In this document: positions 1 to 56,969 of the stretch, one piece after another
Position numbering within the stretch: the first letter of the stretch is position 1
How the letters are laid out: the number at the start of each line of letters is the position of its first letter
NCBI GenBank assembly: GCA_015065785.1
Contig: SVPR01000014.1
Coordinates: 1-56,969, forward strand
Origin: Oscillospiraceae bacterium
GTDB taxonomy: Bacteria; Bacillota; Clostridia; Oscillospirales; Acutalibacteraceae
Length of the DNA: 56,969 nt
Reading direction: 5' to 3'
Made by a program: the position numbers and the translations under genes
The notes under the pieces: model-generated
Database searches by the model: none
What the model was told of the DNA's origin: nothing
What the model saw: the letters and a program-made list of their open reading frames with translations, nothing else

Positions 1-96
1 ACATGATTTGATTTGCCATATAATGCCGTTAGGCAAATCATGTATCGAAAGATACAAATCATGAAATTGTTTCAATTTATGCCAGGGCAAATCATT
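1..96 (+). repeat. Chain-of-hairpins repeat, copy A (cut by window start)
   Basis: Short hairpins are joined by 7-nt linkers. In order: GCCGTTAGGC, linker AAATCAT, GTATCGAAAGATAC (5-bp stem, GAAA loop), AAATCAT, GAAATTGTTTC, AATTTAT, GCCAGGGC, AAATCAT. The sequence is identical to 195-290 of copy B, so the missing first part probably lies before the window. It has no coding potential. Its function is unknown; it could be a non-autonomous mobile element or a structured RNA/DNA element. Confidence 0.85.
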
Positions 97-106
97 AGTA
101 TTGTTA

Positions 107-147
107 TTATATAACAATCTCTTTATGCCTCGTCACATGGCACCCGA
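107..147 (-). pseudogene. Duplicated 3' fragment of the fumarase alpha gene
   Basis: Positions 107-147 repeat 301-341, the last codons and stop of the fumarase alpha gene, with one difference (c127 versus t321). The fragment belongs to a larger duplication: 1-147 equals 195-341 with a period of 194 bp. The remnant lies between repeat copies A and B. It is too short to encode anything useful and records either a duplication or an assembly collapse/expansion at the repeat. Confidence 0.8.
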
Positions 148-148
148 A

Positions 149-290
149 ATGATTTGGCTTACGCCATGAATTGCATAAATGCATGAATTGTTTCACATGA
201 TTTGATTTGCCATATAATGCCGTTAGGCAAATCATGTATCGAAAGATACAAATCATGAAATTGTTTCAATTTATGCCAGGGCAAATCATT
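149..290 (+). repeat. Chain-of-hairpins repeat, copy B (full length)
   Basis: Order of units: ATGATTT, GGCTTACGCC, ATGAATT, GCATAAATGC, ATGAATT, GTTTCAC, ATGATTTGATTT, GCC-N7-GCCGTTAGGC, AAATCAT, GTATCGAAAGATAC, AAATCAT, GAAATTGTTTC, AATTTAT, GCCAGGGC, AAATCAT. It ends about 10 bp before the fumarase stop codon. It is collinear, unit for unit, with the inverted copy at 6527-6670, where stems are kept while loops and some stem pairs change. Confidence 0.88.
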
Positions 291-300
291 AGTATTGTTA

Positions 301-1143
301 TTATATAACAATCTCTTTATGTCTCGTCACATGGCACCCGACATTCACCGCAACAGGAAGTCCTGCAATGTGAGTCGGTGCAGTTTCAATGTTTACCTTT
401 AAAGCGGTAATATCACCACCGAAGCCTTGTGCGCCAATGTTTAATTTATTTATTTCTTTAAGCATTTTTTCTTCTAAATTTTTGTAGTATTCGTTTTCGT
501 TAGAAACAGAAATATCTCTTGTGAGTGCTTTTTTAGCGAGGATTGCCGAGCCTTCAAAATCACTGCCAATTCCTACACCTAAAACAACAGGAGGGCAGGG
601 GTTAGCGTCAGCAGTTTTAACTACATCTACAACGAAATTTATAATATCTTCTTCAGTTGCAGATGGAGTGAACATTTTGATTTTACTCATATTTTCACTG
701 CCGAAGCCTTTTGGTGCGGCAGTTAATTTTACTTTGTCACCATCAACAATAGAGTAGTGAATAAGTGCAGGGGTGTTGTCATTTGTATTACCACGAAGAA
801 TAGGGTCTTTTACAATTGAACAACGCATTTTGCCATCAACATAAGCTTTTCTTACACCATTATTTATAGCGTCATTCAAACTGCCGTTTATAAAATGCAC
901 ATCTTGTCCTATTTCAATAAAAAGCACAGCCATTCCTGTATCCTGACAAATAGGTATTTCATTTTCTCTTGCAACATCTAAATTTTTGCACATATCGCAA
1001 AAGATGCTTTTTGCAGTTTCGTTGCTTTCTGTTTCTTTAGATTGTCTTATTAAATTTTCTAAAGAGCCCGGTAACTCTGCATTTGCAGAAATAAAAAGCT
1101 CTTCTACTGCTTTCTCTATTACTGAAACGTCAATTTCACGCAT
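301..1143 (-). CDS. Fumarate hydratase / L-tartrate dehydratase, alpha subunit (class I, Fe-S)
   Basis: Alpha subunit of the two-subunit [4Fe-4S] hydro-lyase that interconverts malate and fumarate, or acts on tartrate, in the cytoplasm. Family signatures visible are ICQDTGMAVLF with a likely cluster cysteine, PCPPVVLGVGIG, GAQGFGGDITAL and the C-terminal NVGCHVTRHKE. At 280 residues it matches the usual alpha subunit. ATG at 1143 is chosen because GGAGG lies 9 nt upstream; the TTG at 1152 abuts that GGAGG. The beta subunit is not in the window; if present it should lie before position 1, beyond the repeats. A terminator hairpin sits only a few bases upstream of the Shine-Dalgarno. Which of the two substrates is used cannot be read from the sequence. 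Confidence 0.92.
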   Translation of the reverse strand: MREIDVSVIEKAVEELFISANAELPGSLENLIRQSKETESNETAKSIFCDMCKNLDVARENEIPICQDTGMAVLFIEIGQDVHFINGSLNDAINNGVRKAYVDGKMRCSIVKDPILRGNTNDNTPALIHYSIVDGDKVKLTAAPKGFGSENMSKIKMFTPSATEEDIINFVVDVVKTADANPCPPVVLGVGIGSDFEGSAILAKKALTRDISVSNENEYYKNLEEKMLKEINKLNIGAQGFGGDITALKVNIETAPTHIAGLPVAVNVGCHVTRHKEIVI

Positions 1144-1166
1144 AATTTTCAACCTCCGTAAATTCT

Positions 1167-1208
1167 AAAAGGGTCTGCAAAAAACTTGCGTTTTTTACAG
1201 ACCCTTTT
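1167..1208 (-). terminator. Intrinsic terminator after yabR, directly before the fumarase ribosome site
   Basis: An 18-nt stem (AAAAGGGTCTG-N-AAAAAA paired with its complement, one unpaired base) closes a short TTGCG loop. On the minus strand it follows yabR by about 20 nt and ends only about 7 nt before the fumarase GGAGG. The core AAAAAAC-TTGC-GTTTTTT recurs in the terminator at 48818-48856. Confidence 0.8.
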
Positions 1209-1226
1209 CATCGTGTGATAGAAAAA

Positions 1227-1694
1227 TCAGAATCCGCGTTGATTTCCTCCGCCACGGCGAGATGTAGAGTTACCTCTTTTTGCCGCGGTGTTTTTCTTTA
1301 AATCACTCATTCTTTCGTCACTCTTTGTTTTAAAACGAGCTAACATATCTTCAAAAGACATATTTTCAGGTTCATTTTTCGGAGCACCGTTCCATACAGG
1401 TGGTTGATTTCTTTTGGGTTTATCGCTGTAAGCCTTTTTAGGTGCAGGGGCTTCTTCCGGTGGAAGAGCTTTTTTAATCGAAAGTGCAATTTTGCCCTTT
1501 TCGTTAATATCAATTACCTTAACCTTAACTTCCTGATTTTCAGATAATTTTTCGTGAATATCTTTAATATAAGTGTTTGAAACTTCAGAAATATGTACCA
1601 TACCTGTTGATTTGTCAGGAAGCTCAACAAAAGCTCCGAAGTTTGTAATGCCGGTAACTTTACCGTCTAAGATTTCGCCGATTTCTACTGCCAT
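1227..1694 (-). CDS. yabR: S1-domain RNA-binding protein, YabR type
   Basis: An S1/OB-fold RNA-binding domain fills residues 1-75 (GEILDGKVTGITNFGAFVEL, then MVHISEVS and ALSIKKAL). It is followed by a Pro/Lys-rich linker and a basic Arg/Gly-rich tail ending in SRRGGGNQRGF. Related proteins bind RNA or ribosomes (general stress protein 13 / YabR group). The start ATG has a GAGGT site upstream. It lies downstream of divIC in the same order as Bacillus subtilis yabP-yabQ-divIC-yabR, which supports the name. The RG tail suggests additional nucleic-acid binding (inference). Confidence 0.9.
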   Translation of the reverse strand: MAVEIGEILDGKVTGITNFGAFVELPDKSTGMVHISEVSNTYIKDIHEKLSENQEVKVKVIDINEKGKIALSIKKALPPEEAPAPKKAYSDKPKRNQPPVWNGAPKNEPENMSFEDMLARFKTKSDERMSDLKKNTAAKRGNSTSRRGGGNQRGF

Positions 1695-1736
1695 GAAAGA
1701 CTTACCTCGTTTTTAAAAATAAATTAAATATAAATA

Positions 1737-2051
1737 TTATGTACCCGGAGTGATGTCAATATAAACTCTTTCGTCTGTTTTGACATATCCGTTTTCTCTG
1801 GCATATTTTTCAGCAATTGCGGCTTCATCATTTTCCTCGATGGTTTTTTCAATGTCTTTGTTTTGCTGAACCACATCTTCTTTGTGATTCTGAAGGTCAG
1901 CCAAATGCTCTTTCTTCTCGTTAATTTCTTGATTTGCAGAGATGAAAGAAACCGCAAAATAAATTGCCAAAGCTGCTGCTACAGTGAACACCATAGTCAT
2001 AAGAATACCTTGCTTTTTAGTTCTTCTGCGAGTTTCCTTTTCGTTGTTCAT
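1737..2051 (-). CDS. divIC: Cell-division protein DivIC (FtsB-like)
   Basis: A small bitopic division protein of 104 residues: a basic N-terminus (ETRRRTKKQ), one membrane helix (about residues 16-38), an extracytoplasmic coiled coil rich in Glu/Gln/Lys (about 40-75) and the family ending ARENGYVKTDERVY. DivIC works with FtsL and DivIB in septal peptidoglycan synthesis. ATG at 2051 is preferred because AGGTGG lies 8 nt upstream; the ATG at 2078 lacks a good site. The gene overlaps the end of yabQ by 35 bp, so translation is probably coupled. Confidence 0.9.
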   Translation of the reverse strand: MNNEKETRRRTKKQGILMTMVFTVAAALAIYFAVSFISANQEINEKKEHLADLQNHKEDVVQQNKDIEKTIEENDEAAIAEKYARENGYVKTDERVYIDITPGT

Positions 2052-2592
2052 TGTTACAGCCACCTTTCTTTTTGACATTCCGTTGCTTTTTTAATATACC
2101 TAATAAATTATACACAAACAACCTGAGTTTTGGCAAGTGTTTTTTTCGATTTTTCTCGGATTTTTTCTTAACTTTTTTAAAAATAAGCAAAATTTTATCT
2201 TTTATTTTCAAAATTACCTTAAAAATCAGTAAAAACGGTGCAGAAATTACCTTGAAGATGAATTTAAAAACAGTGTGAATACCCTTTACAAATGCATCTG
2301 TAAAGCTTTTGGCGGCTAACCCGAAAGAGAGGTAATAAAAAATCCAGCCTAAGATTTCTCCGAAAATCATATAAGAGCGAAACTCGCCCTTGTTGGTGGC
2401 TAAAAAGAAAATAAAAGTAGCTAAACCGAAAATAATAAAATATAGAATATCAAAAATAAAAATAACGGCTTTTGCTTTAGAAAATGTTAAGCGAATTGTT
2501 CTTAAAATATCGTAAACAATGCCTAAAACAAAGCCTGCACCCAGTGAAAGTAAAAAGAGCTTTAATTGTTCACTTTGCTCAAAGGAATACAT
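2017..2592 (-). CDS. yabQ: Spore cortex biosynthesis protein YabQ
   Basis: A membrane protein of 191 residues with about four hydrophobic segments in the first 120 residues (LKLFLLSLGAGFVLGIVYD opens the first) and a very Lys-rich C-terminal half. YabQ is a sporulation membrane protein needed for cortex formation in B. subtilis. Its ATG overlaps the yabP stop (TGATG), which indicates translational coupling. The basic C-terminal tail, with about half Lys/Arg over its last 40 residues, is expected to be cytoplasmic. Confidence 0.88.
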   Translation of the reverse strand: MYSFEQSEQLKLFLLSLGAGFVLGIVYDILRTIRLTFSKAKAVIFIFDILYFIIFGLATFIFFLATNKGEFRSYMIFGEILGWIFYYLSFGLAAKSFTDAFVKGIHTVFKFIFKVISAPFLLIFKVILKIKDKILLIFKKVKKKSEKNRKKHLPKLRLFVYNLLGILKKQRNVKKKGGCNNEQRKGNSQKN

Positions 2593-2876
2593 CAGCGGAA
2601 TACCTTTCCCCAGAAGCTTGTGTTTTTAGGTGCTATATCTGCATAAGACAGTGCGGCAATGTTGCCCTCAACCTGAAGCTCACCAATTTCAAGTGAAAGT
2701 CTTGTGATGTGAAGCTTTTCACCGCGAATGGTTAACTCGCCTAAATCAGTTGAAGCGATAATTGTCTGCTCGTCAAAGCTGTCAACATCGTTTACGCCTG
2801 ACACAGAAAGTGTGCGTCTGTCCTCTAAAATGCAATTGTGTGGTAAAAATCCAGTCTTTTTTTCTTCTGTAATCAT
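2592..2876 (-). CDS. yabP: Sporulation protein YabP
   Basis: A 94-residue protein of the YabP/YqfC family. It shows the family pattern of an N-terminal basic stretch, RRTLSVSGVNDVDSFDEQ, and a beta-rich body ending in ALSYADI. In B. subtilis yabP is in the mother-cell sporulation programme beside yabQ. The site AAAGGGGAC lies 8 nt before the ATG. A near-perfect inverted repeat (2888-2914) sits just upstream and partly covers this ribosome site. It is the first gene of the yabP-yabQ-divIC-yabR run. Confidence 0.88.
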   Translation of the reverse strand: MITEEKKTGFLPHNCILEDRRTLSVSGVNDVDSFDEQTIIASTDLGELTIRGEKLHITRLSLEIGELQVEGNIAALSYADIAPKNTSFWGKVFR

Positions 2877-2887
2877 AAAAAAGTCCC

Positions 2888-2914
2888 CTTTCGATAATAT
2901 ATATTACCGAAAAG
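2888..2914. promoter_or_regulatory. 27-bp imperfect palindrome upstream of yabP
   Basis: CTTTCGATAATA pairs with TATTACCGAAAAG around a 3-nt centre, with one mismatch. It lies between the HAD gene stop (2930) and the yabP start and touches the yabP ribosome-binding site. It could be a protein operator or an mRNA hairpin limiting translation; no convincing promoter was found within it. Confidence 0.45.
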
Positions 2915-2929
2915 AGATTTTAAGAACTA

Positions 2930-3496
2930 TTATTTTATTTTTTTGATTTTATTGCCCTTGACTAAATAAACATTTTTGCTTATATCCATAAGGGGTTTAT
3001 CGTTAAAAGAATCGGTGTAAAGGTCATCAATTTGCGCATCGGGATATTTTTCAAAAAACGCCTTTACCTTATTTTCTCTGAGGCAAAGTCTTTCAATTTT
3101 AGCTTCTTCCTCATTTATTAAAGTACCAATGTAATTTTTTATGTTTAGCCTTTTGCAGATTTCCTCTAAAGATATTTCAGGCGAGCATGAAAGAATTAAG
3201 TCATCATCTTTTCTTACAGCTTCATAAAAAGGCTTGATATTCTTCTGATACTTGTCCCAGAATTCAGGGATGCAACCGTGAAACTGCGGATTTTCTACAT
3301 AGTAATCAACAGCTCGTTGGCCATATTTGTTAATGGCCTCTTCAATAGATAAAGCACCGAATTTATATTTTGTGAATGCGGTAACTACCGCAGGGAGAAA
3401 GCGGATAAGCTTTTTGTCTTTCTTTAAAAAGAATTTAAAAAAATCAAATGCACTTTCGCCGTCATAAATAGTGTTGTCAAAATCGTAAACATTCAT
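2930..3496 (-). CDS. HAD-superfamily phosphatase (HAD-IB / SerB-like)
   Basis: A 188-residue HAD hydrolase. Motif I is YDFDNTIYDG (nucleophile and acid aspartates at the N-terminus), motif II is ILSCSPE (Ser), and motif III/IV is the late Lys plus YTDSFNDKPLMD. The all-helical cap region (residues about 15-80) is typical of the phosphoserine-phosphatase-like IB class. The substrate is unknown. Its start overlaps the end of the MFS gene by 4 bp (ATGA), so the two are one operon; the phosphatase may act on whatever the transporter brings in (inference). Confidence 0.85.
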   Translation of the reverse strand: MNVYDFDNTIYDGESAFDFFKFFLKKDKKLIRFLPAVVTAFTKYKFGALSIEEAINKYGQRAVDYYVENPQFHGCIPEFWDKYQKNIKPFYEAVRKDDDLILSCSPEISLEEICKRLNIKNYIGTLINEEEAKIERLCLRENKVKAFFEKYPDAQIDDLYTDSFNDKPLMDISKNVYLVKGNKIKKIK

Positions 3497-4755
3497 ATTG
3501 TTTTAAACCTGTTCCATTTTTTAATGTTAAGTGAAGTGAATAATAAAGCAATTAAATCAATAACAATCCACACTACAACAGTACCGTTCCAGCCGATGTT
3601 ATCAGATATAATTCCAAAACCGTAAGTAGCGGCAGCACAGCCTATGTAAGCGGTAGCATTCATAACACCTGTAACTGTTGCAGTTTTGCCGTATTTTGCA
3701 AATTGCATTGGTACTAAGGTTATAATCATATAGTTAAAGGTGTGCATTGCAGTAGTGCCGAGAGCGAGTAAAATAACGCTTACAACAATTGGTAGGTTTT
3801 TCATAAATATAAGGAATGCAAAAGGAATTAAAACAAACGCTAAAATAAAAGCACCTGTTTTTAATTCGTCCTTTTTGAATACCTTGTTATATAAAGGTGT
3901 GATAATGTAGTTACCCGATAAATTTACTATTGGCAGAATTATTGAAATAAATACAGAAAAAGCAACAGGAGTGCTGTAGGTTTCTGTAATCATTGTTGGC
4001 ACCCAGGTGGTAATACCCTCTTTAATAGCACCGTGAATAGCGTCTGCAGGTAAAACTAAAAGTAAGCCTGCTGACAAAAATAATGGTAAAAATTTATTTG
4101 TGTTAATGTTAGTGTTGCCGTCTTTTTTAGTGTTATTTACGGCATTTGCAATTTCAACCTCTGTAATATGCTTTTTTGAAAGGAAATATGTAACAGAAAA
4201 GAAAATAAAAGCGAAAATAAGCACAACAGAAGAAGTGTAAAAAACATATTTCCAATTGAAAAAGTTGATTGAAACAGAAGCTAAAATATAAGCTAAAACT
4301 GTACCAATCGGAAGCGTCGCAGAAATATTAAGACACGCTTTAGAACGCATATCGTAATTTATAATATTAGCTAAAATTTTAAGGATTGCCGCCCATAAAA
4401 GTGAAAGGGCAAACCCGTTAAAGCCCCAGATAACAGCCATTGAAACATTGGTAGTGCAAAAGGTCATTAAAATATTTGTACCTGCAGACAAAAACAATCC
4501 CAGCATTATCATTTTAAATGGTGAAATTTTATCACCTAAAAATCCGTTTATAATCTGGAAAAATCCATAAACTATAAAAAAGGCAGAGCCTATAATACCT
4601 GCCTGAGATTTTGTGAAAAGCCCTTCGTTTAAAATATCAGGTAAAGCGGCTGAATAGTTAATTCTACCCACATAAGATGCGGCATAAGCAATAAAGCAAG
4701 CCACAAAAACGAGAGCAGAATATTTTTTGCTTTCTAAATACTGTTGCGTTTTCAA
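3493..4755 (-). CDS. MFS transporter, organophosphate-antiporter-like
   Basis: About 12 hydrophobic segments across 420 residues. The N-terminal region VGRINYSAALPDIL and the loop GFLGDKISPFK resemble the OPA (sugar-phosphate/phosphate) branch of the major facilitator superfamily; the substrate is not known. A longer frame opens at 4818, but that stretch contains a good promoter (TTGACA, 16 bp, TAGAAT with TGG before it). Translation therefore probably starts at the TTG at 4755, which has AAGGAAG 7 nt upstream. It is cotranscribed with the HAD phosphatase and faces the serine hydrolase gene across a perfect inverted repeat. Confidence 0.85.
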   Translation of the reverse strand: MKTQQYLESKKYSALVFVACFIAYAASYVGRINYSAALPDILNEGLFTKSQAGIIGSAFFIVYGFFQIINGFLGDKISPFKMIMLGLFLSAGTNILMTFCTTNVSMAVIWGFNGFALSLLWAAILKILANIINYDMRSKACLNISATLPIGTVLAYILASVSINFFNWKYVFYTSSVVLIFAFIFFSVTYFLSKKHITEVEIANAVNNTKKDGNTNINTNKFLPLFLSAGLLLVLPADAIHGAIKEGITTWVPTMITETYSTPVAFSVFISIILPIVNLSGNYIITPLYNKVFKKDELKTGAFILAFVLIPFAFLIFMKNLPIVVSVILLALGTTAMHTFNYMIITLVPMQFAKYGKTATVTGVMNATAYIGCAAATYGFGIISDNIGWNGTVVVWIVIDLIALLFTSLNIKKWNRFKTI

Positions 4756-4786
4756 ATAATCGCTTCCTTGAATAATAATATATGTT

Positions 4787-4814
4787 ATTCTACCATATTT
4801 AAAAGTGGTGTCAA
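4787..4814 (-). promoter_or_regulatory. Sigma-A-type promoter of the MFS-HAD operon
   Basis: TTGACA at 4814-4809, 16-bp spacer, TAGAAT at 4792-4787, with TGG directly before the -10 (extended -10). The -35 abuts the 16-bp inverted repeat at 4816-4855. Confidence 0.7.
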
Positions 4815-4815
4815 G

Positions 4816-4855
4816 CATATATAAAAATAAAAGTTGAGATTTATTTTTATATATG
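4816..4855. promoter_or_regulatory. Perfect 16-bp inverted repeat in a divergent promoter region
   Basis: CATATATAAAAATAAA (4816-4831) and its exact complement (4840-4855) flank an 8-bp centre. The repeat touches the -35 of the MFS promoter and covers the -35 and most of the spacer of the serine hydrolase promoter. Its position fits a shared operator controlling both genes, although the sequence is AT-only apart from its ends. Confidence 0.6.
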
Positions 4856-4862
4856 ATAAAAT
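4834..4862 (+). promoter_or_regulatory. Sigma-A-type promoter of the serine hydrolase gene
   Basis: TTGAGA at 4834-4839, 17-bp spacer, TAAAAT at 4857-4862; the gene starts 36 nt downstream. It overlaps the inverted repeat at 4816-4855. Confidence 0.7.
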
Positions 4863-4897
4863 AAAGAAAACAATCTTTTGAAAAGGAGTGTTAGACC

Positions 4898-6523
4898 TTG
4901 GCAGCAAAAGAAAAATTTAACCTCGAAAGAGCAAAAAGTCCGGAAGAGGTTGGCGTTGACTCAAAAGAAGTTGTAGAATTCCTCAGAGATATGAAAGAGA
5001 ACAAGTTGGAGTTCCATAGCTTTATGGTTATAAAGGACGGTAAAGTAGCTTGTGAATTTTATCGTTCGCCATTTAATAAGGAAACACCACATTCAGCCTA
5101 TTCAATAAGTAAAACTGTTACTGCAATTGCAGTAGGCTTTGCAATAAAAGAAGGACTTTTTTCATTAGATACAAGAGTTGTCGATGTTTTCCCTGAATAT
5201 ATTCCTGAAAAAGCAGACGGCAGAATTTTTAAAGTTACTGTTCGTAATCTTCTTACAATGACCGCAGGAATTCAACCGAGCTTTTTGAGCGATAAAGGGA
5301 AAATCGACTGGATAGAGGATTATTTTAATTCTTCATTTTATGGCGAGCCGGGCACATTCCGTTATGTAAATGAAAATACATTTATGTTAAGTGCTATTAT
5401 TTGTAAGACAGCAAATATGACACTTCGTGAATATTTAAAGCCAAGACTTTTTGAGCCCCTTAACATAGAAGTACCATTCTGGGAAACTAATCAGGCCGGC
5501 ATTGAAGCAGGCGGCTGGGGGTTATATCTTAAATTAGAGGATCTCGCAAAAATTATGTATTGCCTTTCTAATAAGGGTAAAATCGAAAAGCAACAAATTA
5601 TACCTGAAGAGTGGGTAGCTGAAATGACCGAGGCTCATGCCGACACTTCAATATGTAAAAATATTGATACTGACAAGGGCTACGGCTATTGTGTATGGCG
5701 TAACGGTGGCGATATTAACGGTTACAGAGCAAATGGTATGTTTTCACAATTTGGTATTGTTTTCCCGAAAGAAGATGCAATAATCGTTTCTTTTGGTGCT
5801 ATTGCAAGTGAGCAGGAGGCTAGAGATTGCATCTGGCGTCACTTCCCGAAAGCATTTATTGAGCCTGACAAAAAGGCTAAAAAGCCTGTTTTTGAAGATT
5901 TTTATAACATTGCAGATGAATTTAAAATTGATAATCCGACTGCATCAATCCGTTCTTTACAAGAAGCAAAGCTTAATAATAAAACGATTGAATTAAAAAA
6001 GAAAATTCTTTTGAATTTAATAGGCTTCCCTGTCAGCGTAATTCCGTTTACAGTTACATTCTTAAACGGAAAAAAAGCAGGTAATATTGATAATATAAAC
6101 TTCACTTTTAAGGAAAATGAATGCTTAATGAGCTGGAGTGAGGGGAATGAAAAAAATACAGTTACTTGCGGTATGGATGGGCATTTAAGATATGGTGATA
6201 TTACTTTAGCAGGAGTAAAATATAAGGTTTGTTGTTACGCTGTGTGGGATGATAATGACATCTTAAAGGTTAACATAAGACCTATTGAAACTGCATCAAA
6301 AAGAAAGCTTAAATTTACATTTATCGGTACTGAAAAGGTAGTAATGAAGCCACTTTCTACACCAAAGGTAAAAGATATGGCGGAGTCTTTAGCGGGTGCA
6401 GCAGCTGAAATAATTGATAATGATTTAGTTGTCAAGGTAATGCAAAAAGCTACCAAATATGTGCCATGGGTGTTAGAGCCAAGGCATAAGGGTAAGTTGG
6501 TTGGTAGGAAAGATATATATTAA
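4898..6523 (+). CDS. Serine hydrolase, beta-lactamase class C / EstB family
   Basis: The beta-lactamase-type domain occupies about residues 10-310. The SxxK catalytic pair is S69-I-S-K72 (AYSISKTVTAIAVG), followed by the RNLLTMTAGIQP helix and the second motif Y-V-N in FRYVNENTF. Residues about 350-541 form an extra, mostly beta C-terminal domain of unknown role. There is no signal peptide, so it should be cytosolic. Members act as esterases, peptidases or beta-lactam hydrolases; which applies cannot be told here. The TTG start has AAGGAG 9 nt upstream. It is transcribed away from the MFS-HAD operon and is probably co-regulated with it. Confidence 0.85.
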   Translation: MAAKEKFNLERAKSPEEVGVDSKEVVEFLRDMKENKLEFHSFMVIKDGKVACEFYRSPFNKETPHSAYSISKTVTAIAVGFAIKEGLFSLDTRVVDVFPEYIPEKADGRIFKVTVRNLLTMTAGIQPSFLSDKGKIDWIEDYFNSSFYGEPGTFRYVNENTFMLSAIICKTANMTLREYLKPRLFEPLNIEVPFWETNQAGIEAGGWGLYLKLEDLAKIMYCLSNKGKIEKQQIIPEEWVAEMTEAHADTSICKNIDTDKGYGYCVWRNGGDINGYRANGMFSQFGIVFPKEDAIIVSFGAIASEQEARDCIWRHFPKAFIEPDKKAKKPVFEDFYNIADEFKIDNPTASIRSLQEAKLNNKTIELKKKILLNLIGFPVSVIPFTVTFLNGKKAGNIDNINFTFKENECLMSWSEGNEKNTVTCGMDGHLRYGDITLAGVKYKVCCYAVWDDNDILKVNIRPIETASKRKLKFTFIGTEKVVMKPLSTPKVKDMAESLAGAAAEIIDNDLVVKVMQKATKYVPWVLEPRHKGKLVGRKDIY

Positions 6524-6526
6524 GCA

Positions 6527-6670
6527 ATGATTTGCCTTCGGCATGATTTGAAATATATTTCATAAATTGCATCTTACGATGCATGATTTGCCTTACGGCA
6601 TTTTCGTGGCAAATCAAATCATGTGTAACAATTCATGCATTTATGCAATTCATGGCGTAAGCCAATTCGT
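6527..6670 (-). repeat. Chain-of-hairpins repeat, copy C (inverted)
   Basis: Read on the minus strand it matches copy B unit by unit: GGCTTACGCC, ATGAATT, GCATAAATGC, ATGAATT, GTTACAC, ATGATTTGATTT, GCC-N8-GCCGTAAGGC, AAATCAT, GCATCGTAAGATGC, AATTTAT, GAAATATATTTC, AAATCAT, GCCGAAGGC, AAATCAT. Relative to copy B the fifth hairpin changes GTATC/GATAC to GCATC/GATGC, a compensatory pair change that keeps the stem. It starts 3 bp after the serine hydrolase stop. Confidence 0.88.
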
Positions 6671-6683
6671 TAATAAAAAACGA

Positions 6684-6720
6684 AGGACTTATTAAGTTTT
6701 TAGAAAACTTAATAAGTCCT
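6684..6720. terminator. Bidirectional terminator between the serine hydrolase and dinD
   Basis: A 17-bp perfect stem (AGGACTTATTAAGTTTT and its complement) closes a 3-nt TAG loop. On the minus strand it is followed by a T-rich run and serves the long dinD-terminated operon. Confidence 0.85.
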
Positions 6721-6739
6721 AAGTGTTTTATCTTGGTTT

Positions 6740-7600
6740 CTATTCATCCAGCATAAGTTGTCCGTTTTTAGCTTTTTGTTTTAATCTTTCCATTTGCTCT
6801 TTTTCAATTTGGGCTATGCTTTTTTCAGGTGTTGGCAAATCTTCTGGCATTGTGCCACCAATTTCTTCTATAGCTTTTCTGACCTCTTTACCGACTGTGT
6901 GGTGAATAATAGTTGCAGTGCCAGCATCATTTACATTATCTTTTCGCAGTTTTTCTTCTGTTTGAGAGATTCTGAAAAGATTTGCTATAAGTTCTGTACT
7001 ACCCATATAATCAAGAATTTTCTGGCCTACCTCAAGTCCTTTTTTCTCATGAATATCGTCAACCGTTAAACCACCATATAGTCCCATATATCCGGCATTC
7101 TGGAAAATTGCAAATTCTTCATTTGTTATAACACCTGCATTGTGTGCAGTTTCAGCAAGAAGTTGATTCCATTGCTTTATATCACCACGAACAACCAATC
7201 TTCTGCTATCTTCATCAAGCTGGTTGAATCTCTCTGCAACTTCCTGACGATAAGTCTGAATTGCAAAATATGTTTGCCCCAAAGCAATAACTTCTTTTCG
7301 CGGGTCGCCATTCTGTACTATAAGGTAACAAGCATAACGAGTGAGTTCGTAATCAAGTAAAGGCTTAGTTGTAGCACCAGCAGAAACGATTTTCCTGATC
7401 TCAGGAAAATCGTGAGAAATATTGTGACCACTGTTATCACAAGCAATCATTGCACGCTTTATAACCTTATGAAAGTTTTCCCATTTATTATAATCAAGTG
7501 CAATAGCTAAATCCCTTGCGTACCAGAATTCACTGCCATCATCACGAATGTTTTTTATTTCTTCAAAGCATTTGTATTCTCTCGCCATGAGTTTGCTCAT
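6740..7600 (-). CDS. dinD: DNA damage-inducible protein D (DinD)
   Basis: A 286-residue DinD family member: an N-terminal BRO-N-like domain (about 5-105; FEEIKNIRDDGSEFWYARDL, then KPLLDYELTRYACYLIVQN), a middle helical region (ETAHNAGVITNEEFAIFQNA) and a C-terminal helical tail ending KNGQLMLDE. In Escherichia coli DinD is SOS-induced and inhibits RecA strand exchange. The ATG has AAGGAG 8 nt upstream. It is the last gene of the minus-strand operon, 16 bp after the GH13 gene, and no GAAC-N4-GTTC-type LexA site was seen in that gap, so SOS control is not evident here. Confidence 0.9.
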   Translation of the reverse strand: MSKLMAREYKCFEEIKNIRDDGSEFWYARDLAIALDYNKWENFHKVIKRAMIACDNSGHNISHDFPEIRKIVSAGATTKPLLDYELTRYACYLIVQNGDPRKEVIALGQTYFAIQTYRQEVAERFNQLDEDSRRLVVRGDIKQWNQLLAETAHNAGVITNEEFAIFQNAGYMGLYGGLTVDDIHEKKGLEVGQKILDYMGSTELIANLFRISQTEEKLRKDNVNDAGTATIIHHTVGKEVRKAIEEIGGTMPEDLPTPEKSIAQIEKEQMERLKQKAKNGQLMLDE

Positions 7601-7616
7601 TGAAGTTGCTCCTTTT

Positions 7617-9479
7617 TTAAAAATCTTTTAAAAGCAATACTGCCCCAAATGCCGGCACAGTAACCGAATCTGTAACAGGCAAGTCCTTTGTCAGTTCAAC
7701 TGTATTGTGGAATTCATAAGGAAGATTATAGGTTATTTCGTGATTGTTTTTATTGGCAATCACGAATATTTTTTGTTCTTTACTTTCTCTTATATATGCA
7801 ACGCAAGAAAGCATTGCAGAGTATGGTTTGAATAAACCGTCTTTAAGGCAGGGGAGAGAGTGACGGATTTCGCCTAACTTCTTATACCATTCAATGAGTG
7901 AATTGTCTTCATTACCCCAAGGATAAAACGCTCTGTTAAATGGGTCACTACCGCCCTGAAGTCCTGCTTCGTCACCATAATAAAGTGACGGGAAACCTGG
8001 GAGAGTGTATTGTAAAACAGTAGCAGTTTTTAAAAGCTCTTTTGCGTGGCTGTATTCATTATCAGTCAATTTGTAGCCTGCCTGAATTTCCCTGGGCTTA
8101 TTTTCCAATTCAAAGTTAATAAGTCTTGTTAAAATTCGCGCAGTATCGTGAGTGCCTATATGATTCATTAAAGAATCGAGCACTGTTTTCGGGTAGTTTT
8201 CGCATACAGAAACAACCGTTTCCATAAAATTCTCAGCTACGCCAAAACGCATAAAATCAAGAATTGCATTAGCAAATGGGTAGTTCATAACGCTGTCTAA
8301 CTGACCGCCTAATAAATAGCGTCTTCTACCGCCGTGGCTGAATTTGTTGGAGGCGTCCTCCCATACTTCACCTATAATAAAATTTTCTTTATTATGTGAT
8401 TTTGCAGATTTATAAAGTGCATCAATGAATTTATCGGGTAATTCGTCTGCAACATCAAGTCTGTAACCGGATGCACCAAGCTCTAACCATTTTTCTAAAA
8501 TGCCGTTTTTACCTGTAATAAATTCAATATATTTATCATTTTCTTCGTTGGTTTCAGGTAAAGTGTCAATTCCCCACCAGCTTTTATAGGTGCCATCATT
8601 ATTGAATGTAAACCAAGTGGAAAATTCAGAATCCTTTGAATTAAATGCACCGATTGAATTATAACGATTTTCTCTGTTAAAATAAATACTGTCACTGCCC
8701 GTGTGGCTGAAAACGCCGTCAAGAATTACTTTAATTCCATATTTTTCTGCCTCTTTACAAAGCTCTTTAAAATCGGTTTCATCACCTAAAAGCGAGTCGA
8801 TTTTTGAGTAATCGGCGGTGTTGTAACGGTGGTTTGAATGTGCTTCAAAAACAGGATTTAAATAAAGAATTGTTGTTCCAAGACTTGCAATATATGGAAG
8901 TTTTTCTTTAATGCCTTTTAAATCGCCCTGAAAATAATCGTTGTTTAAAATCTTGCCCTCTTCATTTGGCTTCCAGACAGGAGTGTCGGTAATAACTTCG
9001 TGAATAACTCTGTCAGCGGGTACATTTTTTTTATTTTCACCCGAAAAATAAAACCTGTCGGGGAAAATCTGGTACATTATACCGCCCTTTACCCAATCGG
9101 GAGTTGTAAAGTCTGGTGAATAAACAGTTTGTTGCCATTCCTTGCCACTTGACGCAAAATGCCCTGAGCCGGAGGAATTCAAGAAAATGCGATTGCTACC
9201 AAAAGGCGTGTCATAAATGAAGTGGTAGAAGTAAAGACCTGCATTCTCGAATGTATAGTCAATTCCCCACCATTCTTCATTTTCGCCCTGCATACCACAC
9301 CAGAATAAATCGTGATAAGAGTAGTTGTTGAAATCGTCGTGAATAACAAGTGTTACCTTGCTACAACTGATAGAACGGGGCATAAGAACAGAAAACCGCA
9401 AGCTTTCACCTGCGGCTGTGCTACCGAATTTTGATTTGTGTCTTGTATCCCTTGAGTTAAAAGGTACAAAATCAGTCAA
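7617..9479 (-). CDS. GH13 alpha-amylase family enzyme (neopullulanase / cyclomaltodextrinase type), cytosolic
   Basis: An N-terminal beta-sandwich domain (about residues 1-125) precedes a GH13 barrel. The three catalytic acids are visible: nucleophile D342 in GYRLDVADE, acid/base E371 in IGEVWE, and D445 in IGTHDTAR. WVKGGIMYQIFPDRF begins the barrel. The lack of a signal peptide points to intracellular maltodextrin breakdown. At 620 residues it fits neopullulanase/maltogenic amylase relatives; exact specificity is uncertain. It starts 5 bp after galE in the same operon, linking alpha-glucan and galactose metabolism. Confidence 0.92.
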   Translation of the reverse strand: MTDFVPFNSRDTRHKSKFGSTAAGESLRFSVLMPRSISCSKVTLVIHDDFNNYSYHDLFWCGMQGENEEWWGIDYTFENAGLYFYHFIYDTPFGSNRIFLNSSGSGHFASSGKEWQQTVYSPDFTTPDWVKGGIMYQIFPDRFYFSGENKKNVPADRVIHEVITDTPVWKPNEEGKILNNDYFQGDLKGIKEKLPYIASLGTTILYLNPVFEAHSNHRYNTADYSKIDSLLGDETDFKELCKEAEKYGIKVILDGVFSHTGSDSIYFNRENRYNSIGAFNSKDSEFSTWFTFNNDGTYKSWWGIDTLPETNEENDKYIEFITGKNGILEKWLELGASGYRLDVADELPDKFIDALYKSAKSHNKENFIIGEVWEDASNKFSHGGRRRYLLGGQLDSVMNYPFANAILDFMRFGVAENFMETVVSVCENYPKTVLDSLMNHIGTHDTARILTRLINFELENKPREIQAGYKLTDNEYSHAKELLKTATVLQYTLPGFPSLYYGDEAGLQGGSDPFNRAFYPWGNEDNSLIEWYKKLGEIRHSLPCLKDGLFKPYSAMLSCVAYIRESKEQKIFVIANKNNHEITYNLPYEFHNTVELTKDLPVTDSVTVPAFGAVLLLKDF

Positions 9480-9484
9480 TTAAA

Positions 9485-10501
9485 TCAGTCCTCGTATCCG
9501 TTTGGATTGTTACTTTGCCATCTGTAAGAGTCGGCACACATTTCGTCGATTCCTTTTTCTGCTTTCCAACCCAATTCTTTCTGTGCTTTTTCCGGGTTTG
9601 AATAGCAGGTTGCAATATCACCAGGACGGCGTGGCTGAATTACATAAGGAACAGTAACGCCTGAAGCTTTTTCAAATGCTTTAACAACTTCTAAAACGCT
9701 GTAGCCACGGCCTGTGCCTAAGTTGTAAATGTTTACACCCTTGCAGGAATATGCTTTATCTAATGCCTTTAAGTGACCTTTAGCGAGGTCAACAACATGA
9801 ATGTAGTCACGCACACCTGTGCCGTCAATTGTATCGTAATCGTCACCGAATACATTTAAGTGAGGGCGTTTGCCTACAGCAACCTGTGTTATGTATGGCA
9901 TTAAGTTGTTAGGAATACCGTTAGGTGCCTCGCCAATTGTACCGCTTTCGTGAGCACCGAGTGGGTTGAAGTAACGAAGAATGCAAACTGACCAGTCGCT
10001 GTCCGCCTTAGCTAAATCCATAAGAATTCTCTCAATGAAATACTTTGTAGTACCATAAGGGTTAGTAGTACCGCCTGTCTGCATTTCCTCATTGAGTGGT
10101 GAAATATTGTGTTCACCGTAAACAGTTGCAGATGAACTGAAAACAATTGTTTTACAGTTATATTTTGCCATAACCTCGCAAAGAGCAACTGTACCTGAAA
10201 TATTATTGTAATAATATAAAAGTGGTTTTTCACAGGATTCGCCAACAGCTTTAAGACCTGCAAAGTGAATAACTGAATCAATTTCGTTTTCAGCGAAAAT
10301 CTTTTCTAAGCCGTCTCTGTCATTTATGTCACATTCATAGAATTTAAAATCCTTGCCTGTGATTTTTTTGATTCTGTTTAAAGATTCAGGACAACTGTTG
10401 TAAAAGTTATCGAGAATGATAATTTCTCTGTCATTATTTAAAAATTCAACTGCTGCGTGAGAGCCAATGTAGCCCGCACCGCCTGTAATAAGTACTGCCA
10501 T
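9485..10501 (-). CDS. galE: UDP-glucose 4-epimerase
   Basis: Interconverts UDP-glucose and UDP-galactose with bound NAD. The Rossmann motif GGAGYIGSH is at residues 7-15, the catalytic triad region has S122-S124 and Y149-x3-K153 (NPYGTTKYF), and [10 protein letters not shown] follows. At 338 residues it is the usual length. It sits 42 bp after the CinA-like membrane-protein gene and 5 bp before GH13, within the long operon. No galT or galK is nearby, so a role in surface polysaccharide precursors is as likely as galactose catabolism (inference). Confidence 0.95.
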
Positions 10502-10543
10502 TTTAAAAACCCCTTTTAGAATTTAGTTGTTGCAATATTATGA

Positions 10544-12022
10544 TTAACCCATTTCGCCCATAACAAATGAAAACATTGGCTCTGTTGTAGGTTCCTCTGT
10601 TGTAGTAGGCTTGGTTGGTTCAGGCTTTGTCGGAGCCTGTGTTGGTGCCTGAGTAGGAGCCTGAGTCGGACGAGGTGTGTAAACAGGTTGTGTCTGAACA
10701 GGAATTGTCTGGTCAGGTGTGAAGATTGAATCTGTATTTGAAACAAATTCTGTAAATGTTTCAAGTGGATTTGTGGTTGAAGCAGGGGCAGTTGTTGACG
10801 GAAGAGTTGTTTTTGGAGGTAACTCACCACCGCCCGGTGTTGTTGATTCAACCTGTTGAAGTGCTTCTGTTTCAGGAGCATCTGTTGTGGAAACATTGTA
10901 GCCGCTGAATTTAAAGCCTATTACAGCACAGGCAATAACTGCAAGAGCGAGAATTGCAATTGAAGCAATAAGACCGTTTCTGCTGAGTGAAGCGGTAGGA
11001 CGCATTTCAGTTGCAACCTCGGCTTCAATCTGTGCAGTTTCATATTTTGCAATTTCTTCTTCTGGAGCTTCTGCCTTGAAAACGAATTCATCAATATATT
11101 TATCTATGAGATTATAAAGCTCAATAGAAGCTTCTTTAACTAAGTTAGGCACACTTTCGTCAGCACTTGCAATAAGCTTTCTTACAACTACCTTGTCTTC
11201 AATAGCAACACCAATGAATGCGTAGTAGCTAAGAGTAATGTCGCCCTTTTTTTCTCTGAATATTGTTGAGATTGTAGCACCGATTTCAACGCCCTTTAAT
11301 TCCTTTGCACCACGAGCTAATTCTGCGGAATATTCTTTCGGGTCGGTAATGCCTTTATCACTTACGAAAGGTGAAAAGAGAATTCTGTCGCCGCCCTCTA
11401 CAGAATTTAATCTTTCCTGAAGAGTTAAAGCTGCAGGAGTTGTAGGAATTGCAACTCTTAAATTGTGCTTCACTAATTTTTCGGCAACTGCTTTTGCTTT
11501 TTCTAAAATATCGTCAACCGGCTCATCATCAACAGAAACAACTGAAATAGCCTTTCTTTTAACGAATGAAAAATCTGAGTTCTTAAGAAGTGCAACAGTA
11601 AGGTCTTTTTTGAGTGGAAGAACAACAATGTGCTTACCCTCAGAAACAACATAAAATCCGCTGTAAAGACCGTCATAGGTCAAAAGCTCAGTTGCTTCAT
11701 CAGGAATGAGCATATGTGCCTTTCTTGTTCTTTCTTCTGTTACACTTGCAGGGATTTTTTCCTGGATTTTTCCGCTGTAGGATGGTGTGAAATTTAATGC
11801 TTTAATAAGAATTGGCTTGAATTTTAAGTAGAGAGAGCTTTCTACACCTAAAATTACAACATCATTATCAGCCAAAGCACCGGAAACAGCCTCGAAAAAT
11901 GAATTTGCATTTGAAAAGCTTTCAAAATAAATTCCTGCACCGTCAAGAGTTTCAATAACAGATGTTTTTACATCTGAAAGAGTAAAACTGTCGCGTTCAA
12001 ATGAAAATGCTTTAATTTTCAA
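10544..12022 (-). CDS. CinA-like pseudoenzyme with a membrane anchor and Thr/Pro-rich extracellular tail
   Basis: No ready-made family name fits the whole 492-residue protein. Residues 1-150 resemble a decayed CinA/MoCF N-domain: DVVILGVESSLY stands where DVVILTGGLGPT is expected, then AHMLIPDEATELL, SGFYVVSEGKHIVVLP. Residues 170-310 align in outline with the CinA C-terminal (PncC) domain, but SCTGG is replaced by TTPAA (194-198) and GIAGP by a stretch around ISTIF. One membrane helix spans about 350-372. The outside tail (about 373-492) is rich in Thr/Pro with PTQA repeats and no LPXTG motif. TTG start with GAGGTG upstream. Neighbours are sortase B and an intact pncC. The CinA relation is inferred by eye. 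Confidence 0.6.
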   Translation of the reverse strand: MKIKAFSFERDSFTLSDVKTSVIETLDGAGIYFESFSNANSFFEAVSGALADNDVVILGVESSLYLKFKPILIKALNFTPSYSGKIQEKIPASVTEERTRKAHMLIPDEATELLTYDGLYSGFYVVSEGKHIVVLPLKKDLTVALLKNSDFSFVKRKAISVVSVDDEPVDDILEKAKAVAEKLVKHNLRVAIPTTPAALTLQERLNSVEGGDRILFSPFVSDKGITDPKEYSAELARGAKELKGVEIGATISTIFREKKGDITLSYYAFIGVAIEDKVVVRKLIASADESVPNLVKEASIELYNLIDKYIDEFVFKAEAPEEEIAKYETAQIEAEVATEMRPTASLSRNGLIASIAILALAVIACAVIGFKFSGYNVSTTDAPETEALQQVESTTPGGGELPPKTTLPSTTAPASTTNPLETFTEFVSNTDSIFTPDQTIPVQTQPVYTPRPTQAPTQAPTQAPTKPEPTKPTTTEEPTTEPMFSFVMGEMG

Positions 12023-12039
12023 TTCAATTACACCTCACC

Positions 12040-13113
12040 TTAATATAAATACCATTTGGCATCATCTTTATATGGATTTTTTGATTGATTACTGTAATAA
12101 GCGGAAGGATATTTTACAGGTGTTTCTTTCTTTTTAGCAAGTGAAACATCTACTTCCTCACTTTCACCCTCACGCACCATTCTTGCAATAACAATAATTC
12201 TTGCATCGTTGAATTCATAGGTGCAGGTGCAAAGTGTCAGGAGCTTATCTGTCGGAAGAATATCAACGCCTGTTTCATAGAGCTTTCTTTTTTCAACCTC
12301 TACTAAATATTCCTCAAAGCATGTGTCAGAGCAGTTGTTAAAGGTGAAATCGAAGAAATAACCATTGTCACCCTTGACATTACCGTTTGTAATTATAACT
12401 GCGGCAACCTTCCATTTGTGCTTTTCAAAAAGAGTGTTGAATTCAATAACGGGATGCTCTTTAAAAAATTCAATTGATTTATATTTTTCGAGTGCGGCAA
12501 AACGAGAGCCGTCATTCATATTGTGACCGTAGAGAAGAATGTTGCGGTCAAATGGATTAAGATTTGCAATGTATGTTGCATAAACAGCACCATAACTTGT
12601 GTATTTACCATAAAAATCGTGGTTAAGGTAATACTTGTTATTATCTGCCTGAACAACAGGGGTATCAATTTTAGTACCGTCTATTTTAAGGTAACCGACT
12701 GTGTCGGGATTTTCTGCGTAATATAAAGCGTAATTATAATCGAAGCCTACGGGGAAAACTATATCTAAAAGATGCGGGTATTTTTCATATAAATAAGCCC
12801 AGGCTTCTTCTTCGGTCATATTATCTAATTCTTTTGTGACATTATTAGGGATAACATACTCGTCCTCTTTTTGTTCCTGAGTGTAAACCAGATAGCTTTC
12901 AAAGCCTCGTTTGCCTAAAAAGAAAGCAGAAACTAAAACTGCAAAAGCAGAAACAATAGAAATAATCTGCTTTAATTTTTTTAAAGTGTATTTTTTTCTT
13001 ACTACTTTTTTCACCGCTTCTTTTTCGGGGCTGTTTCCACGAATAACTGTTTCCTCAAAACTGTCAAAATGAACTAAATTTTCCGATTTTGTGTTGTTTT
13101 GATTTTTTTTCAT
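12040..13113 (-). CDS. srtB: Class B sortase
   Basis: A membrane-anchored transpeptidase of 357 residues. A long basic cytoplasmic N-terminus is followed by one membrane helix (about 48-66) and the sortase fold. Catalytic residues are H197 in ILLYGHNM, C295 in LLTLCTC and R305 in NDARIIVIARM. The TLCTC box and the overall length are typical of SrtB. The start overlaps the pncC stop by 4 bp. The C-terminal 40 residues are an extra basic tail. No sortase substrate with a clear sorting signal is visible in the window; the adjacent Thr/Pro-tailed protein lacks one. Confidence 0.93.
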   Translation of the reverse strand: MKKNQNNTKSENLVHFDSFEETVIRGNSPEKEAVKKVVRKKYTLKKLKQIISIVSAFAVLVSAFFLGKRGFESYLVYTQEQKEDEYVIPNNVTKELDNMTEEEAWAYLYEKYPHLLDIVFPVGFDYNYALYYAENPDTVGYLKIDGTKIDTPVVQADNNKYYLNHDFYGKYTSYGAVYATYIANLNPFDRNILLYGHNMNDGSRFAALEKYKSIEFFKEHPVIEFNTLFEKHKWKVAAVIITNGNVKGDNGYFFDFTFNNCSDTCFEEYLVEVEKRKLYETGVDILPTDKLLTLCTCTYEFNDARIIVIARMVREGESEEVDVSLAKKKETPVKYPSAYYSNQSKNPYKDDAKWYLY

Positions 13114-13604
13114 AAATCCTCATTCCCTAAAAAATTAAGAACAGTTTTTACTGCTGTGAATCTGTTTTTGTAACGGACATCATCTTTAAAGTCATTTTCT
13201 AATTTAATAACATCCGTTTTGTTGTTGTGGGTAACAGAGATAAAAATAAGACCAACCTTTTTATTTGTGTTGTCAGATGCAGGTCCTGCAATTCCTGTAA
13301 TTCCCACACCGACTGATGTATTCATAAGCTTTACTATACCCTCTGACATTTCTCTTGCAGTTTCTTCGCTTACTGCACCGAAGCTTTTTAAGGTTTCTTC
13401 ATTAACGCCCAAAACCTTGTTTTTAACCTCGTTACTGTAGGAGCAGACACCACCCATAAAAATTTCAGAAGCACCGCTTATTTCGGTTATTATTTTACTA
13501 AGCCAACCGCCTGTGCAGGATTCTGCAACGCTCAAGGTAAGCTTTTCTTCTTTAAATCTTTTAACTACCTTTTCGCCAAGTAAAATTAACTCATTTTCAA
13601 CCAT
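13110..13604 (-). CDS. pncC: Nicotinamide-nucleotide amidase (CinA C-terminal domain protein)
   Basis: Deamidates NMN to nicotinic acid mononucleotide for NAD recycling in the cytoplasm. The active-site motif is VAESCTGGW (Ser at residue 29), followed by GGVCSYSNEVK and TGIAGPASD. At 164 residues it is a stand-alone PncC rather than the two-domain CinA. The ATG at 13604 is chosen because GGAG lies 6 nt upstream; the ATG at 13616 has no site. It overlaps the end of thiI by 8 bp and the sortase start by 4 bp, so all three are translationally coupled. Confidence 0.92.
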   Translation of the reverse strand: MVENELILLGEKVVKRFKEEKLTLSVAESCTGGWLSKIITEISGASEIFMGGVCSYSNEVKNKVLGVNEETLKSFGAVSEETAREMSEGIVKLMNTSVGVGITGIAGPASDNTNKKVGLIFISVTHNNKTDVIKLENDFKDDVRYKNRFTAVKTVLNFLGNEDL

Positions 13605-14784
13605 TCTGAACTCCATCTGAATTTATAAATATTTTCTTTATGCCGTTAACTGCTTCTTCGCAGAGAGCATCAACATCAAGTGGCTCTTCAGCCTTTTCAA
13701 TATCGGCTAAAATAGGTTTTGTTTTCGGGTGCTTAGGAGTAAACACTGTGCAACAATCCTCATAAGGCTGAATTGAAATTTCAAAGGTGTTGATTTGTCT
13801 TGAAATTTTAATGATTTCTTCTTTATCCATACCAATAACGGGACGGAATACAGGAAGATTTGACACAGCGTCAGTGCAGCCTAATGCTAATATTGTCTGA
13901 CTAGCAACCTGCGCTACGCTTTCGCCTGTAATGAGAGCGTGACAGTCGCATTTTTCTGCTAACATATTTGCAATTCGCATCATAAAGCGACGCATAATAA
14001 GAGTGAAGCAGTCTTCAGGACATTTTTCTCTGATTTCCTCCTGAATATGTGTAAAAGGTACTGTGTAAAGAGCAATTCTGCCACTGTAAAGAGCTACCTT
14101 TGAGAGTAACTCGTGTACCTTTTGCTCTGCTCTTTCAGATGTATATGGTGGTGAAGCAAAGTGAATTGCTGAAAGTTCAATGCCTCTTTTTGCCATCATA
14201 TAGCCTGCAACAGGGCTGTCAATACCGCCTGAAATGAGAAGCATACCTTTACCGGAGGTACCAACAGGCATACCGCCGGCACCTTTAGTCTGGTTACCTC
14301 TTATGTAAGCATCTTCGCGGATTTCAACTGTTACTGTAATGTCAGGATTGTGAACATCTACTGTAAGGTGAGGGAAAGAGTCTAAAAGCCTTTCGCCTAA
14401 CATAGCAGAAATCTGTGGTGAGGTAAGGGGGAATTTTTTGTCAGCTCTTTTTGCTTCAACCTTAAAGGTAGAAACCTCGTTTAACTGGTCCTTTAAATAA
14501 ACAGGGGCTAAATCTAAAATTTTATCAATATCCTTTTCGGCAACTGCCGCACGGGAAAAACCTGCAATACCGAAAACATGAGAGATTTCATAGCACACTG
14601 CTTCAAAATCAATGTTTTCATCGAGAGGTGTAATAGTTATTGTAGATTGAGCCTTTTTGAATTGGAAATTGCCGTATTTTTTAATACGCCAACGAATGTT
14701 TTTAACTAAAACATCTTCAAATGTAGAACGGTTAAGTCCCTTTAAAGCTAACTCACCGTCTTTAATGAGAATAATTTCTTTCAT
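13597..14784 (-). CDS. thiI: tRNA 4-thiouridine synthase ThiI (no rhodanese domain)
   Basis: Transfers sulfur to U8 of tRNA and can feed thiazole synthesis. A ferredoxin-like/THUMP region (about 1-165) is followed by the PP-loop ATP site SGGIDSP (185-191) and the AANH-type domain with CDCHALITGESVAQVASQT. It ends at 395 residues without the C-terminal rhodanese domain, as in many Firmicutes, where a dedicated cysteine desulfurase supplies sulfur. That partner is the next gene upstream, 2 bp away. Confidence 0.95.
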   Translation of the reverse strand: MKEIILIKDGELALKGLNRSTFEDVLVKNIRWRIKKYGNFQFKKAQSTITITPLDENIDFEAVCYEISHVFGIAGFSRAAVAEKDIDKILDLAPVYLKDQLNEVSTFKVEAKRADKKFPLTSPQISAMLGERLLDSFPHLTVDVHNPDITVTVEIREDAYIRGNQTKGAGGMPVGTSGKGMLLISGGIDSPVAGYMMAKRGIELSAIHFASPPYTSERAEQKVHELLSKVALYSGRIALYTVPFTHIQEEIREKCPEDCFTLIMRRFMMRIANMLAEKCDCHALITGESVAQVASQTILALGCTDAVSNLPVFRPVIGMDKEEIIKISRQINTFEISIQPYEDCCTVFTPKHPKTKPILADIEKAEEPLDVDALCEEAVNGIKKIFINSDGVQNG

Positions 14785-14786
14785 AG

Positions 14787-15914
14787 TTATCCTTTTCCGT
14801 ATTTCTTATCTATTTCTTTTATTGCTTCAATAAGAAGCTTTACTTCTTCAATTGTGTTATATCTTGAAAAGCTGATTCTTACTGCACTGTCAATAACCCT
14901 GCTGTCTAAATTCATAGCGGTAAGAACAGGACTTCTGTGACCCATTTTACAAGCCGAGCCTGCAGAAATCAGAATATTTTTTTCGCTCATAAAATTAACA
15001 ATAGGCTGACTTGGCAGACCTAAAATTGAAATATTTAAAATATAGGGTATAGCATCTTCAGGTGAATTTATTCTGACGCTTTTAATATCTTTTATATTTT
15101 CAACCAAATAGCTTTTTAATTCTGCAACCTTTTTTGAGTTTTCCTGAATATCCTTTGCATCCTCAGCGGCAGCGCCAAAGCCCAAAATTGCGGGCATACC
15201 CTGAGTACCGGCGAAAATATTGCTTTCTTGTTCGCCACCGAGCATATATGGCTTAATAATATTTTTAGCCTTTAAGTAAATTCCGCCTATGCCTTTAGGG
15301 CCATGAATTTTGTGGGCACTGACGGTAATAATATCTGCACCCAAAGAATTAGGCGAAAGCGGTATTTTACCAAATGCCTGAACGCAATCTGTGTGAATAA
15401 GTGCAGGTGACTTTGCTCTTTTTACGGCAGAGCGAATAGTGGGTATCGGCATTATTGAGCCAACCTCGTTATTTACCGCCATACACGAAACGAGAATTGT
15501 TTTATCGTTAATTGATGAAAAAAATTCATCCTCGTTAATTTTACCGTTTTTATCAGGATTTATTTTTATAACCTCAACACCATTTTGCTCAAGTCTTTTT
15601 AACGGCTCTGAAACACTTGGATGTTCAATTGCAGTAGTGACAATTCTGTTACCAAGTCTTTTTTGCTTTTCAAAAGCGCCAAAAATTGCGGTGTTATTTG
15701 CGGCAGTACCTGATGAAGTGAAAAAGAAATTTTCACTCTGACAACCTAAAAGAGATGATACCTGCTTTTTAGCTTTGTTGAGTGCGTTATTTGCTTCAGT
15801 ACCTAACGAGTGAAGCGATGATGGATTACCCCAGCATTCAGTAAGTGCAAACGCTGTTGCAGTCACTGCATTTTCACTCGGCTTTGTTGTAGCACTATTA
15901 TCAAAATAAGCCAA
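14787..15914 (-). CDS. Cysteine desulfurase (NifS/IscS-like), partner of ThiI
   Basis: A PLP enzyme that takes sulfur from cysteine and forms a persulfide. K202 in SAHKIHGPKG binds PLP, and the reactive cysteine is C322 in ILISAGSACKMG, within the usual loop. At 375 residues it fits the group paired with ThiI (NifZ in B. subtilis). The TTG start at 15914 has GGAGGTG 8 nt upstream. It is the first gene of the eight-gene minus-strand operon, driven by the promoter at 15943-15971. Confidence 0.93.
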   Translation of the reverse strand: MAYFDNSATTKPSENAVTATAFALTECWGNPSSLHSLGTEANNALNKAKKQVSSLLGCQSENFFFTSSGTAANNTAIFGAFEKQKRLGNRIVTTAIEHPSVSEPLKRLEQNGVEVIKINPDKNGKINEDEFFSSINDKTILVSCMAVNNEVGSIMPIPTIRSAVKRAKSPALIHTDCVQAFGKIPLSPNSLGADIITVSAHKIHGPKGIGGIYLKAKNIIKPYMLGGEQESNIFAGTQGMPAILGFGAAAEDAKDIQENSKKVAELKSYLVENIKDIKSVRINSPEDAIPYILNISILGLPSQPIVNFMSEKNILISAGSACKMGHRSPVLTAMNLDSRVIDSAVRISFSRYNTIEEVKLLIEAIKEIDKKYGKG

Positions 15915-15942
15915 AGAGCATACACCTCCATTTAACTAATAA

Positions 15943-15971
15943 ATTATACTATATAAAAGAGAATTTGTAAA
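15943..15971 (-). promoter_or_regulatory. Promoter of the cysteine desulfurase-to-dinD operon
   Basis: TTTACA at 15971-15966, 17-bp spacer, perfect TATAAT at 15948-15943, about 28 nt before the TTG start. Confidence 0.75.
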
Positions 15972-16063
15972 TGCTTTTAAGGAAGTTTAGAGCTTAAAAA
16001 AGTGAATAAATCTTTAATTTTCTGGAAAAATAATCACAATAAAAATAAAAAAAGGTGATTTAT

Positions 16064-17407
16064 ATGAAAAAAAGCAGAAGAAGGACAGTACGAATTGTAT
16101 CTTTTTTGGTTGCTACTATTGTAGCTTTAGTCGCATTAAGTGCAGTCAGTACTGCAAAATATATGAAAACACAAAGACTTTTAAATGCTTCAAGAGAAAG
16201 AGCTTTGACAGAGCTTGGCACACATCTTGATGCAATCAGTCTTAATTTAGATAAATGTCTTTATGCCGGGACCTCGCCTATGATTGCAAATGTTTCTACT
16301 GAGGTGTGGCGTGCATCAACTGCGGCAAAAACAAATTTGTCAGAAATTACCGACGGCGAGGCAGAGCTTTCTGCAATTTATAAGTTTCTCTCTCAGGTAG
16401 GGGAATATACAATGACAATAAACGAAAAAAGTGCCGCAGGTCAGAAGATAACAAAGGCAGAAACAGAAAATCTTCAGAAGCTTTCAGAATATGCAGAAAA
16501 GCTCAGCGGAGAGGTAAATTATTTAATCAGTGAAGAGCAGAACGGCGGACTTGATTTTGAATATGTAAAATCTACACTCGCAGAGGACGGACAGAACACA
16601 AAGCTTTATTTAGGCGAAGAATTGGACGATGCAAAGCAGACTATGACAGATTACCCTACACTTATTTATGACGGACCTTTTTCAGATAATATTGAAACAA
16701 AAAAATCAAAGCTGATAGAAAATTTACCTGAAATTTCAAAGGAAGAGGCACAGAAAAAGGCGGCAATGTTTTTAGATATTGCAGAAACAGATTTATATTT
16801 TTTAAGTGAATGCCAGAGTAATTTAAGCTGTTACAGCTTTTATAATGCAGATGTTACTGTATCGGTAACAAAAAAGGGTGGAATCGTTTCTTATATGCTT
16901 TATTCACGCTTTGCAGATGAAAGCACATTAACCCACGACGAAGCAATTGAAAAGGCAAAGCTTTTTTTAAATCAGAGAGGCTATAAAAATGTAAAAGAAA
17001 GCTATTACGCAGTAATCGACGGCATTATGACAATAAATTTTGCGTTTTATGAAAACGGAATAACCTATTACACAGACTTGATAAAGGTGAGTGTAGCGTT
17101 AGATAATGGTGAAATTACCGCATTTGATTCAACAGGCTATTTAATGAATCACACAAACAGAGAAGAAAACGGAAAATATAAATATACTTTAAAAAGTGCT
17201 GAGAAGCTTCTCAATGCTTCATTGAAGGTAAAATCAAGCAAAAAGGTCTTTATTCCAACCGATTTTGGCACAGAAATTTTCGCTTTCGAATACCATTGTG
17301 TAGCAGCCGATAATCAGGAAATTTTAGTTTATATTGACCCCACAACAGGCACAGAAGCAGAGATTTTAGTGTTGCTTTATATGGATAACGGCGTTCTTAC
17401 AAAATAA
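16064..17407 (+). CDS. ypeB: Spore germination protein YpeB
   Basis: A 447-residue protein with a basic N-terminus, one membrane helix (about 9-30), a helical region with repeated Glu/Lys segments (about 40-170) and C-terminal PepSY-type domains (TLTHDEAIEKAKLFLNQRG; ITAFDSTGYLMNH). YpeB is needed to place or stabilise the cortex-lytic enzyme SleB in spores. ATG at 16064 has AAAGGTG just upstream; the GTG at 16055 lies inside that site. sleB is not next to it here, which is unusual. It is followed by a small lipoprotein gene. Confidence 0.9.
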   Translation: MKKSRRRTVRIVSFLVATIVALVALSAVSTAKYMKTQRLLNASRERALTELGTHLDAISLNLDKCLYAGTSPMIANVSTEVWRASTAAKTNLSEITDGEAELSAIYKFLSQVGEYTMTINEKSAAGQKITKAETENLQKLSEYAEKLSGEVNYLISEEQNGGLDFEYVKSTLAEDGQNTKLYLGEELDDAKQTMTDYPTLIYDGPFSDNIETKKSKLIENLPEISKEEAQKKAAMFLDIAETDLYFLSECQSNLSCYSFYNADVTVSVTKKGGIVSYMLYSRFADESTLTHDEAIEKAKLFLNQRGYKNVKESYYAVIDGIMTINFAFYENGITYYTDLIKVSVALDNGEITAFDSTGYLMNHTNREENGKYKYTLKSAEKLLNASLKVKSSKKVFIPTDFGTEIFAFEYHCVAADNQEILVYIDPTTGTEAEILVLLYMDNGVLTK

Positions 17408-17481
17408 TAGTAATATTTCATTCTGATTGTGGGAAAATAAAACGGGAGTAATATACTCACTCCGGAAAGGATGTGAAAGAA

Positions 17482-17763
17482 ATGAAAAAAATCATCACAC
17501 TCAGTGTTGCAATTTTAGCTATTGCAATGGTAGCAGTTTTATTCTATGGTTGCGGTAATGATGAGGGAGATATGACAACAACCGTACCAACAACTTTAGA
17601 TACAACAGTTGACACTACAATGGATATTGTAACAGTACCTGACCAGAATGACGGTATGGTTTCTGATGTTTCAGGCGAAAACAATGACGGCTTAGTAGGC
17701 GATATTGTTGACGGTGTATCAGAAGGTGTATCTGATATGAATAACGCAGGTAATGGTCAATAA
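17482..17763 (+). CDS. Small secreted lipoprotein of unknown function
   Basis: A 93-residue protein with a type II signal peptide: KK, hydrophobic core ITLSVAILAIAMVAVL and lipobox LFYGC with the acylated cysteine at residue 24. The mature part is acidic and rich in Thr, Asp, Val and Gly, with no Lys/Arg and no recognisable domain. ATG at 17482 is preferred; the GTG at 17473 is too close to the GGAAAGG site. It follows ypeB by 74 bp and may be part of the spore-envelope programme (inference from position only). Confidence 0.75.
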   Translation: MKKIITLSVAILAIAMVAVLFYGCGNDEGDMTTTVPTTLDTTVDTTMDIVTVPDQNDGMVSDVSGENNDGLVGDIVDGVSEGVSDMNNAGNGQ

Positions 17764-17767
17764 AAGA

Positions 17768-17806
17768 AAAAAGACTAAAGAATTTTAAACGATTCTTTAG
17801 TCTTTT
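17768..17806. terminator. Bidirectional terminator overlapping the alkD-like 3' end
   Basis: AAAAGACTAAAGAAT and its complement close an 8-nt loop. It terminates the lipoprotein mRNA (T-rich right arm) and, on the minus strand, the left-hand A run supplies the T tract. The stop codon of the convergent AlkD-like gene lies within the stem. Confidence 0.85.
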
Positions 17807-18480
17807 ACTTTTAATGTTTTTAAATATTCTTTTTGTTCTTTTGTGACTCTGAAGCTTTCAACAGCCTTACTGATAGTTTTGTTGTGCACCCAGGTTGAGA
17901 GCCTTTTATCTTCTAAAAATTTTATTGCAGTATCATATTGCTTTGCGAGGGCAGTTGCAAAATACCACGCAATCATCATATTCACATAATATTCATCTGA
18001 GCGTATTTTTGAAATTTTAGTCATATACTCAATATTGAAGCTATCATCAAGATAATATGTCATATACATTTTGATGGCGAAGCGAATTGTATATGTGTGA
18101 GTAGAATTAAGCCAGATGTCAAGCTGTTCGGGCAAAATATCAAGATGCTTTTTGAAAATTTTAATGCTCATAATGTCGCAGGTAGCCCAATTATCAACAA
18201 AGGGTAAAAATTCGTTTAAAGCATCAATTATGCCGTCATAGGTTTTAATATTTTCTAATAATAATGCGTGAAGATTATATTCTTCTGTATATTTATGCGG
18301 TAAAGAATTTAAAAAAAGTTCTGCTTCTTCAGTGTTTCTTATTTCCTTTTCATATTTTCTTAAAACAGGAATTCTTATTCCTATAAAATCTTCTTTTTTC
18401 AGGGTAGGAATAAGCCTGCTATTAAAATCTTTGTAAGCAATATCCTGAAGTGTGAGTAAATGCTCTCGTATTTTTTTCAT
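17797..18480 (-). CDS. DNA alkylation repair protein, AlkD-like HEAT-repeat glycosylase
   Basis: A 227-residue all-helical protein of the AlkD family, which removes bulky or cationic alkylated bases. The family's active-site pair separated by four residues is seen as W98 and D102 in FVDNWATCDIM, with an Arg in YTIRFAIKMYM and a late Trp in MMIAWYFA. GIRIPVLRKYEKEI is the typical early motif. The ATG at 18480 has GGTGA upstream; the longer frame from 18531 contains the promoter, so the shorter start is used. Confidence 0.88.
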   Translation of the reverse strand: MKKIREHLLTLQDIAYKDFNSRLIPTLKKEDFIGIRIPVLRKYEKEIRNTEEAELFLNSLPHKYTEEYNLHALLLENIKTYDGIIDALNEFLPFVDNWATCDIMSIKIFKKHLDILPEQLDIWLNSTHTYTIRFAIKMYMTYYLDDSFNIEYMTKISKIRSDEYYVNMMIAWYFATALAKQYDTAIKFLEDKRLSTWVHNKTISKAVESFRVTKEQKEYLKTLKVKD

Positions 18481-18495
18481 AAAATCACCATAGTT

Positions 18496-18524
18496 ATAAT
18501 ACCATTTTTTTGTTGCTTTGTAAA
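18496..18524 (-). promoter_or_regulatory. Promoter of the AlkD-like gene
   Basis: TTTACA at 18524-18519, 17-bp spacer, TATTAT at 18501-18496 with TGG before it. It adjoins, back to back, the plus-strand promoter at 18525-18553. Confidence 0.7.
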
Positions 18525-18553
18525 TTGACATTTTAATGTAATTATGTTAGATT
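18525..18553 (+). promoter_or_regulatory. Promoter of the membrane-anchored GDPD gene
   Basis: TTGACA at 18525-18530, 17-bp spacer, TAGATT at 18548-18553, about 30 nt before the chosen ATG. The two divergent -35 boxes touch. Confidence 0.7.
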
Positions 18554-18582
18554 ATTTTATATTAATTTATGGGGATGAAGCT

Positions 18583-19608
18583 ATGAGTAAGAAAAGCAGA
18601 AAGAATAAGAATAAAAGAAACAAAAAAGGCTTGAAAAGACTCATTAAAGCGTTGTCAACAATAATTGCTTTATTGTTAGCTGTGGTTTTTGGTGCAGCTG
18701 TTCTGTGCTACTCTTCAAGTGGCGAAAAGCCAGCAAAAGAGCAAATGACAAACCCATTTATAACAACAGACAAGGCTCTCGTTTCTGCTCACCGTTCAGG
18801 TGCAGATATTGCTCCTGAAAACACAATGATGGCATTCGAGTATTGTGTTGAAAATAAAGATTTTAATGTTGATACATTTGAATTTGATTTACATATAACA
18901 AAAGATAATAAGCTCATTCTTCTTCACGATGACACCTTAGACAGAACTACAAATGCAGTAGAAGAATTCGGTGTAAAAAATGTAAAGCCGAGCACAAAAA
19001 CCTATGAAGAATTAAGCGTTCTTAATTTTGGCGAGAATTTCAAATCACCTGACGGTGAATATCCATATAAAAATTTAAGAGGCGAAGAAATCCCCCAAAA
19101 TCTTAAGGTTGTGCTTTTAGAGGATGTTCTCAATTATCTTGAAAGCAATGGCGATTTTACTTATATAATTGAAATTAAAGATAAAGGCGAAAACGGATTT
19201 AAAGCGGCAGATGAGCTTTATAGAATTTTAAAAGAAAAGAATTTATTGGAAAAGGTTGTTTTCGGTACATTTAATGGTGATGTTACAAAATATGTAGATG
19301 AAAATTATCCTGATATGCTTCGTTCATCATCAATTGTTGAGGTTGTAGCTTTCTATTTAGCGGCGGCATATTCTATTGACTTGAATGAGGATTTTTATAA
19401 ATTCAGTGCGTTGCAGATTCCGACAAATCAATATGGCGTTTTAATGCTCGGAACAGAGCGTGTTATAAATTACGCACACAGACACAACATTGCTGTGCAA
19501 TACTGGACAATTAACGAAGAGGATGAAATAAAAAGACTTAACGAAATTGGTGCAGACTGCATTATGTCAGATGTTCCCGATTTAGCTTATGATGTAATTA
19601 ACAACTGA
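18583..19608 (+). CDS. Membrane-anchored glycerophosphodiester phosphodiesterase
   Basis: Hydrolyses glycerophosphodiesters to glycerol 3-phosphate. A very basic N-terminus (KKSRKNKNKRNKKG) and one membrane helix (about 22-45) place the catalytic domain outside. Catalytic motifs are SAHRSGADIAPENT (His and Glu), FEFDLHITKD and LLHDDTLDRTT. At 341 residues, it ends with IGADCIMSDVPD, which is typical. ATG at 18583 has GGGGATG upstream; the longer frame from 18544 overlaps the promoter. A second, cytosolic GDPD is encoded at 39323-40159. Confidence 0.93.
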   Translation: MSKKSRKNKNKRNKKGLKRLIKALSTIIALLLAVVFGAAVLCYSSSGEKPAKEQMTNPFITTDKALVSAHRSGADIAPENTMMAFEYCVENKDFNVDTFEFDLHITKDNKLILLHDDTLDRTTNAVEEFGVKNVKPSTKTYEELSVLNFGENFKSPDGEYPYKNLRGEEIPQNLKVVLLEDVLNYLESNGDFTYIIEIKDKGENGFKAADELYRILKEKNLLEKVVFGTFNGDVTKYVDENYPDMLRSSSIVEVVAFYLAAAYSIDLNEDFYKFSALQIPTNQYGVLMLGTERVINYAHRHNIAVQYWTINEEDEIKRLNEIGADCIMSDVPDLAYDVINN

Positions 19609-19611
19609 TTT

Positions 19612-19639
19612 ATTGGGTGATGGTATTCCATCACCCAAT
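19612..19639 (+). terminator. Hairpin after the GDPD gene
   Basis: ATTGGGTGATGG and its exact complement close a TATT loop, 3 nt after the stop. No strong T run follows, and the MATE gene starts 21 nt later, so it may only partly terminate. Confidence 0.6.
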
Positions 19640-19660
19640 ATTTAAGGAAAAGGAGTTTTT

Positions 19661-21034
19661 ATGGTTAAAGATATGACAAAAGGCAATCCTATGAAGATAA
19701 TCATAAGGTTTTGCCTACCGTTGATGATGGGTAATTTATTCCAACAGTTTTATAATATGGCAGACACCATTATAGTTGGTAAATTTGTTGGTAAAACTGC
19801 ACTTTCTGCAGTTGGTTCTGTTGGTCCTTTGAACTTTCTCGTTATAGGCTCTATACTCGGTCTTTGCACAGGCTTTGCAATTCCAATTGCACAAAGCTTT
19901 GGCGCACAGGATTTTAAAAAATTAAGAAAAATTACTGCTAATATTATTTATACAAGTATAGCAATGGGTGTATTGCTTACAATAGCGGTTGTAGTATTTA
20001 CAAAGCCACTTTTAAGGGTTTTAAATACACCGGATGATATATTCCGTGATGCATATAATTATATAGTTATAATTTTTATTGGTATTGGTGCAACAATGCT
20101 TTATAACATTGTTTCGAGTATTATCCGTTCATTAGGCGACAGTAAAACACCACTTTATTTCTTGATTTTTTCATCATTTTTAAATATCGGTTTAGATTTG
20201 CTTTTAATTATTGCATTTAAAATGGGAGTAAGAGGTGCCGCTATTGCTACAGTAATCTCTCAACTTGTTTCTGGTATTCTCTGCCTTGTATTTGTAATTA
20301 AAAATTACCCTATGCTTCACTTTCAGGAGGGTGACAGAAAGGTTGATTTTAAATGCATAAAAGAGCTTGTTGGTAATGGTGTGCCAATGGCTCTTCAATG
20401 CTCAATTACTGCAGTTGGCTCTGTAATGCTTCAGTCTTGTGTTAATACATTAGGCTCTAACGCTATTGCCGCAATGACAATCGGCGGTAAAACTCAGCTT
20501 ATGATAGTTTTACCATCTGAAACAATAGGTATTACTATGGCAACATATTGCGGTCAGAATTTAGGTGCTAAAAAATATGACCGAATTAAAAAAGGCGTTC
20601 TTAATGGTACAATTTTAGGAATCGCATATTCTTTTGTGGCATTCTTTATTGCAAGATATTTAGGCTCATATATAGGACTTTTATTTATAGATGGAAGCGA
20701 AACCGCAGTTTTAGCTCTTTCACAAAGATTTTTAGACACTTGCTCGTGGTTTTACCCTGTACTTACATTTATATTCATTTACAGAAATTCACTTCAGGGT
20801 TTGGGTTACGGTACAACCGCTATGTTTGCAGGCTTCTTTGAGCTTGCAGCCCGTGGTGGCGTAGGCTTCGGCTTTGTGTTGAAATATGGATTTGCGGCGG
20901 CGTGCTTTGCAAACCCTGTTGCCTGGTTTGCGGCAGATTTCTTGCTCGTTCCTGCATATTTTATAGTTATGAAAAAATTAAAAAGGCAGTTCGGGCAAAT
21001 AGAGCAGGTTGAAGCGGGTGCAAAAAATGATTGA
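19661..21034 (+). CDS. MATE-family efflux transporter
   Basis: About 12 membrane helices in 457 residues. Family features include KGNPMKIIIRFCLPLMMGNL at the start, FYNMADTIIVGKFVG in helix 1-2 and IIRSLGDSKTPLYF; the second half repeats the pattern (YCGQNLGAKKYDRIKKG). MATE proteins export drugs or metabolites using Na+ or H+ gradients. AAAAGGAG lies upstream of the ATG. It overlaps the inositol monophosphatase gene by 8 bp, so the two are cotranscribed. The substrate is unknown. Confidence 0.93.
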   Translation: MVKDMTKGNPMKIIIRFCLPLMMGNLFQQFYNMADTIIVGKFVGKTALSAVGSVGPLNFLVIGSILGLCTGFAIPIAQSFGAQDFKKLRKITANIIYTSIAMGVLLTIAVVVFTKPLLRVLNTPDDIFRDAYNYIVIIFIGIGATMLYNIVSSIIRSLGDSKTPLYFLIFSSFLNIGLDLLLIIAFKMGVRGAAIATVISQLVSGILCLVFVIKNYPMLHFQEGDRKVDFKCIKELVGNGVPMALQCSITAVGSVMLQSCVNTLGSNAIAAMTIGGKTQLMIVLPSETIGITMATYCGQNLGAKKYDRIKKGVLNGTILGIAYSFVAFFIARYLGSYIGLLFIDGSETAVLALSQRFLDTCSWFYPVLTFIFIYRNSLQGLGYGTTAMFAGFFELAARGGVGFGFVLKYGFAAACFANPVAWFAADFLLVPAYFIVMKKLKRQFGQIEQVEAGAKND

Positions 21035-21827
21035 TTATAAAAAAATAGAAGACTGCATAAAAAAAGCAGGGCAAATGGTTTTAAATGCAAATATGGAAAA
21101 TGCTTCTGTTGAAAAGAAAACAGGTGACGCTAACTTTTGCACAGAATATGACATTAAAGTTCAGAAGTTTTTAATTGATGAGCTTTCAAAAATTTTACCC
21201 GAAGCATCATTTTTTGGCGAAGAAGATACGAGCAATAATATAAAAGATATGAATAAAGAATATATTTTTTATATTGACCCGATAGATGGTACAACAAATT
21301 TTATGTTTAATTATTACCATAGTTCCGTTTCTGTCGGACTCGCTAAAAATGGTGAAATGATTGCAGGTTTTGTTTATAATCCGTTTGTAGATAAGCTTTA
21401 TAAAGCAATTAAAAATGAAGGCGCTTTTCTTAACGACAAAAAATTAGGAATTAAAGATTTATCAGTAGAGGAAGGCATTGTTGCATTCGGTTGTGCAAGA
21501 TACAATGAATGTGATGTAAATATATTATTTGAAACTGTAAAAGATTTATTTTTAAAAAGCCTTTCAATAAGAAGTGGCGGTTCTGCCGCAATTGATATTT
21601 CAAGAGTTGCCGAGGGCAGTAATGTTATTTATTTAGAATACAGATTACAGCCTTACGATTTTGCCGCAGCTTCTGTAATAATAGAAGAAGCAGGCGGAAT
21701 TATAACAAGAGTCGGCGGTGGCAAAATATCTCTAACAGAACCTTGCTCAATTTTAGCGGGTACTAAAAAGGCACACGCAGAAGTAATGAAAATTGCAAAA
21801 GAAAAAGGGTATAATTCAGAATTTTAA
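21027..21827 (+). CDS. Inositol monophosphatase family protein
   Basis: A Mg2+-dependent phosphatase of 266 residues. Metal-binding motifs are FFGEEDTSN, YIDPIDGTTNFMF and the C-terminal YDFAAASVIIEEAGG (the WDxAAG equivalent with Tyr for Trp). Substrates in the family include inositol phosphates, PAP and sugar phosphates; which applies is unknown. The ATG at 21027 overlaps the MATE stop region (AATGATTGA) and is preferred over the TTG at 21009. Confidence 0.92.
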   Translation: MIDYKKIEDCIKKAGQMVLNANMENASVEKKTGDANFCTEYDIKVQKFLIDELSKILPEASFFGEEDTSNNIKDMNKEYIFYIDPIDGTTNFMFNYYHSSVSVGLAKNGEMIAGFVYNPFVDKLYKAIKNEGAFLNDKKLGIKDLSVEEGIVAFGCARYNECDVNILFETVKDLFLKSLSIRSGGSAAIDISRVAEGSNVIYLEYRLQPYDFAAASVIIEEAGGIITRVGGGKISLTEPCSILAGTKKAHAEVMKIAKEKGYNSEF

Positions 21828-21867
21828 ATTATTGTTTTAGTTGCCTGAAAAAAGGAGAAGATTTTAA

Positions 21868-22290
21868 ATGGATGCAAATTCATTAAATAGATTTATAGAA
21901 GCCCAGGTGCGTATGTATGAAACTGCGCTCACAGAAATAAAAAATGGAATGAAAGTATCGCATTGGATATGGTTCATTTTTCCTCAATTACGTGGACTTG
22001 GCAGAAGTGATACGGCATATACTTATGGCATTAACGGTATTGAAGAAGCAAAAGAATATCTTGCACATCCAGTACTTTCTGCAAGACTTACAGAAATAAG
22101 CGAAACCTTGCTCGTACACAAAAACGAAGATATTGAATATATAATGGGCGGGATTGATGCTATGAAGCTTCGTTCTTCAATGACCTTGTTTGCACTTGTG
22201 AGTGAAGAAAATTCGGTGTTTCATCAGGTGTTGGATTGTTTCTATAATGGTGAGATGGATGAAAACACAATAAAACTTATAAAGAAATAA
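21868..22290 (+). CDS. DUF1810 family protein
   Basis: A 140-residue cytosolic protein with the DUF1810 hallmarks RFIEAQ, MKVSHWIWFIFPQLRGLG and the LFALVSEENSVFHQVLDCFYNG ending split by its helix. The family is widespread and of uncertain function. AAAAAGGAG precedes the ATG. It follows the inositol monophosphatase by 40 bp and ends the plus-strand run at a strong terminator. Confidence 0.88.
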   Translation: MDANSLNRFIEAQVRMYETALTEIKNGMKVSHWIWFIFPQLRGLGRSDTAYTYGINGIEEAKEYLAHPVLSARLTEISETLLVHKNEDIEYIMGGIDAMKLRSSMTLFALVSEENSVFHQVLDCFYNGEMDENTIKLIKK

Positions 22291-22293
22291 TAA

Positions 22294-22326
22294 AACAGCG
22301 ACAGAGATACTGTCGCTGTTTTTTTC
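22294..22326 (+). terminator. Strong intrinsic terminator after the DUF1810 gene
   Basis: AACAGCGACAG and its perfect complement close an AGATA loop and are followed by TTTTTTC. Confidence 0.92.
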
Positions 22327-22347
22327 ATATTATTTAGCATTGTTTAA

Positions 22348-22560
22348 TTATTTTAATGCGCCCCATTTAGTGTAATCTTTGCAATTGAATCCGTCGCAGG
22401 CAACGGGACCTGGAAGAGAATCACCATGACCCATATAACATTTTCCTCTGACACTTGGATCCGATGTTTCTACGCTACTACCGAATTTTTCTGTTCGAGG
22501 ACCACCCCAATTGGAACAAGTAGCACAAGCTTTTGTAGTATTAGTGAAAGTTTTTGACAT
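22348..22560 (-). CDS. Small Cys-rich protein in the XRE-linked operon
   Basis: A 70-residue protein I do not recognise. It has five cysteines: a CATC pair (residues 12 and 15) followed by Asn-Trp-Gly-Gly, then single cysteines in GKCYMGHG, VACDG and FNCKD. The spacing suggests a small metal-binding or disulfide-stabilised fold. No signal peptide. It is the last gene of a three-gene operon (gaps of 12 and 21 bp) facing an XRE regulator. An AAAGGAG-type site precedes the ATG. Confidence 0.7.
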   Translation of the reverse strand: MSKTFTNTTKACATCSNWGGPRTEKFGSSVETSDPSVRGKCYMGHGDSLPGPVACDGFNCKDYTKWGALK

Positions 22561-22581
22561 AATGTATTTCTCCTTTATTTT

Positions 22582-22764
22582 TTATTTTATAAGTTTTTCA
22601 CACTTTGCAACAGTTCTAAACTCACCGGCATATTGCTGTTGGAAAGTAAACATTGCCTGTTGATGAGAATCTGCTTCAATTAAAGCAACACCCATTTGAC
22701 CGCCAGACATATCTTTTGGATAATAAACAATTTTCCAAGTTTCAGATGGTCCATAGTAATTCAT
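22582..22764 (-). CDS. Small protein of unknown function in the XRE-linked operon
   Basis: A 60-residue protein with alternating strand-like segments (WKIVYYPKD, GVALIEADSHQQAMFTFQQQ) and one cysteine near the end. No known domain recognised. The ATG at 22764 has AAGGAG 8 nt upstream; the GTG at 22773 lies too close. It is 12 bp after the 374-residue gene and 21 bp before the Cys-rich gene, so the three are one transcript. Confidence 0.65.
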   Translation of the reverse strand: MNYYGPSETWKIVYYPKDMSGGQMGVALIEADSHQQAMFTFQQQYAGEFRTVAKCEKLIK

Positions 22765-22776
22765 AAAGCACACTCC

Positions 22777-23901
22777 TTAATCTTTATCTATCATGGGATA
22801 TTCTGTCTTTGCATAATGGAAAAGCATATTTGTAATACTGATTGCAGTTGTTGCTTCGTCTTTGTACAATTTAGATACTTCTTTCCAAGCTATATTACAC
22901 ATACAGTCGATAAAATGATTGTCTTCAGGAGAGTTTTCATCAAGCTCTATTTTAAAAAGTCCTTTTAAAATACTGCAACCTTTTATTTCTTTAATTGTTT
23001 TTTCGATATATTCTTCTTTATCAAACGGATGGTTTTTCAACAAGTTTTCATAATGTGGTGAGGTAACAATTATATCGCGGCATTCTTCATCAGAGATAGA
23101 TGAATAATTAATTCTATCATTTTCATACTTTTCAAAGTGTATTGCCCTAAGGCCAAGTGATGTAAAATAAGCTAAACGCCCCTCATACGTATTAGCTTTT
23201 GATATTACTTTGTAGCGTAAAAAATACTTTGTGAAAAATCCTGTTATGGTAGGATTTCCATCATAAAAACGATTTAAAAGGAGATCTTGCATTATAAGAT
23301 TATAAATAGTCTCAGGAATATGTTTTTCCAGGTTTTTATATATTCTTTTTATACCATCTTCCAGAAATTTTTTATCATCATATTCTGCAATAACAATAAG
23401 AATATTATCGAGTTCTGCTTCAATAATATCAACAAATTCTTTATAACAAATATCTAATATTTCTTCTTTTGTGCTTCCATAACTCTTTTTTTGCTCAAGT
23501 TCATTGTTGATATCTTGCAATTTTTGTATTGTTTTCTGATGAATCTTTTTTTCATGAATTAAATAATATTTTAAATTATCGGCATCTCTGTAGGTGTATA
23601 TTTTTTCTTTGAATTTTGTTGATGTTTCGTAATGTTTTGATACATCATAAAAATATTTATCCAAAATAGTTAATAGTTTTGCATCATCGCAACTTTCTTT
23701 TAAATGAAATTCAATATATTTTTTTATTTTATCAAAACTTATGGGGGAAATAGAAAATAGCAATCCATAAGTTATTTCATAATACTTTTTTGAAGTAGCA
23801 TCTGGTAAAGGGTCGTACCCGGTTTGAACGTTATCTACTGTAGTTTGAACAGATTCAGCTACCTTGTTCAGGGTGAAACGGAATTTTTCAGTAAGAGCCA
23901 T
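22777..23901 (-). CDS. Uncharacterised helix-rich protein, XRE-regulated
   Basis: A 374-residue protein with no family I can name. It is predicted mostly helical and rich in Lys, Glu, Tyr and Ile, with a likely coiled coil at about 115-140 (HEKKIHQKTIQKLQDINNEL) and no membrane segment or signal peptide. The ATG at 23901 has AAAGGATG upstream; the longer frame from 23982 runs into the promoter. It is the first gene of a three-gene operon whose promoter carries repeats expected to bind the divergently encoded XRE protein. Defence, stress or toxin-antitoxin roles are possible but unproved. Confidence 0.75.
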   Translation of the reverse strand: MALTEKFRFTLNKVAESVQTTVDNVQTGYDPLPDATSKKYYEITYGLLFSISPISFDKIKKYIEFHLKESCDDAKLLTILDKYFYDVSKHYETSTKFKEKIYTYRDADNLKYYLIHEKKIHQKTIQKLQDINNELEQKKSYGSTKEEILDICYKEFVDIIEAELDNILIVIAEYDDKKFLEDGIKRIYKNLEKHIPETIYNLIMQDLLLNRFYDGNPTITGFFTKYFLRYKVISKANTYEGRLAYFTSLGLRAIHFEKYENDRINYSSISDEECRDIIVTSPHYENLLKNHPFDKEEYIEKTIKEIKGCSILKGLFKIELDENSPEDNHFIDCMCNIAWKEVSKLYKDEATTAISITNMLFHYAKTEYPMIDKD

Positions 23902-23980
23902 AAATAAACATCCTTTCAGAATTTGACTGTAATCGGTTAAGCGAAATGTCAGTGAATATTTGTAAATTCTCACCAAATCC

Positions 23981-24009
23981 ATAATAACATTATAAAACTA
24001 ATTTGTCAA
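23981..24009 (-). promoter_or_regulatory. Promoter of the XRE-linked three-gene operon
   Basis: TTGACA at 24009-24004, 17-bp spacer, TATTAT at 23986-23981. The first operator repeat (23990-24002) lies inside the spacer. Confidence 0.75.
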
Positions 24010-24066
24010 CCTTATAAGACTAATATTTCAATATTATTTGTGCTAACATATTCTTATAAGACTAAT
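23990..24066. promoter_or_regulatory. Three phased operator repeats between the XRE gene and its target operon
   Basis: The 13-bp motif TTATAARACTAAT occurs at 23990-24002, 24012-24024 and 24054-24066, all in the same orientation. Start-to-start distances of 22 and 42 bp put them on about the same helical face. The first sits between -35 and -10 of the minus-strand promoter, the second just upstream of its -35, and the third next to the XRE ribosome site. The arrangement fits repression of the operon and autoregulation of XRE. Confidence 0.75.
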
Positions 24067-24079
24067 TCGGAGGCACTTT

Positions 24080-24373
24080 ATGGATATTAGTAAAAGATTA
24101 ATTGATTTGAGAAAAAAGTGTGGTTACACACAAAATGGTTTGGCAGAAAGAGCTGGTGTATCACAAACTCATCTGCGTCGTGTTGAATTAGGACAAGCTG
24201 ATATTACTGTAGGTCATTTACAACTTCTATGTGATGCTATGAGTATCTCTCTGAAGGAGTTTTTTGAAGAAGATACTAATACTGATGAAATTTCTGTTGT
24301 ATTTTCAAAACTTTCACCTAAACAGCAGAAACTCTTACTTGCATTTCTTGAAGATTTAGGGAATAAAAACTGA
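24080..24373 (+). CDS. XRE-family transcriptional regulator
   Basis: A 97-residue protein with a Cro/C1-type helix-turn-helix at about 5-60: LRKKCGYTQNGLAERAGVSQ followed by LRRVELGQADITVGHLQLLC. A short helical C-terminus (LSPKQQKLLLAFLEDL) could dimerise. CGGAGG lies 8 nt upstream of the ATG. It is divergent from the three-gene operon and the likely binder of the three TTATAARACTAAT repeats. Confidence 0.88.
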   Translation: MDISKRLIDLRKKCGYTQNGLAERAGVSQTHLRRVELGQADITVGHLQLLCDAMSISLKEFFEEDTNTDEISVVFSKLSPKQQKLLLAFLEDLGNKN

Positions 24374-24377
24374 TATA

Positions 24378-24419
24378 AAAACAGGATGTGAAAATTGATT
24401 GGTTTTTACATCCTGTTTT
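24378..24419 (+). terminator. Terminator after the XRE gene
   Basis: AAAACAGGATGT, extended by AAAA, pairs with the complementary arm ending ACATCCTGTTTT around a short loop. Confidence 0.8.
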
Positions 24420-24531
24420 GAATTTTCAAATTTACAAACATTGTCAAAAAAAACAATAAATAATTTCACTCATTCAGAAAATAATATGATTACAAACGCA
24501 AATCAATATTTCTAAAAGGAGTGAAAAGAAA

Positions 24532-24723
24532 ATGGCATCAAAGAAAAATGTAGTTCCAGAGGCTCGTGAAGCTCTTAACAGATTTAAGATGGAAGCTGCT
24601 TCTGAGGTAGGCGTTAACCTTAAACAAGGTTACAACGGTGACTTAACATCTCGTCAGGCTGGTAGCGTTGGCGGTCAGATGGTTAAAAAAATGATCAAGG
24701 CTTACGAAGAAGGCATGAAATAA
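24532..24723 (+). CDS. Alpha/beta-type small acid-soluble spore protein
   Basis: A 63-residue SASP that coats and protects spore DNA. Family signatures are ALNRFKMEAASEVGV, the germination-protease-like region and the second block DLTSRQAGSVGGQMVKKMI. AAAAGGAG precedes the ATG by 8-9 nt. It is a single gene, made in the forespore under sigma-G in relatives; no clear sigma-G promoter could be assigned by eye. GC content in the third codon position looks higher than in its neighbours, as expected for a highly expressed gene. Confidence 0.95.
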   Translation: MASKKNVVPEAREALNRFKMEAASEVGVNLKQGYNGDLTSRQAGSVGGQMVKKMIKAYEEGMK

Positions 24724-24750
24724 ATCGATTCATAAATTTTATGAATAAAA

Positions 24751-24779
24751 AGGCGACAACTGAATTTCAGTTGTCGCCT
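24751..24779. terminator. Convergent terminator between SASP and the TPR protein gene
   Basis: AGGCGACAACTGA and its perfect complement close a 3-nt loop; an A run lies on the left and T-rich sequence on the right, so it can serve both strands. Confidence 0.85.
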
Positions 24780-24789
24780 GATTTCATTT

Positions 24790-27402
24790 TTATGAAATTG
24801 TAATTTTTTGTGAGCCTATTGTTGTACCGTCTGAAGTCTGGATTGAGAATGTTACGGTGTAGCCGGAAGTATCTGTTGGTGGGTAAACAACAATTGCACT
24901 TGTGTTATCCTGTGAGAATGTAACATAGCTTGTTGAAGTGTAGTTGTATTGTGTTTTGTATTTAAGAGTGAGCTTTTCGCCATAATAGGTTTCATCTAAA
25001 GCAATTATGTGGAAATAAGCACTTCTTAAATGGCTTACACTGTCAACTGAGGTTTCAGTATCTGTTGAAGATGTATTAACAAAGAATTTAAGTGCCGAGT
25101 CAGAAGATGTGCCTAAAAGCTCTTCTTTTAAATCTACACTGTTTCTGTATTTAATCTTTGCTAATTCTTTAAGATATTTAACAGTTGTTTCGTTTTCAGC
25201 AGAAAGGTTTTCTGTTACGAATAAATATTTTGCTTCGTTGAGCTTTTCGCCGGAATCAGAATATTTTTTAATGGTTGAAAGAATTTCAATAGCTTCCTCG
25301 TATTTTTTGCCTTCGATAAGTGAAAGTGCATTTCTGTAAGAGCATTCCTTTATCATATCGGCACTGTCGCCGTAATCCTTTAAAGCAGTAAACAATTCTT
25401 TTGCTTTGTCATACTTGCCTTTTTCAAGATATTGCTTTGCAATTGAGTAATCACAAATCTGAATTTTTGTTTCAATATCTGCGTTGTAGCCCTTTAATTC
25501 TTCCAAAGCTGTTTTTGCTTCAGTGTAGTTTTCAGCATCTATGAGTAAAAGTGCATTCTGATATTTACATTCTTTGATTTTATCCTGGCTGTCCTGGTAT
25601 TCACCAAGCTTTGTAAATATTTCAATTGCTTCTGTGTAATTCTTTTCTTCAATAAGCTGGAGTGCAGAGTTGTAACGAGTTTCTGCAATATATCCTGGAA
25701 CAAATCTTACAGCATTAACAGCGATTATTGCTACTATAAAAATAACAAGAGGGATAATAATTTTTGCTTTTTTACCCTTTTTCTTTGGTGTCAATGTAGT
25801 TTCTCTGTCAGGGTCATTTTTTCTTGCTCTGTCAAATTTCTTTGCAAGAGATTGGAATTCTTCTGTATCTGTATTAACAGTTTTGATTTTTTTGAAGCGT
25901 TCATGTCTTGCAATATCGTCTTGCTCTTCTTGTGAAAGCTCAGGGTATTCCTGAGTTTTGGCAGTTTTTGCCTTTTCGAGTGCTTCTTCGTCCTCGCTTG
26001 TAGCTTCAGAATCAGCAGACCCTTCTGCATTTGCTTGGGTGCTTTCTTCTTCAGCTTTTTCATAATTGAAAGGAGAATTTTCAGAAGCTTCCTCTGTAGT
26101 GCTGTTTGAATCGAAAATATCGCCTATAACAACATCTGTGTTTGGTAAATCCTGAACACTATCTGCCTCAAGAATAGGTGCGTTGACATTATGGAACTGA
26201 ACAGGAGTATCCTGAAAGCTTGTTTCAATTGCTTCTTCTTGTTCAGAAGCTTCTTCTGTGTTTTCAGCAGCTTCTGCTTCCTCTTCAGCAATTTCAGAAA
26301 CCTCTTCAATTTCAACATCATCTGCTATTTCAGTAACCTCTTCAATAACAGTTGCTTCTTCCTCAAGGTTTACTTCTTCAATTTCAATAACCTCTTCAGC
26401 AGAGTCTTCTGTTTCCTCAGCTAACGAGTCAGCTTCAATTTCTTGAGAAGCTTCGTCACCGAGAATGTTATCAGCAGAATCATCAGCAATAATAACTGAT
26501 GACACGGACTCATCATCACCGGCTTCTTCACCCTTTAAGCTTTCTTCAAAGAATGAGTAAGCTGTAATTTTAAGCTTTTCAGCAGTTGAAGCAGTGCCCT
26601 GAATAGATTTGTAGTTGCCTTCTGCGAGAATTTCATCTAAAAGAATGAAATTTTCTGCATTCTGCATGAGGTAGTCGTATTTGTCCTTATTCTTTCTGAA
26701 GAACATAACTATACAACGATAATAAATTTCAAGATTTCTTATATCGGTTGTAAGAATACCTGTGAAAACTGTGTGAGAAGCAATATCTGCTTTGATTTTG
26801 TTGAGCTTTTTCTCACCGATTTCGTTCGCAATTTCAGGTGTAACGAGGAAGCACTTTGATGGGTTATAAATCATAGTGTTACCGTTGCGTTTATTATAAG
26901 CATCAGCAAAATCCATGAGCTTATTTCTGAAATTTTTTGCATCTTCCTGAATTTTTAAAATTACTGTTACAAGGCTCTTTATTTTTTCTGCATCTGCAGT
27001 TTCAAAAGCGTTGATGTGAATTTTTGCTAAAGCTAATTCAAGCTTTTCTGCTTCATCATTAGCAATTTCAAGGAATTTAGGAAAATCATTATCCGGCACT
27101 AATTCACACGCAAAAATGATTTTTTCATAAATCTCTTCTAAAGATACAGAATCCTCGTCAAGATTAAAGCCGTCACCTAAAGCCTTATATAAAAGAGCTT
27201 TATAGTTGCTTCCGTCATTGACGATAGCTTTCATAAGATAGTCAGAAGATTCCTTAAGTCTGCCCTCTTTATAGCAATGGATACCTAAAAGAAGATTTTC
27301 TTCATTGTTCGGGTAAAACATACCACAGCTTGAGCAAAAATAACCCTCTTCATTTTTCTGTAAATAAGCGTTTTTGCACTTTTCACAAATAATTTTTTCC
27401 AT
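24790..27402 (-). CDS. Zinc-ribbon, TPR-like membrane protein of unknown function
   Basis: 870 residues. An N-terminal zinc ribbon (C6, C9, C23, C26) is followed by a helical cytoplasmic part, a long acidic Glu/Ser/Ala-rich segment (about 330-480), a membrane helix (about 545-570; IIIPLVIFIVAIIAV) and, beyond it, four about 38-residue TPR-like repeats with the pattern YxxAxxLIExxKYxEAxxxF (about 575-725). The last 110 residues look beta-rich. ATG at 27402 has GGGGGT upstream, and the longer frame from 27510 crosses the promoter. Related zinc-ribbon/TPR proteins occur in gut Clostridia; no function is assigned. Confidence 0.8.
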   Translation of the reverse strand: MEKIICEKCKNAYLQKNEEGYFCSSCGMFYPNNEENLLLGIHCYKEGRLKESSDYLMKAIVNDGSNYKALLYKALGDGFNLDEDSVSLEEIYEKIIFACELVPDNDFPKFLEIANDEAEKLELALAKIHINAFETADAEKIKSLVTVILKIQEDAKNFRNKLMDFADAYNKRNGNTMIYNPSKCFLVTPEIANEIGEKKLNKIKADIASHTVFTGILTTDIRNLEIYYRCIVMFFRKNKDKYDYLMQNAENFILLDEILAEGNYKSIQGTASTAEKLKITAYSFFEESLKGEEAGDDESVSSVIIADDSADNILGDEASQEIEADSLAEETEDSAEEVIEIEEVNLEEEATVIEEVTEIADDVEIEEVSEIAEEEAEAAENTEEASEQEEAIETSFQDTPVQFHNVNAPILEADSVQDLPNTDVVIGDIFDSNSTTEEASENSPFNYEKAEEESTQANAEGSADSEATSEDEEALEKAKTAKTQEYPELSQEEQDDIARHERFKKIKTVNTDTEEFQSLAKKFDRARKNDPDRETTLTPKKKGKKAKIIIPLVIFIVAIIAVNAVRFVPGYIAETRYNSALQLIEEKNYTEAIEIFTKLGEYQDSQDKIKECKYQNALLLIDAENYTEAKTALEELKGYNADIETKIQICDYSIAKQYLEKGKYDKAKELFTALKDYGDSADMIKECSYRNALSLIEGKKYEEAIEILSTIKKYSDSGEKLNEAKYLFVTENLSAENETTVKYLKELAKIKYRNSVDLKEELLGTSSDSALKFFVNTSSTDTETSVDSVSHLRSAYFHIIALDETYYGEKLTLKYKTQYNYTSTSYVTFSQDNTSAIVVYPPTDTSGYTVTFSIQTSDGTTIGSQKITIS

Positions 27403-27477
27403 AGTTACCCCCGTAAATGTGGAATAATAATTAGTTTTTTTAGCTGAAATGTGTTGCCACAAATCAATATTCACTCT

Positions 27478-27507
27478 ATAATACCACAAAACGCACACCA
27501 TTTTCAA
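27478..27507 (-). promoter_or_regulatory. Promoter of the zinc-ribbon/TPR gene
   Basis: TTGAAA at 27507-27502, 18-bp spacer, TATTAT at 27483-27478 with TGG before it. An oppositely oriented TTGCCA-17-TATAAT also reads through this spot but leads to no plus-strand gene. Confidence 0.6.
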
Positions 27508-27570
27508 CAATTTATTACAAAATTATTACTTGAAAGGCGTAAAAAGTTTCAAAATTGAAAGAATTCAGGC

Positions 27571-27612
27571 GAAAAAACGGCAGTAATTTCCTGAAAAGAA
27601 AAATTAATGCCG
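27571..27612 (-). terminator. Terminator of the putative glycoside hydrolase gene
   Basis: On the minus strand CGGCATTAATTT pairs with AAATTACTGCCG (one mismatch) and is followed by TTTTTTC. Confidence 0.8.
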
Positions 27613-27620
27613 ATTTAATT

Positions 27621-29831
27621 TTATTTTATAAAGAATTCGCAAAGCTCGATGCCCTTTGTGTCTTCTGTTATGAGTAAATCAAGTGTTCCGTTAATAAAGA
27701 ATTCCTTGTTTATTTTGTAAGAGGCACTCAAAAATCCGTCGCAGAGCAATTCTTTGTCAAATTTTTCGTTTCTTTCACCACCGAAGGACTCACCCTCATA
27801 AACGGTAAAACCATTTGCGGTAATTTTTTGGTAGGTGTTTTCTGTGCCGTGGTCTTTGTAGATTACAGTCAGTGTGTAATCCCTCGGGGAAAATCCGCCT
27901 AATTTAGCACGGAAGCTGAAATGGTCGTACACCTTAAGCATACTCATAGGCATTCTGCCGTCGTTATTCGGTCTGTCACCCTGAAAATTCATATAAAACC
28001 CGCCGTCCTGCTTTACACCTAAAGAAACTAATTCGTGAAGTGCAACAGAGTAGTAATATTCATCTGCCGCAACTTTATTTCGGTTTAAAAGACGGGTTAA
28101 AAAAACTGCTTGCTCATCTTCGGGTAAGCTTTCACAATAAGAAATTCTGTTTAAAAGCCAGAGCTTATCTGTAATTGGTCTGTCAATAGTGTCAAGGGTT
28201 GCACCGCGTTCCCAATTGTCTGTGTGGTAATGCAGGACATCAAGCTGAATACCGATAAGATTAAAAAGCTTTTCACCCAACCCGAAAATTTCTGTGCGTA
28301 AATCATTATAAAATTCAGGGTAATCAGTGCTTAAAATTTCTTTTGCTTTTTGAATATCGCAATTTTTAAGATGATATTTTGCATCTTCAATTAAAGCATT
28401 TTCAAATTTCATTCTTTCAAGAACAAGCTTGTCGCAACAAGCTCTGAAATAAAGAAGTAAGAAACGCCAGTTTTCTGAAAGGGCAGGGTAATCGTTTTTT
28501 AATTCGCAGAACGCTCTGTATGTACTGTTTATAGATGGGTTGTTGAGTGGATTGCCCTCCCAGCTTTTTTCAAGACCGAAAATTGCTTCGGTAAGATATT
28601 CTGTGTCAGTACCATAGAAGAAATATCTTACATAGTCGCTGACTGCTTCGTTTAAAGGATATGTAGAATCAAACTCAAGAAGCGACCATACCATTTTATT
28701 AAGGTCATCGTGAACGCCCTCAGAGTAGCTGACACTACCTACCGTGTAATGTGAAAAAAGTCTGTGAAGAAGTGAAAATTCAACAGGTCTTGGGTTAACG
28801 CTTTCTCTTGAAAGGGTAGAAGCGAATGCATAGTGCCAATCGTCACTAAGAAAGTGAACAGGGTATTCGCAACGCACATTATGTGTAATATCAGGGTAAA
28901 ATCTCATAGGGTATTTTTGCGGAGTCTTTGCCCTTAATTCGTGCATAGGGTAGGCGTGATTAGGTCCCATAATGAGCCCGTCGATTTCTTCAGGTTCTTT
29001 TTCTAATTCTTCAATCAGCTTGTCACCCCAGTCGTGATATTTATGCGGTGCTTGTGCTGAGGGGAATACTAAAGCATTTTTGTGATGTTCTTTTAAAACC
29101 TCAGAAAATCTTTTTGTTCTTTCAATGAACTCATCTGCATAATATTCACCAGGGTCGCCACCGGGAATGAATAAATAATCAATTCTCGGTACTTTTTTAT
29201 AAAGCTCACGGCGTTTTTCTACTGCTTCTTCAATGGATTCGTCATCTAAGTTCGGGTGCCATACAGATACATCTAAATCAACTGTATCTGCAAGGCGTGA
29301 AGCCTCAATTAAAAATTCCTCTTCATCATATTTCATAAGGCAATTTCTTCTGGAAACACCTTTTTCATAGGGCATATGCTCACAGGTATTTGTGGTGAAT
29401 GCCATCATATCAAGGTAATATTCGAAATATTGCTCATAGTCCCACGCGTCATAGGTATTAGGTGTTGTGCGGTAGCCAATCTGGTGGCCACGGATTTTCT
29501 TTTCGGGTACATAAGTACCGCTTATATCTTTCGTAAGAATAATTTTGCCATTTTTAAATTCGCATTTTCTTAAAAAATGAGAGTAAGCGAAAATAAGTCC
29601 GCGGATTGTTTTAGCGGAAAATATAAGGGTGTTATTCCTGAAAATAATGCTGTAGCAATCGTTATCCCTTAAATCGTCTTTATCTTGCCTGAAAACAATA
29701 TTAAGAGAAGCTGATTCTGCTTCGGAGATAGTGACATTGCGTTTTTTTAGTTCCTTAATAAAGTATTCGTTTGCTTTTACTTCAATATTATTTTCAGCAA
29801 TAATGCAGAGTTTTTTAAATATATATTGCAT
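27621..29831 (-). CDS. Putative intracellular glycoside hydrolase with a GH67/GH20-like N-terminal domain
   Basis: 736 residues without a signal peptide. Residues about 1-115 look like the alpha/beta N-terminal domain found before GH20 and GH67 barrels (NTLIFSAKTIRGLIFAYSHF). A barrel-like region begins at RGHQIGYRTTPNTYDAWDYE and contains HMPYEKG, DVSVWHPNLD, FIPGGDPGEYY and GPNHAYPMHEL; the last 170 residues are beta-rich. Possible acids cannot be assigned securely. ATG at 29831 has GGTGA upstream. It is a single gene between two terminated units. Alternative: a GH115/GH84-like or non-catalytic relative. Confidence 0.6.
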   Translation of the reverse strand: MQYIFKKLCIIAENNIEVKANEYFIKELKKRNVTISEAESASLNIVFRQDKDDLRDNDCYSIIFRNNTLIFSAKTIRGLIFAYSHFLRKCEFKNGKIILTKDISGTYVPEKKIRGHQIGYRTTPNTYDAWDYEQYFEYYLDMMAFTTNTCEHMPYEKGVSRRNCLMKYDEEEFLIEASRLADTVDLDVSVWHPNLDDESIEEAVEKRRELYKKVPRIDYLFIPGGDPGEYYADEFIERTKRFSEVLKEHHKNALVFPSAQAPHKYHDWGDKLIEELEKEPEEIDGLIMGPNHAYPMHELRAKTPQKYPMRFYPDITHNVRCEYPVHFLSDDWHYAFASTLSRESVNPRPVEFSLLHRLFSHYTVGSVSYSEGVHDDLNKMVWSLLEFDSTYPLNEAVSDYVRYFFYGTDTEYLTEAIFGLEKSWEGNPLNNPSINSTYRAFCELKNDYPALSENWRFLLLYFRACCDKLVLERMKFENALIEDAKYHLKNCDIQKAKEILSTDYPEFYNDLRTEIFGLGEKLFNLIGIQLDVLHYHTDNWERGATLDTIDRPITDKLWLLNRISYCESLPEDEQAVFLTRLLNRNKVAADEYYYSVALHELVSLGVKQDGGFYMNFQGDRPNNDGRMPMSMLKVYDHFSFRAKLGGFSPRDYTLTVIYKDHGTENTYQKITANGFTVYEGESFGGERNEKFDKELLCDGFLSASYKINKEFFINGTLDLLITEDTKGIELCEFFIK

Positions 29832-29864
29832 AACATCACCCAATCCGATTGAATTTATACGATA

Positions 29865-29893
29865 ATATTAACACAATATTAACTTCTTATCAA
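29865..29893 (-). promoter_or_regulatory. Promoter of the putative glycoside hydrolase gene
   Basis: TTGATA at 29893-29888, 17-bp spacer, TAATAT at 29870-29865. Confidence 0.6.
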
Positions 29894-29908
29894 GAAATAA
29901 AATTTATG

Positions 29909-29938
29909 TTGCAATTTATCATTACGATATGGTAAAAT
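29909..29938 (+). promoter_or_regulatory. Promoter of plsC
   Basis: TTGCAA at 29909-29914, 18-bp spacer, TAAAAT at 29933-29938 with TGG before it; the gene starts 31 nt downstream. Confidence 0.65.
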
Positions 29939-29968
29939 CAAAAGCAGGGAGAAGAAAGTAGGGTTTTT

Positions 29969-30715
29969 ATGACTTTTCGTACAGTGAAATGGTTTGCACA
30001 GGTTGCGTGTTCACTTTTAAGGCTTATTCCAAAAATGAAAAAGGGTGTTAAACTCAAAAATACAGGCGATTTATCTGTTTACAAACCGTTTGTAGATGAA
30101 GAATTAAGAAAGTGGTTAAATCCGCTTATGAAATCTGCAGGCGTTGATTTTGTTGTTAAAGGCAAAGAAAATATTCCGGAAAATGAAGCGGTAATTTATG
30201 TACCTAACCACCAGGGACTTTTTGATATGCCTGCACTTATTTTGAACACTCCAACACCTTGTGGCTTCATAGCGAAAAAAGAGCTCAAAAAAGTTCCGAT
30301 TGTCAGAACATGGATGTGGCTTCTTGACTGTGTATTTATTGACAGAGAAAATAAACGCGAGGCAAGAGTTGCAATAAAAGAATCAATTGAGCTTATAAAA
30401 AAAGGCAGAAGTATGGTAATTTTCCCTGAGGGTACCCGTTCCCGTGACGGTGTTCCATTGCCTTTTAAATCAGGCGTTATGATGATTGCCAAAGAAACAA
30501 AAGCAAAAATTGTTCCCGTTGTTCTTGAGGGTATTATTGACCGCTTTGAGGGCACAGGAAGCATTACACCGGGTACTGTAACAGTAACATTTTTGCCATA
30601 TATTGAAACAGAAAATCTTTCAAGAGAACAAATGAAAGCATTACCTGATGAAATAAGAGAAAAAATTGTGGCAGTTTTAAAAGAAGACGGCGCAATTCCA
30701 AGCGATGCAGAATAA
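29969..30715 (+). CDS. plsC: 1-acyl-sn-glycerol-3-phosphate acyltransferase
   Basis: Acylates lysophosphatidate to phosphatidate at the membrane. Acyltransferase motif I is PNHQGLFDMPAL (the HX4D His and Asp), and motif III is IFPEGTRSRDG. GFIAKKELKKVP and VPVVLEG are the other conserved blocks. At 248 residues it is the usual length. A single gene ending at a strong terminator. Confidence 0.92.
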   Translation: MTFRTVKWFAQVACSLLRLIPKMKKGVKLKNTGDLSVYKPFVDEELRKWLNPLMKSAGVDFVVKGKENIPENEAVIYVPNHQGLFDMPALILNTPTPCGFIAKKELKKVPIVRTWMWLLDCVFIDRENKREARVAIKESIELIKKGRSMVIFPEGTRSRDGVPLPFKSGVMMIAKETKAKIVPVVLEGIIDRFEGTGSITPGTVTVTFLPYIETENLSREQMKALPDEIREKIVAVLKEDGAIPSDAE

Positions 30716-30721
30716 AACATC

Positions 30722-30763
30722 GGAGCAGAAACAAATTTCAAAATTTGTTTCTGCTCCTTATTT
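30722..30763. terminator. Convergent terminator between plsC and the YdcZ-type gene
   Basis: GGAGCAGAAACAAATTT pairs with its complement around a short loop (30722-30757), then TTATTTTTT. It overlaps the last bases of the convergent gene at 30758. Confidence 0.88.
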
Positions 30764-31186
30764 TTTGAAAAGTATAATTCCGCCTATTGCAAGTGCTACA
30801 CCGAGAATCTTTGACCACTCAAAGTTTACTTTTTCTGTGCCGAAGAGTCCGAAAAGCTCTATTAAATAAGCAACTAAAATCTGCGCAGTAACAATAATCA
30901 TAACCGCCCCGGCAGGGCCTAAGCTGGACATACTTCTTACAACTGTGTAAGTAATTAAAGCACCCATTATACCGCCTAAAAGCATATATTTGTTCTGGAT
31001 GTTAAAAAGTCCTGAAAAGCTGCCGTCACGCCCTGTAAACAGCCAGGCGGCTATGCAGAACAAAAATGCAGTTAATTGCACAAAAGAAGCGGAAACCCAG
31101 ATTGAAGTCTGTTTAGTAACACCTTCGTTGAAAACACCCTGCAGGCTCATTAAAGCACCCGAAAGAATTGCAACTAAAATACCCAT
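30758..31186 (-). CDS. DMT-superfamily transporter, YdcZ/DUF606 type
   Basis: A 142-residue protein with five hydrophobic segments. The family pattern is LSGALMSLQGVFNEG, QLTAFLFCIAAWLF, LLGGIMGALITYTVVRSMSS, AVMIIVTAQILVAYLIE and the ending LGVALAIGGIILFKK. Such half-size DMT proteins usually work as dimers; the substrate is unknown. Its ribosome site AGGTGA lies in the 3' arm of the terminator hairpin of the upstream ABC operon, and the hairpin's T run forms the spacer to the ATG. Confidence 0.88.
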   Translation of the reverse strand: MGILVAILSGALMSLQGVFNEGVTKQTSIWVSASFVQLTAFLFCIAAWLFTGRDGSFSGLFNIQNKYMLLGGIMGALITYTVVRSMSSLGPAGAVMIIVTAQILVAYLIELFGLFGTEKVNFEWSKILGVALAIGGIILFKK

Positions 31187-31223
31187 AAAAAATCACCTGT
31201 TAACAGTATTAACAGGCGATTTT
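31187..31223 (-). terminator. Terminator of the nucleoside ABC operon, fused to the next gene's ribosome site
   Basis: AAAATCGCCTGTTAA pairs with the arm TTAACAGGTGATTTT (one G-U-type mismatch) around a 5-nt loop, followed by TTTTTT. AGGTGA in the 3' arm is the Shine-Dalgarno of the YdcZ-type gene, whose ATG directly follows the T run. Confidence 0.8.
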
Positions 31224-31246
31224 ATTTTATTAGTAATTTTTGAAAA

Positions 31247-32197
31247 TTATCTTTCTTCTCTGAAATAGTTAAGACCAAGACTTTGTGGCGGTTGATTCTT
31301 TTTCTTTTCACGAATACTTGTGAAAAGAAGAACAACAACAGTAACAATATATGGTAGCATTTTAAATATTTCTTTTGCTTCGGTTGAAAAGCCTTGAATA
31401 TATGTGCTTACAATGTAAAGTGCGCCAAAAATAATTGAGCCTATAATTGCAAAATTTGGCTTCCATACTGTGAAAATAACAAGTGCAATAGCAAGCCAGC
31501 CGATAGCATCAATGCAGTATTCCCAGTTACCGTTAAGATAGTCCATAATAAATGAAAGACCGCCAAGACCGGAAATACCACAGCCAATGCAGGTAGCGGC
31601 ATATCTGTATTTTGAAACGCTTATGCCGGCAGCATCTGCAGTTGCAGGGTTTTCACCGACAGCACGAAGCTGAAGACCGACTTTAGTTTTATTTAAAACA
31701 AATGAAGAAAGCAACGCGATTATAATTGCGAGGTAAATTAAAATACCATGAGAAAGGAAGATTTCACCAAACCAACCTAAGTTATCGGCAATTGGTAAAT
31801 GTGCGGTAAAATATTTACTGCCCTTTGAGAAAATAGTTGTAGCTTCTGCAATCATATAATCAGAAACACCAACACCAAAGGTGGTGAGAGCAAGACCTGT
31901 AACATTCTGGTTAGCTCTTAAGGTAACTGTTAAGAAGCAGAAAATAACGCCCATTAACGCAGAGCCTAAGAATGTTGCGATTATAGGAATAATAACCGCT
32001 AAAACAGGGTTGATGTTAAATACACCGACAGAGCTGAAATAAAGATATTCGGCAAAGCAGCCGCAAGAAGCACCAACGCACATAACACCCGGAGTACCGA
32101 GGTTCAAGTGGCCTGATTTTTCAGTAATTGTTTCGCCTGTGGAGCCTAAAAGGAAGGTCATACCAAGGCGTATTGCACTAACAAGAAAGGTTAACAT
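31247..32197 (-). CDS. Nucleoside-type ABC transporter permease 2
   Basis: 316 residues with about 8-9 membrane helices. The BPD_transp_2 signature is GSTGETITEKSGHLNLGTPG near the start and LRAVGENPATADAAGISV in the long cytoplasmic loop. It pairs with the permease at 32197-33294, the two-domain ATPase and the BMP lipoprotein, as in BmpA-NupABC/YufNOPQ systems that import nucleosides. It overlaps the previous gene by 1 bp. It is the last gene of the operon. Confidence 0.92.
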   Translation of the reverse strand: MLTFLVSAIRLGMTFLLGSTGETITEKSGHLNLGTPGVMCVGASCGCFAEYLYFSSVGVFNINPVLAVIIPIIATFLGSALMGVIFCFLTVTLRANQNVTGLALTTFGVGVSDYMIAEATTIFSKGSKYFTAHLPIADNLGWFGEIFLSHGILIYLAIIIALLSSFVLNKTKVGLQLRAVGENPATADAAGISVSKYRYAATCIGCGISGLGGLSFIMDYLNGNWEYCIDAIGWLAIALVIFTVWKPNFAIIGSIIFGALYIVSTYIQGFSTEAKEIFKMLPYIVTVVVLLFTSIREKKKNQPPQSLGLNYFREER

Positions 32198-33294
32198 TAT
32201 TCATTCTCCTTTCTGTGTTTTGAAAATACGATTTTATATTGCAAGAAAAATTCGCAACCGATGATAAAGAAAAGAATAATTCCTGTAATAATATCTGAAA
32301 TAGCACTTGGAAGCCTGAATTGTGAAGAAACCTGTTCGGCACCACGCTCAAGGAAAATTATCAAGAATGATGTTAAAATCATAACAATAGGGTTGAACTT
32401 AGCAAGCCACGAAACCATAATAGCAGTAAATCCGCGACCGCCTGCGGTAGTGGTGCTTATGGTGTGGTTAGTGCCACCAACTAAAAGAAGTCCTGCAATA
32501 CCGCAGAGAGCACCTGAAATAACAAGTGTTCTTATAATAACCTTTTTAACATTGATGCCTATATATTTTGCGGTGTTTTCACTTTCACCCACAACAGAAA
32601 TTTCATAGCCCTGTTTGCTGTATTTTAAATAGATATAAACCATAATTGTAAGCACTGCAACAACAATTATGTTGAGTAAATATGGCATTTCGTTAATAAT
32701 AGGAAGACCATATTCCGGCATAGGTGTCAAAACGCCAGAGCCACTTTTAACGAATTTTTTCAAGAAAAATGCTACAAGCTGAATTGCGATGTAGTTCATC
32801 ATAAGAGTGAAAAGTGTTTCGTTTGTATTCCAGAGGGCTTTTGAAACAGCAGGGAGAAGTGCCCAGATAATACCGGCTAAAACACTTGCGCCAATCATAA
32901 CGATTAAAAGCACAGGCAACGGCATTTTATCGCCCAGGAACATCATAACACTGACTGTTGCAAGACCGCCCACAAGTACTTGTCCCTCAGCACCAATGTT
33001 CCAGAATTTCATTTTAAAAGCAGGGGTAACTGCCAATGAAACGCAAAGAAGCATTGCGAGCTGTTGAAGCAGGTTCCATATACGGTCGGTAGAGCCAAAC
33101 GCACCCTCGAACATAGCCTTGTAAATTTCAATAGGATTTTTTTGTGTAAGAATTGTAATAACAACAGCAGAAAGTAAAAGTGCCAAAATAATAGCAGAAG
33201 CACGAACACCCAAAGCAGAATACCACGGAAGAGGCTCTCGTTTTACAATATGGAAAAGGGGAGAATGGGTTTTGTTTTCGTTTTTAGCCATCAT
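32197..33294 (-). CDS. Nucleoside-type ABC transporter permease 1
   Basis: 365 residues; a basic cytoplasmic N-terminus, then about 9-10 membrane helices. Characteristic stretches are KMKFWNIGAEGQVLVGG, LWNTNETLFTLMMNYIA and YEISVVGESENTAKYIGI. The start overlaps the ATPase stop (ATGA); a second ATG at 33291 is 3 nt further on and better spaced (8 nt) from AGGAG. It is the larger of the two permeases, as is usual for the BMP transporter family. Confidence 0.92.
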   Translation of the reverse strand: MMAKNENKTHSPLFHIVKREPLPWYSALGVRASAIILALLLSAVVITILTQKNPIEIYKAMFEGAFGSTDRIWNLLQQLAMLLCVSLAVTPAFKMKFWNIGAEGQVLVGGLATVSVMMFLGDKMPLPVLLIVMIGASVLAGIIWALLPAVSKALWNTNETLFTLMMNYIAIQLVAFFLKKFVKSGSGVLTPMPEYGLPIINEMPYLLNIIVVAVLTIMVYIYLKYSKQGYEISVVGESENTAKYIGINVKKVIIRTLVISGALCGIAGLLLVGGTNHTISTTTAGGRGFTAIMVSWLAKFNPIVMILTSFLIIFLERGAEQVSSQFRLPSAISDIITGIILFFIIGCEFFLQYKIVFSKHRKENE

Positions 33295-34832
33295 TCATTC
33301 TCCTTTCCGCTTTTTGCTTTAGTCATAAGTAAGCCTAATTCCTCTTTTTTAGCAGTTCTGCCGTCAACAATTCCTGTAACTCTGCCACCGCTTAGCACGA
33401 GAATTCTGTCACAAAGGCCAATGAGAACATCAAGGTCCTCACCAACAAAAATAACGGCAACGCCTTTTTCCTTTTGCTCAGTAAGAAGATTATAAATTGT
33501 GTAAGATGAGTTAATGTCAAGCCCACGAACAGGGTAAGCCGCCATTAAAACAGTAGGAGAAGCGGCAATTTCACGCCCTACTAAAACCTTTTGAACATTA
33601 CCACCTGAAAGTCGCCTTACAGGAGTGTTTGCATCAGGTGTTACAACCTTTAAATCTTCAATTATTTTATTAGCTAATTTTTTAGGCTCTTTTCTTTGTA
33701 AAAAGAATGATTTACCCTTTTTGTAGCTTCTGAGCATCATATTATCAGTAATGCCCATATTACCAACAAGACCCATACCGAGTCTGTCCTCAGGAACAAA
33801 AGAAAGTCTTACGCCTAAATTTCTTATTTCAATAGGTGTTTTGTTTCTTAAATTTTCTTTTTTGTCAGTTTTAGGATTGTGGTAAATAACCTCACCGCCT
33901 GAAAGTTTCTGAAGACCTGCAATAGCTTCTAAAAGCTCCTTTTGACCGCTGCCTGAAATACCTGCAATGCCTAAAATTTCACCACTTTTTGCAGTGAATG
34001 AAATATCATCAAGAACTTTAATTCCGTCAGAGTTAAAGCAGTCAATGCCTTTAACAATAAGTCTGTCAACGGAATTCTGTGGCTCACTTCGTTCAATGTC
34101 GAGTGAGATTTTTTCACCCACCATCATTTCAGTAAGGCTTTGCTCAGTTGCATTTTTTGTTTCAACAGTGCCAATATATTCACCTTTACGAAGAACAGAA
34201 ACTCTGTCAGAAATTTCAAGCACCTCGTTTAATTTGTGGGTGATTATAATAATAGCCTTGCCGTCATCACGCATTTTGCGAAGAACATTAAAAAGCTTGG
34301 TAATTTCCTGCGGTGTTAAAACTGCAGTAGGCTCGTCCAATATTAAAATATCAGCACCCTTATAAAGTACTTTTACAATTTCAATAGTCTGCTTTTCAGA
34401 AACAGATAAATCATAAATTTTCTTATTAAGGTCAATGTCAAATCCGTATTTATCGCAGGTTTCCTGGATTTCCTTTTGAGCCTTTTTAATATTAAATTTC
34501 TTGTTTCTCATACCGAGAACAATATTTTCAGTACCGCTGAAAACATCAACAAGCTTAAAATGCTGATGAATCATACCGATTTTAAGGTCAAAAGCATCTT
34601 TAGGTGAACGGATAGTTACTTCCTTGCCGTCAACAAAAATTGAGCCCTCGTCGGGAAAATAAATTCCCGAAATCATATTCATAAGAGTAGTTTTACCGCT
34701 ACCGTTTTCGCCGAGGATAGAAAGAATCTCACCTTTTTTTACAGAAAGATTAACATTCTTGTTTGCAATAACACTACCAAAGGTCTTGGTAATATTTCTG
34801 CACTCAAGGGCGATTGTATTTGAATTATTCAA
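33291..34832 (-). CDS. Nucleoside-type ABC transporter, duplicated ATPase
   Basis: 513 residues containing two ABC modules, as in CUT2 and BMP-type importers. Module 1: Walker A GENGSGKTT, signature LSVSEKQ, Walker B ILILDEPTAVL. Module 2: degenerate Walker A GISGSGQKE and signature LSGGNVQK with LMAAYPVRGLD in place of a canonical Walker B, so only the first site is expected to hydrolyse ATP well. TTG start with GGTTGG upstream. A repeat element (34859-35059) separates it from the lipoprotein gene. Confidence 0.92.
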   Translation of the reverse strand: MNNSNTIALECRNITKTFGSVIANKNVNLSVKKGEILSILGENGSGKTTLMNMISGIYFPDEGSIFVDGKEVTIRSPKDAFDLKIGMIHQHFKLVDVFSGTENIVLGMRNKKFNIKKAQKEIQETCDKYGFDIDLNKKIYDLSVSEKQTIEIVKVLYKGADILILDEPTAVLTPQEITKLFNVLRKMRDDGKAIIIITHKLNEVLEISDRVSVLRKGEYIGTVETKNATEQSLTEMMVGEKISLDIERSEPQNSVDRLIVKGIDCFNSDGIKVLDDISFTAKSGEILGIAGISGSGQKELLEAIAGLQKLSGGEVIYHNPKTDKKENLRNKTPIEIRNLGVRLSFVPEDRLGMGLVGNMGITDNMMLRSYKKGKSFFLQRKEPKKLANKIIEDLKVVTPDANTPVRRLSGGNVQKVLVGREIAASPTVLMAAYPVRGLDINSSYTIYNLLTEQKEKGVAVIFVGEDLDVLIGLCDRILVLSGGRVTGIVDGRTAKKEELGLLMTKAKSGKENE

Positions 34833-34858
34833 GTAAACACCAACCTTTAAAGTATTAG

Positions 34859-35059
34859 TTGAAAATTGAAAATTGAAAATTGAAAATTAAGGAACGCTTC
34901 GCGTTGATTGTAATAGTTTTTTCAAATTGATAGGTTTGTTGTTTCACTTGAAGTTTCTTTAGAAATCAAATGGTAAATGAAACAATAAATTTAATAATAA
35001 AATATTATAATGCCGACCGCAGGTCCCGGAATTTTCAACTTTCAATTTTCAATTTTCAA
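34859..35059. repeat. Heptamer-ended intergenic element H1
   Basis: Starts with four copies of TTGAAAA and ends with TTTTCAA, CTTTCAA, TTTTCAA, TTTTCAA, so the ends are inverted. Inside each end lies a GC-rich imperfect palindrome (GGAACGCTTCGCGTT on the left; GGGACCTGCGGTCGGC, read inward, on the right) and then ATTGTAATAG or ATTATAATA. The middle has a stem TTGTTTCA/TGAAACAA (34939-34946, 34978-34985) enclosing TTGAAGTTT. It shares these parts with the element at 51076-51340. Confidence 0.8.
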
Positions 35060-35063
35060 TTCA

Positions 35064-35093
35064 AAGAATAGGCGAATTGCTTCGCCTATTCTT
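35064..35093 (-). terminator. Hairpin between the BMP lipoprotein and ABC ATPase genes
   Basis: AAGAATAGGCGAA and its perfect complement close a 4-nt loop, 14 nt after the lipoprotein stop, without a T run. It probably sets the higher ratio of binding protein to transporter by stopping transcription or blocking 3' decay. Confidence 0.6.
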
Positions 35094-35106
35094 CGATTTT
35101 TATTGA

Positions 35107-36378
35107 TTAGAATTTTTCATTCAAAAGCTTAATACCGTCGATTTTAATATTGAAGTAAGGAGCTGAACGGTCAGCAGATTCATTGAAGTAACCGTCTTTA
35201 ATAGCTTCTGTGTCAGGTGTTAAAGCTGCATCTGTATCAACATCAGCTGTGTAAGTAGTTAAAGCTTTCTTGTCAACTGTAAAGTTAGCTGTATCAAACA
35301 CATTGAGAGTACCTGCTTTGAAGCCTGTAATAGCTTCTTCAACCTTTTCAATTGTGCCTTTTGCAGCAACATCCTGGTTAATACCTGTAAGAACAACTGA
35401 ACCCTCAGCAATACCACCGCACCAGTCAGCAGCAATTTCTTCACCCTTGTTTACGCAAGCGATGATGTAGTTGAAGTAAGGAGCCCAGTTAATAGCAGAA
35501 GATACTAAGAATGTTTCAGGGCATGAATCATAAGTGCTGCCGTTGTAAGAAACATTAGGAACCTTAGCAGCTTCACAAGCAGATGGAGCACCCATTGAGT
35601 CAGCGTGTTGGCTGATAAGAACGCACTTGTTATTTAAAAGAGCTTCAGCAGCATTTTTTTCTTCAGTAGCATCGTACCATGAGCCTGTGAATTGAACTTC
35701 CATAGTAACTGTCGGGCAAACTGATTTTGCACCGAGATAGAAAGAAGTGTAACCGGAAATAACTTCAGCATAAGTGAAAGCACCAACATAACCCATTTTA
35801 GCCTGGTCAGCAGTGATTGTACCAGCTTCAATCATTTCGTTAAGCTTCATACCTGCAACAATACCTGCTAAATATCTACCCTGGTAAATAGAAGCGAAAG
35901 CATTGTGGTAGTTTTTAAGGCCTTCTGTGTGAGCCTTAGTACCTGTAGCGTGGCAGAATTCAACCTCTGGGAATTCTTTAGCTGCTTTAATCATAAAGTC
36001 CTCGTGACCGAAAGAGTTAGCGAAAACAATGTCGCAACCTTGGTTAGCAAGGTCTTTGGCAGCTTCGTAGCATTCGTTACCCTCAGGAATATTTGTCTTG
36101 ATGATAACTTGTTCGTTTGTGAGGCCTAAAGCGTCCTGAACGCTGTTAGCAGCATTAAGGAAGTTGAGGTCGTAGGTTGATTGCTCGTCATGTAAGCAGA
36201 TGAAACCGATTTTGAAATCTTCTTTAATTTCATAATCCTTTGTGATTTCAGGTGCCGGGAGTGGAGAATCACTCATACCGAGCATTTTTGGCTCATCATT
36301 GTTACCTGTGCCACCGCAAGCAGCGAAAGCGCCAACAACAAGAACAAGCGCAAGTGTAAGTGCGAGTACTTTTTTCAT
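35107..36378 (-). CDS. BMP-family substrate-binding lipoprotein (nucleoside importer)
   Basis: 423 residues with a lipoprotein signal (KKVLALTLALVLVVGAFAACGG, quoted in two parts: KKVLALTLALV and FAACGG) whose cysteine is acylated. The mature BMP/PnrA domain shows KIGFICLHDEQSTYDLNFL-type start (first part FKIGFICLHDEQ), DIVFANSFGHEDFM, AGIVAGMKLNE and KMGYVGAFTYAEV. The family binds purine and other nucleosides. GGAGG lies upstream of the ATG. It is the first gene of the transporter operon; xpt, a purine salvage gene, lies upstream on the same strand. Confidence 0.92.
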   Translation of the reverse strand: MKKVLALTLALVLVVGAFAACGGTGNNDEPKMLGMSDSPLPAPEITKDYEIKEDFKIGFICLHDEQSTYDLNFLNAANSVQDALGLTNEQVIIKTNIPEGNECYEAAKDLANQGCDIVFANSFGHEDFMIKAAKEFPEVEFCHATGTKAHTEGLKNYHNAFASIYQGRYLAGIVAGMKLNEMIEAGTITADQAKMGYVGAFTYAEVISGYTSFYLGAKSVCPTVTMEVQFTGSWYDATEEKNAAEALLNNKCVLISQHADSMGAPSACEAAKVPNVSYNGSTYDSCPETFLVSSAINWAPYFNYIIACVNKGEEIAADWCGGIAEGSVVLTGINQDVAAKGTIEKVEEAITGFKAGTLNVFDTANFTVDKKALTTYTADVDTDAALTPDTEAIKDGYFNESADRSAPYFNIKIDGIKLLNEKF

Positions 36379-36413
36379 TGGAATTACCTCCGTTTGAAAT
36401 GAATTTTTATCTG

Positions 36414-36431
36414 AAAATGCAAACGCATTTT
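36414..36431. promoter_or_regulatory. Palindrome upstream of the BMP lipoprotein gene
   Basis: AAAATGC-AAAC-GCATTTT, 36 nt before the ATG. It resembles the size of a LacI-family operator. No clear -35/-10 pair was found next to it and no purine riboswitch core is visible in this leader. Confidence 0.4.
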
Positions 36432-36452
36432 GAGAACAAAACGTATATTGAA

Positions 36453-36535
36453 TGCAGAGTGCAGAGTGCAGAATGCAGAATTTCGGAAACGCTGTGCGTT
36501 TGATTGTAATAATGCAGAATACAAAATGCAGGAAT
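36453..36535. repeat. Heptamer element H2, end distal to xpt
   Basis: TGCAGAG, TGCAGAG, TGCAGAA, TGCAGAA (36453-36480), then the tip GGAAACGCTGTGCGTTT and ATTGTAATAA, then TGCAGAA and TGCAGGA again. The tip matches the left tip of H1. It ends at the stop of the four-helix-bundle gene; the inverted partner is at 36913-36940. Confidence 0.78.
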
Positions 36536-36895
36536 TTAATGTTTTTTCAAATTTTCATTTGTGGTTTTACAAATTGACATTAATATCGAGATGATTTCAT
36601 CTATATCTTTATATAAACTTTTAAATTGATTTTCGTCTAAATAATTTGTTTCACATAACAATCGTAACCAGTACTCGGTTTCATTAGCCTCTTTTAAAGC
36701 AATATTCATTTTTGAAACAAAATCCGGTTTTGATTGTCCGCGTTGTGCTTCTGATATATTTGCACCTATGCTTGTTCCACTACGAAGTAATTGCTTCGAT
36801 AAAACATACTCTTGTTTTTCAGTGCTCAAATATTTATATAGATTTACAATTCTTATAGCAAACCTAAAACTTTTATCTTTTATAGGATTATCCAT
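36536..36895 (-). CDS. Four-helix-bundle protein (S23 / 23S rRNA intervening-sequence family)
   Basis: A 119-residue protein of the TIGR02436-type family: FRFAIRIVNLYKYL, LLRSGTSIGANISEAQRG (the family hallmark around SIGANI-EA), NIALKEANETEYWLRLL and a last helix. Homologues are encoded inside 23S rRNA intervening sequences and resemble the Avd accessory protein of diversity-generating retroelements, but no biochemical role is fixed. AAGGAAG lies 8 nt before the ATG. It is 14 bp after xpt and is flanked by inverted 7-bp repeats (36453-36480 and 36913-36940), which suggests it arrived as a unit. Confidence 0.9.
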   Translation of the reverse strand: MDNPIKDKSFRFAIRIVNLYKYLSTEKQEYVLSKQLLRSGTSIGANISEAQRGQSKPDFVSKMNIALKEANETEYWLRLLCETNYLDENQFKSLYKDIDEIISILMSICKTTNENLKKH

Positions 36896-36909
36896 TTATA
36901 ATTCTTCCT

Positions 36910-37512
36910 TTATTCTGCATTCTGCACTCTGCATTCTGCATTCCTGAAGCTAACCCCGTTAACTTCACTCATACTCTCAACTATCGCCAGTGACTGAAGC
37001 TCAATCCCCATTTCGCGAAGCTTTTTGCCTCCGTCCTGAAAGCCCTTTTCAATGGCGATTCCAATTCCAACTAAATTTGCACCTGATTGCTTTAAAATAT
37101 CAAGTACAGAAAAAGCGGCGTTGCCACCTGCAAGAAAATCGTCAATGAAGAGAATATTGTCAGTGGAGGAGAGATATTTTTTAGAAACAATCATTTCATA
37201 GTCTTTACCGTGTGTAAAAGAGTGGCTCTGAGCAGAGTAAACATCGCTACCAATATTTTTATGAGAAGATTTTTTGGCAAAAACAACAGGAACATTGAAG
37301 TATTTAGCCGCCATAACAGCAATAGCAATACCTGAGGATTCAACGGTTAAAATTTTATTTATACACTTGTCCTTAAAAAGCCTGTAAAATTCCTTGCCCA
37401 TTTCATCTAAAAGGGCAACATCAATTTGGTGGTTAAGGAACATATCAACCTTTAAAATATCAGTACCGATAACTTGTCCCTCTTGTCTGATTTTCTCTTC
37501 TAACAGTTTCAT
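36910..37512 (-). CDS. xpt: Xanthine phosphoribosyltransferase with a repeat-derived C-terminus
   Basis: Converts xanthine and PRPP to XMP in purine salvage. 200 residues: LTVESSGIAIAVMAA, FAKKSSHKNIG and the PRPP loop ILFIDDFLAGGNAA are typical. The ATG at 37512 has GAGGATGGGG upstream. The body ends near EVNGVSF; the last 11 residues RNAECRVQNAE and the stop are encoded by the TGCAGAA/TGCAGAG heptamers, so an insertion has replaced the natural end. Position beside a nucleoside importer suggests a shared purine role. No xpt-type guanine riboswitch was seen upstream. Confidence 0.93.
   Translation of the reverse strand: MKLLEEKIRQEGQVIGTDILKVDMFLNHQIDVALLDEMGKEFYRLFKDKCINKILTVESSGIAIAVMAAKYFNVPVVFAKKSSHKNIGSDVYSAQSHSFTHGKDYEMIVSKKYLSSTDNILFIDDFLAGGNAAFSVLDILKQSGANLVGIGIAIEKGFQDGGKKLREMGIELQSLAIVESMSEVNGVSFRNAECRVQNAE
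36913..36940. repeat. Heptamer element H2, end inside the xpt 3' end
   Basis: TTCTGCA, TTCTGCA, CTCTGCA, TTCTGCA; the complement of the repeats at 36453-36480. It lies within the last codons of xpt and directly before the ribosome site of the four-helix-bundle gene. Confidence 0.8.
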
Positions 37513-37548
37513 TTTTGCCCCATCCTCAGAATTCAAGATAATACAATA

Positions 37549-37577
37549 ATTATATAACAAATTTCGAGTGTTTGCAA
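37549..37577 (-). promoter_or_regulatory. Promoter of xpt and the four-helix-bundle gene
   Basis: TTGCAA at 37577-37572, 17-bp spacer, perfect TATAAT at 37554-37549. The heptamer array at 37610 begins about 33 bp upstream of the -35. Confidence 0.7.
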
Positions 37578-37609
37578 GAGGGAAATTAGTTGGTCGGTGA
37601 GTCGGTGGT

Positions 37610-37748
37610 CAGGAAGCAGGAAGCAGGAAACAGGAAACAGGAAGCAGGAAACAGGAAACAGGAAGCAGGAAACAGGAAGCAGGAAACAGGAAGCAGGAAA
37701 CAGAGAAGAGCACTGACAAAATTCTAAATTCAGCACTCAGCACTTTGC
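37610..37748. repeat. Heptamer array H3 between xpt and the arabinofuranosidase gene
   Basis: Thirteen copies of CAGGAAR (R = A or G, both mixed along the array) at 37610-37700 plus a degenerate CAGAGAA, then a second, unrelated 7-bp run ATTCTAA, ATTCAGC, ACTCAGC, ACTTTGC (37721-37748). Both runs keep a 7-bp period. The array sits between two divergent promoters. The open frame through it (repeating SCFL and FPV) is an artefact of the repeat. Confidence 0.9.
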
Positions 37749-37761
37749 TTGCAACTTATAC

Positions 37762-39320
<1,559 letters not shown>

Positions 39321-39322
39321 TA

Positions 39323-40159
39323 ATGAAATTTGATTACAGAGAAGCTGCAAAAAAGAATGTTTTAATAGTTGCCCACAGGGGTGTGAGCGGTGGTAATATT
39401 CCGTGCAACACAATGGCGGCTTATGAAATTGCGTTAATGCAGGGTGCAGATGTTATTGAAATGGATGTTGATATGAGTGCTGATGGTCAGCTGGTAGTGT
39501 TCCACCCCGGCAGAGAATTTGAGCACCTTTCAATAGCAGAAAGCTTTGAGAATGCAACCTGGGACGATATAAGCCGTTACCGTTATGTTAATGCAGGGGA
39601 AAGATGCCCGACACAATTCGGTGTTTTGAAATTAGATGATTTTTTAGAGAATTTTAAAGACCGTTGCTTCATAAATGTCGATAAATTTTGGGAGCATCCT
39701 AACGAAATTTATCAGGCAATTCATAAGCATAATATGGACAGTCAGGTTATTGTAAAATCGGCACCGTCAGATGAGGTTTTCAGGGTGTTAGAAGAGGTTG
39801 CACCACATTTACAATTTATGCCGATTGTAAGTGAGGAAAACACAGTTCACGAAATTTTAAAAACAAAAAAGCTTAATTACATTGGTGCAGAGGTGTTATT
39901 TACTTCTGACGAGAGCAAGGTTGCAAGCGATGAATTTATTGAGATGATGCATAAAGACAACAAGCTTGTCTGGGCGAATGCAATTATTTATAATTATCGT
40001 GAGCAATTGGCGGCTGGTCATTCAGATGATACTGCGCTTACCGAATCTATGGATAAGGGATGGGGTTGGCTGAGTGACAAGGGATTTGACTTTATTCAGA
40101 CCGATTGGCCTTTAATGCTTATAGATTATCTCAAGAAAACTAACAGATATTACAGGTGA
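39323..40159 (+). CDS. Cytosolic glycerophosphodiester phosphodiesterase family protein
   Basis: 278 residues with the GDPD fold. LIVAHRGVSGGNIPCNT supplies the first catalytic His and Arg; VIEMDVDMSADGQLVVFHPG supplies the metal-binding and second catalytic positions. In the first motif, Pro-Cys-Asn-Thr replaces the usual Pro-Glu-Asn-Thr, so a metal-binding Glu is missing, which may change activity. No signal or membrane segment. ATG at 39323 is 9 nt from AAAGGA. The pairing with an arabinofuranosidase suggests a role in sugar-phosphodiester breakdown (inference). Confidence 0.82.
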   Translation: MKFDYREAAKKNVLIVAHRGVSGGNIPCNTMAAYEIALMQGADVIEMDVDMSADGQLVVFHPGREFEHLSIAESFENATWDDISRYRYVNAGERCPTQFGVLKLDDFLENFKDRCFINVDKFWEHPNEIYQAIHKHNMDSQVIVKSAPSDEVFRVLEEVAPHLQFMPIVSEENTVHEILKTKKLNYIGAEVLFTSDESKVASDEFIEMMHKDNKLVWANAIIYNYREQLAAGHSDDTALTESMDKGWGWLSDKGFDFIQTDWPLMLIDYLKKTNRYYR

Positions 40160-40199
40160 ACATATAAAAAGAGTGGAAAAATATCCGTTTTCGTCGTTT

Positions 40200-40206
40200 T
40201 TCGACA
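40200..40206 (-). promoter_or_regulatory. Spo0A box upstream of spo0A
   Basis: TTCGACA, the complement of the 0A-box consensus TGTCGAA, in the context TTTTTCGACA. It lies about 60 bp upstream of the spo0A -35, which would allow autoregulation as known in Bacillus. Confidence 0.55.
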
Positions 40207-40264
40207 CTCGAAATTCGTTCTTTTCACACTGAAATAGAATATAAAACCGTTTATGTCAAAAGTA

Positions 40265-40292
40265 TTGACTTGAACTCTTTTGTGTGTATAAT
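40265..40292 (+). promoter_or_regulatory. Promoter of spo0A
   Basis: TTGACT at 40265-40270, 16-bp spacer, perfect TATAAT at 40287-40292; the ATG is 32 nt downstream. Confidence 0.7.
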
Positions 40293-40323
40293 TATATGGT
40301 ACAAAAAAGTTGGGGGCTTGAAA

Positions 40324-41088
40324 ATGAGCAGATTATCTGTATTGTTTGCAGATGATTTTGAAGATGTGTCAAAAAGATTTTGTGAATACAAAAATTTAGA
40401 TTTCAGTTACAGAACTTGCGAAAAGGACGGAAGTGTAGTTTTAGAGGAATTATATAAAAATCCTGCTGATGTAGTTGTTATGGATTTCGTTATGAAGGGA
40501 ATAGATGCTTTGGGAGTGTTAGAGCGTCTTGAGTTGATGAATCCATTATATAGTCCGGCAGTAATTATACTTTCAGGTGTAGATAGTCCTGCTTTGAAAA
40601 ATGAGTTTTTGAAAAAAGGAGCAGATTTTTATTTAAGAAAGCCTGTAAAAACAGAAACTTTAATTTCTAAAATAAGTGAAATTAAATTGAACCGTGAAAT
40701 GAATGCTTTAAAGCCGAATTCGGAAAGCTATTTTGAAGATAGCGAAGCAATTATCACAAAAATTATGCAGCAGTTTTATGTTCCTGCTCATGTTAAAGGG
40801 TATAATTATCTGAGATACGCAATTAAAATTTGTGTTGAATCACCGGCTTTTAAAAATGCGATAACAAAAGAATTGTATCCGACCGTTGCAAAGAATTATT
40901 CAGTTTCAAGTGAAAGTGTCGAAAGGTCTATTCGCACCGCTATTGATATAGCCTGGCAAAGAGGTAACGGTGACGGTTTTTCAAAATATTTCGGATATAA
41001 TAATGAGGTCGGAAAGAAACGCCCTACAAATTCAGAATTTATTGCAAGAATATCTGATGAAATAAGAATCAGATATAATGTAAGTTAA
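40324..41088 (+). CDS. spo0A: Sporulation master regulator Spo0A
   Basis: 254 residues. The receiver domain (about 1-120) has the acidic pocket FADDFED, phospho-acceptor D54 in VVVMDFVM and the Lys in YLRKPVK. The C-terminal DNA-binding domain is diagnostic: VPAHVKGYNYLRYAI, LYPTVAKNYSVSSESVERSI and FGYNNEVGKKRPTNSEFIA. GGGGG lies upstream of the ATG at 40324; the longer frame crosses the promoter. The usual upstream neighbour spoIVB is absent. The next three genes encode a hybrid kinase, a REC/EAL protein and an HPt protein, probably a phosphorelay feeding it. Confidence 0.95.
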   Translation: MSRLSVLFADDFEDVSKRFCEYKNLDFSYRTCEKDGSVVLEELYKNPADVVVMDFVMKGIDALGVLERLELMNPLYSPAVIILSGVDSPALKNEFLKKGADFYLRKPVKTETLISKISEIKLNREMNALKPNSESYFEDSEAIITKIMQQFYVPAHVKGYNYLRYAIKICVESPAFKNAITKELYPTVAKNYSVSSESVERSIRTAIDIAWQRGNGDGFSKYFGYNNEVGKKRPTNSEFIARISDEIRIRYNVS

Positions 41089-41107
41089 AATATGTTTTTA
41101 ATCTATG

Positions 41108-41144
41108 TGCACAACAAACAATTAAAAGATTTGTTTGTTGTGCA
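41108..41144 (+). terminator. Terminator after spo0A
   Basis: TGCACAACAAACAA pairs with TTGTTTGTTGTGCA around a short loop, then TTTTGATTTTTTTG. Confidence 0.85.
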
Positions 41145-41179
41145 TTTTGATTTTTTTGTTTCTTTATTCTTTAAATTCA

Positions 41180-41208
41180 TTGAAAAAGCAACGAGTTTAT
41201 GATAATCT
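41180..41208 (+). promoter_or_regulatory. Promoter of the hybrid histidine kinase gene
   Basis: TTGAAA at 41180-41185, 17-bp spacer, TAATCT at 41203-41208. Confidence 0.5.
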
Positions 41209-41268
41209 TTAAATTGTAAACTGGTAATTTTTGTGCAAATATATTTGTTTTTGGTAGGTGCTTGAAAA

Positions 41269-44200
41269 ATGCTGAGAAAATTTGATTTATCTGCATACAA
41301 AAAAGTATATGATAAAAGTCCTGTTGCCTTTGCAATTCTTGATTTGGTTAAGAATGATGCAGGGGAGCCTTATGATTTCTTGTATGAATATGCAAATCAG
41401 GCTATGGCAGATATCGACGGAATTAAAGTGTCTGATATAATAGGAAAAAGATATTCTGCTATTTATAAAAAATATCCACCTCAAACAACTATAAAAAACA
41501 TCTCAGCAGTTGCTTATAATGGTGGTGCCGGTACCTCGCAGGAATATTGGAATGAGGTAGGGCTTAGTGTATCTATGCAATATTCGTTTATCAGCGAGGG
41601 CTGTGTTTCTGTCAGTGTTATTGGTATGTCAAATGTTGAGCAAATCAAAAACCAGAACGAGCAGTTTGTTAACAGAATTCCCGGTGGTATTGTTATAATC
41701 GAGGTTACCGATACAATCCACTTTTTCCATTGTAATGATTGGTATCACACCACTTTAGGCTACACAAAGGAAGAATTTGCGTTACTTCAGGAAAATGATG
41801 AAACAGCAGGAATTCATCCCGATGATATTCATATTTTAAAGGATAGTATAGAAGACTGTTTTTATGGTAAGGATAGGGACACTCTTACATTCAGAGTAGC
41901 ACAAAAAAATGGTACATATAAATATCTTTGCCTTAATACCACTGTTGTGGGTAAAACTCAGGATAAGCTCACACTTTATGGTATGTACACTGATGTTGAT
42001 AAGCATATTCGTCTTACCAATAAATTGGCGTATGTCAATGCCGAAATGGACAATATGATTGCATCAATTCCAGGTGGTATTTCTAAATATGTTTTAACTG
42101 AAGAGGGTACATTAAAGCGTCTTTACAGCTCACCCGGTATGGCAGAACTCGTTGGTAAAACACAAGAAGAATATGAACGGGATTTTGACAAGGACTGGAA
42201 AGAAAATATTTATTACGCAGACTTTCCTATTGTTCAGAAAAAGATAGTTGAATGTATAAAAACATTAAAATCGACTGAGTTTACTTACAGACTTATTCAT
42301 AAGGATGGTAGTCTGGTCTGGGTTACTGCGTTAGTTCGTGTCATTGGTGAAAAAGACGGCAGACCATTAGCCCACGCAGTATTTCACGCTATGGCAAAGA
42401 GCGAGATTCTTTATCAGACACTTCTCGATAATATTGATACGGTTACAATTGTCCGTGATATGTCAAGTGATGAAATTCTTTATGCTAACAGAGCTGCAGG
42501 TTTATTTTTAGACGATAACGAAAAGCATCTTATTGGCAGAAATTGTCACGAAGCAATGAAAGAAAAGCTCATTGACTTTGATGCTATTGAGAATAAATTA
42601 AAAAACGATAAAACCGAAGAATTAATTATCGGAGATAAATGCTATAACATTACTGCAGAAACACTTGTCTGGAACGGCAGAGATTCTATTGCGTGCTTCT
42701 TTACAGACATCACTGATTCCTGGAAAGCACGACAAGAGCTTCAGGATGATAAGGATAAGCTTGATGAAATTATCAGCAAAATTCCTTTGGGTATTGTTGT
42801 GTTTAAGCTCGACAAAGATGATGTTATTTATGTCGAGCTTTGTAATGATACAATCTGTGATTTGATTAAGATAGATAAAGATGTAATAAAATACGGTGAA
42901 TACAAAGACCTTTCTTTACCATTTGATTTTTATAAGGAAGATATTCCTGCGATTTTAAATGCATTTGAAATCGCAAAAGGACAGTCAACACCAATTTTCT
43001 TTGATTTCAGAATTGTTGATAAGGACGGCAAAATTTCCTGGTTTACAACCAACTTCCAGAGCGTTCCGCAAGAAGATGGCTCTTTCATAATTTACGCAGG
43101 GTTTACTGATATTACGCCTCAGAAGGATTTGGAAGAAAAGCTGGTTCTTAATGCAAAGGAGCTTAAAGAATCAGTTATGAAGCTTCAGGAGAATAAAGAG
43201 CGTCTTAATGCTGTTTCGCGTCGTGCAGAGCTTTTCTATTGGGAAATTGAGCTTGAAAGCGGTGATGTTACTGCATCATTTGCGAGTGAAAATTCACCGA
43301 GCCTTAATTTCAATAACGACGGCTTTGCGACCGATTTCGTAATTTCTGAAGACCTGGAATATTTTACACTTATGACAAGTCTTGCTACCTCCGGTGAGGA
43401 AGAGCATGTAACCTTTGACATTCGTGTAGGTGAAAATGTCGAGAAATCAGAGTGGTATAGAATTACTTATGATGTTATTCGTGGTGATGTAGGTAACGCT
43501 GTAAGTTTATTGGGACTTGCACAGAATGTAAATGAATTGAAGCTTGAACAAAGGCATCTTGATGAAGAAATTGAAAACTTAGAAACAGCAACTCAAAGAC
43601 AAGATGTTCTTTCAACAATGAGAATAAATCTTACAGATAACACCGTAGAAAGCTACAGCTCTAAGCCAGAAACAAAACTCAATGTTAATGTTGGTGATAA
43701 ATACACTGATGTTTTAGCAATGATAGCTTCACATGCAGTTTATAAAACTCACAAAGAAGATGTTTTAAAGCAACAATCCTTAGAAAAATTGCTTCTGAGC
43801 TTTGAAAATGGTGAAAAATCTCTTTCATTTGATTACCAGATTGAAACTACTGATAATACAACCTGCTGGGTGAATAGTGCTATTCGCCTTTACAGACACC
43901 CTGTAACTAAAAAAGTGATGTGCTTTATGTATTGCTATGATATAAATGATATTCACATTACAAGAGAAATCATTAACAAGGTTGTTGAGGATGGCTATGA
44001 GCATATCAATGTTATAAATGTCAAAAGCAGAAAAATCGAGTTTTCTATTGGTGACGGTAAAGCTACACGGTATATGAAAACAGGAGATGTTTTTGACCGT
44101 TCATTGATGGAGGTTTTTGCAAAGATTGGCTCATTGGAGGCTGCCGAAAGTAATTTTGACAACTGTTGCCTTTCAAGTGTTATTTACGAGCTTGAAGAGA

Positions 44201-45528
44201 AAGATGAGTTTGCATATCCTTTCAACATAAATATTAACGAGAAAAGAGAGCGCAAGCTGTTTACTTTCTCCTGGTTTGATGAAGCAAAAACTAAGATTCT
44301 TTTGTTGATTACTGATATTACAGATATTTATCAACAGGAAATAAAGCGTTCAGAGGAGCTTGCAAAAGCACTTGAAACTGCCGTTTTAGCTAACAAATCA
44401 AAAACAGATTTCTTATCACGAATGAGCCACGAAATCCGTACACCGATGAATGCTATTCTCGGTATGTCACGACTCGGTGAAGATGTGGCAAAGGACGATG
44501 ATGTTGTTTCATACTTTAAAGATATTAACGCTTCGGGTAACTATCTTTTAGGTCTCATAAATGATATTCTCGATATGAGCCGTATCGAGCAGGGCAAGAT
44601 GGATATTTATAATAAATATGAGGATAAAGACGAAATTGTCCGCTCGGTAGAGGTTGTTATTAAGCCATTGGCTGAAACGAAAAATATTGAGTTTAATATT
44701 ATCAGAAGTGGCGAAATACCTCAATGGGTGTATTTAGATAAGCTTCGTACACAACAGGTTTATGTCAACATTCTTAACAATGCAGTAAAATTCACTGAGT
44801 CTGGTGGCAAGGTGGATTGGGAAATTAAAAGTGAACAGCTCAGCAATAATACTGTTAAGATTGTTTCAAGAATTTCTGACACCGGGTGTGGTATGAGTGA
44901 GAGCTTCTTAGAGCGTGTTTTTGAGCCGTTTGCACAAGAAAAAAACAGTCTTGTAAATGCTCGTCAGGGTACAGGCTTAGGTCTTGCTATTGCAAAAAAT
45001 ATTGTTGAAAAAATGGGCGGTACTATTTCTGTTGAGAGTACTATTGGTATTGGAACAACATTTACAATAGAATTCATAAGAAATTGTAAGCAGGTGAATG
45101 ATAAGCAAAATCTTGCGCAGGAAGCAGATGATGCTAAAAACATTCTCAAAGGCAAAAAGGTACTGCTTTGTGAAGACCATCCGCTTAATACACTTGTTGC
45201 TACAAGGCTTTTAGAAAAGGTTGGTATGGTAGTAGAAACTGCTGAAAATGGTGTTATAGGCGTTGAAAAGTTCTCTGAGTCACCGGAAAATGAATATGCA
45301 GTAGTGCTTATGGATATCAGAATGCCTGTTATGGACGGACTTGAAGCCACAACAAAAATAAGGGCGTTGAACAGACAGGATGCAAAATCTGTGCCGATTA
45401 TTGCAATGACTGCAAATGCCTTTGCAGAAGATAAGGTGCTTTCAAAATCTGCAGGTATGAATGAACATCTTTCAAAGCCTATTGAGCCGAAAATCCTTTA
45501 TAAGACCTTATCTGACTATATTAAATAA
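41269..45528 (+). CDS. Multi-PAS hybrid histidine kinase with receiver domain
   Basis: 1419 residues with no membrane segment or signal peptide, so it senses from the cytoplasm. About seven or eight PAS-like domains fill residues 1-1000 (for example IPGGIVIIEV, IASIPGGISKYV, IPLGIVVFKLD). A HisKA domain follows with H1054 in FLSRMSHEIRTPMNAILG, then HATPase boxes NILNNAVKFTESGG, SDTGCGM and GTGLGLAIAKNIV, and a C-terminal receiver with D1349 in VVLMDIRMPVMDG. Such hybrids need an HPt protein to pass phosphate on; one is encoded at 48406. TAGGTG precedes the ATG. Confidence 0.93.
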   Translation: MLRKFDLSAYKKVYDKSPVAFAILDLVKNDAGEPYDFLYEYANQAMADIDGIKVSDIIGKRYSAIYKKYPPQTTIKNISAVAYNGGAGTSQEYWNEVGLSVSMQYSFISEGCVSVSVIGMSNVEQIKNQNEQFVNRIPGGIVIIEVTDTIHFFHCNDWYHTTLGYTKEEFALLQENDETAGIHPDDIHILKDSIEDCFYGKDRDTLTFRVAQKNGTYKYLCLNTTVVGKTQDKLTLYGMYTDVDKHIRLTNKLAYVNAEMDNMIASIPGGISKYVLTEEGTLKRLYSSPGMAELVGKTQEEYERDFDKDWKENIYYADFPIVQKKIVECIKTLKSTEFTYRLIHKDGSLVWVTALVRVIGEKDGRPLAHAVFHAMAKSEILYQTLLDNIDTVTIVRDMSSDEILYANRAAGLFLDDNEKHLIGRNCHEAMKEKLIDFDAIENKLKNDKTEELIIGDKCYNITAETLVWNGRDSIACFFTDITDSWKARQELQDDKDKLDEIISKIPLGIVVFKLDKDDVIYVELCNDTICDLIKIDKDVIKYGEYKDLSLPFDFYKEDIPAILNAFEIAKGQSTPIFFDFRIVDKDGKISWFTTNFQSVPQEDGSFIIYAGFTDITPQKDLEEKLVLNAKELKESVMKLQENKERLNAVSRRAELFYWEIELESGDVTASFASENSPSLNFNNDGFATDFVISEDLEYFTLMTSLATSGEEEHVTFDIRVGENVEKSEWYRITYDVIRGDVGNAVSLLGLAQNVNELKLEQRHLDEEIENLETATQRQDVLSTMRINLTDNTVESYSSKPETKLNVNVGDKYTDVLAMIASHAVYKTHKEDVLKQQSLEKLLLSFENGEKSLSFDYQIETTDNTTCWVNSAIRLYRHPVTKKVMCFMYCYDINDIHITREIINKVVEDGYEHINVINVKSRKIEFSIGDGKATRYMKTGDVFDRSLMEVFAKIGSLEAAESNFDNCCLSSVIYELEEKDEFAYPFNININEKRERKLFTFSWFDEAKTKILLLITDITDIYQQEIKRSEELAKALETAVLANKSKTDFLSRMSHEIRTPMNAILGMSRLGEDVAKDDDVVSYFKDINASGNYLLGLINDILDMSRIEQGKMDIYNKYEDKDEIVRSVEVVIKPLAETKNIEFNIIRSGEIPQWVYLDKLRTQQVYVNILNNAVKFTESGGKVDWEIKSEQLSNNTVKIVSRISDTGCGMSESFLERVFEPFAQEKNSLVNARQGTGLGLAIAKNIVEKMGGTISVESTIGIGTTFTIEFIRNCKQVNDKQNLAQEADDAKNILKGKKVLLCEDHPLNTLVATRLLEKVGMVVETAENGVIGVEKFSESPENEYAVVLMDIRMPVMDGLEATTKIRALNRQDAKSVPIIAMTANAFAEDKVLSKSAGMNEHLSKPIEPKILYKTLSDYIK

Positions 45529-45534
45529 AGATAT

Positions 45535-45580
45535 AAAATATCGTGTGAGCAAAATAAGTATTGTTCACACGATATTTTCT
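45535..45580 (+). terminator. Terminator after the hybrid kinase gene
   Basis: AAAATATCGTGTGA pairs with TCACACGATATTTT around a 16-nt loop, then CTTTATT. Confidence 0.75.
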
Positions 45581-45693
45581 TTATTAAAATTATATTTTAG
45601 AAAAATAATTACGAATATTGACAGAAAAACGGGTTGTTTTTTGTTAATTTATACTATTTTTACGAACAAACAACAGTTTTTTTGTGCTTTTTC

Positions 45694-45721
45694 TTGCAAT
45701 TTCACATAAAGGTGTTATAAT
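45694..45721 (+). promoter_or_regulatory. Promoter of the REC/EAL/REC gene
   Basis: TTGCAA at 45694-45699, 16-bp spacer, perfect TATAAT at 45716-45721. Confidence 0.65.
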
Positions 45722-45774
45722 GTTATTATAAGAAAATTGCGTCATTATGTCGTGATAAATTAGGGGGCTTTTTT

Positions 45775-48339
45775 GTGTCTAATAAAGATGTAGTCCTCGT
45801 TATTGATGACGATAGGGTTGACAGAGAAATATTAAAAGCTATTCTCTCTAATGACTACTATGTTGTCGAAGCGAAGGACGGACAAGAAGGTTTTGATTTT
45901 CTTGCAAGACATGAGCAGGAAATTAAATGCGTTATTGTTGACATTTATATGCCTGTGTTGGATGGTTACGGATTTTTAAGAAAAATCAATGAAAGTGGTT
46001 TGAAAATTCCGGTAATTGTTACAACCAGCGACTCAGGCGAAGATACTCAGGTAAGGGTATTAGCAGATGGTGCTTGGGATTTTATCGTAAAGCCATATAA
46101 TGCTGATATTGTAAAACTCAGAGTTCAAAATGCTATTATGCGTACTGAATTTTTTGCATTCCAGAAATTAAAGTACATAGCAGAATACGACCAGCTTACA
46201 GGTATTTATAATAAGGATAAATTCTTGAAGAAAACAAGGATTATGCTTGACAATAACCCTGGTAAAAAGTTTGCATTTGTTCGTTTTGATATTGACCGAT
46301 TCCAACTTGTTAATTCATTCTACGGCGCAAACGAAGGCGACAGGCTTATTAAATATCTTGCACTGGGTCTTGAGAATCTGGCAAATCAAAGGCAGAACTT
46401 CTCTTACGGCAGAATTGAAGCTGAGGTTTTCGCTTGTTGCGGTGAGTATGAAACAGAAGAGGAAGTTTTTGAGCTTATTGAAAGACATATTGAAATAATC
46501 AAAGGCTATAACAGAAACTTTGACATTGTACCTAATTTTGGCGTGTATTTCCTTGATGACTTAACATTATCCCCCAATGTTATGCTTGACAGGGCAACAC
46601 TTGCAGCAAAGACCTGCAAAGGCAACTATATTGATACTGTTGGTGTGTTTAAGACTGAGATGAGTGTCAGACTCGAAAAAGAACAGGAAGTTGTCAACGA
46701 AATGGTACAAGCTCTTAACGAAGAGCAATTTATTGTTTATTTGCAACCTAAATATTCTCTTGAAACAAATGCACCTGCAGGAGCAGAGGCACTTGTAAGA
46801 TGGATGCATCCTGAAAAGGGCATGATTTCACCAGGAATTTTTATTCCTGTGTTTGAAAAGAATGGTTTTATTGAAAGATTAGACCATTATGTATGGGAAG
46901 TCATTTGTAAATATTTAAGAAAATGGATTGATGAGGGTCTTAAGCCAAATCCGATTTCTGTAAATATTTCACGAGTTGACTTATATAACCCTGGAATTGT
47001 GGACTTTATTATTGGTCTTGTTGACAAATATAATGTTCCTCACGAGTTGTTCCAGTTAGAGCTTACCGAAACAGCTTATATGGACAACCCTCAGGTTATG
47101 AAGCAGGTTGTTTCAGGTCTTAAGGAGAACGGCTTTACAGTAATGATGGATGACTTCGGAAGTGGTTATTCTTCACTCAGTATTCTTAAAGAGGTTGAAG
47201 TTGACGTTCTTAAGATTGATATGCGCTTCTTCGACAGTAGTGGTAATGACGGCAGAAGTGAAAATATTATTGCTTCAGTTGTCCGTATGGCTAAATGGCT
47301 TGGTATGCCTGCTGTTGCAGAGGGCGTTGAAAAAGCAGAGCAGGTTAACTTCTTAGGTAGCGTTGGCTGTGAATATGTTCAGGGCTTCTATTTTGCAAGA
47401 CCTATGCCAATTGATGAATACGAAAAGCTTGCTAAAGAAAACAAGGAAAAGATTGTTTCAAAAATTGTAGATACAACAGGTGTTCTCACAATGGATAAAT
47501 TGTGGTCTTCTGCACCTGAGATGGAAATCCTTTTCTCAAATTCTGCACAGGCGAGTGCAATTTGTGAATTCGATGGCAGTAAGTTTACATACCTCAGAAC
47601 AAACAACGCTTATAAAGATTTGTTTGGTGCTGATGGCGTTTCAGAGGGTAATCCGTTAGATTATATTTTCTATGAATATAAAAATGATGTTCTCGATGCA
47701 TTTAATAACGGCGTTGAAAATGATGAAATTATTGAGTGCCAATATAAGCGTCGCGTTCAACAGGGAAAAGCTCTTTGGGTTTCTATGAAGCTTCAGTTTA
47801 TTGGAAGAATAGGTGGCGAAAAGTCAATTTTCATTGCAAATCTTTCTGATATTACAGTTCAGAAGGATGTTGAAACTGAGCTTAAGAAATTAAAGAAGGT
47901 TATGAATGGCGGTAAGAATAAGCCTAAAAAGCTTATTGTTGTTGATGATTCAGAGCTTAGCAGCAGAATAATAAAAGATATTTTTGATAGCAGCTATGAA
48001 GTAATTCTTGCTAAAAATGGTTTAGATGGTCTTAATCTCTTGAAAGAATTCAAAAATGAAGTAGCAGTTGTTTTACTTGATATGGTTATGCCTGTTATGG
48101 ATGGCAGAGAATTCCTCAAGCTAAAGAATGAGGATGAAGAGACTGTTGATATTCCGGTAATTGTTATCTCAAGCGAAAGCGACGAGGGACTTCAGGTTGA
48201 TATGCTTCAGATGGGTGTTAATGACTATATTACAAAGCCGTTTGTTGCAGAGATTATTGAGCGTCGTGTTAAGAATGTTATTGAGTACAATGAACGCTTC
48301 AGAAAAATGGTTAAAGAATATCAGAATATGTCAAAATAA
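45775..48339 (+). CDS. Receiver-GGDEF(degenerate)-EAL-PAS-receiver protein, probable c-di-GMP phosphodiesterase
   Basis: 854 residues. Receiver 1 (about 1-125) has D56 in VIVDIYMPVLDG. The GGDEF domain (about 135-290) has IEAEVF where GGDEF is expected, so it should not make c-di-GMP. The EAL domain (about 305-560) keeps its catalytic set: EALVR (E338), NISR, ELTETAY, MDDFGSGYSSL, LKIDM, AEGVE. A PAS-like region follows (about 590-715), then receiver 2 (about 722-850) with LLDMVMPVMDG. GTG start after TAGGGGG. Its two receivers make it a candidate branch in the phosphorelay next to spo0A. Confidence 0.92.
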   Translation: MSNKDVVLVIDDDRVDREILKAILSNDYYVVEAKDGQEGFDFLARHEQEIKCVIVDIYMPVLDGYGFLRKINESGLKIPVIVTTSDSGEDTQVRVLADGAWDFIVKPYNADIVKLRVQNAIMRTEFFAFQKLKYIAEYDQLTGIYNKDKFLKKTRIMLDNNPGKKFAFVRFDIDRFQLVNSFYGANEGDRLIKYLALGLENLANQRQNFSYGRIEAEVFACCGEYETEEEVFELIERHIEIIKGYNRNFDIVPNFGVYFLDDLTLSPNVMLDRATLAAKTCKGNYIDTVGVFKTEMSVRLEKEQEVVNEMVQALNEEQFIVYLQPKYSLETNAPAGAEALVRWMHPEKGMISPGIFIPVFEKNGFIERLDHYVWEVICKYLRKWIDEGLKPNPISVNISRVDLYNPGIVDFIIGLVDKYNVPHELFQLELTETAYMDNPQVMKQVVSGLKENGFTVMMDDFGSGYSSLSILKEVEVDVLKIDMRFFDSSGNDGRSENIIASVVRMAKWLGMPAVAEGVEKAEQVNFLGSVGCEYVQGFYFARPMPIDEYEKLAKENKEKIVSKIVDTTGVLTMDKLWSSAPEMEILFSNSAQASAICEFDGSKFTYLRTNNAYKDLFGADGVSEGNPLDYIFYEYKNDVLDAFNNGVENDEIIECQYKRRVQQGKALWVSMKLQFIGRIGGEKSIFIANLSDITVQKDVETELKKLKKVMNGGKNKPKKLIVVDDSELSSRIIKDIFDSSYEVILAKNGLDGLNLLKEFKNEVAVVLLDMVMPVMDGREFLKLKNEDEETVDIPVIVISSESDEGLQVDMLQMGVNDYITKPFVAEIIERRVKNVIEYNERFRKMVKEYQNMSK

Positions 48340-48345
48340 AAAACG

Positions 48346-48377
48346 GAGCCGGGCTTTATAAATATAAGGTTCGGCTC
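48346..48377 (+). other. Hairpin between the REC/EAL and HPt genes
   Basis: GAGCCG and CGGCTC enclose an inner CTT/AAG pairing. No T run follows, so it looks like an mRNA stability or partial-stop element rather than a full terminator. Confidence 0.45.
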
Positions 48378-48405
48378 AGATAGCGAACTTGTGGGAAGGG
48401 AAATT

Positions 48406-48753
48406 ATGAATAGAGAAATATTGATGTCAGTAGGAATTGCTTATGACGAAGCGATTGGTAGATTTACGGGTGCTACGGAATTATTTGAAAAATTCCTTAA
48501 AGAAATGGCTATTATGAGGGTTATTGAGCCTTTGCAGAAAGCATTGACTGAAGGTAAGACAGATGAAGCATTTGCAATAGCACATACTTTAAAGGGGAAT
48601 TTTGGAAATATGAGCGCAAAAACCTTGTATGAAAAGATTACACCTCTCGTAGATGAGCTTAAAAACGGTAATTTAATCGAAGCTCAGAAATGCTATATAG
48701 AGTTAGAAAAAGAGTACGATATTGTTACTGATGGAATTAAGAGAGCAATGTAA
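48406..48753 (+). CDS. Histidine phosphotransfer (HPt) protein
   Basis: A 115-residue all-helical single-domain protein. H60 in AIAHTLKGNFGNMSA is the phosphorylated His, with the family's Lys-Gly two residues on. It would shuttle phosphate from the kinase's receiver (D1349) to other receivers such as Spo0A D54 or the REC/EAL protein. AAGGGA precedes the ATG at 48406; the GTG at 48391 is too far upstream. It follows the REC/EAL gene by 66 bp and ends at a long terminator. Confidence 0.92.
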   Translation: MNREILMSVGIAYDEAIGRFTGATELFEKFLKEMAIMRVIEPLQKALTEGKTDEAFAIAHTLKGNFGNMSAKTLYEKITPLVDELKNGNLIEAQKCYIELEKEYDIVTDGIKRAM

Positions 48754-48763
48754 ACAAAATAAA

Positions 48764-48810
48764 TGTAACGAAACGGGTGATAGGTTGCTACTATCACCCG
48801 TTTCGTTACA
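48764..48810 (+). terminator. Long hairpin after the HPt gene
   Basis: A 20-bp perfect stem (48764-48783 with 48791-48810) closes a 7-nt GTTGCTA loop. Confidence 0.85.
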
Positions 48811-48817
48811 AAATTTA

Positions 48818-48856
48818 AAGGGGATGTAAAAAACTTAGCGTTTTTTACATCCCCTT
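48818..48856 (-). terminator. Terminator of the secreted-paralogue operon
   Basis: AAGGGGATGTAAAAAAC pairs with its complement around TTAGC. It is 10 nt after the stop at 48867 on the minus strand and shares its core with the hairpin at 1167-1208. Confidence 0.82.
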
Positions 48857-48866
48857 GTATTAAGTT

Positions 48867-49517
48867 TTATCTTTTTATAGCACCAAAGATAAGGTCAAGA
48901 AGAAGGTCGATATATACCATAAGATCACGGAGGAACTGATATTCTGCAAATTCAATATCGTAACCGGCTGAACCATCAATTTCTCTTTTGATTTCGTGGT
49001 TACAAATTAAGCAGAAGTTTGATTCTGTGCTGTCTCTGAGGAATGAAGCATCATCGTTAGGAGTCCAAGCAGTATCATCATAACTGTGCTCTTCCATTGT
49101 GTCTGGAATAACATCACCGCAACCTGCACATTTTGTACCGTGCTTTGTGCTACCAAGACTGGTATTTTCTTCGTATTTGTGATTAACTGTTACAGGTACA
49201 CTTTCAACTAAAACATTGTCAAGATAAACATCAACAGCGGTAGTATCTGCTGTAATTTTCTTTGAGAGATTTACTGAAAATGAAAAGCGGTAAGTAGCTG
49301 ATGAATAATAAACGGTTTCAACAACTGAACCGGTTGAATTGGTAACAGTAACGGTAATACCTGATGGGTCGAATCTTTCGTAATCGTAATACTCTGTCTG
49401 ATAAGGACCTTGAGAAAGAGTGAATGTGTAAGGATCTGCAGCAAGAGAAATTACAGAAAATACTGAAAGAAGCATTACAACAGAAAGAACTGTTGCTAAT
49501 AATCTTTTAGTTTTCAT
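48867..49517 (-). CDS. Secreted two-CxxC protein, paralogue 2
   Basis: 216 residues. A Sec signal peptide (KTKRLLATVLSVVMLLSVF, cut near SLAA-D) is followed by a beta-rich domain (YTFTLSQGPYQTEYYDYERF, SGITVTV), then KHGTKCAGCGDVIPD, AWTPNDDASFL and CLICNHEI. The two CxxC pairs could bind zinc outside the cell. The last 30 residues are hydrophobic/amphipathic (RDLMVYIDLLLDLIFGAI). It shares design and motifs with the gene just upstream. No LPXTG motif; function unknown. Confidence 0.78.
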   Translation of the reverse strand: MKTKRLLATVLSVVMLLSVFSVISLAADPYTFTLSQGPYQTEYYDYERFDPSGITVTVTNSTGSVVETVYYSSATYRFSFSVNLSKKITADTTAVDVYLDNVLVESVPVTVNHKYEENTSLGSTKHGTKCAGCGDVIPDTMEEHSYDDTAWTPNDDASFLRDSTESNFCLICNHEIKREIDGSAGYDIEFAEYQFLRDLMVYIDLLLDLIFGAIKR

Positions 49518-49537
49518 AAATTCTAACCTCCGCTAAA

Positions 49538-50158
49538 TTAAATTAAAGCGAATGCCTGAACAATCATAGATACAAGTGAAAGAAGAGAAATAAGAATTTC
49601 TGAACTTGCAAAGATTGTAGTGTATGTAGCAGTTCCCTCTATATAACGAGAAACTTTATCGCCACAAACTGAGCAAGTACCTGTTTCTGTTTCAGAAGTG
49701 AGAAGACCTGCATCGCCATTTGGCACCCAGAAAGGAACAGAGTGTTCTTCGTTTTTACAAATAACACCGCATCCCTCACAGATTTGACCATGAGTATGGT
49801 GGTTAACAGGTGTGATTTCGCCACCGTGGTGAGAAACATTAATGGCGATAAAACCACAAGACTGACCTTTGTAGAAAACTTCAACTTCTGACATATAAAT
49901 AGTGAGCTGTTGTTCTAACTCAACACTGAAAGTGAAGTATTGGTAATCTGTTTCGTAAGAAACTTGTTTTGAACCGTCACTTAAAACAAGACCGTTAGGA
50001 GCAAAAGTCTCAGCGTCTGTATAAGCGAGTTTTGATGGTTGGTAATAGATTGTGAAAGGTGAAGTTGGAACTTCATCTTCCGCAGCTGCTACAACAGTCA
50101 TAGAAACAGCAAGAAGTGCTATTGCCATAACGAGAGCAAGAATTTTACGAGTTTTCAT
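49538..50158 (-). CDS. Secreted two-CxxC protein, paralogue 1
   Basis: 206 residues: signal peptide (KTRKILALVMAIALLAVSM, cut near VAAAE), beta-rich domain (FTIYYQPSKLAYTDAETF, APNGLVLSDG), HTHGQICEGCGVIC, WVPNGDAGLL, CSVCGDKVSRYIEG and a hydrophobic C-terminal helix (ILISLLSLVSMIVQAFAL). It matches paralogue 2 in order and spacing, although overall identity looks low, so the duplication is old. Both are cotranscribed from the promoter at 50195-50223, 20 bp apart. Unknown function. Confidence 0.78.
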   Translation of the reverse strand: MKTRKILALVMAIALLAVSMTVVAAAEDEVPTSPFTIYYQPSKLAYTDAETFAPNGLVLSDGSKQVSYETDYQYFTFSVELEQQLTIYMSEVEVFYKGQSCGFIAINVSHHGGEITPVNHHTHGQICEGCGVICKNEEHSVPFWVPNGDAGLLTSETETGTCSVCGDKVSRYIEGTATYTTIFASSEILISLLSLVSMIVQAFALI

Positions 50159-50194
50159 AACAATTCCTCCAAAATGTTATTTTTTTACTACTGC

Positions 50195-50223
50195 ATTATA
50201 ACACACTTTTTTCAAAATGTAAA
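50195..50223 (-). promoter_or_regulatory. Promoter of the secreted-paralogue operon
   Basis: TTTACA at 50223-50218, 17-bp spacer, perfect TATAAT at 50200-50195. Confidence 0.72.
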
Positions 50224-50298
50224 TACACAAAATAAAGTATATTTATTGTACTATTTCACTAAATATGCGATTTTGCCCCCAAAACCCCTGTTTTTCGG

Positions 50299-50327
50299 TT
50301 GACTTGGGTCAAAATCGGATATATAAT
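50299..50327 (+). promoter_or_regulatory. Promoter of nrdG
   Basis: TTGACT at 50299-50304, 17-bp spacer, perfect TATAAT at 50322-50327. The -35 starts a small palindrome TTGAC-TTGG-GTCAA. Confidence 0.7.
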
Positions 50328-50370
50328 TGAATAAATTTTAACAAAAATCAAACAAAAGAGGTGGAAAAAT

Positions 50371-51060
50371 TTGTTGATTAAAGGTTTTCAGAAGCTGACA
50401 TTATTAGATTATCCGGGAAAAACTGCGTGTACCGTGTTTACAGGTGGTTGTAATTTCAGGTGTCCGTTTTGCCATAATGCAGGTCTTGTTACAAGATTAG
50501 ATACTGAAATAATTACGGAAAGTGAAATTTTTGAGCACTTAAAAAAGCGTCAGGGGATATTGGACGGCATTGCAATAACCGGTGGCGAACCGTTGCTACA
50601 GGGTGATATAGAAGAATTTTTAAGTAAAGTAAGAGAATATGATTATGCGATAAAGCTTGATACCAATGGTAGCTTTCCCCAAAAGCTTAAAAGCATAATT
50701 GAAAAGGGACTTTGCGATTATGTTGCTATGGATATTAAAAATTCAAAAGAAAAATATCCGGAAACGGTAGGCATCGATACTTTCGATTTATCAGCAATAG
50801 AAGAAAGTGTAGAGATTTTAAAAGAGAGCTCTGTGCCGTTTGAATTCCGTACTACTGTGACTAAAAATTTCCATACTATTATAGATATAGAAAATATCGG
50901 TAAGTGGATAGCGGGAACAGAGAATTATTATCTTCAGAATTTTGTTGATTCCGGTAATTTAATTGACAGTAATGTAGAGGGTGTTTCTAAAGCTGAAATG
51001 GAAGAAATGCTTGAAGCAGTAAAAAAATATGTAGCGACAGCTGAAATTCGTGGAATATAA
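50371..51060 (+). CDS. nrdG: Anaerobic ribonucleotide reductase activating protein (radical SAM)
   Basis: A radical-SAM activase of 229 residues that installs the glycyl radical on NrdD. The [4Fe-4S]/SAM motif is CNFRCPFCHN (CxxxCxxC), preceded by LTLLDYPGKTACTVFTGG and followed by ITGGEPLL. It is the longer NrdG2-type form. TTG start (50371, or the TTG at 50374) after AGGTGG. Its partner nrdD lies 594 bp downstream; the gap is mostly a heptamer-repeat insertion. Confidence 0.92.
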   Translation: MLIKGFQKLTLLDYPGKTACTVFTGGCNFRCPFCHNAGLVTRLDTEIITESEIFEHLKKRQGILDGIAITGGEPLLQGDIEEFLSKVREYDYAIKLDTNGSFPQKLKSIIEKGLCDYVAMDIKNSKEKYPETVGIDTFDLSAIEESVEILKESSVPFEFRTTVTKNFHTIIDIENIGKWIAGTENYYLQNFVDSGNLIDSNVEGVSKAEMEEMLEAVKKYVATAEIRGI

Positions 51061-51072
51061 TCCACGAATTTC
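51043..51072 (+). other. Inverted repeat across the nrdG stop codon
   Basis: GAAATTCGTGGA and its perfect complement flank ATATAA, which contains the nrdG stop. No T run; may protect the 3' end or be a weak terminator. Confidence 0.5.
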
Positions 51073-51075
51073 AAA

Positions 51076-51340
51076 TGCAGAATGCAGAATTTTATAATTG
51101 AAAATTGAAAATGGAAAATTGAAAATTGTGGGACCTGCGGTCGGCAATTGTAATAGTTATCCATAGAAACAAGAAATTCTATCATTTGAAGTTTGTGTAA
51201 ACTAAAAATGATAGAATTTTTATATTTAAATCTTAATATTTGTAATTAGTATAAATGAAAAAGTCAGTTTACCATTATAACTAATTATTATAATTACGGC
51301 GTAGCCCCGAAATTTTCAATTTTCAATTTTCAACTTTCAA
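51076..51340. repeat. Heptamer-ended intergenic element H4 between nrdG and nrdD
   Basis: Left: TGCAGAA twice, then TTGAAAA, TTGAAAA, TGGAAAA, TTGAAAA; tip GGGACCTGCGGTCGGCA (51130-51146) and ATTGTAATAG. Right: ACGGCGTAGCCCCGAAA then TTTTCAA three times and CTTTCAA. Centre: 13-bp arms (51175-51187, 51206-51218) enclosing part of TTGAAGTTT. The 17-nt tip is identical to the right tip of H1 in the opposite orientation. It accounts for most of the 594-bp nrdG-nrdD gap. Confidence 0.82.
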
Positions 51341-51402
51341 TTTAAAAATAGTATTATTATATATACGATATTGTGAATGTAATAGACAAAATAGAGAATC
51401 TG

Positions 51403-51418
51403 ACACAAGATATTGTGT
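51403..51418. promoter_or_regulatory. Candidate NrdR box inside a terminator-like hairpin
   Basis: ACACAAGATATTGTGT fits the NrdR palindrome (ACACWATATATWGTGT) except near the centre. The same palindrome forms a short stem followed by TGGTTTTTTTG, so it may also stop transcripts coming from nrdG. A weaker match lies 42 bp upstream (around 51361-51376). Confidence 0.6.
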
Positions 51419-51549
51419 CTGGTTTTTTTGTTTGAAACATCATTTTGCGAAATTTGTCGTAAAATGACCAAAAGTTATTGGCGATATATGTGCATATTGC
51501 ATATAAAAATCAATATGTTGTGATTATAAACTAAAAAAACTTAAATTTA

Positions 51550-51567
51550 ACCACAATATATTGTGAT
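51550..51567. promoter_or_regulatory. Candidate NrdR box at the nrdD promoter
   Basis: CACAATATATTGTG (51552-51565) is a perfect 14-bp palindrome matching the NrdR consensus core. It ends 10 bp before the nrdD -35. A weaker copy with ATGTTGTGAT lies 43 bp upstream. Confidence 0.68.
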
Positions 51568-51574
51568 TTTTCTA

Positions 51575-51603
51575 TTGACAACAACCAATGAATCTGCTAT
51601 TAT
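51575..51603 (+). promoter_or_regulatory. Promoter of nrdD
   Basis: TTGACA at 51575-51580, 17-bp spacer, TATTAT at 51598-51603; the ATG is 52 nt downstream with AAAGGAG at the ribosome site. Confidence 0.78.
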
Positions 51604-51654
51604 CCTATATGCTGAAAGAAAACAAAGAGAAAATAAAAAAGGAGTTAGAAAACT

Positions 51655-54036
51655 ATGTATCAGGTTATCAAAAGAGACGGTAAAGTTTCCGGTTTTGATA
51701 TAATCAAAATCGCAGAAGCAATCAAAAAAGCATTCGAGGCTTGTGAAAAACAATATAATGATAATATAATTGATTTCCTTGCTTTAAAGGTTACAGCAAA
51801 CTTTGAGCCTAAAATCAGTAATAATCTTATTGCTGTTGAAGATGTTCAGGACAGCGTTGAGTCAGTTCTTGTTCAGGCAGGCTATGCTGATGTTGCAAAG
51901 GCTTACATTCTTTACAGAAAGCAACGCGAAAAAATCCGTAATATGAAATCAACAATTCTTGACTATAAAGATTTGGTTGACAGCTATGTTAAGGTTACAG
52001 ACTGGCGTGTTAAAGAAAACTCAACAGTTACATATTCTGTTGGTGGTCTTATTCTTTCAAACTCAGGCGCAATTACCGCTAACTACTGGCTTTCTGAAAT
52101 TTATGATGAAGAAATCGCAAATGCTCACCGTAACGGTGATGTTCATATTCACGACCTTTCAATGCTCACAGGTTACTGTGCAGGTTGGTCACTCAAACAG
52201 CTTATTAAAGAGGGCTTAGGCGGTGTTCCTGGTAAGATTACATCTGCGCCAGCTAGCCACCTTGCAACTCTTTGCAATCAGATGGTTAACTTCTTAGGTA
52301 TTATGCAGAATGAATGGGCAGGTGCTCAGGCATTCTCATCATTCGACACATATTTAGCTCCATTCGTTAAGGTAGATAACCTTGACTACAAGCAAGTTAA
52401 AAAATGTATTGAATCATTCATTTTCGGTGTGAATACACCATCCCGTTGGGGTACTCAGGCACCTTTCTCAAACATCACATTAGACTGGACTGTTCCTGCT
52501 GACCTTAAAGATATGCCTGCTATTGTAGGTGGTAAGGAATTAGATTTCACTTATGGTGATTGTAAGAAAGAAATGGATATGGTTAACAAAGCATTTATCG
52601 AAGTTATGATTGAGGGCGATGCTCACGGCAGAGGCTTCCAATATCCAATCCCAACTTACTCAATAACTCGTGATTTTGACTGGTCAGAAACAGAGAACAA
52701 CAAGCTTCTCTTTGAGATGACTGCAAAATATGGTACACCATACTTCTCAAACTATGTTAACTCAGATATGGAGCCAAGCGATGTTCGTTCAATGTGCTGT
52801 CGTCTTCGTCTTGACCTTCGTGAATTAAGAAAGAAGAGCGGTGGCTTCTTCGGTAGTGGTGAAAGCACAGGTTCAATTGGTGTTGTTACTATTAACTTAC
52901 CAAGAATTGCATATCTTTCTGAAAATGCTGAAGATTTCTATAAGAGACTCGACAAGCTTATGGATATTTCTGCTCGTTCACTTAAAGTTAAGAGAGGAAT
53001 TATTACAAAGCTTCTTGATGAAGGTCTTTACCCATATACAAAGCGTTACCTCGGTACATTTACAAACCACTTCTCAACAATCGGTCTTATCGGTATGAAT
53101 GAGGTTGGTCTTAACGCAAAATGGCTCCGTAAGGATATGACAACAAAAGAAACACAGGAATTTGCTAAAGATGTTCTTAACCATATGAGAGAAAGACTTT
53201 CTGACTATCAGGAAGAATATGGCGACCTTTACAACTTAGAGGCAACTCCTGCTGAAAGTACAACATATCGTTTCGCAAAACACGATAAAGAAAAATATCC
53301 TGCAATTATCACTGCAAACGAAAACGGCACACCTTACTACACAAACTCTTCACACTTACCTGTTGGTTACACAGCAGATATCTTTGAAGCACTTGATGCA
53401 CAGGATGAGCTTCACACACTTTACACATCAGGTACAGTATTCCACGCATTCTTAGGTGAAAAGCTTCCTGATTGGAAAGCTGCTGCAAATCTTGTTAAGA
53501 AAATTGCAGATAACTACAGACTTCCTTACTACTCAATTTCACCAACATACACAGTATGCTGCAACCACGGTTACATTCCTGGTGAAGTTTATACTTGTCC
53601 TGATTGTGGCGAAACAACAGAGGTTTACAGCCGTATTACTGGTTACTATCGTCCTGTTCAGAACTTTAATGATGGTAAAGCACAAGAGTTCAAGGACAGA
53701 AGAGTTTACGATATTATTCACTCAAGCTATGAAAAAGCAGGCAGAACAGTTGACCACGCTCACTGTGAGCCGGAAGCAGAAACAAAAACTGCAGTAGCAG
53801 TAGCTGACGCAACATTTACACTTTTCGCAACAAAAACTTGCCCTAAATGTAAAATTGCTGCTCAACTTCTTGAGCAAAAAGGCATTTCTTACGAAAAGCT
53901 CTTTGTAGAAGATAATGTTGAGCTTGCTAAAAAGCTTGGTTTAAAACAAGCCCCATCACTCGTAGTTTACAATGGTGATGAAGCAACAGTTATTTCTGAT
54001 TTACCGGCAGTTAAAGAGTTCATTGAAAATATGTAA
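51655..54036 (+). CDS. nrdD: Anaerobic ribonucleoside-triphosphate reductase fused to a glutaredoxin-like domain
   Basis: Makes dNTPs without oxygen. 793 residues: N-terminal ATP-cone (about 1-95; KRDGKVSGFDIIKIAEAIKK), catalytic barrel with paired cysteines SMCCRLRLD, a C-terminal zinc site (CCNHGYIPGEVYTCPDCG) and the glycyl radical at G663 in SRITGYYRP. Residues about 715-793 are a glutaredoxin/NrdH-like domain with C729-P-K-C732 and KQAPSLVVYNG. This fits the thioredoxin-using NrdD2 type rather than the formate-using type, with its reductant attached. nrdG is upstream and trxB 56 bp downstream. Codon use is biased as for a highly expressed gene. Confidence 0.95.
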   Translation: MYQVIKRDGKVSGFDIIKIAEAIKKAFEACEKQYNDNIIDFLALKVTANFEPKISNNLIAVEDVQDSVESVLVQAGYADVAKAYILYRKQREKIRNMKSTILDYKDLVDSYVKVTDWRVKENSTVTYSVGGLILSNSGAITANYWLSEIYDEEIANAHRNGDVHIHDLSMLTGYCAGWSLKQLIKEGLGGVPGKITSAPASHLATLCNQMVNFLGIMQNEWAGAQAFSSFDTYLAPFVKVDNLDYKQVKKCIESFIFGVNTPSRWGTQAPFSNITLDWTVPADLKDMPAIVGGKELDFTYGDCKKEMDMVNKAFIEVMIEGDAHGRGFQYPIPTYSITRDFDWSETENNKLLFEMTAKYGTPYFSNYVNSDMEPSDVRSMCCRLRLDLRELRKKSGGFFGSGESTGSIGVVTINLPRIAYLSENAEDFYKRLDKLMDISARSLKVKRGIITKLLDEGLYPYTKRYLGTFTNHFSTIGLIGMNEVGLNAKWLRKDMTTKETQEFAKDVLNHMRERLSDYQEEYGDLYNLEATPAESTTYRFAKHDKEKYPAIITANENGTPYYTNSSHLPVGYTADIFEALDAQDELHTLYTSGTVFHAFLGEKLPDWKAAANLVKKIADNYRLPYYSISPTYTVCCNHGYIPGEVYTCPDCGETTEVYSRITGYYRPVQNFNDGKAQEFKDRRVYDIIHSSYEKAGRTVDHAHCEPEAETKTAVAVADATFTLFATKTCPKCKIAAQLLEQKGISYEKLFVEDNVELAKKLGLKQAPSLVVYNGDEATVISDLPAVKEFIENM

Positions 54037-54043
54037 TAAAAAT

Positions 54044-54072
54044 AAAAGGGGGCTGTCAGACAGCCCCTTTTT
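54044..54072 (+). terminator. Partial terminator between nrdD and trxB
   Basis: AAAAG plus GGGGCTG pairs with CAGCCCCTTTTT around a 5-nt loop. The trxB ribosome site follows within 6-7 nt and no promoter fits between, so trxB probably depends on read-through. Confidence 0.8.
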
Positions 54073-54092
54073 AAAACAAAGGATAAATTATT

Positions 54093-54998
54093 ATGAAAGA
54101 TATAATCATAATCGGCGCAGGTCCTGCAGGACTTACTGCGGCACTTTATGCATTAAGAGCAGGAAAAAGTGTTCTTGTTATTGAAAAAAGCACATTCGGC
54201 GGTCAGGTGACATTTTCACCTAAAATTGAAAACTATCCCGGTATTCCTGAAATGACAGGTAACGAGTTTGCAGATAAGCTTCTTGACCAGGTTTTAGCTA
54301 TGGGTGCAGAGGTTGAAATGGAAAAGGTTACCGGCATTATAAACGAGGGTAACAGAAAGTTAGTTTTCGCAGGCGACAAAAAATATGAAGCAAAGGCTGT
54401 AATTATTGCAGTTGGCGTTAAACACAGACAATTAAAGTTAGAAAGAGAAAATGAGCTTACAGGTAAGGGCGTTTCTTACTGTGCAGTTTGTGACGGTGCA
54501 TTTTACAATGGTCAGACAGTCGGCGTTGTAGGTGGCGGTAACTCTGCTTTACAAGAAGCGGTTCTTCTTTCAGATATTTGTGAAAAGGTCTATGTTTTCC
54601 AGAACCTTTCATATATGACAGGTGAGAAAAAGCTTATTGAAATTCTTGAAGCAAAATCTAATGTGGAATTTATGACAGATGTAGTTGTGAGCGACTTAAA
54701 GGGTGACGATGAATTAACAGGTGTTACCTTAAAGCACACAGATGGCAGTGAAAAAGAAGTTTCATTAAACGGTCTTTTTGTTGCTATCGGTCTTGAGCCA
54801 TCAAACAGTGATTTTGCAGATATGGCTTCACTTGACAGTAACGGCTACTTCGATTCTGATGAGGCTTGTCTTACAAAGACAGAGGGAATTTATGTAGCAG
54901 GTGACTGCCGTAAAAAGAGTATTCGCCAGATTACAACTGCAACTGCAGACGGAGCTTCAGCAGCACTTGCCGCTTGCAGATATATTGATGCGTTATAA
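54093..54998 (+). CDS. trxB: Thioredoxin reductase
   Basis: A 301-residue flavoenzyme that reduces thioredoxin-like proteins with NADPH. FAD motif GAGPAGLTAALYALRAGKS, redox pair C-A-V-C in YCAVCDGAFY, NAD(P) motif GVVGGGNSALQEA and the C-terminal GDCRKKSIRQITTATADGA (quoted without its tail) are all present. AAAGGA lies 9 nt before the ATG. Location after the NrdD-glutaredoxin fusion suggests it reduces that domain. Confidence 0.94.
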   Translation: MKDIIIIGAGPAGLTAALYALRAGKSVLVIEKSTFGGQVTFSPKIENYPGIPEMTGNEFADKLLDQVLAMGAEVEMEKVTGIINEGNRKLVFAGDKKYEAKAVIIAVGVKHRQLKLERENELTGKGVSYCAVCDGAFYNGQTVGVVGGGNSALQEAVLLSDICEKVYVFQNLSYMTGEKKLIEILEAKSNVEFMTDVVVSDLKGDDELTGVTLKHTDGSEKEVSLNGLFVAIGLEPSNSDFADMASLDSNGYFDSDEACLTKTEGIYVAGDCRKKSIRQITTATADGASAALAACRYIDAL

Positions 54999-55040
54999 TT
55001 CTTAAATTGGGAGAAATATTTTTTAAAAGGGTGAATTATT

Positions 55041-55724
55041 ATGAAAAAAGACCAATCTAAAAAATACGCTGTTCTTGCAGGAATATTCTTTATTTTACCT
55101 GCAATATCAGCTATACCAAGTTTCATTTCTTTAACTACTTTTATAGGGGTAGATATTGCCAGTACGATTAATTTGAAAATGTTGATAGTTTTGGCAATTG
55201 ATAGCTTAATATCATTAGCTCTTGGTATAGCGTTATTTATTCGTAAAAAGAATGTAGTATTTGTAGCAATTTCAGGATTCTGGTTGCTGTTTTATATATT
55301 AAAGTGCATCGTACTTGTATCGGGTTTGAGCATAAATGTAATATTTAGCATTTTTTCGTTGGCGGTTACACTTTGGTTGTTTATGGCCAACTGCTTGCCC
55401 AAATTCAAAAAATATATTGATTCAACAAAAAGCCTCTGGTTTGTTCCTTATGCTCTTAATTTAATTATATCAATTGTAGGAATCGTGAATGATATAATTC
55501 TCTATCAAAAATTGGACGATGCTATGTCAGGAGCAATCTCAGTATTTAGCGGCTTAATTAGTGCTGGTATTGGTAATCTTTCTTATTTGTTTATGGGCTT
55601 ATGGCTTTATAAGAGCTATAAAAATGAAATTGAAAACAATAATTTTCTGTCACAACAAATGCAACCTGCATTTATTACATCACCCGAAGTTACAGAAACA
55701 GTTGAGGCACAGGAAACTGAATAA
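55041..55724 (+). CDS. Integral membrane protein of unknown function
   Basis: 227 residues with about six hydrophobic segments (for example YAVLAGIFFILPAISAI, LIVLAIDSLISLALGIALF, IFSIFSLAVTLWLFMA) and a polar C-terminal tail ending in VTETVEAQETE. No family recognised. AAAAGGG precedes the ATG. It is 42 bp after trxB and 30 bp before the GH18 gene, so it may be cotranscribed with both. Confidence 0.75.
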   Translation: MKKDQSKKYAVLAGIFFILPAISAIPSFISLTTFIGVDIASTINLKMLIVLAIDSLISLALGIALFIRKKNVVFVAISGFWLLFYILKCIVLVSGLSINVIFSIFSLAVTLWLFMANCLPKFKKYIDSTKSLWFVPYALNLIISIVGIVNDIILYQKLDDAMSGAISVFSGLISAGIGNLSYLFMGLWLYKSYKNEIENNNFLSQQMQPAFITSPEVTETVEAQETE

Positions 55725-55754
55725 AGTTTTTTACTGAATAAAGGAGAAATTTTA

Positions 55755-56780
55755 ATGTCTGCATTTTTTATGAGTGTAGTTGCTTTTTTCACTTCACTGT
55801 CAGCTATTGTAACATCATTTTTAGGTTTTGACATAGGTAGTAAAGAAAAGCAAGTAGAAAATTTTAAGGTTACCACTTACATAAGAGGAGATTATGTTCA
55901 GGAAGAGAACAGTCTTTACAGTGAAGATTTTGATATTATTACAGATGTAATTCTTTTTGAATGTGCTTCTTTTGACAGTGCGGGTAATGTAGTTTGTGAA
56001 AAAGAAAAATTAGAAACAGCGTTAAAAAATATCAGAAATGCAATAGGCGAAAGAGATGTCAACATAACACTGAACCTTTTAGGGCCTGAATGGCATTCAG
56101 AGTCAGATGTGTGGGAAGAACAGATGGAAGCACAAAGTGACGAATATAACAAGGCGTTTAAAAGTGGTGCTTTAGAAGATAACATCATCAAAGTGCTCAA
56201 AGAATACGACTTCGACGGTGTGCATTTTGATTATGAATATCCACTTTCAAAAAATGCGTGGAAAGAATACAACAAATTTTTAGTTTCTCTTAATGAAAAG
56301 TTAGGAGATTACACATTAGGTGTTGCTTGTAGTGACTGGAATATAAAATTCAGTTTAGCCGCAATTGAAGCGATTGATACTTTTGAGCTTATGGTTTATG
56401 ACTTTAACGATGAAGATGGCAGACACGCAACATTTGAGCAAACTATAGATTTGGTTAACACAGTCGGGCTTCACGGAATACCGCAAGAAAAAGTTAATGT
56501 AGGGCTTCCGTTTTATTCAAGGCCAACTGATATGTCGGGATATTGGTATGGTTATAATGGTTACTATGAAAAAATAGATGAAAACGGTTGGTATCATTGT
56601 AATGATACTGATAAGGACTTCTGGTTTAATACACCAGAAGTGATAGAAAAGAAAACAGAGTATGCGGTAAATAATGGTTTCGGCGGTGTGATGATATGGC
56701 ATTATAATTGCGATTTACCATCAACCCATGAAGCCTCACTTCTTAAAGCAGTCGGCACTGCAGTAGAAAATAATTACTAA
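55755..56780 (+). CDS. GH18-family glycosidase-like protein
   Basis: 341 residues: an N-terminal hydrophobic segment (about 3-25) that may anchor or export it, then a GH18 barrel. The active-site motif is FDGVHFDYEY, where D159 and catalytic E161 are present but the first Asp of DxDxE is His157. LMVYDFND and GVMIWHYNCD are typical late strands. It could act on chitin, peptidoglycan or spore cortex glycans; the His substitution leaves activity uncertain. GGAG precedes the ATG. Confidence 0.85.
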   Translation: MSAFFMSVVAFFTSLSAIVTSFLGFDIGSKEKQVENFKVTTYIRGDYVQEENSLYSEDFDIITDVILFECASFDSAGNVVCEKEKLETALKNIRNAIGERDVNITLNLLGPEWHSESDVWEEQMEAQSDEYNKAFKSGALEDNIIKVLKEYDFDGVHFDYEYPLSKNAWKEYNKFLVSLNEKLGDYTLGVACSDWNIKFSLAAIEAIDTFELMVYDFNDEDGRHATFEQTIDLVNTVGLHGIPQEKVNVGLPFYSRPTDMSGYWYGYNGYYEKIDENGWYHCNDTDKDFWFNTPEVIEKKTEYAVNNGFGGVMIWHYNCDLPSTHEASLLKAVGTAVENNY

Positions 56781-56786
56781 AAACAA

Positions 56787-56821
56787 AATCTCCGAGTAGT
56801 TTGTGGTGCTACCCGGAGATT
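56787..56821. terminator. Convergent terminator after the GH18 gene
   Basis: AATCTCCG pairs with CGGAGATT, extended by GTAG/CTAC with a mismatch, around a 9-nt loop. Confidence 0.75.
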
Positions 56822-56851
56822 AATTTTATTATATTTTTTCTTAAATATTAT

Positions 56852-56969
56852 TTAGAGTTTAGCTTTCAGGCGTTCTATCTGACTGCTGAAATATTCAATA
56901 TAAGAGTCAAATTTTGGGTTTTGTATGACAATTACAAGATTTAATGCTTTTTCAGTTTCATCAATGGCT
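56852..56969 (-). CDS. 3' end of an unidentified gene (cut by the window end)
   Basis: An open minus-strand frame runs from the window end to TAA at 56854-56852, giving 38 C-terminal residues: AIDETEKALNLVIVI, then QNPKFDSYIEYFSSQIERL and AKL. It looks helical and codes like its neighbours, and it faces the convergent terminator. Too short to name. Confidence 0.55.
   Translation of the reverse strand, partial: AIDETEKALNLVIVIQNPKFDSYIEYFSSQIERLKAKL

Follow-up and report, generated by a model that had tools for sequence, protein, structure and literature searches.

Organization of the hairpin chains

What kind of element is built as a chain of small hairpins joined by a short fixed linker, and which molecule would act on it? 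The question is raised by copies B and C of a repeat found in the window, the whole 56,969-nt stretch of DNA analyzed here. The earlier note had described both as chains of hairpins with mostly exact 7-nt linkers; their coordinates, linkers and loops were all confirmed (Table 1). Copies B and C are 88% identical. Copy A lies 194 bp ahead of the equivalent part of copy B, in a tandem duplication (1-150 / 195-344) that took along 44 bp from the end of the neighbouring gene. Copy C is bordered by the end of a PF00144 gene on one side and by a terminator-like inverted repeat (6673-6731) on the other. Part of the right half of copy B (219-267) was also picked up by our grammar parser.

The unit of the chains is a hairpin plus a 7-nt linker, and the 7-nt word usually occurs 4-5 times per half-array. 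The linkers of the left half are reverse complements, or near relatives, of those of the right half. Thus the element consists of two inverted half-arrays. The linker families observed conform to A-N-N-T-C-R-N. The element ends in terminal inverted repeats (ATGAATTG..CAATTCAT), with A at position -1 in 43/56 and T at position +1 in 47/56.

Table 1. Features of the window (positions in nt; 7-mer, 7-nt word).
Feature	Position	Strand	Remark
Copy A	1..96	+	element cut by contig start; third copy, absent from the earlier note
44 bp copy of fumarate hydratase gene 3' end	107..150	-	95% identity
Copy B, full element	148..290	+	
Copy B, left half	outer A + 7-mer 149-155, hairpin 156-165, 7-mer 166-172, hairpin 173-182, 7-mer 183-189, hairpin 190-196, 7-mer 197-203		
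Copy B, centre	204-218		
Copy B, right half	hairpin 219-228, 7-mer 229-235, hairpin 236-249, 7-mer 250-256, hairpin 257-267, 7-mer 268-274, hairpin 275-282, 7-mer 283-289 + T		
Copy C, full element	6526..6671	-	inverted relative to B
AAAATTG array, left arm of inverted pair	34853..34894	+	7-mer shared with flank of S23 gene L565, same genome
AAAATTG array, right arm of the same pair	35028..35065	-	
AATGCAG/AGTGCAG array, one side of S23 gene	36445..36485	+	
S23 / 23S_rRNA_IVP four-helix-bundle gene, 119 aa	36536..36895	-	PF05635, 111.8 bits versus cut-off 33.8
AATGCAG/AGTGCAG array, opposite side of S23 gene	36906..36945	-	inverted
AAACAGG array	37607..37707	+	7-mer shared with flank of S23 gene L571, same genome
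AAAATTG array, left arm of second inverted pair	51089..51130	+	arms 177 bp apart
AAAATTG array, right arm of second pair	51308..51347	-	

Stem pairing is maintained while the sequence changes

One hairpin reads GTATC-GAAA-GATAC in copy B and GCATC-GTAA-GATGC in copy C, the compensatory change from which selection on pairing, and not only on sequence, had been proposed. Thirteen full-length copies, 6 from the host and 7 from four related genomes, show pairing kept beyond chance. Standard pairs occupy 96.6% of 263 cells and 14 cells changed on both sides, values reached in none of 500 shuffles, and shifting the partner by 1-3 columns left only 15.5-40.7% pairing. Two weaker measures discriminated less: 5 pairs changed on both sides (equalled by 17/500 shuffles) and 6 further pair types (302/500). 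Quasi-palindrome correction could be an alternative source of paired changes; the linkers and the loop rule described below would be unexplained by it. A long imperfect hairpin in which linker pairs with linker was also considered and rejected, its covariation being no better than that of shuffles.

The same trend is seen in a larger set. Perfect hairpins make up 199 of the 251 distinct modules lying between exact linkers, compared to 200 of 1910 half-swapped controls; these counts still include hits in cyanobacteria, Burkholderia and other bacteria that, among 80 listed loci, were discounted by eye as simple tandem repeats. Broken stems or linkers of variable length would have told against the structural reading. 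The linker length proved fixed at 7 nt and most modules are perfect hairpins, but 52/251 are not.

The loops favour a rule given for DNA mini-hairpins

The chain loops favour cGNAg/cGNNAg, given as the rule for ultra-stable DNA mini-hairpins (PMC4686876). Within the 251-module set, GNA accounts for 45/108 triloops against 3 for TNC, and GNNA for 40/79 tetraloops against 1 for TNNC. Among 119 loci retrieved with the linker pattern, 36 chains of at least 3 hairpins had G..A loops (T..C on the opposite strand), compared to 2 for all other classes. The favourable loops sit on opposite strands in the two halves of an element.

A folded RNA had been offered as one function of the chains, and their transcripts might act as a protein sponge or a 3' stabiliser. 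The stems covary, 24/79 tetraloops are GNRA, and the predicted RNA folds of B and C are stable on both strands (z -3.55 to -4.40); a DNA fold gives z -3.92. However, the best RNA folds in the B orientation are long rods and not the covarying chain, and the 24 GNRA loops stand alongside 45 GNA triloops and 16 GNYA tetraloops. Single mismatches show no clear excess of G·T (17) over A·C (12; p 0.46), half-arrays are not biased to the sense of neighbouring genes (23 sense, 35 antisense; p 0.15), and half of each element's hairpins favour the other strand. Rfam 15 gave no match at the gathering score over the whole window, the best sub-threshold hit within 1-400 having an E value of 0.34. A structured RNA is therefore improbable on these grounds, and that part of the earlier proposal is not upheld.

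Distribution and insertion sites

B/C-type elements are present in 9/22 genomes of the genus, host counted, and the exact two-linker pattern in 29/391 genomes of the class. Five species differ at one orthologous site: the element there may be complete, shortened or missing, or the site may hold a chain with a different word. Like MITE-type elements, the repeats have terminal inverted repeats and copies interspersed across genomes; target-site duplications showed no excess over shuffled flanks. No exact empty site was found in the same-site comparison across five species.

Chains also occur between phage structural genes on predicted viral contigs, which together with the same-site variation hints at mobility. 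Among 80 phage loci related to one of these (L286) and considered as sources of empty sites, a chain was found only in L419, which belongs to the same record; these loci, and the 15 related to L312, are too distant at the protein level for alignment. The window's own central pattern was absent from viral contigs, and phage and plasmid DNA gave no similarity to copy B. The F2 pattern matched 102 stretches on viral contigs, where 1 of the 80 loci checked survived the hairpin filter, apparently by chance.

S23 genes lie beside the chains

The earlier note had also suggested a protein that binds a row of hairpins. This remains plausible, and the S23 family (PF05635) is a candidate whose binding we infer. 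The S23 gene of the window scores above the curated PF05635 cut-off, with relatives of solved structure (PDB 2rld, E 3.9e-42; 2gsc, E 1e-4). It was considered as a 23S rRNA intervening sequence (IVS) element and rejected as such: it lies between other ORFs, in a window lacking an Rfam match at cut-off.

PF05635 was found in 25/27 chain-bearing genomes versus 14/29 chain-negative ones (p 0.0004, uncorrected for kinship), the latter being hand-picked, mostly from the same families, and including 5 that carry the ATATCGA pattern. For this comparison and that of Y1_Tnp below, the host genome itself (G000) and G212, whose module is not a hairpin, were dropped from the 29 chain-positive genomes of the class. 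In two genomes with chains, G210 and G046, PF05635 gave no match. Proximity was assessed on 80 S23 genes, hand-chosen among the listed matches for array-bearing genomes and usable flanks. A chain lies at most 300 bp away from 34/80 of them and at 600-900 bp from 3/80; for 46/80 there is no 3-module chain within 300 bp. Arrays occupy 51/107 gaps touching S23 genes, 3/22 other gaps and 1/62 gaps at 38 Y1_Tnp loci. Four S23 genes have chains on both sides, two in solo-like order, one opposite and one direct. A possible autonomous relative, with an S23 gene between two AATTCAT half-arrays, is seen at G295:C2, the one clear case with this word. Alignment of inverted flanks at S23 loci against cross-locus pairs gave 0/22, with a cross-locus null that is inflated because the loci share repeats.

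Together, these data suggest that chains and S23 genes form a previously unrecognised repeat-and-protein system. We consider it rather probable that B and C belong, as solo, gene-less and non-autonomous copies, to a class of S23-linked elements with a 7-nt recognition unit, S23 being the partner.

The arrays could instead be operators or leaders through which S23 genes are autoregulated, solo copies being stray or decoy sites and the S23 protein mobilising nothing. Indeed, the nearby chain is upstream in 31 of the 34 S23 genes, and upstream only in 27. Tandem heptamers lie directly before the start codon of the Coxiella IVS S23 protein (PMC4990558), and Geobacter heptamer arrays are termed putative regulatory elements by their authors (PMC2700814). 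But predicted viral contigs and 3' ends carry many chains at a distance from S23 genes, 7-mers are frequently found on both sides in inverted orientation, and the window contains inverted pairs devoid of a gene. Regulation of this kind is a possible but clearly less favoured account.

REP-like mobilisation by Y1/RAYT tyrosine transposases would fit chains that are palindromic, interspersed, mostly intergenic and devoid of target duplication, and a single Y1 gene in the host encodes 261 aa, a typical RAYT size. However, Y1_Tnp is equally common with and without chains (18/27 versus 20/29 genomes; p 1). The 38 Y1 loci, whose gaps hold the single array counted above, have no linker cluster, and the one parser match among them has inconsistent linkers. 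The GT(A/G)G head was not seen in the alignments and modules inspected. A Y1/RAYT partner was accordingly rejected as very improbable.

Tandem 7-mer arrays accompany S23 genes

The association extends to tandem 7-mers. Period-7 arrays are near 20/81 S23 genes and far from S23 genes in 2 cases; periods 5, 6, 8, 9 and 10 gave 0, 0, 2, 0 and 0 near these genes. Where 7-mers flank the gene on both sides (n=17), 11 pairs are inverted, 3 direct and 3 undecided. In the window, the two arms beginning at 34853 and 35028 are 133 bp apart, insufficient room for an S23 gene. All 7/7 period-7 arrays of the window share a 7-mer with the flank of a different S23 gene in the host genome, a match that reversed 7-mers still give for 5-6/7. 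Among 15 plasmid or phage S23 loci hand-chosen from 46 records, 11 have tandem 7-mers and all 11 are plasmids; none were seen at either phage locus or at the Clostridia plasmid locus.

The linker word follows the S23 protein tree

Linker families cluster on a tree of S23 proteins, built from all but one (23 aa) of 81. Eighteen changes were needed, compared to 43.7 for shuffled labels, and 0/200 shuffles were as low; the labels were assigned from chains of at least 2 modules and include some apparent false calls (L625 and L631 have tandem 7-mers). As adjoining arrays are inherited along with the gene, linkage by itself would produce part of this clustering. A given S23 clade tends to go with a particular word: AATTCAT/AAATCAT, ATATCGA, ATATCGC, ATTTCAY, ACWTCAN or, where hairpins are lacking, a tandem word like AATGCAG. 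The AATTCAT word does not define one clade (4 changes over 9 labelled rows), and 29/77 inner branches of the tree are open.

S23 genes at least 74% identical to an ATATCGA-clade query, a cut set after inspecting the list, were found in 11/66 genomes; all 11 are ATATCGA-positive, a class including at least two genomes with chance-looking modules (G386, G412), compared to 0/40 negatives. A weaker, unlinked test gave the same tendency: arrays occur elsewhere in 7 of these 11 genomes, counted by hand from the listing, versus any arrays in 15/55 other genomes (p 0.03). G018 (97% complete) has chains, and 0 of its 5 S23 genes belong to an F1 clade.

Finally, the chains might be a mutational by-product with no partner protein, slippage making the 7-mers and template switching perfecting the hairpins. 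Perfect stems, tandem duplications, half-array amplification and the swapping of loop blocks between the close orthologues L212 and L213 would agree with this, and heptamer slippage has already been proposed (PMC4679880, PMC4692102). This explanation does not tell us why words cluster on the S23 tree and concentrate beside S23 genes, why the halves are inverted or why certain loops are preferred, and we regard it as unlikely.

A proposed S23-array element and related systems

The reading that we prefer makes B and C passengers of an autonomous form composed of an S23 gene and its arrays. In the chains, each half-array is a repeated 7-nt word with small DNA hairpins between the words, and the two half-arrays are inverted. 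The S23 protein, whose solved relatives have five chains, may bind a whole row of words in DNA that is probably extruded or single-stranded. The mini-hairpins would then space the words, holding them open and in phase. By joining the two inverted half-arrays, the protein could help the element to relocate, or to insert a copy of itself, at the ends of genes. We know of no nuclease activity of S23 proteins. More generally, it is an even chance that S23 four-helix-bundle proteins read a 7-nt word code, clade by clade, from inverted half-arrays in which the words are tandem or separated by DNA mini-hairpins, and that protein-array units with their solo offspring are widespread mobile DNA. Two puzzles converge here, the over-representation of 7-nt tandem repeats in bacterial intergenic DNA and the role of the widespread S23 proteins. 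If each S23 clade does read its own word, both the abundance of heptanucleotides and the function of S23 would be accounted for, and a mobile-element type with a modular recognition code would be described.

A narrow search covering few subscription journals found no general link between S23 and heptamer arrays beyond a Coxiella note. The Coxiella IVS combines an S23-family gene, terminal inverted repeats and heptamers just upstream of the ORF, and is proposed to be selfish or mobile, but lies within 23S rRNA and is excised by RNase III (PMC4990558). The intergenic 7-nt tandem units of Nostoc, Xanthomonas, Beggiatoaceae and Geobacter are likewise sometimes located before start codons or inverted; the passages seen describe no hairpins between units, unlike our chains, and the main texts mention neither S23 nor four-helix proteins (PMC4692102, PMC4679880, PMC2700814). 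In REP/BIME systems, too, a family of genes, the RAYTs, is matched by dedicated palindromes that are interspersed, often in inverted pairs, and persist through sequence change (PMC2817692). Their protein family is different, and identity with REPs was rejected on the missing head and because in the chains it is the linkers that are conserved and the palindromes that vary, the reverse of REPs. Mitochondrial hairpin-forming and double-hairpin elements are short and mobile-looking, of uncertain mechanism and, in Allomyces, free of flanking duplication; what we saw of that work describes neither a partner protein nor a grammar of 7-nt linkers (PMC2800124).

Unlike the IVS, the elements described here are outside rRNA genes; hairpin chains, solo copies and 7-mer arrays related to S23 clade also set them apart. 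Tandem 7-bp words read by a protein, as proposed for S23, are known as the heptads of Omega-type repressors, which are plasmid-borne ribbon-helix-helix proteins unrelated to S23.

Structure of the hairpin chains

The earlier note had described copies B and C as collinear chains of short hairpins joined by 7-nt linkers, and both chains were recovered (see table). Linkers ATGATTT and ATGAATT occupy the left half and their reverse complements or near relatives the right half, so that the element consists of two half-arrays in inverted orientation flanking a short centre. Copies A and B belong to a tandem duplication of 194 bp, which also includes 44 bp from the end of the fumarate hydratase gene. 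Immediately past copy C lies a Bro-N domain gene (PF02498). Bro-N domains are common in phages, and a prophage or mobile region may thus adjoin copy C.

Features of the window
Feature	Position	Strand	Description
Copy A	1-96		Third copy, truncated by contig start
Copy B	148-290	+	Chain of short hairpins, 7-nt linkers
Copy C	6526-6671	-	Collinear with B, same hairpin/linker chain
Bro-N gene	6740-7600		PF02498
Inverted 7-mer pair	34853/35028		133 bp between arms
S23 gene	36536-36895		Flanked on both sides by inverted AATGCAG arrays
Inverted 7-mer pair	51089/51308		177 bp between arms

Stem covariation was analyzed in 13 full-length copies, six from the host genome and seven from four related genomes. 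In the chain structure 96.6% of cells were paired and 14 were changed on both sides, values that 0 of 500 shuffles matched, which upholds the earlier claim that pairing is kept despite sequence change. Two weaker measures gave 5 pairs with a change on both sides (17/500 shuffles as high) and 6 further pair types (302/500). A structure based on linker-to-linker pairing was rejected, as nothing exceeded the shuffles.

Perfect hairpins made up 199 of the 251 distinct modules between exact linkers, compared to 200 of 1910 half-swapped controls. On the AATTCAT strand, 45 of 108 triloops were GNA (TNC: 3) and 40 of 79 tetraloops GNNA (24 GNRA and 16 GNYA; TNNC: 1). Roughly half of the loops therefore fall outside this rule. 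The G..A loops were closed by C in 75 of 90 cases. According to a passage of PMC4686876, DNA mini-hairpins are extraordinarily stable when a GNA or GNNA loop is combined with two or more G-C pairs. A linker-blind search of 119 loci, themselves fetched by linker pattern, returned 36 chains whose loops were G..A (read as T..C from the opposite strand) versus 2 of any other loop class. Over a wider locus set it revealed the further linker families ATATCGA/ATATCGC, ATATCAC, ACATCAC/ACTTCAC and ATTTCAC/ATTTCAT, all conforming to A-N-N-T-C-R-N. The half-array looks like the unit, since one genome (G175) carries mixed elements, AATTCAT in one half and ATATCGA in the other. A terminator-like hairpin lies between the halves of such composites at L526 and L529 (G175 contigs C3 and C12; three occurrences). 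At a site shared by loci L212 and L213 of two close genomes (one flank 99% over a 585-bp stretch), the loops of the array differ block-wise while most stems are unchanged.

With the wider linker set, 426 distinct modules comprised 331 perfect hairpins, 34 with one inner mismatch and 61 that were neither. No clear G·T excess was found among the 34 (G·T 17 versus A·C 12, p 0.46), and no sense bias of half-arrays in co-directional gaps (GNA strand sense in 23, antisense in 35, p 0.15). We take these mismatch and strand tests as pointing to DNA rather than RNA. Among 201 arrays, 26 lay mostly within called ORFs of at least 90 aa, 30 were unplaceable and 145 were placed in gaps: 35 convergent, 90 co-directional and 20 divergent, compared to 85, 214 and 83 for all gaps. 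The elements end as A|ATGAATTG...CAATTCAT|T, with the A in 43/56 and the T in 47/56; target duplication at these ends was not above shuffles.

Distribution and turnover

Three other contigs of the host genome carry additional copies, several of them close to a contig end and some tandemly arranged. The covariance-model search of related genomes proposed in the earlier note found matches in 9 of 22 genomes of the genus, host included. The element being quasi-palindromic, it is matched on both strands, and match counts therefore exceed the true copy number. The exact two-linker AATTCAT pattern occurred in 29 of 391 genomes of the class, in one of which (G212) the module is not a hairpin; beyond the class it occurred in 1 of 289 genomes, again without a hairpin module. 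Within the class, its backwards control gave 1 match in 1 genome. ATATCGA chains were present in 26 of the 391, 12 of them within the AATTCAT-positive set (backwards control: 3 genomes with 1 match apiece). A pattern scan of a sequence collection matched at least 80 records, most of those listed being Clostridia or Oscillospiraceae assemblies, many of them ruminant. A subtype of ~175 bp is shared by eight host families (as assigned from group codes) at about 78-97% pairwise BLAST identity. Predicted viral contigs also carry chains, between terminase, portal and neighbouring genes. Near a contig end in G018 (C13:44-254, L049), half-arrays are amplified in tandem with diverged loops.

The site downstream of the fumarate hydratase gene was compared in five genomes, leaving aside 14 more distant orthologous loci. 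It holds full elements in the host and G001, a shortened element in G018, a AACATCACT-family chain in G002 and no element in G015. This suggests turnover, but none of the five gives an exact empty site.

S23 genes as proposed partners

Y1 transposases were rejected as partner, being present in 18/27 chain-bearing and 20/29 chain-negative genomes. The small gene recurring in chain flanks is S23 (23S_rRNA_IVP, PF05635), found in 25/27 versus 14/29 of these genomes (p 0.0004, uncorrected for kinship). Among 80 S23 genes, all from array-bearing genomes, 34 had a chain of at least 3 modules within 300 bp (27 upstream only, 4 on both sides, 3 downstream only) and 3 had one 600-900 bp off. Of 107 gaps that border an S23 gene, 51 held an array of either kind, compared to 3 of 22 other gaps at the same loci and 1 of 62 gaps at 38 Y1 loci.

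In other clades the S23 gene is often accompanied by period-7 tandem arrays in place of chains. Such arrays lay within 300 bp of 20/81 S23 genes and farther off in 2/81; close to the gene, control periods 5, 6, 8, 9 and 10 gave 0, 0, 2, 0 and 0. At 17 genes with arrays on both sides the orientation was inverted in 11, direct in 3 and undecided in 3, against a baseline of 14% inverted matches between different genes. In 15 plasmid or phage S23 loci selected from 46 records, arrays of period 7 lay within 350 bp at 11, each of these on a plasmid (hosts: Bacteroidota, Spirochaetota, Cyanobacteriota, Chloroflexota), and one locus had a period-7 array at least 500 bp away; none was found within 350 bp at the two phage loci or the single Clostridia plasmid locus. 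One cyanobacterial locus of this set has period 8. A passage of PMC4990558 places tandem heptamers immediately upstream of the S23p ORF in Coxiella; the main texts of PMC4692102, PMC4679880 and PMC2700814, on heptamer repeats, contain neither 'S23' nor 'four-helix'.

The window has seven period-7 segments, and for every one of them the 7-mer recurs in the flank of a different S23 gene in this genome (reversed 7-mers: 5-6/7). The two gene-less inverted 7-mer pairs are like the solo elements. Next to the 7-mers, these pairs (34853-35065 and 51089-51347) and the S23 flank (36445-36560) share the inner motifs AACGC..GCGTT and GATTGTAATA, as well as GGGACCTGCGGTC and its complement; these are perhaps a common subterminal module.

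Linker words and the S23 tree

Mapped onto a tree of 80 S23 proteins, the upstream array's linker family required 18 changes versus 43.7 when shuffled (0/200), with 'none' scored as a state and labels, a few doubtful, taken from chains of at least 2 modules; the tree rests on few columns, with 29 of 77 inner branches open. ATTTCAY rows fell within a single clade of 13 (95*) in 12 of 13 cases and ATATCGA rows within a clade of 9 (97*) in 8 of 8, with hosts from several families. AATTCAT rows were split, needing 4 changes. Part of this clustering would be expected from array-gene linkage alone. S23 genes at least 74% identical to an ATATCGA-clade query, a cut-off picked post hoc with the list already seen, occurred in 11 of 66 genomes. 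Each of the 11 was ATATCGA-positive, and none of the 40 negative genomes had such a gene. In an unlinked test, 7 of these 11 genomes had arrays away from the S23 gene, while 15 of the other 55 genomes had arrays at all (p 0.03). Beside the S23 genes at L568 (host) and L618 (G002), AAATCAT predominates over AATTCAT (4 versus 3 and 3 versus 1). Solo copies of their genus show the same preference, whereas in other genomes AATTCAT predominates both beside S23 genes and in solo copies.

In G295 an S23 gene sits between two AATTCAT half-arrays in solo-element order. On this basis we interpret B and C as relatives, lacking the gene, of units made of S23 and half-arrays. However, G018, G210 and G046 bear chains without a matching S23 gene. 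The solved S23 relatives 2rld and 2gsc are five-chain entries, and PMC4990558 includes a passage citing a toroidal homopentamer. Most two-sided AATTCAT clusters have 4-5 words per half. One S23p protomer might read one 7-nt word, and we infer a putative role of S23 in binding and moving the elements.

At four loci (L594, L596, L601, L633) the S23 match is preceded, ~50-65 bp upstream, by inverted ATTTCAY elements with both halves; their genomes represent three host families (f35, f34, f47), which makes these loci well suited to following recent transfer. On cyanobacterial plasmids (L649, L653), cas1/cas2 adjoin S23 ('four helix bundle') genes.
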